A stretch of 64,000 bases of DNA from Candidatus Jettenia sp. AMX2. GTDB lineage: Bacteria; Planctomycetota; Brocadiia; Brocadiales; Brocadiaceae. This document shows, one piece after another, positions 1 to 64,000 of the stretch. Within the stretch, counting starts at the first letter, position 1; the number at the start of each line of letters is the position of its first letter. A program made the translations under genes and the position numbers. The notes beneath the pieces were generated by a model, which saw nothing but the letters and a program-made list of their open reading frames with translations, was not told the origin of the DNA and did no database searches. Location of the stretch: positions 558,001 to 622,000 of the forward strand of contig CP129469.1 in assembly GCA_030583665.1 (NCBI GenBank), read 5' to 3'.

Positions 1-1481
1 CTGAACAGTTGTTTTGAGAACATGGGGATAACGAAGACAGAAACAAAGAGGCTCAGGGCTACAGCAAAAGTAACCGCTATGGCAATATCTCTGAATAACT
101 GCCCTGCTTCTTCCTGAATAAATACGATCGGCAGGAAAACCGCAATAGTCGTGAGGGTTGATGCCAGTATTGCCCCCCAGACTTCTTTTGTACCCTGATA
201 GGCAGACTCAAAAGCTGATTTTTCCATTTTCCTGTGGCGATCGATATTTTCCAAAACCACGATAGCATTATCCACGAGCATTCCAACAGCAAAGGAAATG
301 CCTGCAAGGCTGATAACATTGAGATTTCTTCCCAGACCACTCATGAAAATAAAGGTACCCAGGATACTTATCGGGATAGATGTTGTAATAATGATTGTTG
401 ATGAAACACTCCTCAGGAAAACCAGAAGAACAATAACAGCAAGGATTCCACCAATAAAAATATTGTTTCTTACGAGCCTGATTGCTCCCTTTATATAAGG
501 TCTCTGATCATAAACCCACTCGAGCTGAAGTTGTTGTTCTTTAAGTATTCCCGAGTTTAACCATGCAAATACCTCTTCAACCCTGTCAGTAAAATCCAGG
601 ATATTTGTTCCAGGCTCAGGCACGACCCCTAATGCTATCCCATCCCTTCCGTTACGCATCATTACATCTGCAGGCTTCTCATATCCAAAATTTACCTTGG
701 CAATATCAGAAAGCAGGATGCGTTTCTGACCTGTTGATTTGATTACAACATTCTCAATATCTTCAACGGAATTAAATTCTCCTATGCTCCTTATCCGGTA
801 ATCCCTTCTTCCAACCCCGACATTTCCAGCAGAAATGTTTATATTCTCCTGCTGGAGGGTGTCTATAAATTCTTTTATGGTAATACCATAGGCTGCCAGC
901 CTTTCCGGGCTGATAATTATATGCATCTCTTTTTCCCTGCCGCCGCGAACGAAAAGATCTGCCACCCCTTCTACCCTCTCCAGGTATTGGAGTACATCAT
1001 TTTCAAGATATGTCCTGTAAACATCAACCGGGTTGGGATTTTCACCGGTAGTATTCAGTATCATCCAGATAACAGGAGAGGCATTAGCACCGGTGGCATT
1101 GATGATTGGTCTGTCAACATTTTCGGGATATGATGGAACTTCGTTCAGTTTGTTTGAAACCCGCAAGAGGGCATCGTCTATTCTTGTACCAATTGCGAAT
1201 TTCAGGTTAATTCTTCCGGAACCATTGAAGGACTCACTCTCCATTTCGACGAGTCCCTTTGTTCCTTTTAATACCTTTTCCTGTTCCTCTATGATCTCGC
1301 GTTCTACTTCGTGCGGTGTTGCACCTTTCCAGGTCGTTGTTACGGTAATCTCAGGCTCTATAACCGTCGGGGTCAGTTGATAGGGCATGTTTTTCAGTCC
1401 GATTATCCCAAAAAGGACCACAAAAATAACCCCCACGATAACCGTAACGGGTTTTTTAATAGCGAAGCTGACGATGTCCAA
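1..1481 (-). CDS. RND efflux transporter (AcrB/CzcA family), inner-membrane pump, 3' end outside window
   Basis: This is the N-terminal ~493 residues of a proton-driven inner-membrane pump of a tripartite RND efflux system; the rest lies beyond base 1. The chain opens with a first TM segment (DIVSFAIKKPVTVIVGV), followed by the periplasmic porter region. A membrane helix then carries AVGMLVDNAIVVLENIDRH, the conserved TM4 motif with the proton-relay Asp. I chose a TTG start at 1479-1481, preceded by AAGGA, because it gives the canonical N-terminus and no ATG fits. It lies 21 bp downstream of the adaptor gene and probably shares its transcript. The substrate cannot be read from this portion; the Asp-Asn pair in TM4 differs from the Asp-Asp of AcrB but is common in related pumps. 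Confidence 0.93.
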   Translation of the reverse strand, partial: MDIVSFAIKKPVTVIVGVIFVVLFGIIGLKNMPYQLTPTVIEPEITVTTTWKGATPHEVEREIIEEQEKVLKGTKGLVEMESESFNGSGRINLKFAIGTRIDDALLRVSNKLNEVPSYPENVDRPIINATGANASPVIWMILNTTGENPNPVDVYRTYLENDVLQYLERVEGVADLFVRGGREKEMHIIISPERLAAYGITIKEFIDTLQQENINISAGNVGVGRRDYRIRSIGEFNSVEDIENVVIKSTGQKRILLSDIAKVNFGYEKPADVMMRNGRDGIALGVVPEPGTNILDFTDRVEEVFAWLNSGILKEQQLQLEWVYDQRPYIKGAIRLVRNNIFIGGILAVIVLLVFLRSVSSTIIITTSIPISILGTFIFMSGLGRNLNVISLAGISFAVGMLVDNAIVVLENIDRHRKMEKSAFESAYQGTKEVWGAILASTLTTIAVFLPIVFIQEEAGQLFRDIAIAVTFAVALSLFVSVFVIPMFSKQLF

Positions 1482-1502
1482 AAATATATTTCCTTATTAA
1501 AT

Positions 1503-2603
1503 TTACAGTGTTCTCTTATCAGGCTGAATCTTTACCACGTTTATGATGTTCACCATTTGATGATTCTGAAGCCGTTCGTTTCCCTTAATGACGACTTTCA
1601 TTCCTTCTTCCAGCTCAGGCGATTCGATACCAGCCATTATTCCGTGATATCCTGTTACTTTTACCGGTATCATCCTGGCAAATGAATCGACAACTGCAAA
1701 TACAACGGTGTTTCCTAACACAGGAATAAGAGCATCCCTTTTTACCAGAAGGGTCTTTCTCTCTTCTCCTCTCGGTAAGCTTACCCTTGCTTCTGCTCCT
1801 GCAATAAGTGAGTGGGAGTTGTTGATACGAATCTTTACGGGAAAGGTTCTTGTTGCAATATCACCGTGGGGTACTACGGTAAAGATTTTTCCGTGAATCT
1901 CCCTCCCGCGCGTTCTTACCGGTATCTCCATTCCCGGTGTAAGTAAAATGCATACCTCTTCTGGTACGTTTACAATAACGTCTACAATATCATCCCGTGC
2001 GAGCGATGCCACTATTGATCCCGGTGAAAGCCATTCTCCTACATCTGTATGCTTTTTGATAATTACCCCATCAAAGGGGGCCGTAACAACTTTTTTTTGC
2101 AATTCTACTTTAAGACCTTCAATTTCAGCCTTGATTGATGCAGATTCTTTTTCAAGACCTGTGACTCTAAATCTGTAGTCGTCGTATATCTGTTCTGCCA
2201 CAACCTTTTCTCTGAACAGACTTTCAACCCTTACAAAGTCTTTTTTTGCCAATTCCAGATCAGACAGTACTTTTTTATAGGATGCCGTTTTTGTTTTGAT
2301 GGCTTTTTTGAGTAAATCTGAATTAATTTCTGCCAGGGCATGCCCTTTCCTTACTCTTTCTCCTTCTTCAAAGGATAGCATGTCTATCTTACCGCTTACT
2401 TCGGAAGCAACATTTGAGACCTGGATATAGTATACCGTTCCGATGAACTCAGTCTCAGGAATGATTGTACTGGTCACGACTTCTGACACAACAACCTTTG
2501 CCGGGGGCAAATGAGTAATATCTTCACCAAAAAGGAGCGAATTGCAGGTAATCAGAACACCTGCAATAACGATAAGAATATATCCATAAATTCTCTTGCT
2601 CAT
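1503..2603 (-). CDS. RND efflux periplasmic adaptor (membrane fusion protein, HlyD/AcrA family)
   Basis: This periplasmic adaptor links the RND pump to an outer-membrane channel. Residues ~7-24 form a signal/anchor segment. One lipoyl half lies around residues 55-95 (EVSGKIDMLSFEEGERVRKG), a coiled-coil hairpin around 95-165, and the second lipoyl half around 170-205 (VTAPFDGVIIKKHTDVGEW). Beta-barrel and membrane-proximal domains follow. The 366-residue length is typical. The start has a very strong ribosome site (AGGAGGTG) eight bases upstream of ATG. It sits between the tetR gene and the pump gene in one direction, so the three form an operon. No TolC-like gene is visible here. Confidence 0.93.
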   Translation of the reverse strand: MSKRIYGYILIVIAGVLITCNSLLFGEDITHLPPAKVVVSEVVTSTIIPETEFIGTVYYIQVSNVASEVSGKIDMLSFEEGERVRKGHALAEINSDLLKKAIKTKTASYKKVLSDLELAKKDFVRVESLFREKVVAEQIYDDYRFRVTGLEKESASIKAEIEGLKVELQKKVVTAPFDGVIIKKHTDVGEWLSPGSIVASLARDDIVDVIVNVPEEVCILLTPGMEIPVRTRGREIHGKIFTVVPHGDIATRTFPVKIRINNSHSLIAGAEARVSLPRGEERKTLLVKRDALIPVLGNTVVFAVVDSFARMIPVKVTGYHGIMAGIESPELEEGMKVVIKGNERLQNHQMVNIINVVKIQPDKRTL

Positions 2604-2663
2604 CTTTTCACCTCCTATAATAAGATGAAAGGCAGGTACAAAATAAAATCCTTATTTTTTGTC

Positions 2664-3287
2664 TCATCTCAATGTCCCCTGAATAAAAATTCCTACAAAT
2701 TCACTGATTATGAGGTTTGTATCGCCTGTTTTATATTTCTTGTGTAATAAAAATTCTTCTGCTGTGAAATAGGAGAAGAACATGCCGAGGAATGCACGTG
2801 CGGCAGTTTCAGCATCAAATTCCCTGAGAGCGGTTTTTTCCTGCATTGCTTTGAAATATGATGCCAGGGTTTTAAACATCTCGTCAATAAATGCATGGTA
2901 AATCTTTTGAATCTTTTCAGGATATCTCTGGATTTCCAGATGCATGATCTGTATCAGATCTTTCCTCAGGGTAAGGGTCTCTAAAAATCTTGCTGCAATG
3001 ACGGTCAAAGCCTCCCGGTAAGACATAACCATGATTTTTGGCAAGATTCCTCTTAATGTAGGAAGAAATGAATTCGTGTTTATTACCTCCTCGAAAAGTT
3101 TTTCCTTGGAAGGGAAATACCTGAAGAGCGTAACCTCCGCTATGCCTGCTTCACTTGCAATCTCCCGTGTAGTTGTTCCTAGGTACCCTTTTGATGAAAA
3201 AAGCTTCAGTGAGGCCTCAAGAATTTTTTCTCGTGTGGAAAGCGTTTCTTCTGTACGGTAAACTGCAGAATCTTTACTTATAGGCAT
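2664..3287 (-). CDS. TetR/AcrR-family transcriptional regulator of the adjacent efflux operon
   Basis: This 207-residue protein has the TetR layout. The N-terminal DNA-binding domain starts STREKILEASLKLFSSKGY and continues through the helix-turn-helix region (TTREIASEAGIAEVTLFRYF, residues ~38-58). A helical C-terminal ligand-binding domain follows. Proteins of this family repress promoters until a small molecule binds. It is the first gene of the tetR-adaptor-pump run, 60 bp from the adaptor gene. A perfect palindrome 30 bp upstream of its start is the obvious operator, implying autorepression and control of the pump. The ligand is unknown. Confidence 0.92.
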   Translation of the reverse strand: MPISKDSAVYRTEETLSTREKILEASLKLFSSKGYLGTTTREIASEAGIAEVTLFRYFPSKEKLFEEVINTNSFLPTLRGILPKIMVMSYREALTVIAARFLETLTLRKDLIQIMHLEIQRYPEKIQKIYHAFIDEMFKTLASYFKAMQEKTALREFDAETAARAFLGMFFSYFTAEEFLLHKKYKTGDTNLIISEFVGIFIQGTLR

Positions 3288-3317
3288 ATTTTTTCACGGT
3301 AATGTGTACGATACAAA

Positions 3318-3335
3318 TGTAAGTACGTACTTACA
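3318..3335. promoter_or_regulatory. Perfect 18-bp palindrome, probable TetR operator
   Basis: TGTAAGTACGTACTTACA is a perfect inverted repeat located 30 bp upstream of the tetR start, in AT-rich promoter-like DNA. TetR-family dimers bind such palindromes. Assignment to the adjacent regulator is inferred from position. Confidence 0.75.
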
Positions 3336-3430
3336 ATATTAACATACTATCAAAAATCTTTTTGTTGTGCAACATCAGTTTTATTCTGATAATGTTTAAG
3401 CTAACTGTTTTACGGTAAATTTCGCGGGCA

Positions 3431-3826
3431 TTAAAAAGCCGCAGTCCCCGCCTCCGCTACAGTATGGTCCTGTTCTCCGGAACCACCACTTACCCCTATA
3501 GCCCCTACGATCTTACCATTTTGCTTAAGAGGGATACCACCTGCGAATATCATTACCCGTCCGTTGTTCGATGCATGTATGCCAAAGAACTGTTCTCCGG
3601 ACTGACAATGGACGGCGAGATCCTTTGTCGAAATATCAAAAGCACGTGAGGTATATGCCTTCTTGATTGAAATGTCAATGCTTCCTATCCATGCCCCATC
3701 CATTCTCACATGGCTTACCAGGTTCCCTCCAGTATCAACAACAGCAATATTCATTGGTTGACCAATCTCTTCTGCCTTCTTTTCTGCTGCGGCAATAACC
3801 CTTCTTGCATCATTCAGTGTAATCAT
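3431..3826 (-). CDS. GlcG/HbpS-like protein (DUF336 family)
   Basis: This 131-residue protein matches the GlcG/HbpS fold family. It begins with ITLNDARRVIAAAEKKAEE, has the core strand MNIAVVDTGGNLVSHVRMDGAW, and ends with the Gly-rich GGIPLKQNGKIVGAIGVSGG and a terminal AEAG segment. Family members include heme-binding HbpS and GlcG proteins of the glycolate operon; many have no assigned role. There is no signal peptide, so it is probably cytoplasmic. The start has a good ribosome site (AAAGGAG). It lies downstream of the symporter in the same direction, 56 bp away, so a shared transcript is possible. No specific ligand can be claimed. Confidence 0.85.
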   Translation of the reverse strand: MITLNDARRVIAAAEKKAEEIGQPMNIAVVDTGGNLVSHVRMDGAWIGSIDISIKKAYTSRAFDISTKDLAVHCQSGEQFFGIHASNNGRVMIFAGGIPLKQNGKIVGAIGVSGGSGEQDHTVAEAGTAAF

Positions 3827-3882
3827 GATAATCTCCTTTCAATGCTGCCCCTAATGATTTTATCAAAGTTTTCCATTGTTTC

Positions 3883-5214
3883 TTATTTTATGTGTTCATT
3901 ACCTGAAATAGTGCTGGTTACGTCACTGCCATATTGCCAATGACTCAATGTAATGTGTTTCTCACCAGTCGCCACTATTGATGCTATTACGGAATCTCCG
4001 GTTACATTTACCACTGTTCTGCACATATCAAGAATCCGGTCCGTCGCAAAGATCAGGGATAATCCACCGGGGTGAATTCCGATGGATTGCAAAATGATAA
4101 TCAGCATTACCATCCCGGCACCGGGAATCGGCGCCGCACCTATAGATGCGAGTACCGTCATGAGAACGATCATGAACTGCTGTGAGATCGTTAAGTTATA
4201 ACCGAATGCCTGTGCTATAAAGACTGCTGCAACCGCCTGATACAAACTTGTACCATCCATGTTTATGGTAGCACCGAGAGGTAAAACAAAGCCGGTAACT
4301 TCTCTGGAAATACCTAGTTCCTTTTCACATACTTCCATAGTTACCGGGAGAGTGGCAGCACTGGAGCTTGTAGAAAACGCTAACATCTGGGCAGGGGCTA
4401 CAGCTCTGAAAAAATTGATAACTTTAATTTTTGTTAGAAGCCTTAGGATGATGGGATAGATTACAAAAACCATAATTGCGAGGCCTGAGAGGACAGTTAA
4501 TGAATACAATCCCAATGCTGTGAACAGTTCCATCATATTTCCCGTAAAACCCGCTACCAGTGCGGCGAGTAATGCAAAAACACCATAAGGGGCAATTCGC
4601 ATAACCAGATCCACCATTTTTAATACTGCCTCGTTAATTCCTCTAAAAAAATCCTTTACTATCAGTGTTTTTTCACCGGAGATCATTGCCAGTGCAATAC
4701 CAAAGAAAATGGAAAAAAAAATAACTTGCAACATTTTGGTGTTGTCCTGTAAGGAGAAAAAAATATTTTGCGGAACAATATCTACGAAAGGCTGCAAGGG
4801 CCCTTCACCTTTTAATCTTTCTGCGGTTATCGCACTTTCTGTAACCAGTGGTGCATACAATTGCTTAAATTCTTCTCTTTTTTCCGGGGAAAAAGAATGC
4901 CCGGGTTTTATGATATTTACTATTGTCAAACCTATAGTAACGGCTACGAACGTTGAGATGAGGTACATAATGATCGTTTTACTTCCCATTCTTGATAGCA
5001 TGGATATATCTTTTAAGCTGGAAATGCCTGTGATCAATGAAGTTACCACCAGGGGAACTGCGATAAGCTTTAGCAGGTTAATAAAGATGGTTCCGAAAGG
5101 GGCAATCCAGTTTGCGGTGAATTTAGTCAACCCTGCATAATTTGCAAATAAGCCCCAGATAACTCCCAATACAAGGCCAGCAATAATTTTCCAGTGTAAT
5201 GCTAATTTTATCAT
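3883..5214 (-). CDS. Dicarboxylate/amino acid:cation symporter (DAACS/SLC1, GltP-like)
   Basis: This is a secondary transporter for dicarboxylates or acidic amino acids, coupled to Na+ or H+. Many hydrophobic segments are visible. Diagnostic motifs are the serine-rich hairpin 1 (STSSSAATLPVTMEVCEKEL), the cation-site NMDGTSLYQ in TM7, hairpin 2 (GAAPIPGAGMVML) and the TM8 substrate-binding run DRILDMCRTVVNVTGD. I place the start at the ATG at 5214, giving LALHWKIIAGLVLGV as the first TM segment. An upstream in-frame extension would encode about 29 residues out of frame with the overlapping small ORF and has no family support. It lies 4 bp after the stop of that small ORF. Confidence 0.92.
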   Translation of the reverse strand: MIKLALHWKIIAGLVLGVIWGLFANYAGLTKFTANWIAPFGTIFINLLKLIAVPLVVTSLITGISSLKDISMLSRMGSKTIIMYLISTFVAVTIGLTIVNIIKPGHSFSPEKREEFKQLYAPLVTESAITAERLKGEGPLQPFVDIVPQNIFFSLQDNTKMLQVIFFSIFFGIALAMISGEKTLIVKDFFRGINEAVLKMVDLVMRIAPYGVFALLAALVAGFTGNMMELFTALGLYSLTVLSGLAIMVFVIYPIILRLLTKIKVINFFRAVAPAQMLAFSTSSSAATLPVTMEVCEKELGISREVTGFVLPLGATINMDGTSLYQAVAAVFIAQAFGYNLTISQQFMIVLMTVLASIGAAPIPGAGMVMLIIILQSIGIHPGGLSLIFATDRILDMCRTVVNVTGDSVIASIVATGEKHITLSHWQYGSDVTSTISGNEHIK

Positions 5215-5218
5215 CTTT

Positions 5219-5377
5219 TTATGTTTGCACTCCATAAGGCAAAACAACTTCCACATCTTCAACAAAAGCCGTAGCTGTGTAATGTGGTAATATCTGTTCA
5301 CTCAGATAGCCCAGAAGTTCTTCTGCTTTATCATAAGAAAGGATAACTTCTATACGGAGGACGGTATCTGATGGCAT
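5219..5377 (-). CDS. Small P-II/ferredoxin-fold-like protein upstream of the symporter
   Basis: A 52-codon ORF starts at ATG 5375-5377 and stops 4 bp before the symporter start, so the two are probably translationally coupled. The sequence (TVLRIEVILSYDKAEELLG, then a helix and TAFVEDVEVVLPYG) has the beta-alpha-beta rhythm of the C-terminal half of P-II-like or CutA-like proteins. The frame stays open a further 12 codons upstream (ESGKKLTEPL) to a TAG, without a better start and without a clear ribosome site. It is too short for a complete P-II trimer subunit, so it may be a minimal regulator or a truncated remnant. Family assignment is by eye only. Confidence 0.5.
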   Translation of the reverse strand: MPSDTVLRIEVILSYDKAEELLGYLSEQILPHYTATAFVEDVEVVLPYGVQT

Positions 5378-5483
5378 CAATGGTTCTGTCAGCTTTTTCC
5401 CGGATTCAACTAACTATACTATAATTTTTCAATAAATACAGGTACTTATTTGATTTTTTTTCTTAAATAATGTCATTGATGTT

Positions 5484-6152
5484 TCATTTTAATTCGTCTA
5501 TGGCTGTTGATATTCCTGAAGTCTTGGAACACTTTTTCAGTAAATTACAAATTTCTGTCGTATCATCGAATAACTGAAAAAGTTCAAAATCTTCGCTGCT
5601 TATTGTTTTTTCCACAACAAGGGTATTTTTCATCCAGTCAATTAATCCCTTCCAGTATTCACTGCCGAAAAGTATTATGGGGAAAGTATCTATTTTGTGT
5701 GTTTGGACGAGGGTAAGTGCTTCAAAGAGTTCATCAAGGGTACCAAATCCGCCAGGGAAGATAACAAAAGCCACGGCATATTTAATGAACATGAGCTTTC
5801 TCAAAAAAAAGTATCTGAAGTTGAGGGTGATATCCTGATACTTATTGGGAATTTGTTCGAGTGGCAGATCGATATTCAGGCCGACCGATTTACCTTTGCC
5901 CATCTTTGCTCCTTTGTTTGCTCCTTCCATAATCCCGGGACCACCGCCTGTAATAACACAAAAACCTGATTCGGAAAGCATTTTTCCCAATTCTTCGGAC
6001 TTTTGGTAATAGTAGGAGTCGGCTTCGAGCCTTGCGCTCCCGAAGATGGTTACTGCCGGGCCGAGATTGTAAAGGTTTTCAAAACCTTCTACAAGTTCTG
6101 ACTGAATTCTGAATACACGCCAGGTATCTGTCTTTCTTAAATCTTCGATCAT
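5484..6152 (-). CDS. LOG-family protein (TIGR00730 Rossmann fold nucleotide-binding)
   Basis: LOG-family enzymes hydrolyse nucleoside 5'-monophosphates to free base and ribose 5-phosphate (cytokinin-activating phosphoribohydrolase; related to nucleotidase PpnN). The protein shows VTIFGSARLEADSYYY near residues 33-48, the phosphate-binding GGGPGIMEGANKGA, and the signature PGGFGTLDELFEALT. Its 222 residues fit the family. It is cytoplasmic, with no signal peptide. It stands alone on the minus strand, divergent from proB. The substrate in this organism is not evident. Confidence 0.9.
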   Translation of the reverse strand: MIEDLRKTDTWRVFRIQSELVEGFENLYNLGPAVTIFGSARLEADSYYYQKSEELGKMLSESGFCVITGGGPGIMEGANKGAKMGKGKSVGLNIDLPLEQIPNKYQDITLNFRYFFLRKLMFIKYAVAFVIFPGGFGTLDELFEALTLVQTHKIDTFPIILFGSEYWKGLIDWMKNTLVVEKTISSEDFELFQLFDDTTEICNLLKKCSKTSGISTAIDELK

Positions 6153-6437
6153 ACTCTTCTCCCTTTCTGCTCATTACAGGATATAGTGTAAAACTAGCCT
6201 AAATATAGTAGCTTAATTTATTTGAGTCAACAGAAAAGGCGAAGAAAAGGCCCCTGGAACAGATTTTGGAAAAAATGAATCCGATGATAAACATTGCCTT
6301 AAATTTATTTCGTTTAATATCAAATAATGGTTTTTGTATAATATACCTAATCCGAACGAGCAGGAAGAAAACAGTACTATTGTATATTACTTCAATGCTT
6401 TAAACAAAAACCCCTTCCGGTAAACCTGGTATATGAC

Positions 6438-7580
6438 ATGAAGAGAAAAGATGAAAAACGGTATCAGATTTTATCCAAAGCAAAGAAGGTCGTTGTCAAG
6501 ATAGGGACAGGTGTTCTGACTAACGAAGAAGGCTTTCTTGACAGGGCACAGATAAAAGGTCTGGCAAAGCAGGTTGTAGAATTACGGAAAATGGGATACC
6601 GTGCGGTTGTGGTAAGTTCCGGGGCAATTGGTTCAGGGATGGGGGAGTTAGGAATCGGGAAAAGGCCTGGTACGTTGCCTGAACTGCAGGCTATAGCTGC
6701 GATTGGTCAGAGCAAGTTGATTAGTATGTATGATGCATGTTTCAGATCTCATGGTTATCATGCGGCTCAAATACTTCTTACCAGGGAAGATTTTGAGGAC
6801 CGGCAAAGGTACCTGAATACCTGCAATACTATTCATGCGTTATTTCATCTCAATGCTATTCCTGTAGTAAATGAAAATGATACAATTTCCGTAAATGAAA
6901 TCAGATTTGGTGACAACGATGAACTTTCTGCTCTGGTGACAAATCTCCTGAATGCTGAATTACTGATTATCCTTTCTTCCGTTGATGGATTATATGACGG
7001 ATATCCGGCGGAGAATAGCAAGGCATCGGTTATTTCTGTGGTAGAAGATGTTTCTGATGATATCCGCCGTTTGGCATTTAATACAAAGACACAACGGGGG
7101 GTCGGGGGCATGCAGACCAAGATAGAGGCAGCATCTGTTGTAGTAAAAGCAGGGGAAGCAGTGATTATTGCAAATGGGAGAACAGATAAGATTTTGAAAA
7201 GGATTGTAGAGGGTGAAAATATCGGCACCTTATTTTTACCGAAAAAGAAAAAACTTGCAAACCGTAAGAGATGGATCGGGTTTACGATAAAACCAAAAGG
7301 CAAGGTCTGCGTTGACGATGGGGCTATGTGTGCCTTAACCGGCAAGGGGAAAAGTTTACTTGCTTCCGGTATTGCGTCGGTAGAGGGAGCCTTTACCAAG
7401 GGAGATATTATTTCTATTTGCAGGAAAGGAAACGGGGTTGTGTTTGCCAGAGGTCTTACAAATTATTCTTCCGAAGAGATTGAGAAGATTAAAGGATGCA
7501 GTACGTCTGCTATTGCCAAAGTGCTCGGTTATAAACTTTACGATGAGGTTATTCACCGGGATAATATGGTGTTGTTGTAA
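6438..7580 (+). CDS. proB: Glutamate 5-kinase
   Basis: ProB phosphorylates the gamma-carboxyl of glutamate, the first step of proline synthesis. The amino-acid kinase domain starts VVVKIGTGVLTNEEGFLD, with VVSSGAIGSGMGELG, the glutamate-binding VVNENDTISVNEIRFGDND and TQRGVGGMQTKIEAA. A C-terminal PUA domain occupies residues ~280-370 (KGKVCVDDGAMCAL onward), as in E. coli ProB. At 380 residues it is full length. proA is not adjacent. A perfect -10 element TATAAT lies at 6337-6342, about 95 bp upstream, with only a weak -35. The gene converges on msbA. Confidence 0.96.
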   Translation: MKRKDEKRYQILSKAKKVVVKIGTGVLTNEEGFLDRAQIKGLAKQVVELRKMGYRAVVVSSGAIGSGMGELGIGKRPGTLPELQAIAAIGQSKLISMYDACFRSHGYHAAQILLTREDFEDRQRYLNTCNTIHALFHLNAIPVVNENDTISVNEIRFGDNDELSALVTNLLNAELLIILSSVDGLYDGYPAENSKASVISVVEDVSDDIRRLAFNTKTQRGVGGMQTKIEAASVVVKAGEAVIIANGRTDKILKRIVEGENIGTLFLPKKKKLANRKRWIGFTIKPKGKVCVDDGAMCALTGKGKSLLASGIASVEGAFTKGDIISICRKGNGVVFARGLTNYSSEEIEKIKGCSTSAIAKVLGYKLYDEVIHRDNMVLL

Positions 7581-7641
7581 TTGTATAAGAATTCCATGGG
7601 GAAAGAATAACCGGGTTGGAGCCGGATCAGACGCGGTATTT

Positions 7642-9421
7642 TTAGAACCCGGAAGATGCAAATTGCATGTTGTACAACTCCTGATAAAGTCCTCCTTGCA
7701 TGATCAGGTCTTCGTGCCGGCCCTGCTGTATTATTTTGCCACCGCTCATGACGGCTATCCTCGTTGCCTTTTTTACGGTAGAAAACCTGTGGGCAATGAC
7801 CACCGTCGTCCTGCCTTCCATGAGCCTTTCAAGAGCTTTTTGAACCTTTTGTTCGGATTCTATATCAAGAGATGATGTGGCTTCATCGAGTATCAGGATT
7901 GGAGGATTCCTGAGAATTGCCCTTGCAATCGTAATCCTCTGTTTCTGCCCCCCTGAAAGCCGTATACCACGCTCACCAATTCTTGTTTCATAGCCTTCCG
8001 GCAGTTCTCATGATAAATTCATGGGCATAGGCATCCTTTGCTGCTGCGATAATCATTTCTTCCGTTGCATCTGGCCTGCCAAATTGTATGTTTGCTTTAA
8101 TGGTATCGTCAAACAAGAGGACGTCCTGGGTAACCGTCCCTATATGTTTCCTTAAAGAATAAAGAGACAAATCTTTTATATTGACATTATCAATGTAAAC
8201 ATTACCGGTTGTAGGATTCCAGAAACCTACCGGGAGGTCTGCCAGGGTACTTTTCCCGGCACCACTATAGCCGACAAGAGCAATAATTTCATTAGGGGAT
8301 ATTTCCAGGTTGATATTTTTAAGAGCATAATCTTCTGCGGAGGGATACCTGAAAGAAACATTTTCAAAAACAATGTGTCCTTTGATCTCCTTTTCCAATC
8401 CGCCTTTTTTCTCTGGTATTTCTGTGATGATTTCTTTTAACCTTTCAATGACATTCCGGCTTTGCTGAAAATTATTGTTAACCCTGCTGAGTCTCTTGAG
8501 AGGTGTATACATCATCAGGATTGCAGTGATAAACGAGAAAAAGGAACCAGGGGTCATTTTTTCTGATATTACAAGATGTCCACCATAAAGCATAATAATT
8601 GCTATTCCGACACCACCGAGAAATTCAGCAATGAAAGACGAAAATTCATTTATCCTTGTTTCTCTCATGGTATTCCTGTAATGGTCTGTCAAAGCACTTT
8701 CGTATTTTTCGAGCATCTTTTTTTCCATAGTAAATGCTTTTATAATCTTTATACCTTGAAGACTTTCCTGGAGGATCGAGGTGATTTTTGCTATAAGCAG
8801 TCTCGTGTTCATACCCGTTTTTTTCATCCATTTGCCAAACTTGCCTATACTTAAGATAATTAAGGGTACAACCACAAAGGAGAGAAGTGCAATATCCCAT
8901 CTCCTGGTAATCGCAACAATTGCAAGTACAATTACTGTACAACCTTCTACAAAAAAATCTTTCATGGTAAAAGCTGCGGTTTCCTGGAGTAAATGAACAT
9001 CATTCAGCATTTTTGATACAACGGCAGCGCTCGGTGTTCTGTTATAAAATGAGAGCGGCAATGAGAGTAACTTTGTGAAAACGCCTTGTCTAATTGATCT
9101 TGCTATTTTTGCTCCTATGGAACTCATTAGATAATTGGTTATGAAAGAGAACAAACCTCTCATAAAGAATAAGGTAATGATGCCAAACGACAGAAGCAAC
9201 ATAAGCCCTGCTGATTTTTTTACGAACAGAGAGTCTATAACTGGCTGAATGCTCCATGCAATAGCTCCATTTATTCCGGATAGGACAAGGCTGCTGAGCA
9301 TTGCAGCCAACAGTCTCCATATATGCGGAGAAGAAAGTCCCCAAAAAATATAAATGTCACTTTTCCAGTTCTTTTCGTGTTTTTTACTAAAAGTTTCAGT
9401 TATAAATGTCTCGTTTTGCAT
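7642..9421 (-). CDS. msbA: MsbA-like lipid A/LPS flippase ABC transporter, interrupted by a frameshift
   Basis: MsbA flips core-lipid A across the inner membrane. The first frame (9421 down to ~8003) encodes the six-helix transmembrane domain, Walker A (GYSGAGKS) and the region up to AHEFIM. It then runs into a stop at 7988. The rest of the ATPase continues in another frame from ~8003 to the stop at 7642: [20 protein letters not shown], Walker B ([12 protein letters not shown]) and the His switch ([10 protein letters not shown]). Together they give ~593 residues, the normal family length. One extra base at about 8003-8008 explains the break. This is either a sequencing/assembly error or a real lesion; MsbA is usually essential, which favours error. 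ATG at 9421 is preferred over TTG at 9424. Confidence 0.9.
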
Positions 9422-9506
9422 CAAAATATTCAGGTTGTTTATATGCCTTTCTTAGGATGTGTATGTCTTTAAACATTCGCCATGCAATGGTAAACAGATG
9501 TTCCAT
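9396..9506 (-). CDS. Possible small ORF overlapping the msbA start
   Basis: A 36-codon ORF (MEHLFTIAWRMFKDIHILRK...) begins at ATG 9504-9506 and ends at TGA 9396, overlapping the first 26 bases of msbA in another frame. The frame is open further upstream, with a possible GTG. The peptide looks protein-like but lacks a clear ribosome site and I recognise no family. It could couple translation to msbA or be chance. Confidence 0.28.
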   Translation of the reverse strand: MEHLFTIAWRMFKDIHILRKAYKQPEYFDAKRDIYN

Positions 9507-9814
9507 TTCCCGGCGTCTCAGAAAAATCAATATCTTTAATATGAGGTTAAGATTTATAAGTATGTTCACGGAGCACCGAAAAGTATGTATTGAGTATGGC
9601 GAAATGACAGATAATCCCGCTTGTCTTTATTACTAAAAAATGTTTGAATAAAACGTTAATTGTTTCTTTAGTGCAGGAATTATATCATGCAAAATTTATC
9701 ACGAATAATACGTAAAGTAAATCAAAAAAAGAAAATTCTTAAAGGTTTTATCTGAATTTATATTGAATTATTGTTGCAGATACTCTTATGTAAGTCATTG
9801 CCGGGCGAGATTTA
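9507..9814. other. Intergenic region between msbA and the first polysaccharide glycosyltransferase
   Basis: This AT-rich divergent spacer must hold the promoters for msbA (minus) and the 9815 gene (plus). I see no convincing -35/-10 pair, RNA gene or repeat in it. The upstream part of the small ORF's open frame extends across it on the minus strand. Confidence 0.5.
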
Positions 9815-10858
9815 ATGAAAATATTGTTTGTCGACAGCAAGTCGAGTACTCCTTACGACAGTATGATTATGCGTGAAGAGGGCATCGGTGGTACCGAGGG
9901 TAGCCTGGTCAGGGTTGCCCGCGGCCTTGCATATCATCATGAGATTGCCATAGCTCAATACGGCCGCAGGCAAGCGGTATGGGTGGATGGTGTTCATTAC
10001 CTGCCACGCGATATGGCACCTTTTGGTACCGACATCCCGGATTGTACTATTGTATTGCGCAAACACAAGCTTGTCTGTGACTTCCGCCGCCGTTTTCCAG
10101 CTACATCGTTATATTGTTGGATCCATAACTGGCAGCCGGCCGAAGTGATAATTAAAAGAGCCTGGCTTGCGCGTGCCGGTGCCGGGCTTATTTGTGTCTC
10201 GCAGTCTCATTGTGCACATTCCAATCGCATGATCAACGGACCAGTTGCCCGTTTGCTTGGTGCGGCAGCATTAATTTCAAGGCGGGTGCCGGTACACTAT
10301 ATCTATAATCCCGTTGATGATGATCTGATACCTGATGGAACGGCAGTAGACCGGGACCAGATGATATTTTTCAGTACGGCAAATAAGGGATTGCTCCAAG
10401 TTTTACGCAACTTTACTGCTGTCAGTCATGCGGTGCCAACGATAAAGTTGCTGGTAGCCGGAACAAGACCGGAAGATATGCAATCCAATCATCCGGATTG
10501 TGTAATGATATTACAGCAACCGGGTGTACGCTTGCTTGGCCGGCTACCACAGCAAGAGATACTGATGCATCTCAGGCGCTCACTATGTGTCTTCTATCCG
10601 CAGTCTATGCACCCTGAGACCTTTGGCCTGATCTTCGCTGAGGCCAATGCCGTTGGTGTTCCGGTTCTGGCGCATGATTTCGGGGCAGCTCGTGAGGTGT
10701 TGTGCAGCGAGGATCAACTCGTCGATGCGAATGATACGAATGCAGTTGTAGACAGGATTGTATCGTGGCACCGGGGAGGCCGTCCAAAAGTTGCGGTACG
10801 TCCGGAATTTCGTACCAGTACGGTCATAGCTCATTGGCGGCGATTATTAGAACGGTAA
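9815..10858 (+). CDS. Family 4-like glycosyltransferase, GC-rich
   Basis: This 347-residue protein is a GT-B glycosyltransferase of GT4 type. The N-terminal domain opens KILFVDSKSSTPYDS and has a Gly-rich EGIGGTEGSLVRVARGL loop. The C-terminal domain contains the nucleotide-sugar signature ETFGLIFAEANAVGVPVLA, with the paired glutamates of GT4 enzymes, then AREVL. It would transfer a sugar from an activated donor at the cytoplasmic membrane face. The coding sequence is visibly richer in G+C than its neighbours and prefers GCC/CGC-type codons, suggesting recent acquisition. It is the first plus-strand gene of the polysaccharide region. Donor and acceptor cannot be read. Confidence 0.85.
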   Translation: MKILFVDSKSSTPYDSMIMREEGIGGTEGSLVRVARGLAYHHEIAIAQYGRRQAVWVDGVHYLPRDMAPFGTDIPDCTIVLRKHKLVCDFRRRFPATSLYCWIHNWQPAEVIIKRAWLARAGAGLICVSQSHCAHSNRMINGPVARLLGAAALISRRVPVHYIYNPVDDDLIPDGTAVDRDQMIFFSTANKGLLQVLRNFTAVSHAVPTIKLLVAGTRPEDMQSNHPDCVMILQQPGVRLLGRLPQQEILMHLRRSLCVFYPQSMHPETFGLIFAEANAVGVPVLAHDFGAAREVLCSEDQLVDANDTNAVVDRIVSWHRGGRPKVAVRPEFRTSTVIAHWRRLLER

Positions 10859-11200
10859 ATCAACCGTGTACACCTCAAAGAGGTGTTTGTGATCAATGAT
10901 GTTTGGTTCCTGAGATGGGTGGCCAGCATCCATAATGAATCTGGCTAAGCTTTACTTCAGGGTGTTGCTTGTTGTAGAGGGGAATCCTTTCAAAATTAAA
11001 AAACTTGAAATTTTCCTTCTTTTGTTTTACCATCGGCTCTGTTGGTTATTCAAAGTTATGGATCCCATGATTTGAATAGTTTTTTGAATATTACGATTGT
11101 GCCTGAACTATGAGAAAATTTTCTAAATCGCCTGTAATAAATAACCTGTAATAAATAAAGGGTATCATGCGTTAGCTACATAATATAAAAGGAGCAATCA
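10859..11200. other. Non-coding spacer with a short tandem repeat
   Basis: This 342-bp spacer has no convincing ORF. It holds a 14-bp tandem duplication (11131-11158). The following gene has a ribosome site (AAAGGAGC) just upstream of its ATG. Confidence 0.5.
11131..11158. repeat. 14-bp direct tandem repeat, two copies
   Basis: CCTGTAATAAATAA occurs twice in immediate succession with no mismatch. It lies 42 bp upstream of the FkbM gene and looks like a simple slippage duplication. Confidence 0.85.
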
Positions 11201-11950
11201 ATGAGTAAACGTCTTTATTTTATGTGCAAACGTAAAGGGTTGGTACCAAGAGAGGTGGCAGAGGTCGGGGTTTATTTACCGGAAACATCAAATGTCTTGG
11301 AATTTATCAATGATGGCATTCCGGCTTTACTAATCGAGGCGGATCCGGTATGTGTGGAAAAGTTACGGCAGTATTTTGCATCTTACTCAAATGTAAGCAT
11401 TTTTCCGTATGCAGTTTGGGACGAGAACAGATGCATTGCTCTTTATCGTGCCAATGCCTCTACCTTTATAGGAGAACTTGATGCTTCTCCTGCATTAATC
11501 AATGATAGCTATATCCTAGATAAGGCAGATCGTTTCGAAGTAGAGGCCAGGCGTTTTTGCGAAATAGACAATGGCCGAATCGACTTGCTATCAATTGATA
11601 TTGAGGGTGCGGAGTGGTATGTGATCAAACATCTGAGCAGTTATCCGCAAGTGATTGCTTTGGAGGGTTATTCTGGTGAATACCAAAATCCTTTCTTGCC
11701 TCAGATCGAGCAGTGGATGCGTGAGAATGGTTATGTGAGATGGTTTATAGACAACACGGACATCGTCTATATACAGCGAGGTGTTATTGATCTGACTACT
11801 GGTGAACGATGCCGGAATTTGTTAGCAAGCGCATTGACATTACTGAAACACCGGCTCAAGAGTATAAAGCGGAAGATAAGGAAAAGGATTTTGATTCGTT
11901 TTGAAAGTTCAGCCGATGAAAGGCATTTCTGCCGTAATAATTACTTTTAA
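11201..11950 (+). CDS. FkbM-family methyltransferase
   Basis: FkbM-type enzymes are SAM-dependent O-methyltransferases that often decorate polysaccharides and glycolipids. The protein has AEVGVYLPETSNVLEFI (motif I region), IPALLIEADPVCVEKL (acidic loop binding SAM ribose) and the family core IDLLSIDIEGAEWYVIKHL with ALEGYSG after it. At 249 residues it is a standard length. The last ~40 residues are Lys/Arg-rich (LKHRLKSIKRKIRKRI), possibly a membrane-surface tail. The next gene starts inside its 3' end, so the two are coupled. The target sugar is unknown. Confidence 0.88.
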   Translation: MSKRLYFMCKRKGLVPREVAEVGVYLPETSNVLEFINDGIPALLIEADPVCVEKLRQYFASYSNVSIFPYAVWDENRCIALYRANASTFIGELDASPALINDSYILDKADRFEVEARRFCEIDNGRIDLLSIDIEGAEWYVIKHLSSYPQVIALEGYSGEYQNPFLPQIEQWMRENGYVRWFIDNTDIVYIQRGVIDLTTGERCRNLLASALTLLKHRLKSIKRKIRKRILIRFESSADERHFCRNNYF

Positions 11951-12689
11951 CGAGGAACGTAATATTGCCCGTTGTATTGATTCGCTTGCAGACATAGCCT
12001 CCGAAGTGCTGGTGGTAGATTCATTTTCAAACGATCGTACAATTGAGATTGCCAGAAAAAAAGGAGCAAGGGTTATTCAGCGGGAATGGGAAGGTTATGC
12101 TGCTACAAAAAATTATGCCAATTCACTTGTGCAAAACGAATATATTTTGTCTGTGGATGCTGATGAAGCGCTATCCTGCCATCTAAAAGACTCCATACTC
12201 AAAGAAAAACAGAGAGGGTTAAAAGGCGTTTATGAATTCAGCCGGCTTACAAACTATTGTGGAAAATGGATACGATACGGAGGCTGGTATCCCGATAGAA
12301 AGATCCGGCTTTTTCCTAAAGATGGCAGTCTTTGGAACGGAGAATTTGTGCATGAAAAACTTTCCTTTTCAGGCGATCCGGTTAAAACTACATTAAAGGG
12401 TGACCTCCTTCATTATTCTTACTATACTATTCAAGACCATCGTTTGCGCATTGAAAAATATTCCGTACTGGAGGCTAAAAAACTTCAGGCTAACAGGAAA
12501 AGATTTTTTTGGGTGGGTCTTGTATTAGGCCCACCATTACAATTCATCAAAATGTATTTTTTAAAGGCAGGTTTTCTGGACGGTTATTATGGCTTTGCGG
12601 TTGCGGCTATGTCGGCTTTTGCTAAATTCAAAAGATACAATGAGGCGATCAAATTAAACAATAAAACAGGAAAAACAATATCTGAATAA
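11916..12689 (+). CDS. GT2 glycosyltransferase, WaaE/KdtX-like
   Basis: This family 2 glycosyltransferase resembles WaaE-type LPS core enzymes. It begins ISAVIITFNEERNIARCIDSL, has the donor-site VLVVDSFSNDRTIEIARKKGA, and the DxD motif VDADEAL. These are followed by the family's YGGWYPDRKIRLF and EFVHEKL segments and a C-terminal hydrophobic stretch. I use the ATG at 11916, which removes five residues of an upstream TTG extension. It overlaps the 3' end of the FkbM gene by 35 bp in a different frame. A related GT2 lies at 41865-42659 on the other strand. Confidence 0.88.
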   Translation: MKGISAVIITFNEERNIARCIDSLADIASEVLVVDSFSNDRTIEIARKKGARVIQREWEGYAATKNYANSLVQNEYILSVDADEALSCHLKDSILKEKQRGLKGVYEFSRLTNYCGKWIRYGGWYPDRKIRLFPKDGSLWNGEFVHEKLSFSGDPVKTTLKGDLLHYSYYTIQDHRLRIEKYSVLEAKKLQANRKRFFWVGLVLGPPLQFIKMYFLKAGFLDGYYGFAVAAMSAFAKFKRYNEAIKLNNKTGKTISE

Positions 12690-12722
12690 AAACATGCCTG
12701 ATTTAAAAAGGTTATACACAGA

Positions 12723-12797
12723 GTGCTATTAATCAAATACATATCTCCTTTTTATACGGGGACAAGCATGTCATTCCCGTTTATGGAAAAACTATGA
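12723..12797 (+). CDS. Possible 24-codon upstream ORF overlapping the next gene's start
   Basis: GTG at 12723 opens a 24-codon frame (LLIKYISPFYTGTSMSF...) whose TGA overlaps the ATG of the following glycosyltransferase. The peptide resembles the first residues of a glycosyltransferase, so it may be the stub of a displaced gene or a translational leader. No homology is claimed. Confidence 0.22.
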   Translation: MLLIKYISPFYTGTSMSFPFMEKL

Positions 12798-13930
12798 ATA
12801 AAAATAATATTATTGGCATTATTTGCAGTTCCTCTAGCTATGGAGGACTGGAATTAAATTTAATGAAACTGGCAATATGGCTTCAGGAAAGAAAAAACAA
12901 GGTAATATTTTATGCCGTTGATAATGATCCTTTGTATAATACAATAGAAAGAGGCAAACAACTTGAATTAAGGCCAATTAAGAGGCATAGAAAATATTGT
13001 GATATAATAAATGCCTTCCGCCTGCGTAAAAGATTGTTGCAAGACCAAGTTCAGGTACTGATCATATCGCATAACAGGGATATTAGTATTGCTGGAATTT
13101 GCAAAACACTGATGTTTAATAAATTAAAAATTATGTATCAGCAACAGATGCAAATTGGTTCCAGGAAAAAGGATATTTTCCACACGATTCGCTATTCAAA
13201 AATAGATGCATGGCTTTGTCCGCTTAACTGGCTTTCTGAACAGGTAAAGAAGAAGACAAGGGTGAAACCGGGTATTGTTCATATTGTGCCTTTTGGTATC
13301 GCTTTAGAAGATTTTCGGGAAGATAGCATTACCAAAACCGAAGCAAGATATAAGTTAGGTATCCCTGAAACAGCTTTGATTATAGGTGTTATTGGAAGAC
13401 TTGATCCTCAGAAAGGACAACATTTTTTAATTAAATGCATATATCATCTTCAAAAAAATCACGGTGATATCCACCTTTTAATCGTTGGAGAGTCAACAAA
13501 GAATGAAGGTGATATATATATGAATGAATTAAGAAATCTGATTAAAGGCTGCAATTTAGAGGAAAAAATTCACCTTAGGCCATTTCTTGAACGCCCGGCG
13601 ATATTCTACAAAGCTATTGATATTTTTGCACTGGCTTCATTAAGCGAAACATGTGGCACGGTTATCATTGAGGCAATGGCATCAGGGGTTCCTATAATTG
13701 CTACGAACACTGGAGGTACGCCTGAATTATTAGAACAAGGTAAACTTGGTTTTCTTTATTCTCCTGAGAATCAGGAAGAATTTCTCAGTCAAATTTCTTT
13801 TCTGTTGAATAACGCAGGCGTTGCTAAAGAAAAGGCAGAAAAAGCCAGGGAAAAAGCCGAAAAGCAGTTTTCAAATAATTATCAATGCGAAAAAATAGAA
13901 CATATAATAACTAAATTGTTAAAGCACTGA
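12794..13930 (+). CDS. Family 4 glycosyltransferase
   Basis: This is a GT-B enzyme of 378 residues. The N-terminal domain opens IIGIICSSSSYGGLELNLMKL. The donor-binding domain has IIGVIGRLDPQKGQHFLI and the EX7E signature SETCGTVIIEAMASGVPIIAT, followed by GGTPELLEQG. It transfers a sugar from a nucleotide donor during cell-surface polysaccharide or LPS assembly. The C-terminus has a Lys/Glu-rich helix (AKEKAEKAREKAEKQF). It is the last plus-strand gene before the convergent GT9 gene, 42 bp away. Confidence 0.9.
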   Translation: MNKNNIIGIICSSSSYGGLELNLMKLAIWLQERKNKVIFYAVDNDPLYNTIERGKQLELRPIKRHRKYCDIINAFRLRKRLLQDQVQVLIISHNRDISIAGICKTLMFNKLKIMYQQQMQIGSRKKDIFHTIRYSKIDAWLCPLNWLSEQVKKKTRVKPGIVHIVPFGIALEDFREDSITKTEARYKLGIPETALIIGVIGRLDPQKGQHFLIKCIYHLQKNHGDIHLLIVGESTKNEGDIYMNELRNLIKGCNLEEKIHLRPFLERPAIFYKAIDIFALASLSETCGTVIIEAMASGVPIIATNTGGTPELLEQGKLGFLYSPENQEEFLSQISFLLNNAGVAKEKAEKAREKAEKQFSNNYQCEKIEHIITKLLKH

Positions 13931-13971
13931 TTTCCACTCAGAAAAATAAAACCACTCTAAATTTTAGAATG

Positions 13972-15000
13972 TTACCTGAAATACACAAGCTTATCTAAAG
14001 ATTTCAGATATTGAGCAACGTTTTCAGGGGGGATTTTTTCAATACAGTTGCAATCTTTTTTCTGCATGCAACTCTTACAATTTTCATCAAATACAAGAGT
14101 TTTTACATGAGGGCCTATAGGTGACCATCTTCCGGGGTGAATAGGGCGCATAGGAGAATACAAACCAATTGCGTGTTTTCCCAGGGCAGAGGCCAGATGG
14201 AGGGGGCCTGTACTTGCTCCTATCAGACCATCAATAGCTGATAATAAACCAATCAGCTCTTCCAATCGTAATTTTCCGGTTAAGTTATAAACATGCGATT
14301 TTTCAAAAGGCAAGTTTCCTTTTAGCAGATGGCCTTCTTCCCTGGTTCCTGTTATCAGCAAATTAAACCGGTCTTCCGGCAATAATTCAATAAGTTTTGC
14401 AAAGTTTTTAAATCCCCATTCTTTTGCGCTTCCTTTTGATTTGGGATGCAGTACTAAATTAAATTTCTTACCGGAAAGTAAAGAAGAGAACTCTCGATGG
14501 AGAGGCTTTATCTTATTTAATCCATAAAAGCCAGAAATTTTGTTTAGGTCATAATGTTTGTGATGGCCAATAGCACTTAATAACTTCAGGTTAAGTTGTG
14601 TTTCATGAAGAGAAGAGTGTTTTCTCGTAAAGCTGACGGTTTTGTTACAGGTAAAAAAATGATACCATCGTCTGTTGGTGCCTATCCGGTAAGGAATTTT
14701 TGCATGCTTGGCAAGAAAAGCAATTTCCCTTTCCGGGAAAACATGAAAAATAGCATCTGCTTTCTGAGATTTCAGAAATGCAATTTGTTCATATTTACTT
14801 TTCTCTTTTATTTCGTCCCAATTTAAAAAGGTATTAATATGACTGCATGCCTCTATTACAGGTTTCGTGTAAGTATTTCCCAAAAACATCAACCAGCTTG
14901 CAGGAAAAAGACTACGCATGACCCCAACCATAGGCAGGGTAAGGACAACATCCCCAATGCTGTCGGTACGGCTGATGATGATTTTTTTCAATTTAATCAT
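13972..15000 (-). CDS. Family 9 glycosyltransferase (LPS heptosyltransferase-like)
   Basis: GT9 enzymes add heptose from ADP-heptose to the LPS inner core. This 342-residue protein has the N-terminal IIISRTDSIGDVVLTLPMVG and a C-terminal donor domain with FNLVLHPKSKGSAKEWG, FNLLITGTREEG and IDGLIGASTGPLHLASALG. A Cys cluster near the end (CKSCMQKKDCNC) occurs in some GT9 members. It is transcribed opposite to its neighbours. A second GT9 gene lies at 39510-40592. Confidence 0.9.
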   Translation of the reverse strand: MIKLKKIIISRTDSIGDVVLTLPMVGVMRSLFPASWLMFLGNTYTKPVIEACSHINTFLNWDEIKEKSKYEQIAFLKSQKADAIFHVFPEREIAFLAKHAKIPYRIGTNRRWYHFFTCNKTVSFTRKHSSLHETQLNLKLLSAIGHHKHYDLNKISGFYGLNKIKPLHREFSSLLSGKKFNLVLHPKSKGSAKEWGFKNFAKLIELLPEDRFNLLITGTREEGHLLKGNLPFEKSHVYNLTGKLRLEELIGLLSAIDGLIGASTGPLHLASALGKHAIGLYSPMRPIHPGRWSPIGPHVKTLVFDENCKSCMQKKDCNCIEKIPPENVAQYLKSLDKLVYFR

Positions 15001-15855
15001 GAGAAAAACTCATTACGAAAATCTTCGGATGTACCATCCCTTTTTTCTTCCTTATTGTGGTATTCCATCCCTCCCACCACAGTTAAATTCCAAAAGTATT
15101 AAACTATTTTCATTCCTGAAAGTGTGTTGGTTCTGCGTGAATTGGTCAAATCCAAAACAAAAATAAGCGACAAATTTGCCTTCAGCAAAATATGAGTTTT
15201 TTTAGGCATGGAGGAATCTCTGGATATCCAGTGATATTGTTTCATTGTGGGTAGATGAGCTGCAGGCTCATCCAGACGGACATCCGACATTACCCGGCCG
15301 GCTATCCCTGGCTGGCTCTTCAGCAGAGCCTGCTTCTGTTTTGCCGGCCGGTAGTAGTATTCCATCTTGTTCGGCTTTTGTCAACCCCGAAGAATCTTTA
15401 CACATTCGCCTGATTCTTTTTTTCACGTGCTTCATACAACTTTCCGTCACGTTCAGAAAAATGACCTGTTTACGGTCTTCCCGTTTATCTTTTGGTGCAA
15501 TATACCCCAAACAATCCACAAAACCTTCCACGATTCTTCTTATGTCATTCGCAAATAATAGCGTAAAAAGCAACGACTTCACTACGCAGGCCAGGCGAAA
15601 TCCACTCTGCTTTTAATCTTATATAAATAATTAAAATAATTGCCAAGAATTTTTTAGATGATTATAATTAAGGTTGTTGATATTACTCTGTTGATTTATC
15701 AAAAACACCCATAAAGAGCTATGAATAACTGAACTTTTCGACAGAGTTCAAGCCGAATCTCAGCGAAAATAAAGTCTTTTGTCTGCTTCCTGTGTTTTGT
15801 TGTGGCTATGCCAGTGTATGGAAAAAACAATTTCCTGGATAAATGGAAGGGTAAT
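15001..15855. other. 855-bp spacer with a GC-rich structured element and no convincing gene
   Basis: This divergent region is mostly AT-rich, with one abruptly GC-rich patch (15254-15354) of inverted repeats. On the minus strand an open frame from a GTG at 15582 to 15268 (104 codons, Lys/Arg-rich, centre KDKREDRKQVIFLNV) might be a small gene or remnant. It lacks a ribosome site and its C-terminal part is just the repeat patch read through, so I do not call it. A plus-strand open frame in front of the next gene (GTG 15802) is discussed there. Confidence 0.45.
15254..15354. repeat. GC-rich nested inverted repeats, possible structured element
   Basis: Three pairings are visible: GATGAGC/GCTCATC (15254-15260 with 15266-15272), GGCTCT/AGAGCC around 15314-15330, and two copies of the self-complementary CCGGCCGG near 15294 and 15344 that can close an outer stem around the second. 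The patch is much richer in GC than its surroundings. It may be a REP/MITE-like repeat or structured RNA; no second copy is seen in the window. Confidence 0.5.
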
Positions 15856-16818
15856 ATGATTAACTTTTTTGGGGGCAGGGAAATATTGTCGCCACCGGCA
15901 CTTAATGACTATAAATCCACATCATCTCCTCGCAGTCGTATGGAAGGGGGTCTCCGTACCAGAGGTATGTTTCACAAAAAAACAGAGCAAGGTAAACCCC
16001 TTGTTTCGATTATCACCGTTGTCCGTAATGGTGAAAAGTATCTTGAGCATACCATCCAAAATGTGATTCATCAAACGTATGATAACATCGAGTATATCGT
16101 TATTGACGGAGGATCAACGGATGGTACGTTGGATATAATAAGAAAAAATGACAATAAAGTTGCATACTGGCTAAGTGAGCCGGACGAGGGAATAAGTGAC
16201 GCCTTTAATAAAGGCATTTCACTTGCATCGGGAGATATTATAGGCATCATCAATGCCGATGACTGGTATGAGGTGGATACGGTAGGAAATGTTGTCAAAC
16301 GGTTTTCTGAATGTAAAGCTGATGTTGTTCATGGAATAATAATATATGGAGATGTATTGATTTACCCGGATGAGAGAATGCTGATTTACGAGATGGCTAT
16401 AAATCATCCTACAGTATTTGTAACCCATCGCAGTTATCTGAAATTGGGTCTTTTTCGCAAGGATTTCCGTTATGCAATGGACTATGACTGGATTTTACGG
16501 GCAAAAAGCGCAGGGCTAACCTTTTCCTTTATAGACAAGTGTCTTGCAAACATGCGGCAGGGAGGAGTTTCTGACCGCCAGTGGCGAATGGCTGTACAGG
16601 AAGTTTTAAAGGCTCAGAACGTACATTATCCCGATCGTTTTCTTTTTAATTATCTGTTTTTTACCTTTCAAATTATCAAGGGAACTTTCCGGCGCTTATT
16701 TGAAAAGATAGGTCTTCGGAAAGTAGTACAATTGTATCATTCCTACATATCAATAGTTAAAAAAAAGAGGGTCGATAGCCGGGCTTCTTGTAATAATAAT
16801 GACCAATATATTAATTAA
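15856..16818 (+). CDS. GT2 glycosyltransferase (WcaA/colanic-acid type)
   Basis: This family 2 glycosyltransferase has the core PLVSIITVVRNGEKYLEHTI, the donor loop IEYIVIDGGSTDGTLDII, the metal-binding IINADDWY and a later MDYDWILRAKSAG. About 45 residues precede the core. I chose the ATG at 15856 because GGAAGGG lies just upstream; an in-frame GTG at 15802 or ATG at 15808 would extend it by 16-18 residues. It overlaps the next glycosyltransferase by 20 bp, showing coupling. It probably adds a sugar to the lipid-linked oligosaccharide at the inner face of the inner membrane. Confidence 0.88.
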   Translation: MINFFGGREILSPPALNDYKSTSSPRSRMEGGLRTRGMFHKKTEQGKPLVSIITVVRNGEKYLEHTIQNVIHQTYDNIEYIVIDGGSTDGTLDIIRKNDNKVAYWLSEPDEGISDAFNKGISLASGDIIGIINADDWYEVDTVGNVVKRFSECKADVVHGIIIYGDVLIYPDERMLIYEMAINHPTVFVTHRSYLKLGLFRKDFRYAMDYDWILRAKSAGLTFSFIDKCLANMRQGGVSDRQWRMAVQEVLKAQNVHYPDRFLFNYLFFTFQIIKGTFRRLFEKIGLRKVVQLYHSYISIVKKKRVDSRASCNNNDQYIN

Positions 16819-17896
16819 CGCCCGTTTTCTGACACAGCCTCTTACAGGGGTTCAAAGATATGCCCTTGAATTAGTAAAGGCATTTGACAAGCTCATAGAT
16901 AAGGGTGAGTTCAAAGGGTATAAGTTTGAATTATTAGCTCCCCCATATAAACATTTGCATAAGCTTGAATTAAAAAACATCGGCCTTCGAAGAGTAGGTT
17001 TTTCTTCCGGATATGTGTGGGAACAGTTTGAGCTTCCCTTCTATGCAAAAAAAGGTCTGCTGTTTTGCCCGGGGAATGTGGCTCCCTTGATCTCATTGTT
17101 TTCAGGACAGAAGGTAGTGGTTACAGTTCACAGTCTGTCATATCATTATTTTCCTGAGGCATACAGGCTTTTATTTAAACTGGCAAACAGGGTTATCATA
17201 CCTTCTGTCTTCAAAAAAGCAGATGCTGTGATAACAGTGTCACAATCCGAAAGAGGCTCGATTCTCACCTATTACTCTGGAGTAAAAGACAGGCTTTTTG
17301 TGGTTCAACATGGAACATTTTCATGTAAAAGGCAGGATGGTAAGGCATCTCGGTATAACAGTGAAACTGTCCCTTCTGTTTTGTATGTAGGTTCATTGAG
17401 TAAGGGAAAGAACCTTGATGGTGTTCTCAATGCTGCAAGATTGCTGAATAAAAAAGGCAAGGTAAAATTTATAATTGTAGGAGCATATGAAAAAATTTTC
17501 AGTCATACAGAGCATGACTTTGCTGCTGCATATGTGGATTTTAAAGGGCAGATTAATGACACAGAAGAATTGGCTAAACTTTATAAGGTAGCCTCATGTT
17601 TTGTATTTCCATCGTTTTACGAAAGCTTTGGCTTTCCGGTCCTCGAAGCTATGAGTTGCGGCTGTCCTGTGGTAACGTCTCATACCGGTTCTCTTCCGGA
17701 AATATGCGGAGATGCCGCACTTTATTGTAATCCGTATGACCCATGTGATATTGCTGAAAAAATAATGCAGGTATTATCTGACAAAGCTTTACAGAAGGGG
17801 CTGCAGCAAAAGGGTTTTAATCAGGCCAGGAAATTCAGCTGGGAAAGATGTGCAAGGGAGACACTTGCGGTAATTGAAAAGATGCTGTCCGGTTGA
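16799..17896 (+). CDS. Family 4 glycosyltransferase (mannosyl/rhamnosyltransferase-like)
   Basis: This 365-residue GT4 enzyme opens NILINARFLTQPLTGVQRYA, a start typical of O-antigen mannosyl- or rhamnosyltransferases. Its donor domain has VLYVGSLSKGKNLDGVL and the EX7E signature ESFGFPVLEAMSCGCPVVTS followed by SLPEICGDAALYCNPYD. It begins within the preceding GT2 gene. The donor is not determined by sequence; GDP-mannose or dTDP-rhamnose would be usual for this subfamily. Confidence 0.9.
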   Translation: MTNILINARFLTQPLTGVQRYALELVKAFDKLIDKGEFKGYKFELLAPPYKHLHKLELKNIGLRRVGFSSGYVWEQFELPFYAKKGLLFCPGNVAPLISLFSGQKVVVTVHSLSYHYFPEAYRLLFKLANRVIIPSVFKKADAVITVSQSERGSILTYYSGVKDRLFVVQHGTFSCKRQDGKASRYNSETVPSVLYVGSLSKGKNLDGVLNAARLLNKKGKVKFIIVGAYEKIFSHTEHDFAAAYVDFKGQINDTEELAKLYKVASCFVFPSFYESFGFPVLEAMSCGCPVVTSHTGSLPEICGDAALYCNPYDPCDIAEKIMQVLSDKALQKGLQQKGFNQARKFSWERCARETLAVIEKMLSG

Positions 17897-18537
17897 AGTC
17901 TCCTTATAGTTAATAGAGAATGTAACGATCTAAAAAAACTATACGCATACCAGCAAAAGAAAGAAAAGTAGTGATTTGTTAGTCAGGGAATTGATTGTTT
18001 ATTCGTAAAGATCTCCAAGAATTAAATCGTTTTGCTCAAAATCATTTTCCCTTGACAGCACCTGAGTAATTGTGATAAATTCACTCTTCGCCGAAAGATA
18101 ATATAAGGCCTTTTTTGTGAGTAGGTTATATAAATACGATATGTAACCTAAAAGGGAGAAATTCAGACTTTTTCTGTCAGTCATACAATTATACCGTGGT
18201 TCCCATAACACGAACCAGTACAATATCTCGATTATAGAGGAATTTCCATGATTATTTAAACAGCTTTACGACAATTCCGCAATTCCTTTTTTAGGGGGGA
18301 GGCTTTGAAGAACTAACCTGAGAGAATGTTTGCGTAACTAATATCGTTGCAAGGAGTGAGGCAATGAGCAATCTGTTTTTGCTGAAAGACGGATGATAAC
18401 TGTGTAACCATTTTAATGAAACGTTGGATAGCGTTTGAAAGCGCTTTAAAATATTGATTGTCAGGTGATGAACATATTATGAATGCCAGGGAAATAGCGA
18501 GGTTGACAAAAAGACATTTTTCTGGGAAGTGGAACTA
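17897..18537. other. Spacer upstream of gmd, with one possible small minus-strand ORF
   Basis: This 641-bp spacer lies between two plus-strand genes. On the minus strand, ATG 18184 to 17999 encodes 61 residues (MTDRKSLNFSLLGYISYLYN...), plausible but unrecognised and without a ribosome site. The rest has no ORF, RNA or repeat I can support. A spacer this large inside the cluster suggests a promoter for the gmd block or a deleted gene. Confidence 0.4.
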
Positions 18538-19683
18538 TTGAAAGCATTTATTACAGGCATTACCGGCCAGGATGGCTCTTATCTTGCCGAGTTATTACTA
18601 TCGAAAGGGTATGAGGTTCATGGCATTATAAGAAGGGCATCTACTTTTAATACACACCGGATTGATCATATTTACCTCGATCCGCACGATCCTGATGCAA
18701 AAGTATTTCTCCATTACGGCGATCTTTCCGACTCTGGCGTAATAACAGAAATTATCTGGAGTGTAAGGCCCGATGAAATTTATCATTTGGGAGCCCAATC
18801 CCATGTAAAAGTTTCATTTGACATGGCAGAATATACTGGAAATACAACAGGTTTGGGTACCACCAGAATCCTTGATGCCATAAGGAGAAGCGGTGTTAAA
18901 ACAAAATTTTATCATGCCTCTTCTTCTGAAATGTTTGGTGCCTCCTCACCTCCACAAAATGAGAACACCCCATTTCATCCCCGGAGTCCTTATGCTGCTG
19001 CAAAACTATATGCACACTGGATGGCGGTCAATTATCGTGAAGCCTATAACCTCTTTGCGTGTAATGGAATACTTTTTAACCATGAGTCGCCAAGAAGGGG
19101 TGAGACCTTTGTAACCAGAAAAATAACGAGAGCCCTTGCTAATATTCTTGCAGGAAACCAAAAGAAACTTTATTTGGGAAATCTGAATGCCAAAAGAGAC
19201 TGGGGATTTGCTCCTGAATATGTTGAAATGATGTGGCTCATGCTCCAGCAAGATACTCCGGATGACTACGTAGTAGGCACTGGCAATAGCTATTCAGTCA
19301 GAGACTTTGTTGAGAAAGCATTCAGCTACGCCGGTATCGGGCTGGAATGGACGGGTAAAGGTTCAAATGAAAAAGGCATAATCAATTCCTCGTCCTTCAG
19401 CCCATGTCTAAACCCTGGTGATGTGATCATAGAAGTAGACCCCAAATACTACCGTCCCACGGAAGTCGAATGCCTAAAAGCTGATATCACAAAAGCAAAA
19501 CAGAAGCTTCATTGGGAACCAAGAACGACATTTGACGAGCTTGTTAAGGTAATGGTGGATTATGATATGAAACTTGTTGGATTAAAACCTCCCGGAGATG
19601 GAACGGACATTTTGCTTAACAAAGGCTTCCACTATACAAATCATGACGTTGCTTTCTATGAGAAAATAAAGGAAGGATTGTAA
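18538..19683 (+). CDS. gmd: GDP-mannose 4,6-dehydratase
   Basis: Gmd converts GDP-D-mannose to GDP-4-keto-6-deoxymannose, the first step to GDP-L-fucose. It shows the NAD(P)-binding [19 protein letters not shown], the catalytic S-S-E (ASSSEMFG), [11 protein letters not shown] with the Tyr/Lys pair, and the Gmd-specific [20 protein letters not shown] favour TTG at 18538, which gives the standard start K-A-F-I-T-G and sits behind GGAAG; GTG at 18529 would add three residues. The chain (~381 residues) is slightly longer than usual (~370), with extra residues before the C-terminus. fcl follows 66 bp later. Confidence 0.95.
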
Positions 19684-19749
19684 AACAGGTTGAGGAATAG
19701 TGTGATAGTGTATCAGTGTTTTGAAGTGATGGATGTTTGGTGAAAAGTT

Positions 19750-20850
19750 ATGAAAAAATCCTCTAAAATCTTTGTTGCCGGTGGCACTGGAATGGTTGGA
19801 AGTGCTATAATCAGAAAGCTTCTTTCTTCTGATTATACAAACATCATCTGCAATTATCACAAACGCCCCTCTAACTTCAACCTTAATCATAATCTCTGTA
19901 ACTTTGTTCCTCTTAACCTGATCTGTCAATCAGATGTCGAGATATTCTTTGATCAGGAGCGTCCAGACTACGTCTTTCTTGCGGCTGCAAAAGTTGGAGG
20001 CATATTAGCCAACAGCATTTATAAAGCCGAATTCATGTATGACAACCTTGCGATTGCACTCAATGTTATAAATGCAGCATACAAATGCAAGGTAAAGAAA
20101 CTTCTGAATTTGGGTTCTTCCTGTATCTATCCCAAACTTGCTCCACAGCCTTTAAAGGAGGAATACCTCTTGACAGGCGCCTTAGAGCCAACAAACGAAC
20201 CCTATGCCATAGCAAAAATAGCAGCAATAAAACTTTGCAGGTATTATAATGAACAATACGGAACAAACTTTATCTCAGTTATGCCAACAAACTTATATGG
20301 TCCCAACGACAACTTTGATCTGAAAACTGCCCATGTTTTACCTGCGCTAATAAGGAAATTTCATCTGGCAAAACTTTTGAAAATAGGAAAGTATGAAGAG
20401 ATAGAAAAAGATATTCAAAAACGCCCCCTCAGTCACAACCTTGATCACGATCTTAAGCATGCCCTTGAACAAATTGGCATCACCACCGACAATGTTGAAC
20501 TTTGGGGCAGTGGTGAACCCTTCAGGGAATTTCTTTACGTTGATGATCTTGCAGAGGCATGTATTTTTCTCATGCAAAGTTTTGATTCAAAAGACCTTGA
20601 TCATGACTTTCTCAATATTGGGACAGGAATGGATATAAGAATAAAAGATTTAGCAGTCCATATAAAAGATATTACAGGATTTACCGGGGATATAAAATAT
20701 GATATATTGAGACCCGATGGAACACCTAGAAAATTACTTGATATATCAAGGATTACATCTCTCGGTTGGAAAGCGAATACAAGTCTCCTTGAAGGGATCA
20801 GAAAGACATACGAATTTTATAGGAATTATCGAGAACATGATAAGATTTAA
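19750..20850 (+). CDS. fcl: GDP-L-fucose synthase
   Basis: Fcl epimerises and reduces GDP-4-keto-6-deoxymannose to GDP-L-fucose using NADPH. The protein has IFVAGGTGMVGSAIIRKL, AAAKVGGILANSIYKAEFMY, the catalytic Ser region LLNLGSSCIYPKLAPQPLKE and YAIAKIAAIKLCRYYNEQYG with the Tyr/Lys pair. At 366 residues it exceeds the ~320 of E. coli Fcl because of an insert near residues 200-240 (KIGKYEEIEKDIQKRPL...), found in a known long-form subgroup. It pairs with gmd. A decayed second copy lies at 22224-22628. Confidence 0.94.
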   Translation: MKKSSKIFVAGGTGMVGSAIIRKLLSSDYTNIICNYHKRPSNFNLNHNLCNFVPLNLICQSDVEIFFDQERPDYVFLAAAKVGGILANSIYKAEFMYDNLAIALNVINAAYKCKVKKLLNLGSSCIYPKLAPQPLKEEYLLTGALEPTNEPYAIAKIAAIKLCRYYNEQYGTNFISVMPTNLYGPNDNFDLKTAHVLPALIRKFHLAKLLKIGKYEEIEKDIQKRPLSHNLDHDLKHALEQIGITTDNVELWGSGEPFREFLYVDDLAEACIFLMQSFDSKDLDHDFLNIGTGMDIRIKDLAVHIKDITGFTGDIKYDILRPDGTPRKLLDISRITSLGWKANTSLLEGIRKTYEFYRNYREHDKI

Positions 20851-20926
20851 TCCTGAATTTTAGCAAGGTATTATCATATGTTACTAATTAACCTTGCTGC
20901 TTACTGTCTGGCAAGAAGTTCCATAT

Positions 20927-21796
20927 ATGAACCGTAAAGGCATTATACTTGCGGGTGGTTCTGGTACCCGTCTCTATCCGGTAACCAGGGGTGTCTCTAA
21001 GCAACTCTTGCCTGTGTATGACAAACCATTGATTTATTACCCGCTTTCAGTATTAATGCTGGCGGGTATCAGGGATATTCTGATCATTACCACCCCTGTG
21101 GATCAGGTATGTTTTAAGCGCCTTCTCAATGACGGCAGGGAGTTTGGTATCAACATCAACTATGCTGTACAACCCTCTCCTGGCGGTCTGGCGCAAGCTT
21201 TTATTATCGGAGAGGAATTTATTGGCAATGACAATGTGTGTTTAATACTGGGAGATAACATTTTTTATGGTCAGGGATTTACTCCAATATTAAGAGAATG
21301 TGTAAGCTTGCAAGAAGGGGCTATTGTGTTTGGGTACCGGGTTAAAGATCCCAGGAGATTTGGAGTTATAGAATTTGACAAAAATAAAACGGTAAAATCA
21401 ATTGAAGAAAAACCAAAAAAACCCAGAAGCAATTTTGTAGTAACGGGTTTGTATTTTTACGATAATGATGTAATCCAAATTGCTAAGAATATCAAACCTT
21501 CGTGCAGAGGAGAGTTGGAGATAACGGATGTAAACAGGGAATACCTGCAAAAAGGAAGGCTGAAAGTGGAGCTTTTGGGACGTGGTTTTGCATGGCTGGA
21601 TACGGGAACCCATGACAGCCTTATTGAGGCAAGCCAGTTTGTTCAAACAATAGAGTACAGGCAGGGATATAAAATAGCCTGTCTTGAAGAAATTGCATTT
21701 AATAATGGGTGGATTAGTAGGGAAAATGTTTTAGAAAAAGCCTGGTCCCTTAGTAAAACAAGTTATGGACAGTATTTGATTGATATGGTAAAATGA
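20927..21796 (+). CDS. rmlA: Glucose-1-phosphate thymidylyltransferase
   Basis: RmlA makes dTDP-glucose from glucose 1-phosphate and dTTP. Diagnostic features are [40 protein letters not shown], the metal-site [10 protein letters not shown] and the C-terminal [20 protein letters not shown]. At 290 residues from the ATG at 20927 it matches the family; an earlier start would add 11 residues not found in relatives. No standard RmlB, RmlC or RmlD is adjacent; an RmlB-like gene lies at 35181-36185. Its stop overlaps the start of the wzx remnant (ATGA), so the two were once coupled. Confidence 0.95.
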
Positions 21797-22014
21797 ATCG
21801 AACACTAATTAAATCCCTTCCAGCATTCATCCGTACAAGATTAGAAGGCCGTACTAATCTACAAAATGTCCTTACAAACACAGGCTGGCTGCTTGCCGAT
21901 AAAATACTGCGTATGGGCTTGGGATTATTTGTTGGTGTCTGGATTGCCCGTTATCTTGGACCTGAGCGATTTGGATTATTCAACTATGCTGTGGCCTTTG
22001 CTCCTTTGTATTAA
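21793..22014 (+). pseudogene. N-terminal remnant of a Wzx-type polysaccharide flippase
   Basis: Only 73 codons remain. NVLTNTGWLLADKILRMGLG and LFVGVWIARYLGPERFGLFN are the classic N-terminus of oligosaccharide flippases (Wzx/RfbX/MATE-like, normally 400-480 residues with 12 or more TM helices). The frame then meets TAA, and neither other frame resumes a flippase. The start overlaps rmlA by 4 bp and looks intact, so the gene was truncated by deletion. The ABC exporter immediately downstream probably made it dispensable. Confidence 0.85.
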
Positions 22015-22093
22015 TTGGTAGTGTGTTCACAAGTACAATTAATACCAGGAGTAAAGGAATAAATCAAGTATAAAAATAGTCGTAATACATTGA

Positions 22094-22123
22094 TAAGTCA
22101 TAAGTTATGCGGTTCATGACTTA
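22094..22123. repeat. 8-bp inverted repeat in the wzx-fcl deletion scar
   Basis: TAAGTCAT and ATGACTTA flank a 14-nt loop. The hairpin sits between the wzx stub and the fcl remnant. It could mark a recombination point or be incidental. Confidence 0.4.
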
Positions 22124-22223
22124 CGACGCAAAAAATTTTTTTGACGGACTTTTTAACATAGTAATGTAACATTTACAGCAGGTTGGCTAATAAAAGTATT
22201 GTTCGTGCTGAATTATAGCAAAG

Positions 22224-22628
22224 GTGCAACCTATGCTTGCGATTTTAATTTGGTCTTGTTTATTTAAGGTTTTGGGGGAAAATAGAACTCCAAAAATTGT
22301 CACGAGTAGGTATACTACCTTGACAAGAGAATTCTTATATGCGGAAGATGCCGCAGAGAGGATTCTCCTTGCTGCTGAACGATATAATAAACCGTCCTCA
22401 GTTAATCTTAGTGCAGGATTCGATATTTCTATAAAAGATTTAGTAGGATTGATTACCAGTCTGGTAAATTTTGAAGGAAAGATCTTTTGAAATGCATCAA
22501 AACCCGATGGACAGCCCAAGCAGATGTTAGATACCTCTAAGGCATATAAGGAATTCGAATTTAAGGCCAAAATAAGTCTTGAAGAAGGATCGAAGCGGAC
22601 AATTGAGTGGTATATAAAAGACAGATAA
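22224..22628 (+). pseudogene. Decayed C-terminal fragment of a GDP-L-fucose synthase/epimerase
   Basis: The reading frame retains TREFLYAEDAAERILLAAER, SVNLSAGFDISIKDLVGLI and, after a stop, ASKPDGQPKQMLDTSKAYKE ending in TIEWYIKDR. This is the C-terminal half of an Fcl-type enzyme. An in-frame TGA at about 22487 replaces a Trp codon expected just before the ASKPDG segment. The sequence upstream of TREFLY is degraded and no N-terminal half exists. It is more like standard short-form Fcl than the intact long-form copy at 19750, so it belonged to a different sugar operon. Confidence 0.85.
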
Positions 22629-22639
22629 ATTATTTTAAT

Positions 22640-23473
22640 ATGGAGAATCTATTGCAATACACATTAATCATCGAAGCAGGTCGTCATGAGATGCACTACT
22701 GGAAAGATCTCTGGCATTATAGAGAATTATTCCTTTTTCTTTCATGGCGTGACATTCTAGTCCGTTATAAACAAACTGTCATCGGTATTGCATGGAGTAT
22801 GATTAGACCTTTATTGACTATGATCGTTTTCTCCATTGTTTTTGGTAAGTTAGCTGGACTTTCATCGGAAGGGATGCCTTATCCTATTTTAGTTTATGCT
22901 GCCATGCTTCCTTGGCAATTTTTTGCTAATTCATTAAGTGAGAGTAGCAATTCACTAATCACCAATGCAAATATGCTGTCAAAGGTCTATTTTCCACGTA
23001 TTATTATGCCTGTCAGTACAATAATTGTCAATCTAGTAGATTTTTTGATTTCTTTTGTTATTCTCGTTATTTTAATGGTTTGGTATCAATTTGTACCTGA
23101 TTGGCGGATTCTTACATTGCCATTCTTTCTATTTCTTGCGTTGATTGCATCTCTCGGCTTCGGATGCTGGTTAGCTGCGCTGAACGTAAAATACCGTGAT
23201 TTCCGTTATATTGTGCCGTTCATCGTGCAGTTTGGCCTTTACATTTCACCGGTGGGGTTTAGCACAAATGTTGTACCTGAAAAGTGGAGGCTTTTTTATT
23301 CACTAAATCCGATGGTGGGAGTCATAGATGGTTTTCGCTGGGCGATTCTTGGCGGTAGCGCTCATATTTACTGGCCGGGCTTTTTGCTTTCCTCGGCTTT
23401 GACTCTTACGTTTTTCCTGTTCGGTATCAGGTATTTCCGCAATACCGAGCGAACATTTGCAGACATTATTTAA
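22640..23473 (+). CDS. wzm: ABC-2 type polysaccharide exporter, permease subunit
   Basis: This membrane subunit of an O-antigen/capsule ABC exporter begins with the amphipathic WHYRELFLFLSWRDILVRYK, typical of Wzm/TagG, and continues with QTVIGIAWSMIRPLLTMIVF. About six hydrophobic segments follow, with the conserved LAALNVKYRDFRYIVPFIVQ. With Wzt it moves an undecaprenyl-linked polysaccharide across the inner membrane. I use the ATG at 22640; the upstream extension lies in the fcl remnant. The intact wzm lies directly after two dead genes of a different export pathway. Confidence 0.93.
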   Translation: MENLLQYTLIIEAGRHEMHYWKDLWHYRELFLFLSWRDILVRYKQTVIGIAWSMIRPLLTMIVFSIVFGKLAGLSSEGMPYPILVYAAMLPWQFFANSLSESSNSLITNANMLSKVYFPRIIMPVSTIIVNLVDFLISFVILVILMVWYQFVPDWRILTLPFFLFLALIASLGFGCWLAALNVKYRDFRYIVPFIVQFGLYISPVGFSTNVVPEKWRLFYSLNPMVGVIDGFRWAILGGSAHIYWPGFLLSSALTLTFFLFGIRYFRNTERTFADII

Positions 23474-23570
23474 ATCCCACAAAGGTGTAAAGGGTGGTAT
23501 TTACACTATTGGTATCTAATGAATTAACTTTTGAATTAACTTTTTACAATTTTTCTAACGTAAGGAAACC

Positions 23571-24845
23571 TTGAGCTATACAGTTATCAAAGTCGAAAAC
23601 TTAGGCAAAAGATATTTTCTCAGACATCAGAAAAAAGAGCGCTATACAGCACTGCGTGATGTTATTACCAATAAGATAAAGTCTCTTAGTAAAAGGATTT
23701 TTAAGCCTGAGAGTCGAGAGCCAATAGCTTGTAACACTTCAGTTGAAGAATTCTGGGCACTTAGAGATGTATCTTTTGAGATCAAACAAGGAGATCGAGT
23801 TGGAATTATCGGTCGCAATGGAGCAGGGAAAACCACGGTGCTTAAAATTCTTAGTCGTATAACTGAGCCAACAACAGGCCGCGTATCTATTAAAGGCCGA
23901 GTTGCAAGTCTTTTGGAAGTTGGAACCGGCTTTCACCCTGAACTTACCGGACGGGAAAATATTTACCTTAACGGTGCTATTCTTGGAATGACCAAGGCTG
24001 AGATCAAAAAGAAGTTCGATGAAATTGTGGCTTTTGCTGAGGTAGAGAAATTTCTTGATACACCTGTAAAGCGTTATTCTTCGGGGATGTATGTCCGCCT
24101 TGCCTTTGCTGTGGCGGCTCATCTGGAGACAGAAATATTGTTAATCGACGAGGTGCTGGCAGTAGGTGATGCGCAGTTTCAAGACAAATGTATTGGAAGA
24201 ATGGATGAAGTCAGCCGAAATGGCAAGACAATATTATTTGTAAGCCATAATTTTTCTGCGGTCCAACGGTTGTGCAATACAGGAATTTTTCTGGAATCAG
24301 GAAGAATTAAAATTTACGATAAAATTTCAATTGTTCTCGAAACCTATCAGCAGGCGATTACTGCCGGTAAAAATGATATTCACGAAATTTCTGTTAAAGA
24401 TGGGGAAGCAAGATTTGTAAAATGGCAATTGATCGATGCTTCTACCCAGTTGCAATATAGTTGTTATTCACGTGATAATTGCCGGTTTTTATTTACCTTG
24501 CTATCAAAGAGAAAAGTATCGGGTGCTTTTATTGGTTTTGCAGTTTGGAATCTGAAAGGGGATCTCATACTTGCAGTGAGTAGTTTGGATGGCGGCGGTA
24601 AATATCTTGAGATAGAGGAGGGTATGTATCAATTAGTATTTAAAGTAAAACTTCCGTTAAAAGCGGGTTCTTATCAATTGGATATAAGCTTGAATAGCCT
24701 CGATCAAGGCCAGGTTGATCGATGGTCTGCGGAGCCTAAGTTAGCAGTTTTGCCCCGGCTTAATACTAATCTTCCGGAATACTGGCACGGTCTTTTAAAC
24801 GAAGAAGTAAAATTTGAATTTTATAATACTCCAACGGCAAAGTGA
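23571..24845 (+). CDS. wzt: ABC exporter ATPase with C-terminal carbohydrate-binding domain
   Basis: This is the ATPase of the Wzm/Wzt polysaccharide exporter. It has Walker A (GRNGAGKTT), the signature [18 protein letters not shown], Walker B ([12 protein letters not shown]) and the switch His (LFVSHN). Beyond residue ~260 is a beta-rich extension of about 160 residues ([12 protein letters not shown] onward), the Wzt-C type domain that recognises the modified end of the O-chain. The start is a TTG at 23571 with AAGGAAA upstream. A Wzt-C domain usually implies chain termination by a capping group such as methyl, which suits the methyltransferase genes that follow. Confidence 0.93.
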
Positions 24846-24861
24846 AGGATTATAATTAATA

Positions 24862-25599
24862 GTGAAAATTAAAAGATTCATTCGACACATTGGAAGAAAA
24901 GCAAATCAACTTGTAAATCAGACTTTAACCGAAATGCCGATTTTTGATCAGCCTTATTATTCTGATATAACAGAAGCACGTATTCAACATTTGAAATCAT
25001 TGGGGCTGCCTTTGGCAGGGAAGTCTGTTATTGATGTGGGTTGCGGAATCGGAAGATTGTCTGTGTTTTTCACAGAACTGGGCTGTAAAGTGTTTTGCGT
25101 AGATGGTCGATTGGAAAACATTCAAAAACTACGTAAACTATACCCTTCCTGTAAGTCTGCGGTTGTCGATCTCGAAACTCATCAGATATTAGAATATGGT
25201 GATTTTGATATTGTGTTTTGCTATGGTTTGCTATATCACCTTTCTGATCCTTTTGGCTTTCTGAAAAACGCTTATAAGATTTGTAATGAAATGATGATAA
25301 TAGAAACCTGCATTACGGATGTAGATATCCCTGTTTTATGTCTGGTTGAGGAAAATCAAAATAATGCGACACAAGCACTCCGACCGATAGGATGTCGTCC
25401 CAGTCCGTCTTATGTGACTACTTGCTTAAAACTTTGCGGGTTCAAGTATGTTTATACACCTATTAAACTTCCGGAACATATTCAATTTCAGTACAAGCGA
25501 ATAAATGATTTTTCATATCAAAAGAATGGTAATCTAATACGGGATATTTTTATTGCATCCAATAAAGAAATTGAAAATAGCAAACTTCGGCATTGTTAA
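24862..25599 (+). CDS. Class I SAM-dependent methyltransferase
   Basis: This 245-residue methyltransferase starts at GTG 24862, 16 bp after wzt. Motif I is SVIDVGCGIGRLSVFFTELG, followed by the acidic VFCVDGR that binds SAM ribose and by FDIVFCYGLLYHLSDPFGFL (motif IV/post-IV). The fold is that of small-molecule or sugar methyltransferases. Position directly after wzt makes it a candidate for the O-chain terminating methylation read by the Wzt-C domain; that role is inferred from position only. Confidence 0.88.
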   Translation: MKIKRFIRHIGRKANQLVNQTLTEMPIFDQPYYSDITEARIQHLKSLGLPLAGKSVIDVGCGIGRLSVFFTELGCKVFCVDGRLENIQKLRKLYPSCKSAVVDLETHQILEYGDFDIVFCYGLLYHLSDPFGFLKNAYKICNEMMIIETCITDVDIPVLCLVEENQNNATQALRPIGCRPSPSYVTTCLKLCGFKYVYTPIKLPEHIQFQYKRINDFSYQKNGNLIRDIFIASNKEIENSKLRHC

Positions 25600-25846
25600 T
25601 GACGTAACGTAAGCAAATTCACCATCCAAGTGTTCTAAGACATATTACCGAACCTATATTTTAGAGAGGTAATAATAGGGGCGGAATAATAAATATATTA
25701 GGAGTATGACTCGGATCATAGTTTATAAGTGCGTAAGATGTGAATAATAATTAGATTATGAGTTTTTTAGATGAGATAACACACGCGTAACAGTATGGCT
25801 GTTTTATGCTGAATTTGATAAGAATAATAATCACTATAAGTATAAA

Positions 25847-26635
25847 ATGGATAAATATAAATTGAGAACATTGGCTAACAACTTACTTGGAGGGCGTCTC
25901 TTAATCATATATAGGATATTAAACAAGCATATAACTGATATAATTGAGGGAAGAAAAATTACTTATAATCCTAATACAGATATTGGGAAAAATTTGTTTT
26001 TTAAAGGAGAATTTGAAAAAAAAGAGCTCGAATTGTGCAAAAAATATATAAAAACAGACGCTATAGTTTTGGATATTGGAGCGAATATTGGTTTGCACAG
26101 TATTTATTTTTCGCGTGTTGCGAATAAAGGTTTAGTATTTTCTTTTGAACCTTCATTAGATACTTATAGCCTATTGTTAAACAATATAAGAAATATTGAT
26201 AATATACTGCCTTTAAATATTGCAATTTCGGATTCTAATAAAATTGCCGAATTATACGAAGCTTCTGATAGTGCTTATTCCAGTTTAAAAGATACAAAGA
26301 GAAAAGTTATAAAAAATAGACTAAAGATAATATGCTGCAAACTCGATGATTTTATTTCGAGCTTTAATTTGAGCCATATTGATTTTGTAAAAATTGATGT
26401 TGAAGGATTAGAACAAGATGTCTTGGAAGGGATGTTGTGGATAATGAATAAATATCATCCAGCGATCTTTTGTGAAATATATCAGGGCTCAAATTCAAAT
26501 GAAAATCCCGAAGAAACAATAAGATTTGTAATTGATAGAGAATACAATGCTTTTGTTTTTAATGGAAATGACCTTATAAAGTATCAAAAACATGATGATA
26601 GATTTTATAATTACTTATTTTTACCCAAAAAATGA
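25847..26635 (+). CDS. FkbM-family methyltransferase
   Basis: This 262-residue protein has the FkbM core: AIVLDIGANIGLHSIYFSRV (motif I), LVFSFEPSLDTYSLLLNNI (acidic loop) and IDFVKIDVEGLEQDVLEGML, with AIFCEIYQG after it. It is probably a sugar O-methyltransferase. Codons are markedly AT-rich, unlike the FkbM gene at 11201, indicating a separate origin. A 247-bp spacer without features precedes it. Its stop overlaps the next start by 4 bp. Confidence 0.9.
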   Translation: MDKYKLRTLANNLLGGRLLIIYRILNKHITDIIEGRKITYNPNTDIGKNLFFKGEFEKKELELCKKYIKTDAIVLDIGANIGLHSIYFSRVANKGLVFSFEPSLDTYSLLLNNIRNIDNILPLNIAISDSNKIAELYEASDSAYSSLKDTKRKVIKNRLKIICCKLDDFISSFNLSHIDFVKIDVEGLEQDVLEGMLWIMNKYHPAIFCEIYQGSNSNENPEETIRFVIDREYNAFVFNGNDLIKYQKHDDRFYNYLFLPKK

Positions 26636-27576
26636 AATGTGCGATTTGTTTTTCTCCGAGTTTTCTTTTTTTGTTTGATTTATTCGACGACCGTTATGGG
26701 TATCCAAAGAAATATTTGCTTGCTAAATGCTCTCAGTGTGGTCACAAGTTTCTTCAAGGGAACTTTACTCGTGAATTGCTTACAAGTCTTTACACAGAAT
26801 ACTATCCACGCTCAACTTTTAGCTTAGACCAGTATAAGACTTACAAAGAGGTAAGTGGTCTTAAGGCTTGGCTTGATGGTGCATATTGTTCTGCTTTTCG
26901 TTGGGTGCCTAAAAACGTATGTGTTTTGGATATTGGCTGTGGTTTTGGTGAAACCTTGGGATATCATCAATTCCGTGGTTGTGATGCGTATGGTGTCGAG
27001 GTTGATGAAAATATCCGACGTGTTGCTGATAAATTTGGATATAAAATACACGTCGGTCTGTTTGATTCAAATCTGTATGAGTCTAATTTCTTTGACTATA
27101 TCACCATGGACCAGGTTATTGAACATGTCTGCGATCCTCTGGAAACTATGCGTGGCATTGCCAAAGTATTAAAACCAGGAGGCGTTGCCATTTTGAGTAC
27201 GCCTAATTCCAATGGGTGGGGTGCAAAAATATTTGGTCGTTATTGGATTAACTGGCATACACCCTATCACCTTCAGTTCTTTTCTGTACATTCGATGAAA
27301 CTTGTAGCTGAACAGGCAGGATTAAACTTTGAGCGTGTTAAGACGATTACCAACACTGAATGGTTGTATTATCAGTGGACACATTTGTTAACGTTTCCTA
27401 AAGTGGGTGAACCTTCAATATTCTGGTACCCGCATAGGAAGCTGGGTGTTAAAGAAAAGGTTTTGTTCAAATTAGTTGCTCTCTCCAGGCTCTCTAAAAT
27501 GAATCATATTATCACTTGTTTTTTTGACACACTTGGCATGGGAGATAATTACCTGTTTTTTTTAAGGAAAAAATGA
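26632..27576 (+). CDS. Methyltransferase with N-terminal zinc-binding motif
   Basis: This 314-residue protein begins with a zinc-ribbon-like pair (CAIC at residues 3-6 and CSQC around 33-36). A class I methyltransferase core follows: VCVLDIGCGFGETLGYHQFR, AYGVEVDE, DYITMDQVIEHVCDPLETMR and VLKPGGVAILSTPNS. Such fusions are common in O-antigen and nucleotide-sugar clusters, including sugar C- and N-methyltransferases. It overlaps both neighbours by 4 bp (ATGA), so it belongs to a tightly coupled operon. The methylated group cannot be told. Confidence 0.9.
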   Translation: MKCAICFSPSFLFLFDLFDDRYGYPKKYLLAKCSQCGHKFLQGNFTRELLTSLYTEYYPRSTFSLDQYKTYKEVSGLKAWLDGAYCSAFRWVPKNVCVLDIGCGFGETLGYHQFRGCDAYGVEVDENIRRVADKFGYKIHVGLFDSNLYESNFFDYITMDQVIEHVCDPLETMRGIAKVLKPGGVAILSTPNSNGWGAKIFGRYWINWHTPYHLQFFSVHSMKLVAEQAGLNFERVKTITNTEWLYYQWTHLLTFPKVGEPSIFWYPHRKLGVKEKVLFKLVALSRLSKMNHIITCFFDTLGMGDNYLFFLRKK

Positions 27577-28442
27577 CAGAGAAAATATATGTCCTCCTTC
27601 CGGTTCATAACCGGCGTGATATTACGAGAAATTTCATAGAATGCCTTAAAATCCAAACATTCCAAAACTATCACTTGGTTTTGATTGATGACGGTTCTAA
27701 AGATGGCACTGAAAAGATAGTTTGCAGTCTTGTTCTGAATCTCACCGTGCTTAAGGGTAATGGTAATTGGTGGTGGGCGGGGTCACTCCAACAGGGTTAC
27801 GAATGGTTAAAGTCCCAAGGTCTGCCATTAAATGACGTGGTATTGATAATTAATGACGATACAATTTTCGAGGTTGATTTTATGGAAAATGCGATGCATT
27901 TACTTCGGAAATATTCAAAAATACTACTATTAGCACAGTGTTATAATCAAAAAACTCGGGAATTAATTGATGCAGGCGTACACGTTGATTGGCGTAGATT
28001 GGCTTTTGAACATGCAGCCACGCCGGAGGAAATAAACTGTCTGTCAACCAGAGGATTGTTCTTGCGAGTTTCGGATTTCTTCGATATTGGCGGTTTTTAT
28101 CCAAAGTTGTTACCACATTATCTTTCAGATTATGAATTCACAATTCGTGCTCAGCGGAAAGGCATGAAACTAATGACAAATCATTCATTGCGATTATGGC
28201 TGAATGAAGATACCACGGGATATCGTCAATTTAAGAATGGTTCTTTTATTGATTTCCTAAAGAAATATTTTTCTAAAAAATCAGCATTGAATCCATTGGT
28301 TTTAACTATTTTTATAGCTTTAGCTTGTCCATGGCAATGGAAATTTTTTAATTGGCTTCGTATTTGGAAAGGCGCTGTTTACCAAATAATCAGTTCCTTA
28401 TTAGCATCTATAAGAAATCTAATAAAAGTTAATTTGGAATAA
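27573..28442 (+). CDS. GT2 glycosyltransferase
   Basis: This family 2 glycosyltransferase has KIYVLLPVHNRRDITRNFIE, VLIDDGSKDGTEKIV, the aromatic GNGNWWWAGSLQQGYEWL typical of rhamnosyltransferase-like GT2 enzymes, and VLIINDDTIFEVDF as the metal-binding region. It is 289 residues long with a basic/hydrophobic tail suited to membrane association. The start overlaps the preceding methyltransferase gene by 4 bp. Donor unknown. Confidence 0.88.
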   Translation: MTEKIYVLLPVHNRRDITRNFIECLKIQTFQNYHLVLIDDGSKDGTEKIVCSLVLNLTVLKGNGNWWWAGSLQQGYEWLKSQGLPLNDVVLIINDDTIFEVDFMENAMHLLRKYSKILLLAQCYNQKTRELIDAGVHVDWRRLAFEHAATPEEINCLSTRGLFLRVSDFFDIGGFYPKLLPHYLSDYEFTIRAQRKGMKLMTNHSLRLWLNEDTTGYRQFKNGSFIDFLKKYFSKKSALNPLVLTIFIALACPWQWKFFNWLRIWKGAVYQIISSLLASIRNLIKVNLE

Positions 28443-28469
28443 ACCTCATTCGTAGTGTGGGAAAAAACG

Positions 28470-29372
28470 ATGGAATCAGCTCCGATTGTTTTGTTTGTTT
28501 ATAACAGACCTTGGCATATTCAGCAAACCATCGAAGCCTTACAGAAAAATGAATTAGCAGAGACCAGTGAATTTTTCATATTTTCGGATGGCCCAAAATT
28601 TGAGAATGATAGGAAAAAAGTATCTGATGTTCGGGAATATTGCAAAACAATTACTGGTTTTAAGAGTATAACGCTCATCGAGAGGGAACAGAATCTCGGT
28701 TTGGCACAATCTATTATTACGGGTGTTACTGAAATAATTAATAAATATGATAAAATCATAGTGCTTGAAGATGACATGATCACTTCTCCATATTTTCTAA
28801 AATTTATGAATGAGGCTTTGGAATTTTACAGAAACGAGGAAAAGGTTATATGCATTCATGGCTACATGTATCCCATCAAAAATAAATTACCTGAAACTTT
28901 TTTTTTAAGAGGAGCGGATTGTTGGGGATGGGCGACCTGGAAAAGAGGCTGGGATATGTTTGAGCCAGACGGTCAAAAACTCTTGAATGAAATAAAAAAA
29001 AGACGGCTCCAGAAGATATTTGACATAAATGGGGCTTATCCCTATACAAAGATGTTGGTTAATCAAATTCATGGGAGAAACAATTCATGGGCAACTCTTT
29101 GGCGCGCTTCCGCATTCTTAAAAGAAAAGCTTACACTTCATCCAGGAATATCGCTCATCTACAATATTGGAAATGATAATAGCGGGACCCATTGTGGGAT
29201 ATCAAATATATTTGATACTGAGATTTCCAATAAACCTATTTCTTTAGCAAAAATCCCACTTGAAGAAGATAATCTTGTATATAAAGAAATTGAAAAGTAT
29301 CTGAAATCAAAGAAGATATCTTTTTTTACTTTAATTATTAATAAGATAAAGAAATTTATAAAGCTGCAATGA
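28470..29372 (+). CDS. GT-A glycosyltransferase, GNT-I/GT2-like
   Basis: The 301-residue chain opens APIVLFVYNRPWHIQQTIEA, with FFIFSDGPKFENDRKKVSDV and the metal-site VLEDDMITSPYFLKFMNEAL. GADCWGWATWKRGWDMFEPD follows, a block characteristic of sugar-transferase proteins in polysaccharide clusters. I use the ATG at 28470; a GTG at 28455 is also possible. The next gene starts 4 bp inside its 3' end. Its specific sugar is unknown. Confidence 0.82.
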   Translation: MESAPIVLFVYNRPWHIQQTIEALQKNELAETSEFFIFSDGPKFENDRKKVSDVREYCKTITGFKSITLIEREQNLGLAQSIITGVTEIINKYDKIIVLEDDMITSPYFLKFMNEALEFYRNEEKVICIHGYMYPIKNKLPETFFLRGADCWGWATWKRGWDMFEPDGQKLLNEIKKRRLQKIFDINGAYPYTKMLVNQIHGRNNSWATLWRASAFLKEKLTLHPGISLIYNIGNDNSGTHCGISNIFDTEISNKPISLAKIPLEEDNLVYKEIEKYLKSKKISFFTLIINKIKKFIKLQ

Positions 29373-30181
29373 ATGAGCAAATTAAAAATATTATGAAAGA
29401 TTTTCTGCCCCCGGTGCTTTTTAAAATGTATCAAAACAGAAATGCAAAATATGGCTTTTCCGGTAATTATACAAATTGGAAGGAAGCGGAAGCAGCGTCT
29501 ATTGGGTATGATTCCGATGTGATAGTAAGTAAAGTTAAAGATTCCTTATTAAAAGTAAAAAAAGGTGAAGCAGCTTATGAGAGAGACTCAGTTCTTTTTG
29601 ATAAGGTTCAATATTCGTGGCCTCTTTTAGCTGCTCTTCTATGGATTGCATCACAAAATGGAAATCAGCTCAATCTAGTTGATTTTGGTGGTTCTTTAGG
29701 AAGTACATATTTTCAGAACAGAAAATTTCTTGCACATTTGAACGGATTATACTGGAATATTGTTGAACAGGAAAAGTTTGTTGAATGTGGGAAACGTCAT
29801 TTTGAAGATGAACATCTTAAATTCTACTATAGTATTGATAGCTGCTTTAGGGAACAGCATCCACATACAATTCTTTTTTCTGCCGTTATTCAATATCTTG
29901 AAAAGCCATATGACTTATTAACCGAAGTTATAAAGAAAGAATTCAGATACATAATTTTTGATAGAACACCATTCCTGGATAAAGGAAAAGACAGAATAAC
30001 TATCCAAAAAGTTTCTCCCGGTATATACCAGGCGAGTTACCCCGCCTGGTTTTTTAATAAAGAGTATTTTGTGAATTCTTTCTTATTAAGAGAGTATAAA
30101 CTCATTGTTGAGTTTGATACACATGAAAAGGTAAATATACCTTCAATATTTAAGGGATTTGTCTTCGAAAAAATGAGATAA
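29369..30181 (+). CDS. Putative methyltransferase, TIGR04325-like
   Basis: This 270-residue protein matches the pattern of the TIGR04325 putative methyltransferases. It has GFSGNYTNWKEAEAASIGYD near the N-terminus, YERDSVLFDKVQYSWPLLAA, then a modified SAM-binding motif (NLVDFGGSLGSTYFQNRKFL) and later FDRTPFLDKGKDRITIQKV. The family occurs almost only in polysaccharide clusters and its reaction is not established. It overlaps the preceding gene by 4 bp and precedes a radical SAM gene, so all three probably act on one glycan. Confidence 0.85.
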   Translation: MNEQIKNIMKDFLPPVLFKMYQNRNAKYGFSGNYTNWKEAEAASIGYDSDVIVSKVKDSLLKVKKGEAAYERDSVLFDKVQYSWPLLAALLWIASQNGNQLNLVDFGGSLGSTYFQNRKFLAHLNGLYWNIVEQEKFVECGKRHFEDEHLKFYYSIDSCFREQHPHTILFSAVIQYLEKPYDLLTEVIKKEFRYIIFDRTPFLDKGKDRITIQKVSPGIYQASYPAWFFNKEYFVNSFLLREYKLIVEFDTHEKVNIPSIFKGFVFEKMR

Positions 30182-30192
30182 GTAGAAATATT

Positions 30193-31185
30193 GTGCATAG
30201 AATTACCAACAAACTATTTAGTAAAGTTTCTACTATTTTACGCACTACAAAGGTTTTGAATAAACCTACAAATGCAATTTTTGAAATGTCAAATAAGTGT
30301 AATTTAAATTGTCCATTATGTAATACAGGTGGACTGAAAGATCGGTTTAAGCATATTCAAAGAGGAATTATGAGCTTTGATATATTTAAATCAGGGTTAG
30401 ACAAGCTACTTCCCGAAGTGAATTCAATTCTTTTATATAATTGGGGTGAACCTTTTCTTAATAAGGATTTGTTCCAATGCATTGAATATGCTTATAAGCA
30501 TAATGTAAAAACACAGCTTAGCACAAATATGATGCTGTATAGAGAAGAGATCGGGAAAGATCTTATTAAAGCAGGGCTTTCGAAGTTGATAGTTTCTTGT
30601 GATGGATTAACACAGGAGACTTACGAGAAATACAGACAGGGGGGAAGTCTGAAAAAAATTATAGATAGTGTAAATAATATCGTAGGACTAAAAAAGGAAT
30701 TAAAATCGGAAACACCATTAATTGAGATGCAATGCATAATATTTAAGTTTAATGAAGACGAAATGGGAGAATACAAAAAATTCTGGATGGCTCAGGGGGT
30801 AAATTCAACCAATTTTATAAGGATGTCCTATATGTCAAAATTAGGAAAAGATACTTCCCAAAGATTGGACCTGGTACCCGTTCGTAACGAATATCAACCT
30901 TATCATCCTTATGGAAGAGTGAAAAAGTGTATGGAGTTGTATAATCATGTTTCCATTGACTGGAATGGTGATTGGTATACATGTTGTTTTCCTTCAGGTG
31001 AGAAAGAATATAGAGTTGGTAATATAGTAACAGATGATTTTTGGAAAACATGGAATGGTGAAAGTTACAGATATTGCAGAAGGTTATTAAAAAAACGAAA
31101 ATCCGAAGGACAGTATTATGAAACTATGTGTCATGATTGCACGGGTATATATCCTAAAAAAGAAACGAAAAGGTTTTGGGAATGA
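30193..31185 (+). CDS. Radical SAM protein with SPASM-like C-terminus
   Basis: The cluster-binding CNLNCPLC (Cys36, Cys40, Cys43) marks a radical SAM enzyme that cleaves SAM with a 4Fe-4S cluster. LYNWGEPFLNKDLFQCI (the GEP motif), TQLSTNMML and KLIVSCDGLTQETYEKYRQG are typical of the core. The C-terminal third has further cysteines (CMELYNHVSIDWNGDWYTCC and a terminal CHDC), as in SPASM domains that hold auxiliary clusters. The start is GTG at 30193. It sits among sugar methyltransferases and glycosyltransferases, so a glycan or lipid modification is likelier than a peptide one. No substrate is evident. Confidence 0.9.
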   Translation: MHRITNKLFSKVSTILRTTKVLNKPTNAIFEMSNKCNLNCPLCNTGGLKDRFKHIQRGIMSFDIFKSGLDKLLPEVNSILLYNWGEPFLNKDLFQCIEYAYKHNVKTQLSTNMMLYREEIGKDLIKAGLSKLIVSCDGLTQETYEKYRQGGSLKKIIDSVNNIVGLKKELKSETPLIEMQCIIFKFNEDEMGEYKKFWMAQGVNSTNFIRMSYMSKLGKDTSQRLDLVPVRNEYQPYHPYGRVKKCMELYNHVSIDWNGDWYTCCFPSGEKEYRVGNIVTDDFWKTWNGESYRYCRRLLKKRKSEGQYYETMCHDCTGIYPKKETKRFWE

Positions 31186-31235
31186 TTGTATCAACCATTT
31201 ATGAGGCTGAGATTATTTTAGTTGAGCGGATGTAA

Positions 31236-31964
31236 TTGATTAAAAGGCTGAAAGAATCAATTAAAAGAGAGCAGTTTAGTCCTTCAATTCTTGGACTTTT
31301 TTTAGTCCCTTTTTATTTTGCCAGAAAAGGGTTATTTGAAAATATTTCCTCACTGGCAAAGTATATAAATGGCAGAGTTCTTGATGTTGGTTGTGGACAA
31401 AGACCCTATAAAAAATTATTTAATTCCTCTCAGTATATCGGCCTGGAGTTAGATACTTTCGAAAATAGAAGAAGTAAAAAGGCCGACTATTTTTACGATG
31501 GTAAGGTTTTCCCATTTCAAGATAATGAATTTGATAGTGTCATTGTTAATGAAGTTTTTGAACATGTTTTCAATCCTGTTGAATTCTTACATGAAATATA
31601 TAGAGTGTTAAAACCAGGAGGATCACTGCTCATGACAGTCCCATTTGTGTGGGATGAACATGAGCAACCTCATGATTTTGCACGATACACATCTTATGGT
31701 TTGCGGCATCTATTGGAAAAATCCGGCTTTGAAATAATCGAATATCGGAAAAGTATCTGTGATATTAGAGTGGTATTTCAGCTGCTTAATGGATATATTT
31801 ACAAAAAAACAGTTACAAAAAATATTTATGCAAACATGCTCATTACAGCTTTTTTAATATCCCCGTTTAACATTTTGGGTGAGTTGCTTTCCAAAGTATT
31901 GCCAAAGAATGAAGATTTATATCTTGATAATGTATTGCTTTTAAAGAAAAAAATGTCCCTATGA
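31236..31964 (+). CDS. Class I SAM-dependent methyltransferase (type 11)
   Basis: This 242-residue methyltransferase has GRVLDVGCGQRPYKKLFNSS, YIGLELDTFENRRSKKADYF and FDSVIVNEVFEHVFNPVEFL, then IYRVLKPGGSLLMTVPFVWD. Its C-terminal half has two weakly hydrophobic segments. I accept a TTG start at 31236, with GAGCGGA upstream, because no ATG precedes the core. Its stop overlaps the start of the next epimerase gene by 4 bp. Such enzymes methylate hydroxyls or acids in surface glycans; the target here is unknown. Confidence 0.87.
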   Translation: MIKRLKESIKREQFSPSILGLFLVPFYFARKGLFENISSLAKYINGRVLDVGCGQRPYKKLFNSSQYIGLELDTFENRRSKKADYFYDGKVFPFQDNEFDSVIVNEVFEHVFNPVEFLHEIYRVLKPGGSLLMTVPFVWDEHEQPHDFARYTSYGLRHLLEKSGFEIIEYRKSICDIRVVFQLLNGYIYKKTVTKNIYANMLITAFLISPFNILGELLSKVLPKNEDLYLDNVLLLKKKMSL

Positions 31965-32962
31965 GAAACTTCCGGGAATTTACCAATGCAAGAGTGCTTA
32001 TTACCGGTGGGCTTGGTTTTATTGGTTCATCCCTTGCCAGACGATTGATTCAATTTGATGCAAAGGTTACATTAGTAGATAGTCTCATACCTCTCTATGG
32101 TGGCAATCTTTTTAATATTCACGATATAAAAGACCAGGTGACAGTAAATATCAGCGATATTAGGGATCCTTACGCCATAGCATACCTTGTTCAGAAACAG
32201 GACTATTTATTTAACTTGGCAGGTCAAACCAGTCATATAGATTCTATGAATGATCCACAAACCGACCTGAATATTAATGCTTTAGCACAGTTATCCATTC
32301 TTGAAGCCTGTCGCAAATATAATCCGGATATAAGGATTATCTTTGCAAGTACCCGGCAGGTTTACGGCAAGCCGAAATATCTGCCGGTAAACGAAAAACA
32401 TCCCATTTGCCCTGTTGATGTGAATGGTATTAATAAGCTGGCGGGAGAATGGTACCACTTACTTTATAATAACGTTTATAAGATCCGATCATGTGTATTA
32501 CGGTTAACCAATACCTATGGGCCCGGCATGCGGGTGAAAGATGCGCGCCAAACATTCCTGGGAATTTGGTTGAAGAACTTAATTGAAGGTGTGCCAATTA
32601 AGGTATTTGGTGATGGATTACAATTACGTGATTTTAATTATATTTATGATGTAATAGACGCCTTCCTGATAGCGGCTGTTAACCATAAAGCTTATGGTGA
32701 GGTATTTAATTTGGGAAGTACCCAATATATAAATCTAAAAGATTTGGCCGTTTTGCTTATTGATATTATTCAAAGAGGGTCATTTGAGATAGTACCCTTT
32801 CCGCCCGAGCTTAAGGGAATTGATATTGGTGATTATTATAGTGATTATACTAAGATTAATCAATCTTTGGGCTGGTCGCCCAAAGTCTCACTTCAGGAAG
32901 GATTGCAAAAAACCATAGAGTACTATATTCATAATGGGACTCATTACTGGGGAAAGAGATGA
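31961..32962 (+). CDS. Extended-SDR nucleotide-sugar epimerase/dehydratase with Asn in place of the catalytic Tyr
   Basis: This 333-residue protein has the NAD-binding VLITGGLGFIGSSLARRLI, FNLAGQTSHIDSMNDPQTDL, the Ser/Thr region IIFASTRQVYGKPKYLPVNE and a C-terminal SLGWSPKVSLQEGLQKTI. At the expected YxxxK motif the sequence reads VNGINKLAGEWYH: the Lys is kept but the Tyr is Asn. Such enzymes act on UDP-, GDP-, dTDP- or CDP-sugars. The change may alter or abolish the usual redox step. It overlaps its neighbours on both sides by 4 bp and precedes an aminotransferase, so it may supply its keto-sugar substrate. Confidence 0.87.
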   Translation: MRNFREFTNARVLITGGLGFIGSSLARRLIQFDAKVTLVDSLIPLYGGNLFNIHDIKDQVTVNISDIRDPYAIAYLVQKQDYLFNLAGQTSHIDSMNDPQTDLNINALAQLSILEACRKYNPDIRIIFASTRQVYGKPKYLPVNEKHPICPVDVNGINKLAGEWYHLLYNNVYKIRSCVLRLTNTYGPGMRVKDARQTFLGIWLKNLIEGVPIKVFGDGLQLRDFNYIYDVIDAFLIAAVNHKAYGEVFNLGSTQYINLKDLAVLLIDIIQRGSFEIVPFPPELKGIDIGDYYSDYTKINQSLGWSPKVSLQEGLQKTIEYYIHNGTHYWGKR

Positions 32963-34056
32963 TATTGATGAATGACTTCCGGGCAGAACCTGCTGAACTT
33001 ATACAGAGTGAGGTTGCTGCTGTTGAGAAGGTGATTAAGTCTGGTTGGTTCGTTCTTGGAAACGAAGTCGAGAGTTTTGAAACAGCCTGGGCTGATCGCT
33101 GCGGGGTAAATTATGCTCTGGGTGTAGGTAACGGAATGGATGCCATTGAAATAGGCCTGCGAACACTTAATATTGGTCCAGGAGATGAGGTTATTACAAC
33201 ACCGGTGACTGCTTTTGCTACTGTATTAGCGATTGTTCGCGCCGGTGCGACACCTGTGTTTGCTGATATTGATACAGATACGGCTTTACTGAATCCTGTA
33301 AGTGTTGGGCGATGCCTGTCGCCTCGTACTAAGGCAATCTTGCTTGTTCATCTTTATGGTCAGGTACGGGATATGGATACATGGGTTGCATTCTGTAAAC
33401 ATGCTGATATTTATTTACTGGAGGATTGTGCCCAATCACACTTAGCTTTTTGGAAGAATAAGACTGCCGGATCTTTTGGTGCGTGGGGAGCCTATAGTTT
33501 TTATCCTACAAAGAATTTGGGCACGATAGGTGATGGAGGAGCAATAATCACGGATTCGGTAACTATTGCAAGCCAAGCCAGGATATTGCGCAATTATGGA
33601 CAAACTCAACGCTATTATCATGCAGCGCTGGGCTTAAACAGCCGTCTGGATGAAATACATGCCGCTATTTTAACTATACGTCTTGGCTGGTTTGATCTTT
33701 TTGCTGCAAGACGGAAAAAAATTGCACAAGCCTATTTTGATAGTATAAAAAATCCGCTCATTCGTTTATTGGCTAAACCAACAGATTGTGATAATCATGT
33801 TTATCATCTTTTTGTAATCCTGTGCGATGAGAGAGACCGTTTTAGTACTTACCTTAGAGAACACGGGATAGATAATCTCATTCATTATCCGATACCTGTT
33901 CATCATCAGCCACCATGCAGAAATATGCAATACGACCCAAAAGGCATGTCTCATGCCGAATATTTTACCGCCCGTTGTCTCTCCATCCCATGTCATCCCC
34001 AAATGAGTGATAACGATGTTAATAAGGTAATAGAAGTTATCAATGAATTCAGATAA
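32959..34056 (+). CDS. DegT/DnrJ/EryC1/StrS-family sugar aminotransferase
   Basis: This PLP enzyme aminates keto-sugars bound to nucleotides. It has VIKSGWFVLGNEVESFETAW, CGVNYALGVGNGMDAIEIGL, VITTPVTAFATVLAIVRAGA, VDLV-type LLEDCAQSHLA and the PLP-Lys region FYPTKNLGTIGDGGAIITD. The 365-residue length is typical and the ATG at 32959 is preceded by the upstream gene's end with 4 bp overlap. It is the only aminotransferase in the region, so the surface glycan probably contains an amino-deoxy sugar, made from a keto-sugar of the RmlA/RmlB-like or the neighbouring SDR branch. Confidence 0.93.
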   Translation: MILMNDFRAEPAELIQSEVAAVEKVIKSGWFVLGNEVESFETAWADRCGVNYALGVGNGMDAIEIGLRTLNIGPGDEVITTPVTAFATVLAIVRAGATPVFADIDTDTALLNPVSVGRCLSPRTKAILLVHLYGQVRDMDTWVAFCKHADIYLLEDCAQSHLAFWKNKTAGSFGAWGAYSFYPTKNLGTIGDGGAIITDSVTIASQARILRNYGQTQRYYHAALGLNSRLDEIHAAILTIRLGWFDLFAARRKKIAQAYFDSIKNPLIRLLAKPTDCDNHVYHLFVILCDERDRFSTYLREHGIDNLIHYPIPVHHQPPCRNMQYDPKGMSHAEYFTARCLSIPCHPQMSDNDVNKVIEVINEFR

Positions 34057-35005
34057 ACCGACAGAGCACTTTGTTACCTTGTTCTACAGTAACTTTTTAC
34101 CCATGGGAATGGCGCTTCATAGTTCTCTCAAGGCTCATGCACAAACGTTCCATTTATGGATTTTATGCATGGATGAGTTGGTTGAAAAGCAATTAAAAAT
34201 GATTTCTTTGCCCAACGTAACATTGATTTCATTAAAAGAAGTTGAAACAAAAGAATTAGTAGATGTGAAATCTGTTCGAACATTGGGTGAATATTGCTGG
34301 ACATTAACACCGTTTACACCACAGGTTGTATTTGAAAGAGACCCAACTGCGGACCGAGTTACTTACCTGGATGCCGATATTTTCTTTTTTGACGATCCAA
34401 GTATCCTGATTCAGGAATTAGATCAGAATAGAAAGCATGTTTTAATTACAGAACATGCTTACGATCCTTACTATGATCAATTGCTTGCAAGTGGACGTTT
34501 TTGCGTCCAGTTTTTAACTTTTAGAAGAACGGAGCAAGCTGTAAGAGTTATGAAATGGTGGCAATCCAGATGTCTGGAATGGTGTTTTGCCCGTTTGGAA
34601 GATGGAAAATTTGGTGATCAAAAATATCTTGATTATTGGCCGGAGTTATTTGGCGATGTGGTACACATTGTCCAACAAACCGAGAAGACTCTGGCACCCT
34701 GGAATGTATTCTATATTGAGAAAAAAAGGAAAAAATTAGAAGATGTTGTCTTTTATCATTTTCATGGCTTAAGGATAATCAGTCCATATAATGTCAGACT
34801 ATACCATGGTTATAGAATAGGAAAACAGGGATTGGTTTTGTATAAGCAATATTTGGATAATTTAAAGAAACATCTCAGCTTATTAAATACACAGCATATT
34901 GCAATACCATATAGTAAACCACCAGAAGAAAAATGGGGAATGCTGCGTTACCTTAAAAGAAGAGTAATGAAAACAACACGTTTTGCTACGATTCATTATT
35001 TATAA
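34043..35005 (+). CDS. GT-A glycosyltransferase, GT8-like
   Basis: The 320-residue chain opens HFVTLFYSNFLPMGMALHSS, resembling the start of GT8 enzymes that track a retained substrate. It has the DxD motif RVTYLDADIFFFDDPSILI, then GRFCVQFLTFRRTEQAVRVM, WWQSRCLEWCFARLEDGKFG and DQKYLDYWPELFG, and ends FYHFHGLRIIS. This pattern is typical of retaining GT8/nucleotide-diphospho-sugar transferases of polysaccharide clusters. It begins 14 bp inside the aminotransferase gene and is the last gene of the packed block from 24862. Confidence 0.82.
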   Translation: MNSDKPTEHFVTLFYSNFLPMGMALHSSLKAHAQTFHLWILCMDELVEKQLKMISLPNVTLISLKEVETKELVDVKSVRTLGEYCWTLTPFTPQVVFERDPTADRVTYLDADIFFFDDPSILIQELDQNRKHVLITEHAYDPYYDQLLASGRFCVQFLTFRRTEQAVRVMKWWQSRCLEWCFARLEDGKFGDQKYLDYWPELFGDVVHIVQQTEKTLAPWNVFYIEKKRKKLEDVVFYHFHGLRIISPYNVRLYHGYRIGKQGLVLYKQYLDNLKKHLSLLNTQHIAIPYSKPPEEKWGMLRYLKRRVMKTTRFATIHYL

Positions 35006-35180
35006 TTATCTAACTTTATACGAAGAGTATAGACCATCAAAAATCAAAGTAAGTTTGTAATTATTCAATCCATTATTGGAAAAGGTTATAAATCTCATTT
35101 TATATTCTTCCGATTTATATTTTTTGCAGATATGCGTTAGCGTGCCGGCTCCATGTTCTTGTTGGACGAGCTGTTTGTGG

Positions 35181-36185
35181 CTACGGTTTCCACTCCGACT
35201 CAGTCACCAAAGTACGGTCACGTAGTGGTTTCCACCATGAGCGGTGATCCACATACCAGTCTATGGTCCCGGCGATCCCGACACTGAAGGCAATATTCGG
35301 TTTCCAGTGCAGTTCCTCCCTGATCTTGTCCGAACAGAGCAGGTAACGTCTGTCGTGACCCGGTCTGTCATGAACGATCGTCTTGAGGGAGTGAGGTTTT
35401 CCCAGAGCATCAAGGATTGTGTCGGCGATTTCCATCACGCACTTCTCTGTTCCGGTGCCGACGTTGTAGGTCTCTCCGACCCGACCGTGGGTTATGATCG
35501 ACTCTACGGCTGCGCAGTGATCCAGGACATGAATCCACTCGCGCCTATTGGCTGTTGAAGCGTATAGCGGCAACGGCTGATTATCGAGGGCCAATGTGGT
35601 AAACAAGGGGATTATCTTCTCGGGGAACTGGAAAGGGCCATAGTTGTTGCAGCAGATCGATATAGTGACAGGGATACGAAAGGTCTCGAAGTAGGCACGG
35701 ACCGCATGGTCTGCACTTGCCTTCGATGCATTATATGGCGTCCTTGGACGGTATGGCGATTCTTCGGTGAAGCAGGTATCGGAATCCAGGGCCAAATCTC
35801 CGTATACCTCGCAAGTGGATACATGGTGGAAGCGGGCCATGCCTACTCGTCGGGCAGCCTCGAGCAGCGTTTGCGTTCCCAACACGTTGGTGAGGAAGAA
35901 CCGAGACGGGTCTACTACAGCCAGGCTGTTGTGGGACTCAGCGGCGAAGTTTACCACGACATCGATCTTCTCATCGCGCAGTAGCTGTTCCATCATGGTT
36001 ATATCTCCGATGTCGCCGTGTACGAAGCGATAGCGTCCTTCCATGTCCAGGAGATTCTTCCGATTGCCGGCATATGTAAGTAAGTCGAGGACCACCATTC
36101 GGTCTTCAGGGTGTCTTTCACCCCAGAAGTGCACGAAGTTCGATCCGATGAAGCCAGCACCGCCGGTGACCAGTAGTCTTGTCAT
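35181..36185 (-). CDS. RmlB-like dTDP-glucose 4,6-dehydratase family protein, GC-rich
   Basis: This 334-residue extended SDR resembles RmlB: LLVTGGAGFIGSNFVHFWGE, VNFAAESHNSLAVVDPSRFF, YNASKASADHAVRAYFETF with the Tyr151/Lys155 pair, and ICCNNYGPFQFPEKIIPLF. Two key motifs differ from textbook RmlB: the catalytic Asp-Glu pair reads Cys125-Glu126 (HVSTCEVYGDL), and the SHVDRSI region reads SHNSLAV. It may therefore be a specialised paralogue. The gene is clearly richer in G+C than its neighbours and is oriented against them, suggesting transfer. It could act on RmlA's product. Confidence 0.88.
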   Translation of the reverse strand: MTRLLVTGGAGFIGSNFVHFWGERHPEDRMVVLDLLTYAGNRKNLLDMEGRYRFVHGDIGDITMMEQLLRDEKIDVVVNFAAESHNSLAVVDPSRFFLTNVLGTQTLLEAARRVGMARFHHVSTCEVYGDLALDSDTCFTEESPYRPRTPYNASKASADHAVRAYFETFRIPVTISICCNNYGPFQFPEKIIPLFTTLALDNQPLPLYASTANRREWIHVLDHCAAVESIITHGRVGETYNVGTGTEKCVMEIADTILDALGKPHSLKTIVHDRPGHDRRYLLCSDKIREELHWKPNIAFSVGIAGTIDWYVDHRSWWKPLRDRTLVTESEWKP

Positions 36186-36742
36186 CGTTCTTTTACTTCC
36201 TGTTCCTGCCTTCGTCCAACAATATTATTAACAAATTGTATAATTTGACAAATAGTACAGCATAAGTCAAGGAATAATTGACATATGAAATACTCACTCC
36301 TATAATTCTAACTCGAAGTGATCGAAAATAACGGTAGGGTTGTGCTATATACAGAGGTATAGTTATCTCAAAACAAAATGTCATATATATAATAGAATTC
36401 TCAAGAAAACAGAGGGGGTTACAGAGCCTTCAAAAGTGACATTTTGTTTTTACAGGATAATAACAACAAATTTTGCTTGATAAAAAGGAGTGCTTTATGT
36501 TGAATAGAAATTGATTATTATTAAATAATGGTTTCGTAGAAATTTTTTAGATTCCGTTCCCAAAACGGCTGTTATTATTTTATTACTGCAAATTTGTAAA
36601 TTTAGTGAAAAAAATAACAGACGACTGTACCGAATAACCATACTTTTTTCGTACTTACGAATCCTGATTACAAAAGTAAATCATGCATTCCTTATAAATT
36701 CAGAATTGTTTTTGTTCAACTTATAACCTGATACAGGTGATT
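36186..36742. other. 557-bp AT-rich divergent spacer
   Basis: This spacer separates the RmlB-like gene (minus) from the GT4-WbaP pair (plus). It contains no ORF or RNA I can support. On the minus strand TTGTCA and TAATAT spaced 18 bp (around 36225-36255) could be a promoter for the RmlB-like gene. On the plus side only the ribosome site AGGTGA before 36743 is clear. Confidence 0.4.
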
Positions 36743-37891
36743 ATGCGTATAGCAATAGTTCATGACTGGCTTACCGGAATGCGGGGAGGTGAAAAGGTAC
36801 TGGAGGTCTTTTGTGAACTCTTTCCTGATTCGGACCTCTTTACACTGATACACACCGGTGGTTCTGTTTCTAAAATAATTGAAAATAAACGTATCTACAC
36901 TTCTTTTCTTCAAAAAATGCCTTTTGTTAAAAACCATTACAGATGTTTTCTTCCGTTATTTCCATTGGCAATAGAAGGCTTTGATATGCGAAATTACGAC
37001 TTGGTCTTATCAAGCAGCCACTGTGTAGCCAAAGGGGTATTAACTTCTCCCTCTGCAACCCATATATGTTACTGCCATACCCCAATGCGTTATGTATGGG
37101 ATTATTACTATACATATTTTGGCTCAGGTAAAAGGAGGGTGATATCCAGATTTATGACACAAATCATTGCCCATTATTTAAGAATATGGGATGTTGCTTC
37201 CAGTAACCGGGTAGATTATTTTGTTGCAAACTCCCATAATGTCGCAAATAGAATACAAAAATATTATAAGAGGGCATCAAAAGTTATTCATCCACCGGTA
37301 GACTGTTCTTTCTATACACCTTCAGATAATTACAAAGAAGGGGATTACTATCTTATGGTGTCAGCCTTCGCTCCCTATAAAAAAATTGATATCGCAGTAG
37401 AAGCATTTGAGAGACTAGGCTTGCCGTTGATTATTGCCGGAGGAGGACAGGAAGAAGGTCTTGTGAAAAGCGCAGTAAAAAAATATGTAACATGCGTAGG
37501 GTGGCAGTCTAATGAGTCATTAAAGAGATATTACAGGGAATGTAAGGCGTTGATTTTTCCTGGAGAAGAAGATTTCGGGATTGTTCCTTTGGAGGCACAG
37601 GCATGTGGAAAACCTGTAATAGCTTTTGCAAAAGGTGGCATATTGGAGACTGTGCATGGAATATTTTCCAGGTCAGTATCTGAAGCAGGAAGCCTGCAGC
37701 ATCAGTCAGAAGCACCAACCGGCATATTTTTTACCGAACAAACAACGGAATCTTTAATGGATGCTGTAAGGTTCTTTGAGAATAACAGAAGATTATTTAA
37801 TTCCGCAGTAATAAGAAAACATGCTGAAGGATTTGATTATTTACTATTTAAAGAAAAAATCAAGCAATATATGGGAAAATTCCTATGCTAA
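36743..37891 (+). CDS. Family 4 glycosyltransferase
   Basis: This 382-residue GT4 enzyme belongs to a subfamily with a distinctive start, RIAIVHDWLTGMRGGEKVLE, and HICYCHTPMRYVWDYYYTYF in the N-terminal domain. The donor domain has YYLMVSAFAPYKKIDIAVEA and the signature EEDFGIVPLEAQACGKPVIA. I use the ATG at 36743, which follows AGGTGA at good spacing, rather than a GTG at 36737. It overlaps the WbaP-like gene by 7 bp, so it may add the second sugar after initiation. A mannosyltransferase role is common in relatives but not proven here. Confidence 0.9.
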   Translation: MRIAIVHDWLTGMRGGEKVLEVFCELFPDSDLFTLIHTGGSVSKIIENKRIYTSFLQKMPFVKNHYRCFLPLFPLAIEGFDMRNYDLVLSSSHCVAKGVLTSPSATHICYCHTPMRYVWDYYYTYFGSGKRRVISRFMTQIIAHYLRIWDVASSNRVDYFVANSHNVANRIQKYYKRASKVIHPPVDCSFYTPSDNYKEGDYYLMVSAFAPYKKIDIAVEAFERLGLPLIIAGGGQEEGLVKSAVKKYVTCVGWQSNESLKRYYRECKALIFPGEEDFGIVPLEAQACGKPVIAFAKGGILETVHGIFSRSVSEAGSLQHQSEAPTGIFFTEQTTESLMDAVRFFENNRRLFNSAVIRKHAEGFDYLLFKEKIKQYMGKFLC

Positions 37892-39288
37892 AAAAACATA
37901 GTAAATTTTTCGAGTCGATGTTGCTTTTTACTGATTGGTCTATTCTTTCTGTTTCATGGATACTCTCTTACTATTTACGTTTTTACTCAGGTATTATTCC
38001 TGTTTATAAAGAAATACCATTATTAAAAATGTATCTAACCCTCCTGATGTTCATAATTCCTTTGTGGGGTATTGTCTTTAAGATGTTCGGATTATACCGT
38101 CCGCGTAGGATTTCTACCAAAATTTCTGAAGTTATAGATATCGGTAAAGCTTCTACCTTTGCCACACTTATTCTTGTTACTTTTACATTTCTTGTTCGCC
38201 AATATGAGTTCTCGCGGCTGACGTTTCTTTATTTCTGGTTTATTAATATTTTGTTTCTTAGTTTGGCACGCATCGTCTTTCGCGAGTTTCTTCGTTTTTT
38301 GAGAAAAAAGGGATATAATCGCAGATACGCTCTTATCGTTGGCTCCGGGAAACATGGGGAAAATCTTGTACGCAATTTAAAGCGGCATCCCGAACTCGGA
38401 ATTCATATATCCGGCTTCCTTACAAATGAGTCCTATAAGAATGAAGATAAGATACAGGAAATAAGGATTTTAGGAAAGTATTGCGATATTCGTAAAATAC
38501 TAAAGGAATATAGCATTGACATTGTTTTTATTGCTTTACCTTTTCCCGAGCATCATCATTTAGAAGATATTTTAAATCGGATTGGTGATGAGACCGTTAG
38601 TATTATCGTCTTACCCGATATCCTTGATTTCATTACGTTGAGGGGGAGCGCGGGTGATTTTGAGGGGATGCCGTTTATCAGTTTGCGCGACACGCCTCTT
38701 TATGGTGGGAGTATTATTGCGAAAAGGGCTTTTGATATTGTTTTCGCTTCCCTTGTGTTAATTATAACAAGCCCGGTTTTGCTAAGTATTGCAACCATTA
38801 TAAAATTAACGTCGGGAGGTCCTGTGCTGTTTAAACAGGAAAGGATGGGAATCGATGGTAGGGTATTTTGCATGCTCAAATTCCGGACAATGCTGGTAAA
38901 TGCAGAGCAGGTGACCGGGCCCGTTTGGGCAAAGAATGATGATCCCCGCCGTACAAAAATAGGTAAGCTGTTGAGAATGACCAGTCTGGATGAACTTCCG
39001 CAGTTTTTTAATGTATTAAGGGGAGACATGAGTATTGTTGGGCCTCGCCCTGAAAGGCCTGTTTTTATCACAGATTTCCGGAATACAATTCCAAAATATA
39101 TGTTAAGACACAAGATGAAAGCAGGTATTACTGGTTGGGCGCAGGTTAACGGCTGGCGTGGAAATACATCTCTGGAAAAAAGAATTGAGTATGACCTTTA
39201 TTACATCGAGAATTGGTCGCTGAACTTTGATATTAAGATAATATTGCTTACTCTATTACATGGTTTTATAAATAAGCATGCGTATTGA
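37885..39288 (+). CDS. Undecaprenyl-phosphate sugar phosphotransferase (WbaP/WcaJ type)
   Basis: This initiating enzyme transfers a sugar phosphate from a nucleotide sugar to undecaprenyl phosphate. The N-terminal half has about four to five TM helices and a CoA-binding-like domain (YALIVGSGKHGENLVRNLKR). The C-terminal catalytic domain starts KRAFDIVFASLVLIITSPVL, with PVLFKQERMGIDGRVFCMLK, KFRTM, SLDELPQFFNVLRGDMSIVG and PRPERP, then KAGITGWAQVNGWRG. At 467 residues it is full length for polyprenyl glycosylphosphotransferases. It sits in the inner membrane and starts the repeat unit exported by Wzm/Wzt. Confidence 0.95.
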   Translation: MLKKHSKFFESMLLFTDWSILSVSWILSYYLRFYSGIIPVYKEIPLLKMYLTLLMFIIPLWGIVFKMFGLYRPRRISTKISEVIDIGKASTFATLILVTFTFLVRQYEFSRLTFLYFWFINILFLSLARIVFREFLRFLRKKGYNRRYALIVGSGKHGENLVRNLKRHPELGIHISGFLTNESYKNEDKIQEIRILGKYCDIRKILKEYSIDIVFIALPFPEHHHLEDILNRIGDETVSIIVLPDILDFITLRGSAGDFEGMPFISLRDTPLYGGSIIAKRAFDIVFASLVLIITSPVLLSIATIIKLTSGGPVLFKQERMGIDGRVFCMLKFRTMLVNAEQVTGPVWAKNDDPRRTKIGKLLRMTSLDELPQFFNVLRGDMSIVGPRPERPVFITDFRNTIPKYMLRHKMKAGITGWAQVNGWRGNTSLEKRIEYDLYYIENWSLNFDIKIILLTLLHGFINKHAY

Positions 39289-39509
39289 AATGAAAGGAAA
39301 AACGGTCTTTATTGGTTGCCCGTATATCGTTTCTGATGTATACCCCATGGTCAAGACAACCTTTTGATAAAAGTGCTTTTTGGAGGTAATTAACACTTCA
39401 TTGCTGTTACAGAAAAGATGTGCATATTCATAGAGTAGCTTCCTCTCCCCCCTCTGTGTCTATAATAGTTTCTGGAGGATTCGGGGGAAAATATAAAAAT
39501 TGTCATAGT

Positions 39510-40592
39510 TTATAATCTTGCTAAAAGCTCGATTACACCGTTTACGACATAATCCGGTCTTATATTTTCAAGGCATGCCTTAAATTGTGAATTATAACAC
39601 TTATCCTGCCTGCACGGCCTGCAGAGAAGATTGTTTTTATCAAAAAATATTAATTTCCTGTCCGTCCACGGGGAGACTATATCAGGAAGTGTTGGGCCAT
39701 AAATTCCAACCACATATGTTTTTGTTGCGGCGATGTGAATAGGTCCGCTGTCGTTGCCTATAAACAAATCAGACAATTCACACAATGCGGCAAATTCATC
39801 AAGGCTTAGGTCTGCTCTCCAGGCCTCTGGCCTGGTTTTCATATGATGAAGAACATCATTAAGGGTTGATGTTTCATTGGCACCGGTAACCAGGAATACC
39901 CTGTATTTATCAGATAATGCATCGCAAAGATATGCAAAATTTTCATGATTCCATCGTCTTAAATGGCCTCTGGCTCCTGGATGTATTAAAACTCTTTTCT
40001 TTTGATTATTATGAAATACAGAGGGTATTTTTTCTTTTAATGACGTAAATGCCTCTTTATTAGTATTTATCTTGATTGAATTGCTGTATATTTTCAAACC
40101 TAGTTCTCTAAGTACATCAAGGTGATAGTCAACCATATGTTTCGTATTTATTTTAGAAGATATATTGTGAGTGTAAATGTATTGTCTCAAATGTTCTTCA
40201 TTACGGTATCCTATTCTGATTTTGGCTCCTGACAGAAGACTTATTAACGCAGCTCTGTCTCCTTCGGTAAGTTCTATAATGACATCGGGCTTTGATGTCC
40301 TCAGTTCTTTTATAAACGAAGCTAATTTCAATATTCCCCAAGGTTTACTTTTAATTCTTTTCCTTGGGAAAGCAATGACCTTGTCCACATACGAACAGTT
40401 ATGGAAAAAGGTGTCTGTTCCTTCATTTATTAAAACCGACAATTTTGCATTGGGAATATTTAATTTAAGATTCTCTAATAAACACAAAAGCCATACCGAG
40501 TCTCCAATATAGCGGAGTTTTATTACGAGGATATGTTTGGCATTTTTAATTTTTTCTAATATTGTGTGAGTTTGTTTTACTGTTTTAGCCAT
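39510..40592 (-). CDS. Family 9 glycosyltransferase (LPS heptosyltransferase-like)
   Basis: This GT9 enzyme has the N-terminal HILVIKLRYIGDSVWLLCLL, KKRVLIHPGARGHLRRWNHE in the donor-binding domain, and LSDLFIGNDSGPIHIAATKT and VVGIYGPTLPD as ADP-heptose-type signatures. Its Cys cluster (CRPCRQDKCYNSQFKACLE) parallels that in the GT9 at 13972. At 360 residues it fits heptosyltransferases of LPS core synthesis. It is followed by waaL-like and GT2 genes on the same strand, an LPS core module. Exact linkage cannot be inferred. Confidence 0.9.
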   Translation of the reverse strand: MAKTVKQTHTILEKIKNAKHILVIKLRYIGDSVWLLCLLENLKLNIPNAKLSVLINEGTDTFFHNCSYVDKVIAFPRKRIKSKPWGILKLASFIKELRTSKPDVIIELTEGDRAALISLLSGAKIRIGYRNEEHLRQYIYTHNISSKINTKHMVDYHLDVLRELGLKIYSNSIKINTNKEAFTSLKEKIPSVFHNNQKKRVLIHPGARGHLRRWNHENFAYLCDALSDKYRVFLVTGANETSTLNDVLHHMKTRPEAWRADLSLDEFAALCELSDLFIGNDSGPIHIAATKTYVVGIYGPTLPDIVSPWTDRKLIFFDKNNLLCRPCRQDKCYNSQFKACLENIRPDYVVNGVIELLARL

Positions 40593-40661
40593 CTTTAAAC
40601 AATACGCGTTTCAGACAAGTAGTCATTAAGCCTGCTTTATTCGTTTTCTGTGAGTAAAAAC

Positions 40662-41855
40662 TTACGAAGATTCGTTTTCTGTTTTAATTCCCATTAAAAG
40701 CGCAAACATTTTTGCAGTCCCTGGCGAGAGAATCTGTGTTTCTGTCATACTTCCGATAAAAATAATAAGACCGTATGACAGGATAGCAAATCCTGTCAGT
40801 GTATTCCACGAAAGCACGCTTTTTTTAAAATAGGCAATAAACAACCATATTATTGATACGACTCCTAACATGCCATAGTTTGCTGCCATGAACAAAAAAC
40901 TGTTATGGGGGTGTCTGCTTCTTTCATATTCAGGCAAAATGTTTGGCGGGTTGTATTTTAACTGTTCATTTGTATATCCGCCCGTTCCTACTCCAATAAG
41001 TGGATTTTTTAGAAATATTTTAATTGCGCCTTGCCACATAATCAACCTTAAACCCACCGATGTATTGGGGTCGCCTGTTTGATATGTTCTTATATCATCC
41101 ACTGCTGTGACAATACGGCTTTTTATTGCAGGCGAAACAGAGAAAAAAAGTGTGGAGAAAGCAATAATTATAGCAAGTGTTAAAAAAAAACGTTTGCCGA
41201 AGAAGTTGTATGCGATTATTGGAGATAGAAGAATAAAGGTTAAATATCCTGATCGACCATATGCGATGGATAAAGTAAACAAAAAAAGCAACGTAAGAAG
41301 AACATAGAATAAATTTTTTTTATAAACTTTGAAATAATAAGACAGCAAGGTTATTCCAAAAACAAGAAAAAGGGTTTGTGTTATATGTTTTCCGAAATCT
41401 GTCGTTGGAATCCATTTTGGAATAAAGAATATATTTATATATTTTAAGATTGAAGCAATGCAAAAAAGCGCAAGACCTGCAAGGAAAAAATCAAAAAGAA
41501 TTTTCTTGTTCTGGGAACTAAGGGCTATGGAGGCAATAACAAATGACAAAATCCAGTAATAGCTCTTTTTTGCAAATTTAAGTCCCAATTCCATATCATT
41601 TGTCCATAAAAGTGCAAGACATGGAAGTAGCATGAAAAATATTACAGGCGGTGTCCATTTTTGTTTCAACCAACGATCTTTTTGTTTGAAAAATTTTCCT
41701 GAAAAAAGCCATATGGAAATTGCAATTATGCTTGCTGTTACCGTTATTGAGGTAACGCCAAGGGCGATAAAAAAAAATAGTCCACAGAGACAATAAAATA
41801 ATATTTTGTCTATGGTATTACCTTCCAATGATTCTGTTTGTACAAAAATACCCAT
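40662..41855 (-). CDS. O-antigen ligase (WaaL/Wzy_C family)
   Basis: WaaL transfers undecaprenyl-linked O-chains to lipid A-core on the periplasmic face. The 397-residue protein is highly hydrophobic, with about eleven TM segments. The large periplasmic loop carries the family motif region GVGTGGYTNEQLKY and RSRHPHNSFLFMAANYG, in which HPHN is typical of ligases. It lies 9 bp after a WaaE-like GT2 gene and upstream of a GT9, within the core module. A Wzy polymerase is the main alternative; an ABC-dependent pathway needs none, so ligase is favoured. Confidence 0.87.
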   Translation of the reverse strand: MGIFVQTESLEGNTIDKILFYCLCGLFFFIALGVTSITVTASIIAISIWLFSGKFFKQKDRWLKQKWTPPVIFFMLLPCLALLWTNDMELGLKFAKKSYYWILSFVIASIALSSQNKKILFDFFLAGLALFCIASILKYINIFFIPKWIPTTDFGKHITQTLFLVFGITLLSYYFKVYKKNLFYVLLTLLFLFTLSIAYGRSGYLTFILLSPIIAYNFFGKRFFLTLAIIIAFSTLFFSVSPAIKSRIVTAVDDIRTYQTGDPNTSVGLRLIMWQGAIKIFLKNPLIGVGTGGYTNEQLKYNPPNILPEYERSRHPHNSFLFMAANYGMLGVVSIIWLFIAYFKKSVLSWNTLTGFAILSYGLIIFIGSMTETQILSPGTAKMFALLMGIKTENESS

Positions 41856-41864
41856 TGTTTTTTA

Positions 41865-42659
41865 TCACCCTTTCAATAGTTTTTTTTCACTATATACCTG
41901 TGTATACCCGCACTGTAATTCGAGTAGTTTTACATATTTAAAGAAAGATCCTGCTGCCTTGGTAAGTGCTATGATAAAACCATCGAATCCATCAAGGAAT
42001 CCTTTTTTGAAAAAATATATTTTGATGAACATACCAAATCCATGGCAAAGAGGTACGAAAATGTTTGTTCGTTTACCTTGTCTGAAGAGTTCTTTTGAGG
42101 CAGCAGTTGAATATTGATCGAGTTTTTTCAGCATGTCTGAATAACTGGAAAAACTAAAATGGTCAATAGGATTTTTTACTGCTTTGAGATCACCTTTTGT
42201 TATCCATTTCCCATGCGTTCTGCCGTGTAATTGCCCGTTGCTTTTCCTTGCAAGTCTGGTAACTCTGTCAGGCCACCAATCAGAATGTTTTATCCACCGT
42301 CCGTGCAGATAATTTCTTCTTGGGAAACTATAGGCATCTGCTGATGGATTTTGTATTATTTTTACTATATCTTCCTTTGTTTCAGGAGGGATCCTTTCAT
42401 CTGCATCAAGAATGAGTACCCAATCGTTTTTGCATTTGGCCACAGCACTGTTTATCTGAGGTCCGTATCCTTTCCAATTTTCCTTAAAAACACGACAGCC
42501 AAAATCTTCAGCAATTTTGACGGTATAATCAATACTTCCGGAATCTACTATGACAATATCATCAGCAAAAGAAACACTTGTCAGACAATCAGGCAGCCTC
42601 TTCTCTTCATTCTTGGTAATGATAGCAATTGAAAGGGCAATTTTCTCTTTCTTATTCAT
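41865..42659 (-). CDS. GT2 glycosyltransferase, WaaE-like
   Basis: This 264-residue GT2 enzyme has ALSIAIITKNEEKRLPDCLT, DDIVIVDSGSIDYTVKIAED, the metal-binding LILDADERIPPETKEDIVK and the WaaE-type block HSDWWPDRVTRLARKSNGQL with HGRTHGKW. It ends in the aromatic tail FFKKGFLDGFDGFIIALTKA seen also in the 11916 gene. WaaE-like enzymes add a beta-linked hexose to LPS core heptose. It sits directly upstream of waaL in the same direction. Confidence 0.9.
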   Translation of the reverse strand: MNKKEKIALSIAIITKNEEKRLPDCLTSVSFADDIVIVDSGSIDYTVKIAEDFGCRVFKENWKGYGPQINSAVAKCKNDWVLILDADERIPPETKEDIVKIIQNPSADAYSFPRRNYLHGRWIKHSDWWPDRVTRLARKSNGQLHGRTHGKWITKGDLKAVKNPIDHFSFSSYSDMLKKLDQYSTAASKELFRQGKRTNIFVPLCHGFGMFIKIYFFKKGFLDGFDGFIIALTKAAGSFFKYVKLLELQCGYTQVYSEKKLLKG

Positions 42660-42804
42660 GATACTGTGATTGTATACACTCGCATGGTATTATATATAAT
42701 TTGATGTCCAAAATAAAAACAAAAAGAATGGTTCCTCATTTTGCGCTAACAAAAAAGGGAAAAGCATCTATAGGAGGCAAATTATTGTACTCTTTTCCAT
42801 AATA

Positions 42805-43593
42805 CTATTTTTTTACTATGCCATTTGGGCAAAAATAATCCTTATCTTTTATGGTTTTTTCAAGTATCGTGTCATTTATTTGAAGCGTATGTCTTGGATG
42901 TGCTGGATGCCACAAGTGAAAACAAATTGCCATAAATGGATGCACCTTTTTTTTTAATCCATATTTGAAAAGTCTTACTGCAAGCTCTGAATCTTCTCTA
43001 CCCCAACCGACGAAGTCTTCATTAAACCCATTGACTGCAATCAAATCATATTTCCAAAATCCCATATTGCATGCTTTTATTCCCTTTAGTTTAACGTTTC
43101 TTAATGCAGGGAAAGATGGGATACGCAAAAGGTGATGCCTATTAGATAGGGAATGGGAAAAAAAAAGCCTTATAATTTGTGGAAATGAGCTTGCTGTTTC
43201 ATTGGTAAATAGTTCTGATGCATGTTTGTTTACCATAATACGTTTGCCCTGAACAAAAATTCCTTTTTCTGCAAGGGCGATATGATCGTATACAAGATGT
43301 TTGTTCGGCACACAATCGCCATCCATGATAATTAAATAGCCACTGTTAGCTCTTTGTATAGCGAGGTTTCTAATCTTTGCAACTCTAAATCCTTTATCTT
43401 CTTGCCAAACGTGAATTACTGGAAAAGGGGCAATTGCTGAAAAGTTTTTTACTATTGCAGCAGTATCGTTTCCAGAACCATCATCAGCAACAATAATTTC
43501 ATAGGGTGCAACAGTTTGAAACAAGATGCCGTCTAATACTTTTTGCAATGCAGATGGGTTATTATAAGTGGTTATGATAATTGAAACTTTCAT
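42805..43593 (-). CDS. GT2 glycosyltransferase with galactosyltransferase-type C-terminus
   Basis: The 262-residue enzyme opens KVSIIITTYNNPSALQKVLD, with YEIIVADDGSGNDTAAIVK and the metal-site LIIMDGDCVPNKHLV. Its second half has GFNEDFVGWGREDSELAVRL, the motif of the Glyco_tranf_7C/galactosyltransferase domain, then CFHLWHPAHPRH. It is a retained-fold GT-A enzyme acting in LPS core or O-chain assembly. The start at 43593 gives the canonical N-terminus. It is separated by 145 bp from the downstream gene. Confidence 0.9.
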   Translation of the reverse strand: MKVSIIITTYNNPSALQKVLDGILFQTVAPYEIIVADDGSGNDTAAIVKNFSAIAPFPVIHVWQEDKGFRVAKIRNLAIQRANSGYLIIMDGDCVPNKHLVYDHIALAEKGIFVQGKRIMVNKHASELFTNETASSFPQIIRLFFSHSLSNRHHLLRIPSFPALRNVKLKGIKACNMGFWKYDLIAVNGFNEDFVGWGREDSELAVRLFKYGLKKKVHPFMAICFHLWHPAHPRHTLQINDTILEKTIKDKDYFCPNGIVKK

Positions 43594-43745
43594 ACATTTT
43601 TATACCCGATCGGTAACGGATGCTTACATTGGATAATCATAAAATATGGTTACAAGAGGTGTATTTCGTTGGTCTTTTGGATGAACCAAACGTTATCCTT
43701 GTATACATACCCGTAGCAAAAAGATATTTCCGTTCTTACAAAATA

Positions 43746-44420
43746 TCAGTATTCAGGGCGGATGCCTAATTCCTTTTCAAGCCCTTCAATCATTATTGCA
43801 TATTTTTCATAGATACCGGTTTCAATATCATGCTTTTTTAAGGTTTCGAATTTGTTTTTCAGCATTATTTGATCTTCATATGTTAATACACTATTTGCCC
43901 ATGAAAGAAGGATTCTTTCTTCGATCCCGAGGTGCCTTCTCGTATATCTGATGTATGAGTTAGCTATCCTGGCGATTCTTTTTCTGGCTCTTTTGCCTTG
44001 ATAGAAGGTATTGAGTGATTCCGACAGGTTTCTTATTTTATCACGCAGTGTTACATGCTGCATAAGAAGCCTACCTAAAAAATATTTCCTTCTGCCTTCC
44101 TCTTTATCTCTCAGAAGCGGGAACAATATTCTATCTGCTTTTTCCTGATGTTGCTTATCCGAAAAATTGCTGATAACCTCAACAATTCTTTGCAATGTTT
44201 CCTGAGAAACTGGCTGATCATTTTCGAGAGACTGTATAGCTTTCTCCAGAATAGATAATACCCTTTTTATAATCTCAAATTCATGGAGAAAGATTTCTGT
44301 ACCATAGAAGCCTTGATTGTCGGCGGATTGTGTGTTTTGAGTGATAGTTTGCTTTGTTGACAGACAACCAGATGTACAAAGACTGAAGAGGATAAGAATT
44401 GTAATAAGAGTATTTTTCAT
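43746..44420 (-). CDS. Hemerythrin-like HHE lipoprotein
   Basis: The protein has a signal peptide (residues 1-18) ending in SGC, with Cys19 as a likely lipidation site. The mature part is all-helical with a His/Glu pattern of four-helix hemerythrin-type proteins: H46-E47, H91 with E93, H122, and H163 with E167/E168. Such domains bind a di-iron centre and oxygen, or sense and store iron. A lipoprotein form facing the periplasm is unusual. Its 224 residues have no other recognisable domain. It lies alone between a GT2 and the repeat protein. Metal binding is inferred from residue pattern. Confidence 0.68.
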   Translation of the reverse strand: MKNTLITILILFSLCTSGCLSTKQTITQNTQSADNQGFYGTEIFLHEFEIIKRVLSILEKAIQSLENDQPVSQETLQRIVEVISNFSDKQHQEKADRILFPLLRDKEEGRRKYFLGRLLMQHVTLRDKIRNLSESLNTFYQGKRARKRIARIANSYIRYTRRHLGIEERILLSWANSVLTYEDQIMLKNKFETLKKHDIETGIYEKYAIMIEGLEKELGIRPEY

Positions 44421-44603
44421 AATTACATACTATAGAGAATCTTTTCTAAGGTTATGGATGCAAAAAATCTTGCATAACAACAGCATCCTTCTTGTATTTT
44501 TTTTGACCTGTGTGGTGAAAGTTTTAGGATGCAGAATAATCTGAGATCCAAAAGTTTATTTAGTTCATGGTGGATAAAGACGGCTGAGGTCAGAAATAAT
44601 CTA

Positions 44604-45500
44604 TTATTGATTAACAACTTCATCAAAGTTTAAGACATCCATATATTCCCATTCTCTCCAGCCCATTACATAGATGCCCGAACGGCTTGCATATTTTAAT
44701 ACATTTTCAGGAAAGATAATGCTGCCAAAGATTGCGATCAATTTCTTTCCTTTATATTCAGGGAAAAAATCAAAGAATCGTTTAGTCTTTTCCTTTATTT
44801 CTTTTACATCATTAACGCGTGGAGTTGAACGTGCCTCAATCATAAATACCATTTCTTCACTTATTGCTATCGCATCTACTTCGCAGATCTCGCCATTCAT
44901 CCTTCCAGACATTCTCAATCCTTTTAGAAACGCAGTACAATTAAAATACTTGGTTAAAGTAGGACCCAATGCAGGCGCAATGAGGTCTTCAACAATGGTA
45001 CCCAGTTTTTTCGCAAGATTGCTCCATTCCTGGTTCATTTTTTTTCTGTCTTTTTCGGATTCTTCTCTGAATGCCTTCATGTCCTCTTTGAATGCTATTA
45101 ACTCCTTTTCAGAATTTTCCCTTGAAGCTTGCATTTCTTCTTTGAAGGTATTCAGTTCTTTTTCAGATTTTTCAAACATTTTATTTCTTTCTTTTTCAGA
45201 ATTTTCCCTGGAGATCATCATTTCTTGTCTGAAAGCAGCCAATTCTTTTTCAGAATTTTCCCTTGAAGCTTGCATTTCTTGTCTGAAAGCAGCCAACTCC
45301 TTTTCAGATTTTTCCCTTGAAACTTGCATTTCTTCTTTGAAGGTATTCAGTTCTTTTTCAGAACTTTCTCTGGAGGCCTTCATTTCTTTTTTAAAAACCA
45401 TCATCTCATTTTCAAGCTTTCTTAATGATACGTCAGTATTTATTATGAATTTCCCTAATATTGATTCCAGGGTGTCTATTCTTTCTTCAACATTTGACAT
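44604..45500 (-). CDS. Coiled-coil repeat protein with PD-(D/E)XK nuclease-like C-terminus (DUF3782-like)
   Basis: The 298-residue protein has an N-terminal helix, then about six degenerate 18-residue repeats (SRENSEKELAAFRQEMQA type, residues ~43-157) forming a highly charged coiled coil. The C-terminal domain (~165-298) resembles PD-(D/E)XK proteins: TIVEDLIAPALG, then GEICEVDAIAISEEMVFMIE with the Asp and Glu expected at the active site, and A-R-S where a catalytic Lys would be. Proteins of this layout occur widely in cyanobacteria and other bacteria; their role is not established. It is an isolated gene upstream of ispD's run on the same strand. Confidence 0.8.
   Translation of the reverse strand: MSNVEERIDTLESILGKFIINTDVSLRKLENEMMVFKKEMKASRESSEKELNTFKEEMQVSREKSEKELAAFRQEMQASRENSEKELAAFRQEMMISRENSEKERNKMFEKSEKELNTFKEEMQASRENSEKELIAFKEDMKAFREESEKDRKKMNQEWSNLAKKLGTIVEDLIAPALGPTLTKYFNCTAFLKGLRMSGRMNGEICEVDAIAISEEMVFMIEARSTPRVNDVKEIKEKTKRFFDFFPEYKGKKLIAIFGSIIFPENVLKYASRSGIYVMGWREWEYMDVLNFDEVVNQ
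45030..45374 (-). repeat. 54-bp in-gene tandem repeats coding for an 18-residue coiled-coil unit
   Basis: Within the coiled-coil gene, units of 54 bp recur about six times, some nearly identical at DNA level (for example AGAATTTTCCCTTGAAGCTT recurs on the plus strand). One unit is shortened to 14 codons (residues 97-110). Copy number is expected to vary by slippage between strains. Confidence 0.85.
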
Positions 45501-45641
45501 GATTGTTTACCCCTTCAACTTCTCGTTTTTACATGAACGGACTTTGTGAGGATAAGAATATTGAATAACAGGTAATTTCTTAATTTACCATATAAGCAAT
45601 TATATTGCAAACCGGACTATAAATCCGCTAGCGGTTACGGA

Positions 45642-46322
45642 TCAGGTAAGTAATGCTTCTGCAAGGCGGATATCTTCGGGCGTTGTAATTTTGATATTTT
45701 CATCTGTGCCGGGTACTATGTAAACGGGATAACCTGCCTGTTCTACTATTTCGGCATCATCGGTAAATTCCCGCTCAGAATTTTTAAATTGATTGAATAC
45801 TTTTAAAATCAAACCCTTTTTGAATCCCTGGGGAGTTTGTGCCATCCAGAGACTATTTCTCGGTATAGTTCTTATAATGGACAAGGTTTTTTCCACTTCT
45901 TTTACTGTTGCCTTCACAGGTACTGCAAGGATAGCAGCCTGAGATTCATGTGCTTTATCAATAACTGCTTTAATATGTTCTTTCTTCACAAGAGGTCTGA
46001 CAGCATCATGGATAAGTATGATTTCGGTATCTGCTTTTACCTGGCAAATTCCATGGTAAACACTATCCTGACGTCTTTTACCACCTGCTATAACCTTTTT
46101 AACCTTATGTGAATCCAATACCGATTGCCACTGTTCAAGAAGTGGTTTTATTTCCGTTTCACCGGTAACAAATATGATTTCATGAATAGTATCTATTGGT
46201 GAAAAACGCTCAATAGTATGAAGGAATATAGGCTTTCCGAGAATTTGCAGGAATGGTTTCTTAACAGGTCCTCCCATGCGTAACCCCATACCTGCTCCCA
46301 CCATAACTACTGATACTTTCAT
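45642..46322 (-). CDS. ispD: 2-C-methyl-D-erythritol 4-phosphate cytidylyltransferase
   Basis: IspD couples CTP to methylerythritol phosphate in the non-mevalonate isoprenoid pathway. The protein starts KVSVVMVGAGMGLRMGGPVK, has KPFLQILGKPIFLHTIERF, then GGKRRQDSVYHGI, ILIHDAVRPLV and FTDDAEIVEQAGYPVYIVPG, all IspD signatures. I use the ATG at 46322, 4 bp after the dgt stop, which yields 226 residues; an upstream extension of 18 residues would overlap dgt and lacks support. ispF is not adjacent. It closes the minus-strand housekeeping run. Confidence 0.94.
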   Translation of the reverse strand: MKVSVVMVGAGMGLRMGGPVKKPFLQILGKPIFLHTIERFSPIDTIHEIIFVTGETEIKPLLEQWQSVLDSHKVKKVIAGGKRRQDSVYHGICQVKADTEIILIHDAVRPLVKKEHIKAVIDKAHESQAAILAVPVKATVKEVEKTLSIIRTIPRNSLWMAQTPQGFKKGLILKVFNQFKNSEREFTDDAEIVEQAGYPVYIVPGTDENIKITTPEDIRLAEALLT

Positions 46323-46326
46323 AGTC

Positions 46327-47481
46327 TTAAACCCTTTCATAAGGATAGAATAATTTTTTGTATTCATCCTGTGCAAAGCGGTCTGTCATTCCTGCTATAT
46401 AGTCACAAACTCCCTGGTACAGGCCGGTTTTTTCTACCCATTTCTGATATTCAATGGGGAGTTGTTTCGGATTTTTGACAAAAGCAGTAAAAAGTTCTTC
46501 CACGAAACGTTTTGCCTTATCTGCCATTCGAACTACCCGGTAGTGTTGGTAAACATTTTTAAAAAGAAATTTCTGAAGTCTTTTTTTTTGTTCGGCTAAT
46601 GCAGGGGAAAAGGATACAAGGGGCTCCGGATAATTTCTTACGTTCTGAACAGTTCTTATATCCTCACGTTTAATTCTGGATAGGGTATTTCCCAGGAGAT
46701 CGATGACTTCCATATTAATCAGGTATTTAATCGTTTGTGCAATTTTTATATCATTATCCAGATTGGTATATTTCTGTTTAACCTTCTTTTGAGTTTCCCT
46801 CCATAATTCAACCGATTGCAAGTCTTCGTCAGTAATGATACCGGCCTTCAGGCTGTCATCAAGATCATGGTTATCGTAGGCAATCGAGTCTGCTTTATCT
46901 ACGATTTGTGCCTCGAGCAATGGTTGTTCACTGATATTATATTCTATTGCGACTGAGGTATTATCGTAAGGCGATTTATGTTTTACTATAGATTCTTTTA
47001 GTTCCCACGATAGATTCAGTCCCGGAAAGTCGGGATATTTCTGCTCAAGAATGTCAACAACACGTAATCCGTGCAGGTTATGTTCGAAACCACCGTGACC
47101 TTGCATAAGCTTTCTTAAAGCGTCTTCACCAGAGTGTCCAAAAGGTGTATGTCCTAAGTCATGGGCGAGTGATATAGCTTCTGCAATATCTTCATTGAGA
47201 TTCAGGGCGCGTGTAATAGTACGGGCTATTTGTGAGACCTCAATGGTATGAGTTAAACGAGTGCGGTAATAATCGCCCTCATGGTTTACGAAGACCTGTG
47301 TTTTATATTCAAGACGTCTGAATGCTGTAGAGTGTATAATACGGTCGCGGTCACGCTGGTATACGGTACGGTAATAATGTTCATCTTCCGGGTATTTTCT
47401 GCCTCTGGAATCTTTACTTTTCATCGCATAGGGAGCAAGTTCCCGTTCTTCTCTTAACTCAATTTCTTCTCTTGTTGACAT
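46327..47481 (-). CDS. dgt: Deoxyguanosinetriphosphate triphosphohydrolase-like protein (HD domain)
   Basis: This 384-residue HD-domain phosphohydrolase releases triphosphate from dNTPs. Motifs are HSTAFRRLEYKTQVFVNHEG, RTRLTHTIEVSQIARTI (His ligand), ISLAHDLGHTPFGHSGEDAL (HD ligands) and IVDKADSIAYDNHDLDDSLK (Asp). This is the type 2 dNTPase signature set, shorter than E. coli Dgt. It sits 57 bp after the HIT gene and 4 bp before ispD. A role in dNTP pool control is assumed from family. Confidence 0.93.
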   Translation of the reverse strand: MSTREEIELREERELAPYAMKSKDSRGRKYPEDEHYYRTVYQRDRDRIIHSTAFRRLEYKTQVFVNHEGDYYRTRLTHTIEVSQIARTITRALNLNEDIAEAISLAHDLGHTPFGHSGEDALRKLMQGHGGFEHNLHGLRVVDILEQKYPDFPGLNLSWELKESIVKHKSPYDNTSVAIEYNISEQPLLEAQIVDKADSIAYDNHDLDDSLKAGIITDEDLQSVELWRETQKKVKQKYTNLDNDIKIAQTIKYLINMEVIDLLGNTLSRIKREDIRTVQNVRNYPEPLVSFSPALAEQKKRLQKFLFKNVYQHYRVVRMADKAKRFVEELFTAFVKNPKQLPIEYQKWVEKTGLYQGVCDYIAGMTDRFAQDEYKKLFYPYERV

Positions 47482-47538
47482 ATGAATTGTTTGATATATG
47501 ATAAAGCCAATCCTTTATCTCCGGACTTCCTTCTGATT

Positions 47539-48027
47539 TTACAAATTATTTTGCAGATGAGTCTTTAATTCTTTATAGAGATTTTCGAGGGATTGTGGAA
47601 TAACTTTTACCTCTGATATGACAGGCATGAAATTAGTATCCCCGTTCCAACGGGGAACTATATGGAGGTGAAAATGACCAACGAGCCCTGCGCCAGCAGG
47701 TTTTCCCAGGTTTATGCCAATGTTGAAGCCTTCTGGTTTCATAATTCTTGTTAGCGTTTCCTTCATATCCCTTGTCAATTGCATAATCTCCAGCATTTCC
47801 TTATCGGTAAGATCTGATATGTCTGCCTTGTGTTTGTTGGGTGTAATCATAAGATGGCCGCTATTGTATGGATATTTATTAAAAATGCAAAAACATTCCT
47901 TGCCACGGTAAATAACAAGATTTTTTTCGTCACAGTTATCCTTGAATGCATTGCATAAAAAACAACCTTTATCTTCCGGGTTTTCTTTAATATAAGTGAT
48001 GCGCCATGGCGCCCAGATATTTTTCAT
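47539..48027 (-). CDS. HIT-family nucleotide hydrolase/phosphorylase
   Basis: HIT proteins hydrolyse or phosphorolyse dinucleoside polyphosphates or AMP conjugates. The protein has the family core VIYRGKECFCIFNKYPYNSG with HLMITPNKHKADISDL, then the catalytic His triad GLVGHFHLHIVPRW. An early pair C-x2-C (KGCFLCNAF) with the first His may bind zinc, as in Ap4A phosphorylase-like HIT proteins. The start is uncertain: ATG at 48027 has AAAGG directly against it, while a TTG at 48036 would add three residues. Confidence 0.9.
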   Translation of the reverse strand: MKNIWAPWRITYIKENPEDKGCFLCNAFKDNCDEKNLVIYRGKECFCIFNKYPYNSGHLMITPNKHKADISDLTDKEMLEIMQLTRDMKETLTRIMKPEGFNIGINLGKPAGAGLVGHFHLHIVPRWNGDTNFMPVISEVKVIPQSLENLYKELKTHLQNNL

Positions 48028-48078
48028 CCTTTGCAACTTTCATAAAGAATAAAGATTTAAATTTTGAATAGTAAAATA

Positions 48079-48894
48079 TTATTTAAACATAGAGTCCTTA
48101 CGGGTGATTGGTTTTGGGTGAGTATCTTTTGTATTTTTACTGCTGGTGTTGAATTCTGTCAATCTGTTCTCGCTTGTAGGGAAATTATCCCCTAAGTAGG
48201 ATTGTCGTGCAACCGGATTACTTAAAATCTCCTGAGTGGTGCCACTGGCAACAACAATACCCTCGCTAATAATATAAGAACGTGTTGTAATGCTGAGTGC
48301 CTCACGGACATTATGGTCGGTTATGAGCAAGCCAATGCCTTTATTTTTAAGCCTTAAGAGGATATCCTGTACTTCATTTACTGCAATGGGATCAACACCG
48401 GTAAATGGCTCATCAAGAAGAATCATGGTTGGTAAGTTGACAAGTACACGCGCAATTTCCAATCGCCTTCTTTCACCACCAGAGAGAGTGAATGCCTTAT
48501 TTTTTGCCAGGTGTTTTAGATTATATTCGGTAAGCAATTCAGTTAACCGATCGTATTTTTCCGTTGAGCTATATCTGTGCGTTTCAAGAATGGCAAGGAT
48601 ATTTTCCTCTACTGTCAACCTTTGAAAGACAGATGGTTCCTGACATAAATAACCCATCCCTTTCCTTGCACGAAGATAGATAGGGATATTGGTAATATCT
48701 TCATTTTGAAAAATTACCCGGCCTCTGTCCGGCCGAACGGTGCCGATAACCATACTAAACGAGGTACTCTTACCTGCTCCATTTTGGCCAAGTAATCCGA
48801 CAATTTCTCCATCGCTAACTTCAAAACTAACCTGGTTTACAACGGTACGCTTGCCGAATGACTTCGTTAAACCTTCTGCTTTTAATAAGTTCAT
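48079..48894 (-). CDS. lptB: LPS export ABC transporter ATP-binding protein
   Basis: LptB powers extraction of LPS from the inner membrane with LptFG. It shows Walker A (GLLGQNGAGKSTSFSMVIG), FQRLTVEENILAILE, the signature LSGGERRRLEIARVL, Walker B (MILLDEPFTGVDP) and LLITDHNVREAL with the switch His. At 271 residues it is ~30 longer than E. coli LptB; the extra C-terminal tail after NFPTSENRLTEF is Ser/Thr/Lys-rich. lptA and lptC are not adjacent. It is downstream of lepB in the same run. Confidence 0.93.
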   Translation of the reverse strand: MNLLKAEGLTKSFGKRTVVNQVSFEVSDGEIVGLLGQNGAGKSTSFSMVIGTVRPDRGRVIFQNEDITNIPIYLRARKGMGYLCQEPSVFQRLTVEENILAILETHRYSSTEKYDRLTELLTEYNLKHLAKNKAFTLSGGERRRLEIARVLVNLPTMILLDEPFTGVDPIAVNEVQDILLRLKNKGIGLLITDHNVREALSITTRSYIISEGIVVASGTTQEILSNPVARQSYLGDNFPTSENRLTEFNTSSKNTKDTHPKPITRKDSMFK

Positions 48895-48975
48895 AGAGAA
48901 AACCTCTGATGATGTTTAAACCAGAAAATAAGGGGAGACGCAAAGAGAAAAAAATTTCCGTTATCTGTTTGTATC

Positions 48976-50493
48976 TTATCTGATAAAGTTGATATTATCC
49001 AATGGCCAGAATACAAAAAATGCCTTTCCTACAATATTTTCTTCCGGGACGAATTTCCATACACGGCTATCGTTGCTGTTTCTGCTATTATCACCGAGCA
49101 TAAAATAGTCCTTCTCACCCAGTTGGCTCGGCTGATCCGTCCCCCATGTATCGGTAAAAAGATTTGTGTAATAGATGTCACGGTATATTTGAATATTTTT
49201 AAAGTGTGTGTGTACAAGGTTGCCGCCAAAACGAACCCTGCTTGTATCAAATGGACGTTGAACTGGCACTGTTCCGTCATCGGTGTCAAATGAAATAATT
49301 TCTTTTTCATTTATTGAGAGGGATACCATGCGATCTACATTTGAGAATTCTATCCTGTGTACCTGATCTGTTTGTAGTTGAAAATCCTTTTCCCGGACAG
49401 TATCTGATACAATGATCTGACATTTTCCGTTCGTGCCGGCCATCGGGATAATGGCGGTAAATATGTCCTTGTTCTTCTCCAGCACAAGTTTTAGATAATG
49501 AGATCCCTTTGAGGGGGTCACATCAAAGCTGATTTTTACATCTCCCATTTCAGTAGTGCTGTTTCTGTTGTAACCATTATGGTCAGTAATTTTTCTTCCA
49601 AAAGTTACCAGTGAAACGCCGGAATTCGTGTCTGAGTTATTATTCAGGATGAGTGCCTCTTTTTTCATTGTCCATACATTGCTATCTGCTATCCATATCG
49701 GTGAATCCGTTTTTTTTGCAGGATAATTGCTGTCATAGACTGGGAACCAAAGTGTTTCCTGAACTTTACGAGGCTTTCTTTGTATTTTATCGTTAATATA
49801 GATATCGCCGTTAACAATTTGTAATTTCTCGCCAGGCAGACCAACGAGCCGTTTGATGTAATTCTTTTTCTTTTTAGAAAACCTTGCGGAACCGCATTGG
49901 GGGCACCGCAGACCTTCCTGCCACCTGACATCTGGCAGTTGCGTATAACAATTTTTACACGTAAGATCATACAGGGGATAGACAAACACCACGACGTCCC
50001 ACCGTTGCGGATTTTTAAATTTATACCAGAATTTATTAACTAAAATCCTGTTTCCGCCATGTATTATTCGATTCGATAGATTTTCCCATGGAATCTTCTC
50101 ATTGCACTTTGGACAACTACCTTTTTTCCATAACCAGGCAGGCCAGTTATAGCGGATTCTGCTGTTACAGGTATCACAATAGGAGGAAATACTCATATCG
50201 TAATGACAGTTGGGGCAGATGGCATTTTCTGTGTTACGGTCTGCATAAAAAAACCAGTTGCAGTTTGTACACCTTACATCTTTGTGTTCTCCCAGTAATG
50301 TAGGTGCCATTGATCCCGTGGGAATTTTAAATGCTTCTACTGCAAAATAGCGGATAGCGAAGGCAAGTGCTATAGCAATAGCTATAGATTCTATATTTTC
50401 CCGTAATTTGCCTTTTCGTTCTCTTTTCTTACTTTTTTCATTTACCGGCGGTACCGTTTGTTTTGCTTTTCTTTTGAACACTCTTAACCTCAC
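48976..50493 (-). CDS. lepB: Signal peptidase I with three zinc-ribbon-like motifs and a large beta-rich insert
   Basis: This S26 peptidase removes signal peptides from exported proteins. A membrane anchor (IAIAIALAFAIRYFAVEAF) precedes the catalytic Ser61 (KIPTGSMAPTLLG); the catalytic Lys is Lys214 (YIKRLVGLPGEKLQI) and the C-terminal box is MLGDNSRNSNDSR. It is 505 residues, against ~320 in E. coli. Between Ser and Lys are three C-x2-C pair sets (C75/78 with C93/96, C106/109 with C127/130, C179/182 with C197/200). Residues ~270-440 form an extra beta-rich, LamG-like domain before the final box. It lies 3 bp after lepA. Confidence 0.93.
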   Translation of the reverse strand: MRLRVFKRKAKQTVPPVNEKSKKRERKGKLRENIESIAIAIALAFAIRYFAVEAFKIPTGSMAPTLLGEHKDVRCTNCNWFFYADRNTENAICPNCHYDMSISSYCDTCNSRIRYNWPAWLWKKGSCPKCNEKIPWENLSNRIIHGGNRILVNKFWYKFKNPQRWDVVVFVYPLYDLTCKNCYTQLPDVRWQEGLRCPQCGSARFSKKKKNYIKRLVGLPGEKLQIVNGDIYINDKIQRKPRKVQETLWFPVYDSNYPAKKTDSPIWIADSNVWTMKKEALILNNNSDTNSGVSLVTFGRKITDHNGYNRNSTTEMGDVKISFDVTPSKGSHYLKLVLEKNKDIFTAIIPMAGTNGKCQIIVSDTVREKDFQLQTDQVHRIEFSNVDRMVSLSINEKEIISFDTDDGTVPVQRPFDTSRVRFGGNLVHTHFKNIQIYRDIYYTNLFTDTWGTDQPSQLGEKDYFMLGDNSRNSNDSRVWKFVPEENIVGKAFFVFWPLDNINFIR

Positions 50494-50496
50494 TCC

Positions 50497-52293
50497 TTAT
50501 TCATCAACGGATAATACAGACAAGAATGCTTTTTGTGGAATTTCCACATTACCTATGGATTTCATTCTCTTTTTGCCCTCTTTTTGTTTTTCCAGAAGCT
50601 TTCGTTTTCTTGTAATATCACCACCATAACATTTTGCTGTAACATTTTTTGCAATGGGACGAATTGTCTCTCTTGCGATAATCCTGTTGCCGATTGCAGC
50701 CTGCAATATAACTTCAAAAAGATGCCGTGAGATTTCATTTTTTAACTTTTTAACTAATTTTCTTCCTTTGACCTCGGCCTCTTTTCTGTGTACAATTGTT
50801 GAAAGGGCATCAACACGTTTCCCTGCCACAAAGATATCTAATTTTACAAGGTCTGCTGGTTCATATCCAATGAAATCATAATCCAGTGTTCCATATCCCC
50901 TCGTGGCGGATTTCATTTTATCAAAAAAATCAAAGATAATTTCCGCTAAAGGCAGTTCATAAGTAAGGATTGCACGTTTTTCACTGAGATATTCGGTGCT
51001 TTTGTATCTTCCCCGGCGTCCTTCGGCGAGTTGCATAATGGTTCCTACATATTCAGAAGGCAAAACAAAATTTGCACGTACCATTGGTTCCCGAAATTCC
51101 CCGATCTCATTCACGGGAGGTACCTTTTCCGGATTATCTACCATTACGATCTCATTACTTGTTTTTACTATTTCATAGGTTACATTCGGAGCGGTTTGTA
51201 CAATGTTGATATGGCTTTCCCGCTCAAGACGTTCCTGAATAATATCCATATGCAGAAGTCCGAGGAATCCGCACCGGAATCCAAAACCAAGGGCTTGTGA
51301 GGTTTCCGGTTCAAAGGTAAATGATGAGTCGTTCAGTCTCAACCGTTCCAATGCCTCCCGTAGTACATGAAAGTCGGCATTATTTGCCGGATAAATACCA
51401 CAATATACCATGGGTATGGGAGGACGATATCCTGGCAGTGCTTCAGCCGCCCTGTTTCTGTGATGAGTAACGGTATCCCCTATCTTAACATCGTGAATAG
51501 ATTTGATATTAGCGATACAGTACCCTACTTCTCCTGCGGAAAGACAATCCTTAGCTGCCATTTTTGGTCTGAACACTCCAACTTCTTCAACCTTAAAAGA
51601 GCGGTTTGTCTTCATCATATATATTTCATCACCTGTTTTCAGAGCGCCGTCGAATACCCGCAGATAAATAATAACACCTCGGTAGTCATCGTATACGGAA
51701 TCAAAGATTAATGATTTCAGTGGTGCTGTTGGGGAACCTTTTGGGATGGGCACACGTTCAATGATTGCATCAAAGATTTCATCAATACCTTGCCCGGTTT
51801 TCGCACTTACCATAATGGCCTCTTCCGGAATGATACCGAGCGTTTTTTCCATTTCATTCAGTACATCGTAAGGGCGGGATTGCGGTAAATCGATCTTACT
51901 GACAACTGGAATTATGGTTAAATTATGTTCCATGGCAAGGTAGGCATTGGCAACCGTTTGAGCTTCTACACCTTGAGAAGCATCCACCAGCAGGAGGGCT
52001 CCTTCACAGGCGCCGAGACTTCTGGAAACCTCGTAATTGAAGTCTACATGACCAGGAGTATCTATCAAGTTCAGATTATATTCCTTGCCGTTTCTTTTCA
52101 GTTTTAATGCTACTGCACTCGCCTTGATGGTGATGCCACGTTCACGTTCCAAATCCATGTCGTCGAGCATCTGATTCCGGAATTCGCGGGACGTAATGGT
52201 ATGTGTCTTTTCTAGCAAACGATCTGCCAGAGTTGATTTCCCATGATCAATATGCGCAATTATACAAAAGTTTCTAATTCTTTCAATAGACAT
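50497..52293 (-). CDS. lepA: Elongation factor 4 (LepA) back-translocase
   Basis: LepA is a ribosome-bound GTPase. G motifs are IAHIDHGKSTLADRLLEKTH (P-loop), ERERGITIKASAVAL, LIDTPGHVDF and SKIDLPQSRP (NKxD-type). The characteristic C-terminal blocks YRPPIPMVYCGIYPANNADF, GFRCGFLGLLHMDIIQERLE and the LepA-specific C-terminal domain with GRKLVKKLKNEISRHLFEV and IARETIRPIAKNVTAKCYGG confirm LepA rather than EF-G. The 598 residues are full length. Its start overlaps the 3' end of the ROK gene by 34 bp, and lepB follows at 3 bp, as in the classic lepA-lepB operon. Confidence 0.97.
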   Translation of the reverse strand: MSIERIRNFCIIAHIDHGKSTLADRLLEKTHTITSREFRNQMLDDMDLERERGITIKASAVALKLKRNGKEYNLNLIDTPGHVDFNYEVSRSLGACEGALLLVDASQGVEAQTVANAYLAMEHNLTIIPVVSKIDLPQSRPYDVLNEMEKTLGIIPEEAIMVSAKTGQGIDEIFDAIIERVPIPKGSPTAPLKSLIFDSVYDDYRGVIIYLRVFDGALKTGDEIYMMKTNRSFKVEEVGVFRPKMAAKDCLSAGEVGYCIANIKSIHDVKIGDTVTHHRNRAAEALPGYRPPIPMVYCGIYPANNADFHVLREALERLRLNDSSFTFEPETSQALGFGFRCGFLGLLHMDIIQERLERESHINIVQTAPNVTYEIVKTSNEIVMVDNPEKVPPVNEIGEFREPMVRANFVLPSEYVGTIMQLAEGRRGRYKSTEYLSEKRAILTYELPLAEIIFDFFDKMKSATRGYGTLDYDFIGYEPADLVKLDIFVAGKRVDALSTIVHRKEAEVKGRKLVKKLKNEISRHLFEVILQAAIGNRIIARETIRPIAKNVTAKCYGGDITRKRKLLEKQKEGKKRMKSIGNVEIPQKAFLSVLSVDE

Positions 52294-53219
52294 CCTGCTG
52301 CTCCAATAATTCCTGCATCAATTCCCAGTTCGGAAAATGCAATTTTTGTATCCTTATATGATGCCGCAAAGGCATTTTGTTTTACCGCCTCCCGTAAGGG
52401 AACCATAAGTAATTCGCCAGAACCTATCATTCCTCCGGCTAAAACAATTACCTCCGGATTCAGTATATGTATAATATTGGTAAGTGCAATACCAAGATAC
52501 TGCCCGGTTTCTTTAATAATATCCAACGATGTTTTGTCACCCTGCCGGGCTGCTTCACTGATCATCTTTGCGGTAATATTTTCATGGTTTTTTAATGATG
52601 ACGAAACGCCATTTCTGATTAAATCTTTAAAACGCCTCACCATTGAAGGAGCCGATGCATACGCTTCGATACATCCATAGTTACCACAATTGCATTTCTG
52701 TCCATTTATATGGACAATCATATGGCCGATTTCACCTGCTACGTTGTTGAAACCACGCCAGATTCTGTTTTCGATGATAATACCGCCCCCGATTCCGGTG
52801 CCAAGCGTAATCATAACCATTGAGCTTGCAAATTTACCAGCTCCTGCCCATTTTTCACCCCACGCTGCAGCATTGGCATCGTTTTCCAGTATGCAAGGAA
52901 CAACGAATCGCTTTGCAATTATGCTCCTTATCGGTATGTTATGCCATTGAGGGAGATTCGGAGAAACCAAAATTGTTTCTCCTTTTCTGTCAATGAGACC
53001 AGGTGAACCAAGTCCAATACCCAGGATATCGGATTTCCTTAAACCGGAAGTGATTATAACATCATCAATAAGTTTAAATATTTGTTCAGATATTGTCTCA
53101 GGGGGAGCATACTGATCGGTCTTTACTGATAGTCTATTGTGTATTCTCCCGCTGCTATCGACGATGCCAGCCTTTAAATTAGTACCTCCTAAATCCACAC
53201 CGACAGCGTAGCTACTCAT
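52260..53219 (-). CDS. ROK-family glucokinase
   Basis: ROK kinases phosphorylate glucose or related sugars. The protein has YAVGVDLGGTNLKAGIVDSS (phosphate-1), LENDANAAAWGEKWAGAG, MVMITLGTGIGGGIIIENRI, GEIGHMIVHI and the ROK zinc site CNCGNYGCIEAYAS. ILNPEVIVLAGGMIGSGELL closes the fold. At 319 residues it is full length; no DNA-binding domain precedes it, so it is an enzyme, not a ROK repressor. It is the first gene of the lepA-lepB run and overlaps lepA. Confidence 0.93.
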   Translation of the reverse strand: MSSYAVGVDLGGTNLKAGIVDSSGRIHNRLSVKTDQYAPPETISEQIFKLIDDVIITSGLRKSDILGIGLGSPGLIDRKGETILVSPNLPQWHNIPIRSIIAKRFVVPCILENDANAAAWGEKWAGAGKFASSMVMITLGTGIGGGIIIENRIWRGFNNVAGEIGHMIVHINGQKCNCGNYGCIEAYASAPSMVRRFKDLIRNGVSSSLKNHENITAKMISEAARQGDKTSLDIIKETGQYLGIALTNIIHILNPEVIVLAGGMIGSGELLMVPLREAVKQNAFAASYKDTKIAFSELGIDAGIIGAAGCLLKELETFV

Positions 53220-53577
53220 TCTATCAACCTTTATTATTTTGTGTCTGTAGTGTTTATGCGAACTAAAAATGTAACAAAAATAGTGTACTAAGTCAACTTA
53301 TATGGAGATATTAATAGAAAGAAGGGATGTTTGCCTGGATCTGGAATACGGTATGAATATTGTTGTGTTGAACTTTTGTGCTGCTTAATTCTCACAGACA
53401 CGTTTTTGTACAGAAAAGGGTTGCGTATTCTTACCAGAAAATTCAAAAATGAGTATTTGTTATTTATTGCTTAAAAATTTTCATCGCTTCATGGTTCTGC
53501 TAAAGCGATATGACGACTGTGATTTTGTATTTAAGAAAGAAAAACGCAACCCCTTTCGTATCTTCTTGGAGATGCTC
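53220..53577. other. Spacer upstream of the ROK gene
   Basis: This AT-rich region must carry the promoter of the ROK-lepA-lepB run on the minus strand and the 3' end of the zinc-finger gene. I see no supported gene or RNA. A plus-strand open frame from 53449 is the antisense shadow of the zinc-finger gene extended upstream. Confidence 0.4.
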
Positions 53578-53847
53578 TTATTCTACTATGGATATAAAAT
53601 CAGCCTGTATACTACCCTCATTGGAATATACGGTTGGCATGTAAAAGGTATTCTCTGCAGCCTGGTCTATCCTCTGGTTACATTTCTGACATCTTCTGTT
53701 ATGAGACCCACGGCTAATAAACTTTTTACCACACATGAGACACGACCTTTCTGCTTTGTCTGTATAAATGTTTTTAAGGGAAAGGTTCTTTTCGTTATAT
53801 CTCTTTTGTGTTTTTCGTCTCGTTCTTTCTTTCTGTTGTGTACTCAT
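53578..53847 (-). CDS. Small zinc-finger protein
   Basis: This 89-residue protein starts with a basic segment (QQKERTRRKTQKRYNEKN) and has a C-x2-C...C-x2-C zinc finger (SCLMCGKKFISRGSHNRRCQ then KCNQRI). A short acidic tail follows. The pattern resembles small zinc-binding proteins of unknown function found in phages and bacterial chromosomes. A strong ribosome site (GGGAGGAT) supports expression. It may bind nucleic acid or protein partners; nothing in the context decides. Confidence 0.7.
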   Translation of the reverse strand: MSTQQKERTRRKTQKRYNEKNLSLKNIYTDKAERSCLMCGKKFISRGSHNRRCQKCNQRIDQAAENTFYMPTVYSNEGSIQADFISIVE

Positions 53848-54097
53848 CTCTATCCTCCCAGATAAGATTTAACAAATACAAGTCATTTGTTTAAACAAAA
53901 CCAGGCAATAAAATTGTTCCAGGATATTTTAGAATAAATAATCAAAATAGTTATTTCTAATGAAAGCAATTTATTATGTAAAGAGTTACAGATGTTACTA
54001 CAAGTTTATATTCTTATTGTGTAAACAGTATTTTTCTTGTATTTAAATAGAAATAATGTATAATAGCTAATCTTATATCTGATTTATCCGTTAGTAA

Positions 54098-54810
<713 letters not shown>

Positions 54811-54883
54811 TACCCCCAAGGGGATTTGAACCCCTGTCTTCAGGCTGAGAACCTGACATCCTGGGCCACTAGACGATGGGGGC
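54811..54883 (-). tRNA. tRNA-Glu (anticodon CTC)
   Basis: On the minus strand the acceptor stem GCCCCCA pairs with TGGGGGT. The D arm is typical of tRNA-Glu (GTCTAGTGG). The anticodon stem is TCAGG/CCTGA with loop TTCTCAG, giving anticodon CTC. The T arm is CAGGG-GTTCAAAT-CCCCT. CCA is not encoded, unlike in the tRNA-Pro gene. Confidence 0.95.
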
Positions 54884-54939
54884 ATCTCAGATATCAAAAA
54901 CCAAATGCTATCATATTTTTTTGTATTGTCAATAAAAAA

Positions 54940-55719
54940 TTAATGTATTTTATTGTTTATAGCCACCCTTTCTCCGGTTTTTAAAAGAGTCGTTTTTCCG
55001 AAATCTTCCATAGTTTGTAATTTTTTAATACAAAAAACTGGTCCATCGATGCATATTCGCTGTCCACTACAGTCACATTGACCGCATATACCAAAACCGC
55101 ATTTTATGTATCTTTCCAATGATACTTCGCATTCAATACCATGCATTTCACATACTTTAACGATCTTATACAGCATTATTTCCGGGCCGCATGTATAGAT
55201 CTTCTGAAAATGCTGTTTTTTTAATTCTTCTTTTAGTAAATCAACAGTTGTCCCTTTAAATCCCAGAGTGCCGTCTTCAGTGCATAATTTCATTTTATGA
55301 AAACGTTTTTGGTAAATGATCTCGGTTGCAGTTCTCGTTCCCTGAATAATAGTTACCCCAGGCAATCTTTCGGCAACGGTTGCAAGGGATGCCATTCCTA
55401 TTCCGCCACCTATGACACATGAATTTATGGGATGTTGTACATGGAATCCGTTTCCATAGGGGCCGCGTATTCCGATCATATCTCCCGTCTTTAAGTTGTG
55501 AAGTGCGTTAGTGAATGTGCCTTTTTTGAGAACAGAGATGCCCAGAAGGTTTTTTTGAATGTAAGCCAAAGTAAATGGCTTTTCATCCAGTAAGGGTAAC
55601 CACACCATGATAAACTGTCCTGGTTTACAATGTATTTTGTATTCAAAGAACAGCGTCTTTACCTTTGGGGATTCCTCCTGGATGTCGATGATTCTTGTCA
55701 TAATCGGCTGTTCAATCAT
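54940..55719 (-). CDS. pyrK: Dihydroorotate dehydrogenase B electron-transfer subunit
   Basis: PyrK carries FAD and a 2Fe-2S cluster and passes electrons from dihydroorotate oxidation (via PyrD) to NAD+. The protein has the FAD-binding part (GQFIMVWLPLLDEKPFTLAY), MIGIRGPYGNGFH, the NAD-binding GGGIGMASL and a C-terminal Cys cluster RYIKCGFGICGQCDCSG with a last Cys in DGPVFC. At 259 residues it is full length. It starts 8 bp inside pyrD. Together they indicate a class 1B, NAD+-linked dihydroorotate dehydrogenase. Confidence 0.95.
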   Translation of the reverse strand: MIEQPIMTRIIDIQEESPKVKTLFFEYKIHCKPGQFIMVWLPLLDEKPFTLAYIQKNLLGISVLKKGTFTNALHNLKTGDMIGIRGPYGNGFHVQHPINSCVIGGGIGMASLATVAERLPGVTIIQGTRTATEIIYQKRFHKMKLCTEDGTLGFKGTTVDLLKEELKKQHFQKIYTCGPEIMLYKIVKVCEMHGIECEVSLERYIKCGFGICGQCDCSGQRICIDGPVFCIKKLQTMEDFGKTTLLKTGERVAINNKIH

Positions 55720-56632
55720 TTGCAGCCCCTATAATTTTGTTGATATCATCAAAACCATTTTCCTGCATCCAGGAAACCATTTCTTCGCGTATTTTCTTAA
55801 AAATGTCAATACCACGGTAGTAAACGCCGGTTCCTATTCCGATAGCAGAAGCACCTGCCATCATCATCTCAATAGCATGCCGTCCTGTAGAAATTCCTCC
55901 AACCCCGATAATGGGAATCTTTACCGTTTTATATAAATCATACACACATCTTATTGCAATGGGTCTTAGGGCATCGCCGGTAACTCCTCCCACCTTGAAA
56001 TCCAGAACAGGCCTTCGAGCTTCTATATTAATGATCATACCAGGTCCCATCGAATTAACTGCCGTAATAGCGTCGGCACCGGCATCTTCTGCGGCTTTTG
56101 CAACGGTACAAATTTCAGGAATATTCGGGGATAGCTTAATAAAGAGCGGTAGTTTTGTTACCTTTCTTACTTCAGAAGTAATGCCGAAGGTTGCCTGTGG
56201 TGTTCCCTGTCCTGCGAGAAGACCAAAGCCTGGTGTATGTGGGCATGAAAGAGGAATTTCGATCGCTGAGAATTTTGTATGTGAAAGGCGTTCGACTACA
56301 TAGACAAAATCCTCTTTTTGTGTACCGATCACACTGGCAATTACCGGTACGCCAACATCCTGAAGGTTGGTAAATTCTTCCAGGGCTTTTTCAACACCCG
56401 AATTGGAATAGCCTACTGCGTTTAACATTCCCGCTTCAAAGGTTATAACAGTAGGGTTCTTGTGACCTTCCCGCGGCTCTTTACTGATCGATTTAATAGT
56501 AACAGCGCCAGCGCCATTTTCTGAAACCCGTTTGAGTAATGCCTTGGTAACCCCAAGAATACCCGAAGCCAGAATAACAGGATTGCCTAATTGAATATTA
56601 CATAAATTAATTGCTAATGTTATTTTTGACAT
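55712..56632 (-). CDS. pyrD: Dihydroorotate dehydrogenase B catalytic subunit
   Basis: PyrD oxidises dihydroorotate to orotate with FMN in pyrimidine synthesis. Motifs include NPVILASGILGVTKALLKRV, GAGAVTIKSISKEPREGHKN, the catalytic Cys loop EIPLSCPHTPGFGLLAGQG, LFIKLSPNIPEI and GVGGISTGRHAIEMMMAGAS (phosphate-binding). The Cys base and the pyrK partner define class 1B. The 306 residues are full length. It is divergent from ruvC across a 156-bp spacer. Confidence 0.96.
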   Translation of the reverse strand: MSKITLAINLCNIQLGNPVILASGILGVTKALLKRVSENGAGAVTIKSISKEPREGHKNPTVITFEAGMLNAVGYSNSGVEKALEEFTNLQDVGVPVIASVIGTQKEDFVYVVERLSHTKFSAIEIPLSCPHTPGFGLLAGQGTPQATFGITSEVRKVTKLPLFIKLSPNIPEICTVAKAAEDAGADAITAVNSMGPGMIINIEARRPVLDFKVGGVTGDALRPIAIRCVYDLYKTVKIPIIGVGGISTGRHAIEMMMAGASAIGIGTGVYYRGIDIFKKIREEMVSWMQENGFDDINKIIGAAND

Positions 56633-56704
56633 TACAATTGACTAATTATAGTGATACGGTAGTAAATGTAAAACAATTTTATTGAAATTTAAGAGAATTT
56701 ACTG

Positions 56705-56733
56705 TTGACAATCAGGAAAATAGAGATAAATAT
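56705..56733 (+). promoter_or_regulatory. Possible ruvC promoter (perfect -35, weak -10)
   Basis: TTGACA at 56705-56710 is a perfect -35 element. About 16 bp later the AT-rich TAAATA (56727-56732) is only a poor -10 match. It lies 57 bp upstream of ruvC. Confidence 0.4.
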
Positions 56734-56788
56734 AGCACATATACCATTTTCATGAAAAAAATTCCTATAGAATGAGAATAAAACGACT

Positions 56789-57256
56789 ATGAAAATTCTT
56801 GGGGTTGATCCAGGAACGCTGATTACAGGATACGGTTTAATAGAAAAGACAGGTTCAAAAATATCCGTTATTGATTATGGTTCTATCAGAACCGATAAGA
56901 ATCAGGCCTTTTCATTGCGTCTTATGCATATCCATCATAAGCTTATGGAAGTTATTTCTCAATATAATCCTGACCACATGGCTATTGAAGAGGTATTTTA
57001 TGGAAAAAACATAAAAACAGCAATAAGGATTGGCGAGGGAAGAGGAATAGCCTTTCTGTGTGCGGCATTAGCTAATATTCCTGTTTCAGAATACGCTGCA
57101 ACGGTCGTTAAAAAAGCTGTAGTAGGTAATGGTGGCGCACATAAAAGTCAGGTGCGGGAAATGGTAAAAATAATTCTCAATTTGCCTGAAATTCCGGCAT
57201 CCATTGATGCCTCTGATGGACTTGCCATTGCAATTTGCCATAGTCATACCGTATAA
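56789..57256 (+). CDS. ruvC: Crossover junction endodeoxyribonuclease RuvC
   Basis: RuvC resolves Holliday junctions. The catalytic Asp lies in ILGVDPGTLITGYGLIEK, the Glu in HMAIEEVFYGKNIKTAIRIG and the final acidic pair in SIDASDGLAIAICH. The VVGNGGAHKSQVREMV segment is also typical. The 155-residue length is standard. ruvA and ruvB are not adjacent. It stands upstream of the arg operon with a 212-bp spacer containing that operon's promoter. Confidence 0.95.
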   Translation: MKILGVDPGTLITGYGLIEKTGSKISVIDYGSIRTDKNQAFSLRLMHIHHKLMEVISQYNPDHMAIEEVFYGKNIKTAIRIGEGRGIAFLCAALANIPVSEYAATVVKKAVVGNGGAHKSQVREMVKIILNLPEIPASIDASDGLAIAICHSHTV

Positions 57257-57366
57257 GAACGAACTGTTCTGTTTTTATTCTTGTTAACTATATACCACCC
57301 CATGAAGCATGAATATTTAATTTCCTGCCAGGGACACATATGCCTTTACATACCTTGTATTTAAGC

Positions 57367-57394
57367 TTGACACGAGATGTTCTTCTGTTATAAT
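57367..57394 (+). promoter_or_regulatory. Strong sigma-70-type promoter of the arg operon
   Basis: TTGACA (57367-57372) and TATAAT (57389-57394), both perfect, are separated by 16 bp. They lie 75 bp before the argB start. The leader between them contains an imperfect AT-rich dyad around GAATTATTATCATAATTAT (57418-57437) that might be an arginine-repressor site, but the match is weak. Confidence 0.8.
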
Positions 57395-57468
57395 CCAAAC
57401 TTTTTAGCAATAGAGTGAATTATTATCATAATTATCCTTTTTAAGAAGAGAATCAGATAGAAAACCTT

Positions 57469-58356
57469 ATGGAAAATGCTATACGCAAGGCAGCGATACT
57501 TATAGAAGCAATTCCTTACATCCGGTCTTTTAAAAATAAAATTGTAGTAATTAAGTTCGGCGGGGGGGCAATGTCCGGCGATGAAATGTTAACCAGTGTA
57601 CTTCAGGACATTGTATTTATGAAAACAGTTGGCATTATGCCCATATTAGTTCATGGTGGCGGTCCGCATATTACTCAGGAAATGACAAAGAGAGGTTTGC
57701 ATCCAAAGTTTATCGAAGGACATAGAATTACCGACCGGGAAACCTTGGAAATAGCAAAGGATATACTCATTAATCAGATCAGCGCTTCTATAGTAAAAAG
57801 AATTTCTGAACTCGGTAACGAATCTACCTGCATTTGGGAAAATGGATATTGTCCAATAAAGGCAGAGAAGCATTACATCGAGACAAAAACCAATGAAGGA
57901 ATACTTAAAAAACTCGATATTGGTTTTGTAGGCAAGGTAATATCGGTTGATAAAGACAAATTCCTGGGGTTATGCGGTAGCTGCACTATTCCTGTTGTTC
58001 CACCTATTGCGAAGGGAATTAACGGGGATATTTACAACGTTAACGCAGATAATATGGCAACGTGTATTGCACAAACATTACGAGCAGAAAAGCTCGTTTT
58101 CCTTTCAAATACCCATGGGATAATGACAAGACCGGGTGATGAAACATCTTTGGTTTCTACCCTGCATGAGGATGAGGTACATGCCCTTATTGACAAAAAG
58201 GTAATCAGCGGTGGAATGCTTCCAAAAGCCCTGGCGTGTATTAGCGCTGTTAAAGCAGGCGTGAAAAAAGCACATATAATAAATGGGTTAATCCCGCATG
58301 CCCTTTTGTTGGAAATTTTTACCGATAAGGGCGTTGGTACGCAGATTATCGTATAG
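57469..58356 (+). CDS. argB: Acetylglutamate kinase
   Basis: ArgB phosphorylates N-acetylglutamate, the second step of arginine synthesis. It has IVVIKFGGGAMSGDEMLTSV (ATP-binding Lys and Gly loop), ILVHGGGPHITQEMTKRG, NADNMATCIAQTL and KVISGGMLPKALACISAVKA. The N-terminal helix (ENAIRKAAILIEAIPYIRSF) marks the hexameric, arginine-sensitive type, so feedback inhibition is likely. The 295 residues are full length. argD follows 144 bp later in the same direction. Confidence 0.96.
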   Translation: MENAIRKAAILIEAIPYIRSFKNKIVVIKFGGGAMSGDEMLTSVLQDIVFMKTVGIMPILVHGGGPHITQEMTKRGLHPKFIEGHRITDRETLEIAKDILINQISASIVKRISELGNESTCIWENGYCPIKAEKHYIETKTNEGILKKLDIGFVGKVISVDKDKFLGLCGSCTIPVVPPIAKGINGDIYNVNADNMATCIAQTLRAEKLVFLSNTHGIMTRPGDETSLVSTLHEDEVHALIDKKVISGGMLPKALACISAVKAGVKKAHIINGLIPHALLLEIFTDKGVGTQIIV

Positions 58357-58500
58357 TATTAAAAAAGCCAGATAATTTTATCAAGATTGTTGTATCCTGT
58401 AATAAATTTTGTATAATTAAGATTTTCCGGAGAGAATTAAAAATCTGCAAAGTTTCCATTCATTTTGCTTGCCAGTGAAATTGAGAGAACAGAAGAATTT

Positions 58501-59682
58501 ATGAATACAAAAGAGATTAAAGAGATTTACGACCGCTATGTTATTCCAAATTATATCCGGAACCCTATTTTACTCAAAAAAGGCAGTGGTGTGGATGTAT
58601 GGGATGCAGAAGGGAAGCGCTATCTCGATCTATTTTCAGGATGGGCGGTAAGCTTGCTGGGCCACTGTCATCCGAATGTTGTTGAAGCTATTCAGCGGCA
58701 GGCAGCCATGCTGCAACACGCCCCCAATATATATTACACAGAACCGCAGGGCATACTGGCAAAACATATATCCGAAAAGTCTTTTGGCGGACAATGTTTC
58801 TTTTGCAACAGTGGGGCCGAGGCTAACGAGGCTGCGATTAAACTTGCACGTATTTATAATTCAGACAGAGGCAGATACAAGATACTTACTTTTTCAAATT
58901 CCTTCCATGGCAGGACCCTTGCTACGGTCACTGCAACTGCACAGCCAAAATATCACAAAGGGTTTGCTCCGCTTATTGAAGGTTTTTCATATATCCCTTT
59001 TAACGATTTGGAAACGTTGAAGAAATCAGTTGATGATAAGACCTGTGCTGTTATGCTAGAACCAATTCAGGGTGAAGGCGGGATTAACATTGCCACAAAA
59101 GATTTTTTGAAAGGAGTGAGAAAACTTTGCGACGAGAAGGGATTGCTGTTAATCCTTGATGAGGTACAATGCGGTATGGGAAGAACAGGGAAATATTTTG
59201 CTTATCAACATTACGATATAGAGCCTGATATCATGACATTGGCAAAGGCACTCGGTGGTGGTGTAGCCATCGGTGCTATGACGGCAAGACAAGAGATTGC
59301 AAAAAGCCTTGTTCCCGGCAGCCATGCTTCTACGTTTGGTGGAAATCCATTGGCATGTGCGGCAAGCGTGGCAGTGTTCGAAACAATTGAAAGAGAAAAT
59401 TTACTTGATAATGTAAATAAGATGGGGACTTATTCTATAGAACAATTAAGTACATTGCAAAAGACCCGTACAATAATCAGAGAAGTTCGCGGCGTGGGTC
59501 TCATGATAGGAATCGAGTTGAAGACAAACGGTGCAGAGATTATTAAAAATTGTATCCAGGCTGGCTTATTCCTTAATTGCACAAATGATAGAGTTATTCG
59601 GTTTATGCCTCCTCTTAATGTTAAAAAAGAACACATAGATGAAGGAATTGCTATTTTAAAAATGGTTCTTCCTGAACCTTAA
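58501..59682 (+). CDS. argD: Acetylornithine aminotransferase
   Basis: ArgD converts N-acetylglutamate semialdehyde to N-acetylornithine with PLP. Motifs are KRYLDLFSGWAVSLLGHCHP, CFFCNSGAEANEAAIKLARI, SFHGRTLATVTAT, ILDEVQCGMGRTGKYFAYQH and the PLP-Lys in DIMTLAKALGGGVAIGAMTA. I use the ATG at 58501, which gives the usual short N-terminus; a TTG at 58465 would add 12 residues. At 393 residues it is full length. argF starts 17 bp after its stop. Confidence 0.95.
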   Translation: MNTKEIKEIYDRYVIPNYIRNPILLKKGSGVDVWDAEGKRYLDLFSGWAVSLLGHCHPNVVEAIQRQAAMLQHAPNIYYTEPQGILAKHISEKSFGGQCFFCNSGAEANEAAIKLARIYNSDRGRYKILTFSNSFHGRTLATVTATAQPKYHKGFAPLIEGFSYIPFNDLETLKKSVDDKTCAVMLEPIQGEGGINIATKDFLKGVRKLCDEKGLLLILDEVQCGMGRTGKYFAYQHYDIEPDIMTLAKALGGGVAIGAMTARQEIAKSLVPGSHASTFGGNPLACAASVAVFETIERENLLDNVNKMGTYSIEQLSTLQKTRTIIREVRGVGLMIGIELKTNGAEIIKNCIQAGLFLNCTNDRVIRFMPPLNVKKEHIDEGIAILKMVLPEP

Positions 59683-59699
59683 CGGTATGAGAAAACGTT

Positions 59700-60623
59700 A
59701 TGAAATGTAAAGATTTGATTTCAATTGCAGATCTCTCCCGAGCCGATATCGAGGAGATATTTAGCGCTACGAGGGATCTTAAGGAATGGAACAAGAAAGG
59801 ATACGATGAAAAGTGCCTGACCGGAGAAACACTGGGAATGATTTTTGAGAAGAGCTCTATGCGTACCCGTGTTTCATTCGAAGTTGCTATGGTACAACTT
59901 GGCGGCCACCCTATCTACCTGACCCAGAATGATATTAATCTCGGCAAAAGAGAAGCTGTAAAGGATGGCGCAAGGGTATTATCACGTTATGTAAATGGTA
60001 TTGTCATACGAACCTTTGAGCAGGAAACGATTCGGGAACTTGCAAGGTATGCTACTGTGCCGGTTATTAATGCCTTATCAGACGACCTTCATCCATGCCA
60101 GGCATTGAGTGACCTTTATACCATACAGGAAAAATTCGGGAGTTATGAAAAGGTAAAGATAGTCTTTATCGGAGATGGTAATAATGTTGCGCGATCCCTT
60201 GCGCAGATATGTGCAAAACTCGGCATTCCTTTCTTTATTGCTTCTCCCAAAGGATATGAACTTACCCCTCATTTTGTTTCTGAAGTAAAACAAATGACAA
60301 ATGGCAGCGATGTTCTTCATCTTTATCATGACCCGAAAGAAGCTGCTAAAGATGCAGATGTACTGTACACGGATACCTGGGTTAGCATGGGACAGGAGTC
60401 AGAAGCAGATATTCGCAGGCAGGCTTTCAGGAATTACCAAATCAACAATGAGCTTTTAAAGGTGACCGGAAAGGATGTTAAGATAATGCATTGCCTGCCT
60501 GCACACCGTGGTGAGGAAATAACTGACGATGTGATAGACGGCGCTCATTCAATTGTGTATGATCAGGCAGAGAACAGGCTGCATGTGGAAAAGGCACTTT
60601 TAAAGCTTTTACTATGCAGATAA
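59700..60623 (+). CDS. argF: Ornithine carbamoyltransferase
   Basis: ArgF makes citrulline from ornithine and carbamoyl phosphate. The carbamoyl-phosphate loop is [20 protein letters not shown], with [17 protein letters not shown] and the ornithine-site Asp in [18 protein letters not shown], and the catalytic Cys in [17 protein letters not shown]. At 307 residues it is full length. It is the third arg gene; rph follows 4 bp later, joining arginine synthesis to RNA processing in one transcript. Confidence 0.97.
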
Positions 60624-60627
60624 TAGT

Positions 60628-61356
60628 ATGAGAATTGATAATCGTGAACAAAATGAATTACGCCCAATAGCCATTACAAGGCATTTTACCAAATATGCTC
60701 CTGGTTCAGTACTCATTGCAACGGGAGATACCAAGGTTATCTGTACGGCTTCAATAGAAGAAAGTGTTCCAGCACACCTCAGGAATACGGGTGAAGGCTG
60801 GATTACAGCAGAGTATTCACTGTTGCCGGGTTCCACACCGGTACGTTCTCCAAGAGAGTCTACAAAAGGGAAAGTGATAGGCAGAACACATGAGATACAA
60901 AGGCTCATTGGCCGTTCATTACGTTCTGTTGTTGATCTTCGGTTACTGAACGAGCGAACGGTTTGGATTGACTGTGATGTTATACAGGCGGATGGAGGCA
61001 CACGGACTGCATCTATTACTGGCAGCTATGTAGCGTTGGTTGATGCAATCCGGTGGCTGAAGAGTAAAGAGATGATTCAGGGTAACCCTGTTTTGAACAG
61101 TATCGCTGCTGTAAGCGTTGGGATTGTAAACGATGTTGCTTTATTAGACCTTTGCTATGTGGAAGATGCGGCAGCGCAGGTTGATATGAATGTTGTTATG
61201 ACTGGTGCAGGAAAATTTATCGAAATTCAGGGCACAGGAGAAGAATATACTTTTGATGATAAGCAACTGATGGAAATGTTGAGTATGGCAAAAGAAGGGA
61301 TTTATAAGATTACCGAAATTCAAAAAAAGGTACTACAAGAAGAGAGTGAAATATGA
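60628..61356 (+). CDS. rph: Ribonuclease PH
   Basis: RNase PH trims the 3' ends of tRNA precursors by phosphorolysis. It has [80 protein letters not shown] and [20 protein letters not shown], all family signatures. The 242 residues are full length. This is relevant to the tRNA-Pro/tRNA-Glu genes nearby only in general terms. Its stop overlaps the next start by 4 bp. Confidence 0.97.
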
Positions 61357-61985
61357 CGTCAATCGTAAATGAAATTCATAAAAAGACAATACTTATTGCG
61401 ACACAGAATCAGGACAAGAAAAAAGAGATATTGGATATACTGAAAGATATCTCCGGGATTTTATTCAGGGATTTTGAAGATTTTCCTTTCATCCCTCTGG
61501 TGGTTGAAGACGGGAATTCCTTTCAGGAGAATGCAATAAAAAAGGCGACTCTTGTGGCAAAGGCCTGTAATACATGGGCATTGGCGGACGATTCCGGTCT
61601 TGAGATTGATGCCCTGGGCGGACGTCCCGGTGTCTTATCTTCCCGGTATGCCGGACCAAATGCTACTGATGAAGAAAACAGACAAAAGGTATTGTCGGAA
61701 TTGAAGGACGTACCACGAGAAAAGCGTACCGCGAGGTTTATTTGTTCAGTTGCCCTTGCAAGCCCAAATCAATTACTCTTCGTCGTCGAAGGCCGTTGCG
61801 ATGGTTTTATTGCAGATGAGCCAAGGGGAAATAAGGGTTTTGGATACGATCCTATTTTTTATGTTACCCAGTACAATCAAACCTTTGGAGAATTACATCC
61901 TTCGATCAAGAATACGATTAGCCATAGAGCCTGTGCACTAAGATTGTTAAAAGAACGAATCATCCCATTGATAAAGAATATCTGA
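61353..61985 (+). CDS. rdgB: RdgB/HAM1-family dITP/XTP pyrophosphatase
   Basis: RdgB removes non-canonical purine triphosphates (dITP, XTP) from the pool. Motifs are [60 protein letters not shown] with SSRYAG, and [20 protein letters not shown] followed by [10 protein letters not shown]. The 210 residues are slightly longer than E. coli RdgB at the N-terminus. rph-rdgB is a common pairing. It ends the arg operon. Confidence 0.96.
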
Positions 61986-62147
61986 TAGCATCGTTTTATA
62001 AGAATGCTCCTGAGGCTTACTTTCGCCTGTTTTAAAGGGAAATGCGTTTGTTTTCTTTGCAATCTCCAACGCGCCGCCTGTCATTGTAAGGGTCTTTTCT
62101 GAAATAAGCTCAACGGAAGAGGCGGCCCTTTTGTCACCCTTTATCAT
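61947..62147 (-). CDS. Possible 66-residue ORF, perhaps a gene remnant
   Basis: On the minus strand, ATG 62147 opens a frame (IKGDKRAASSVELISEKTLT, then MTGGALEIAKKTNAFPFKTG) that reads like protein and overlaps the last 39 bp of rdgB. A few further upstream codons are open (NIRGFKKV) without a good start or ribosome site. No family is recognised. It could be the C-terminal or central fragment of a lost gene. Confidence 0.3.
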   Translation of the reverse strand: MIKGDKRAASSVELISEKTLTMTGGALEIAKKTNAFPFKTGESKPQEHSYKTMLSDILYQWDDSFF

Positions 62148-62238
62148 GACTTTTTTAAAACCCCGTATGTTTCCTCTGTCTGTTTATAAACAATAGATTT
62201 TCAGCTCTCACCATTATTTATGCTATTTTTAAAATATA

Positions 62239-62266
62239 TTGACATTCTGATTGAATTTCGTATAAT
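62239..62266 (+). promoter_or_regulatory. Sigma-70-type promoter of the TonB receptor gene
   Basis: TTGACA (62239-62244) and TATAAT (62261-62266), both perfect, are 16 bp apart. The predicted transcription start near 62273 is followed at once by a Fur-box-like palindrome. The resulting leader is about 240 nt. Confidence 0.82.
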
Positions 62267-62281
62267 GTTTCGCTATTTATT

Positions 62282-62300
62282 GAGAATGAGACTCATTAAA
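62282..62300 (+). promoter_or_regulatory. Fur-box-like operator
   Basis: GAGAATGAGACTCATTAAA matches 14 of 19 positions of the classical Fur box and preserves both half-sites (AATGA, 3 bp, TCATT). It lies about 10 bp after the predicted transcription start, where bound Fur would block transcription under iron-replete conditions. Confidence 0.72.
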
Positions 62301-62515
62301 GTTAGGAGATTGCAAAGATACCCTATTACCGGAATAATGAATCGTGAACAAGTAAAATCATAAGCAAGCACCATCTTTTTCCAGCCAGGTATAAAAACGT
62401 TGCACTCGTGCTTCATTGCATCATACAGTTTTATAGCAAATAAGCATCGAAATTACCCAGCCAATTAACAGCATAACTTCTGTAGTGTTTTTTGGTACTA
62501 TGAAAGGAGTTTCCA

Positions 62516-64000
62516 ATGTTGGTTTTTAAAAATTATTGGCTTGGTATCGCTATTACTTTCATCATACTTTCTTTCAAGACTGACACATATACCGGACTGG
62601 CAGCAGATAATCAAAAGGTTCAACAAAATGGGGTTGGTGAAAGAACAGGTAAAAAAGATGGAGATGTATCGGAAAAAGATGAGAGTGAGATAACAGCGGT
62701 AGAAAAGGTGAAAGAAGTTCAGTTAAAGGAAGTTCTGGTTGAAGGTACGCATCTTCGTTCACCATTAGCCGTACAGCCTACCACAAATATACCTTCACGG
62801 GATCTGGAAATCAGAACGCCCCGTTCTCTTGAAGAAGTGCTGCAGGCGGTTCCCGGGATTCAGGCCCGTTCGCGCGGAGGAGATGATGTCAGGCTTTCCC
62901 TCCGGGGTTCAGGATTGCAAAGCGTTGTTTTCACCAAGGCCCGTGGTGCAGATGTGCTGATAGATGGATTCCCTGTAAACAGCGCTGACGGAAATTTTGA
63001 TTACGGACTGCTTAGTCCTGTCATGGCCGAAAGCGTGCAGGTTTATCACGGTGGAGAAGCTTCCGCGTTAGGTTCACTGACGTTAGGAGGAGCAATTAAT
63101 CTCTCTTCACCAACCGGTAGGACAGTGGTGAACCGCATACGCCTTGACGGGGGCAGTTTTGGTTATGTCCGTGGGGTGGTGTCAGCAGGCTTTCTGGAAG
63201 GGAACTGGGACGGAGTGGCTCAGGTTGAAGTGCGCAGGGAGGATGGATTCCGGGACTTTTCGGATAACGATGCACAGAAAGCAGCAATGAATATTGGATA
63301 TGCCATTAGTGAAAACGTACAAAACAGATTATATCTTAATTTAGCCCGCGTTCATCAAAACGTGTCATTGCCCATTACCCAGGCAGAATTGGAAAGTAAT
63401 CCCTCGCAGGGGCGCGTAAATGGCCCTCCCGGTAATTTCAATATGAACAGTCTTAACAAACCGTTTTATGAAACGCTAACTGCACGCATTGCCGACCGGT
63501 TAACAATTGTGGTTAGTCCTGATGTCTTTTTGGAGGTTGAGTTACATTACCTTTTCCGGGATGTTGATTCTCGTCGCCAGTCCCTTCCGGTCCCTTTACC
63601 TTTGGCATTTTTACGGGGGCCAGGCTGGCTGGAGGCAAAGTCACATGATTTCGGAGGGCAATTACGTTTTACCCAAACAGGCACTTTGGCCGGAAACGAA
63701 AACCGTTTTGTCGGAGGAGTACGCATTGCCGGCATGTGGGGTACGGAGAAGCTCTTCCCTAATCTTCAGACGGTTAAAGGCGACAAGTTTGCCGATGGTG
63801 ATCTTTTCGCAAGCAATGTTGTGTTATATTTGGAAGATGAATATGATGTGACAGACCGGCTTACTTTTCTGGGAGGATTGAGGGCTTTTTATTCCAGGCG
63901 TGATTATGATGATAATTTTAATACTGGTGCCGGTGACTTAAGTAAAAACCAGAATTTTTCAGGAATTGCGCCAAGAATAGGTGCCCGCTGGAAATTAAAC
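62516..64000 (+). CDS. TonB-dependent outer-membrane receptor (siderophore/iron type), 3' end outside window
   Basis: The first 495 residues are present. A signal peptide (~1-31, NYWLGIAITFIILSFKTDTY...) is followed by a charged linker, then KEVLVEGTHLRSPLAVQPTT and a plug domain (SLEEVLQAVPGIQARSRGGD, VRLSLRGSGLQSVVFTKARG, GADVLIDGFPVNSADGNFDY, VQVYHGGEASALGSLTLGGA). Beta-barrel strands follow. These proteins import iron-siderophore or similar ligands with TonB energy. ATG at 62516 follows a strong AGGAG. The Fur-box promoter upstream supports an iron ligand. No TonB, ExbB or ABC partner is within the window. Confidence 0.94.
   Translation, partial: MLVFKNYWLGIAITFIILSFKTDTYTGLAADNQKVQQNGVGERTGKKDGDVSEKDESEITAVEKVKEVQLKEVLVEGTHLRSPLAVQPTTNIPSRDLEIRTPRSLEEVLQAVPGIQARSRGGDDVRLSLRGSGLQSVVFTKARGADVLIDGFPVNSADGNFDYGLLSPVMAESVQVYHGGEASALGSLTLGGAINLSSPTGRTVVNRIRLDGGSFGYVRGVVSAGFLEGNWDGVAQVEVRREDGFRDFSDNDAQKAAMNIGYAISENVQNRLYLNLARVHQNVSLPITQAELESNPSQGRVNGPPGNFNMNSLNKPFYETLTARIADRLTIVVSPDVFLEVELHYLFRDVDSRRQSLPVPLPLAFLRGPGWLEAKSHDFGGQLRFTQTGTLAGNENRFVGGVRIAGMWGTEKLFPNLQTVKGDKFADGDLFASNVVLYLEDEYDVTDRLTFLGGLRAFYSRRDYDDNFNTGAGDLSKNQNFSGIAPRIGARWKLN

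Follow-up and report, generated by a model that had tools for sequence, protein, structure and literature searches.

The third gene of a seven-gene surface-glycan cassette in the anammox planctomycete Candidatus Jettenia sp. AMX2 encodes a radical SAM protein with a twitch domain, designated here as rSAM-A, and this protein is likely a tailoring enzyme acting on a carbohydrate. A carbohydrate target is likely because the gene lies in a sugar cassette without a peptide gene, BtrN is the nearest solved structure, and the genomic neighborhoods of the wider family are rich in glycosyltransferases. Of the role proposed in the first-pass annotation (epimerization, dehydrogenation, or C-methylation of a glycan), the sugar target is retained on these grounds over a peptide, and C-methylation is dropped. 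The most probable single reaction, ahead of epimerization, is a BtrN-like dehydrogenation tailoring a surface-glycan carbohydrate, and this reaction is assigned tentatively. The window (the whole stretch of 64,000 nucleotides that was analyzed) lies in a genome of 3.46 Mb consisting of a single contig.

Table 1. Positions in the window of the cassette genes and of the cysteine motifs in rSAM-A
Feature	Position	Strand	Basis
Cassette gene 1, glycosyltransferase (GT2/GNT-I-like)	28455–29372	+	Pfam, synteny
Cassette gene 2, TIGR04325 (LIC12133) family methyltransferase	29369–30181	+	NCBIfam 2.1e-69, above cut-off
Cassette gene 3, rSAM-A, radical SAM/twitch-domain protein	30193–31185	+	ORF, Pfam, homolog alignment, AlphaFold model, family profile
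CNLNCPLC, radical SAM cluster motif (C36, C40, C43)	30298–30321	+	Invariant in 40/40 homologs
Twitch domain, C246-x12-G-x4-C264 ... C313-x2-C316	30928–31140	+	Homolog alignment, BtrN alignment
Cassette gene 4, class I SAM methyltransferase (Methyltransf_11/23)	31236–31964	+	Pfam
Cassette gene 5, extended SDR, nucleotide-sugar dehydratase/epimerase family, Asn155 instead of the catalytic Tyr in YxxxK	31961–32962	+	Pfam, alignment
Cassette gene 6, DegT/DnrJ/EryC1 sugar aminotransferase	32959–34056	+	Pfam; nearest solved relatives 7b0d, QdtB, DesV
Cassette gene 7, GT8-like putative glycosyltransferase	34043–35005	+	Synteny; weak Pfam match below cut-off

Cysteine motifs and structural relatives of rSAM-A

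The reading frame of rSAM-A (330 residues) coincides exactly with the region in which a radical SAM protein bearing CNLNCPLC had been annotated. Its GTG start is backed by the orthologs, since the alignment begins at the first residues. Two Pfam domains score above the gathering threshold, Radical_SAM (PF04055, 1.2e-10) and SPASM (PF13186, 7e-12), and the CX3CX2C motif inside the former places the protein in the radical SAM superfamily. The cysteines were compared within the family profile A3, which has 40 members (four orthologs and 36 others at 25–32% identity); a second profile, A1, contains the orthologs only. C36, C40, C43, and four cysteines in the C-terminal part (C246, C264, C313, and C316) are kept in 39–40 of the 40 homologs. 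Loss of the cluster cysteines in orthologs was looked for, and they are retained. Among the remaining cysteines, C265 is the most conserved (35/40), and C295 is not conserved.

A full SPASM domain has seven cysteines (CX9–15GX4C ... CX2CX5CX3C ... C) and two auxiliary clusters. The first half of this pattern is present in rSAM-A as CX12GX4C, and neither CX5CX3C nor the final cysteine is found after C313-x2-C316. The four conserved C-terminal cysteines align with those of BtrN. The earlier placement among SPASM enzymes thus holds for the C-terminal cluster cysteines and for the PF13186 match, but the domain is of the shortened, one-cluster twitch type and lacks the second half of SPASM. This type, as defined in the literature, is commonly exemplified by BtrN and MoaA (PMC9012708). 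Judging from the BtrN alignment, C246, C264, C313, and C316 are the predicted ligands of one auxiliary [4Fe-4S] cluster. C-methylation by rSAM-A was set aside, since the Pfam search for a B12-binding domain gave only PF04055 and PF13186; the protein has a twitch domain instead of a cobalamin-binding one, and ordinary methyltransferases are encoded on both sides.

When compared with solved structures, A3 matches BtrN best (6e-26), in both domains and with all four twitch cysteines aligned. The second-best structure is BlsE, a sugar-nucleoside enzyme (2e-14), and the match to DesII (4.5e-7) covers the radical SAM domain only. The relation to BtrN-like sugar and aminocyclitol dehydrogenases in both domains rests on the wider family, because A1 alone matches BtrN weakly (9e-5, radical SAM domain), and the 36 wider-family members behind this link may have other functions. 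The neighbors of the wider-family genes are rich in glycosyltransferases, with GT2 matches in 16 of the 46 neighbors sampled. The AlphaFold model of rSAM-A (mean pLDDT 86) gives BlsE (4e-13), CteB, BtrN, and DesII as the top four Foldseek matches. Three of the four are carbohydrate enzymes, but the fold alone leaves the choice between sugar and peptide unsettled because the scores are similar for both kinds of enzyme.

No plasmid homolog of rSAM-A was found at 1e-20. A scan of genome contigs with the ortholog profile, using two peptide patterns, returned only the two relatives already seen and says little about other phyla, the genomes outside the phylum being sparsely sampled. At three other loci (L042, 5821–16001; L046, 4224–13293; L049, 6638–10961), at least three radical SAM/SPASM genes belonging to the wider family lie in a stretch of approximately 10 kb amid glycosyltransferases.

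The cassette and its amino-sugar core

The seven genes (28455–35005) are separated by gaps of at most 50 bp. The same gene order is found at L038 (G001), L040 (G012), and L039 (G025), whose rSAM-A proteins are 87%, 68%, and 72% identical to that of the window, respectively; the L039 contig stops inside the aminotransferase gene. The outer genes differ between the loci, a Wzx-type flippase in the others being found at the position of the ABC exporter in the window. The cassette SDR occurs in 7 of 33 Brocadiaceae genomes; among 62 genomes of the order, these seven are also the only ones with the TIGR04325 methyltransferase. At L040 (10207–11916) and L077 (10731–12446), the glycosyltransferase and the TIGR04325 methyltransferase are fused in one ORF of approximately 570 residues, which suggests joint action of the two proteins.

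The neighborhood in the window encodes Gmd, an Fcl-like protein, RmlA, RmlB, a Wzm/Wzt-type ABC exporter, and several glycosyltransferases and methyltransferases. The region had been described as an O-antigen operon; these genes fit a surface-glycan locus, but its product could be an LPS O-antigen, an S-layer glycan, or an exopolysaccharide. The rmlB gene (35181–36185, minus strand) has a GC content of 0.54, against 0.33–0.42 in the cassette, and looks foreign to the locus.

No precursor peptide had been visible to the first-pass annotation, and none emerged on comparison with relatives. The gaps leave no room for one within the cassette, and among the small intergenic ORFs of the four orthologous loci, none is common at E ≤ 0.01. 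This result and the sugar-gene neighbors at all seven cassette loci argue against modification of a peptide or protein by rSAM-A, for example an S-layer or other cell-surface protein, which we consider quite improbable. Many SPASM and twitch enzymes do act in this way, and in structure CteB and SuiB come roughly as close to rSAM-A as BtrN does. The twitch domain also serves MoaA (PMC9012708) and is discussed for the sactisynthase SkfB (PMC6231123). As context, the S-layer of Kuenenia is heavily glycosylated, with a strongly methylated O-glycan containing a 174-Da residue not identified there (PMC5088730). The SPASM peptide maturases (anSME, CteB, SuiB, and PqqE), which share the superfamily and give comparable fold scores, typically have two auxiliary clusters, whereas rSAM-A is predicted to have one and has no peptide gene nearby. 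A close match to a characterized peptide-modifying family was also sought: of the NCBIfam families for radical SAM proteins, such as TIGR04317, WgkB, PapB, and the mycofactocin maturase, none is above cut-off among the matches listed (25 of 44), the best scoring 92.8 bits against 380.

The nearest solved relatives of the DegT protein given in Table 1 are followed by other 3-aminotransferases, and 4-aminotransferases are less near; we take 7b0d, QdtB, DesV, and like structures to be C-3 aminotransferases. The Asn residue replacing Tyr in YxxxK of the SDR persists down to approximately 47% identity but is missing from the two most divergent members seen and from ordinary SDRs. This SDR type is conserved in a planctomycete subfamily and is often followed by a DegT aminotransferase. 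SDR-DegT pairs without an rSAM gene in the slot are found in other Planctomycetota, in two cases with a GT8-like protein. The cassette of G020 (L077) is also complete except for the rSAM gene, with the fused glycosyltransferase-TIGR04325 gene overlapping the next methyltransferase gene by 4 bp, and no close rSAM is encoded elsewhere in that genome (best 6.6e-12). The amino-sugar core is thus probably independent of the rSAM, because the SDR-DegT pair occurs without it in G020 and in other Planctomycetota.

The position of the core bears on a further possibility, that rSAM-A supplies a 3-keto sugar for the DegT protein in place of an FdtA/QdtA ketoisomerase. The nearness of the DegT protein to 3-aminotransferases agrees with such a role, as does the search for FdtA (PF05523), which gave no match in G000, G012, and G025 and one borderline match in G001. 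However, the SDR, DegT, and methyltransferase genes are all present in G020, which has neither an rSAM in the slot, nor a close one elsewhere, nor FdtA, and the SDR-DegT pairs elsewhere likewise occur without rSAM and FdtA. The ketone-supplying role is highly improbable and was set aside because the cassette of G020 keeps the SDR-DegT pair without the rSAM.

Candidate reactions of rSAM-A

BtrN, the 2-deoxy-scyllo-inosamine dehydrogenase of butirosin synthesis, resembles rSAM-A in combining a radical SAM domain with a twitch domain that has one four-cysteine auxiliary cluster. It also acts beside a DegT-type aminotransferase and on an amino-substituted ring. The two differ in that BtrN belongs to an antibiotic pathway and has 250–270 residues, whereas rSAM-A comes from a surface-glycan cassette, in which its gene is optional.

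In a BtrN-like dehydrogenation, the SDR and DegT proteins would make a nucleotide-activated amino sugar without rSAM-A, as the cassette of G020 supports, and the substrate of rSAM-A would be that amino sugar or a glycan of which it is a component. SAM would be cleaved by the 4Fe-4S cluster at C36, C40, and C43 to give a 5'-deoxyadenosyl radical, which would abstract a hydrogen atom from a C–H(OH) carbon. The auxiliary cluster at C246, C264, C313, and C316 would take up the second electron to form a ketone as in BtrN. The ketone might be retained, reduced with inverted stereochemistry, or re-aminated by the DegT protein in the manner of BtrS after BtrN.

A NeoN-like sugar epimerase, in which a hydrogen atom is abstracted at the carbinol carbon and a cysteine returns one on the other face, would share the target class and the cassette. 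The candidate hydrogen donors are C96 and C181, which are present in all four orthologs and absent from the other family members, and C136, a further extra conserved cysteine outside the clusters. However, judging by eye from the sequence, Tyr and Met occupy the positions of C181 and C136 in rSAM-B, the protein found in the same slot in other genomes, and the nearest solved relative, BtrN, is a dehydrogenase. Epimerization is the leading alternative to dehydrogenation but is considered rather unlikely.

BlsE (cytosylglucuronate decarboxylase), the top Foldseek match and the best profile match after BtrN, acts on a sugar, but its sequence match is confined to the radical SAM domain and it decarboxylates in blasticidin S synthesis. 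DesII (TDP-4-amino-4,6-dideoxyglucose deaminase) is a radical SAM enzyme acting on a nucleotide amino sugar, has a near fold, and works beside DegT aminotransferases, though it is a larger protein with a weak match. In desosamine synthesis, DesII comes after an aminotransferase, and DesV is the second aminotransferase. A deaminating, dehydrating, or decarboxylating action of rSAM-A (DesII-, AprD4-, or BlsE-like) would agree with the presence of DesII and BlsE among the nearest structures and with a cassette that would make an amino sugar, a parallel to desosamine synthesis, its DegT protein being near DesV. This action is nevertheless improbable, since the family matches DesII at 4.5e-7 versus BtrN at 6e-26, and the cassette has no second aminotransferase, its single one being present without the rSAM in G020.

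Sugar-acting radical SAM enzymes are known from antibiotic pathways. In the open-licence literature, the one paper found to name radical SAM along with O-antigen and SPASM deals with something other than a sugar-acting enzyme of this kind.

The variable slot and probable exchange of the TIGR04325-rSAM block

The contents of the slot between the TIGR04325 methyltransferase and the next methyltransferase should be noted. In the seven cassette genomes, the slot holds rSAM-A in four (G000, G001, G012, and G025) and rSAM-B in two (G006 and G029), and is empty in G020. rSAM-B of G006 (L090) is 26% identical to rSAM-A and has one auxiliary-cluster pattern, without the glycine of GX4C. Its relative in G029 (L091), about 79–83% identical to it, is split over two frames. 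At L091 (3659–12473), the genes for Wzx, rSAM-B, DegT, and FkbM are in pieces, owing to either decay or assembly error. A search of 294 genomes from the phylum, G006 and G029 not among them, gave no relative of rSAM-B at 1e-35 and so carries little weight.

The genes on the two sides of the slot have different histories. G025 and G006 are 90% identical in the SDR and DegT proteins (partial in G025) and 55% identical in the TIGR04325 methyltransferase, and their rSAMs are not orthologous. The TIGR04325 tree rejects the grouping of G025 with G006 (p-AU 7e-71), whereas the SDR-DegT tree rejects that of G025 with G012 (p-AU 0.0009), the pair favored by TIGR04325 and rSAM-A; both p-AU values are optimistic because the clades were chosen after the identities had been seen. 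The GC content is 0.29–0.33 in the TIGR04325-rSAM block and 0.38–0.46 in the SDR and DegT genes, the next methyltransferase gene being equally low. Since the history of TIGR04325 conflicts with that of SDR-DegT, the TIGR04325 and rSAM genes look block-swapped, and exchange of this block by recombination would be the simplest account.

An exchangeable block would make the modification an optional, lineage-specific decoration. The modification is thus probably strain-specific, as observed at the gene level and presumed for the chemistry. It is possible, though somewhat doubtful, that the serotype of anammox surface glycans is varied by swapping two genes (methyltransferase and rSAM), the two distantly related rSAMs giving two different modified sugars. 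If true, a swappable rSAM slot in a surface-glycan cassette would bring radical sugar chemistry into the variation of cell surfaces. With the cassettes otherwise alike, the three natural states of the slot (rSAM-A, rSAM-B, and no rSAM) allow the function to be tested without genetics, through a comparison of the glycans of existing anammox enrichments.

Other Brocadiaceae have a separate radical SAM/twitch group (L051, 9390–11142; L045, 9610–11362), adjoined by a GT2 gene in the vicinity of gyrA and with no close match in the genome of the window. Near the radical SAM gene at L051, a DruA-domain protein (PF14236) adjoins a DDE transposase (6137–8457).
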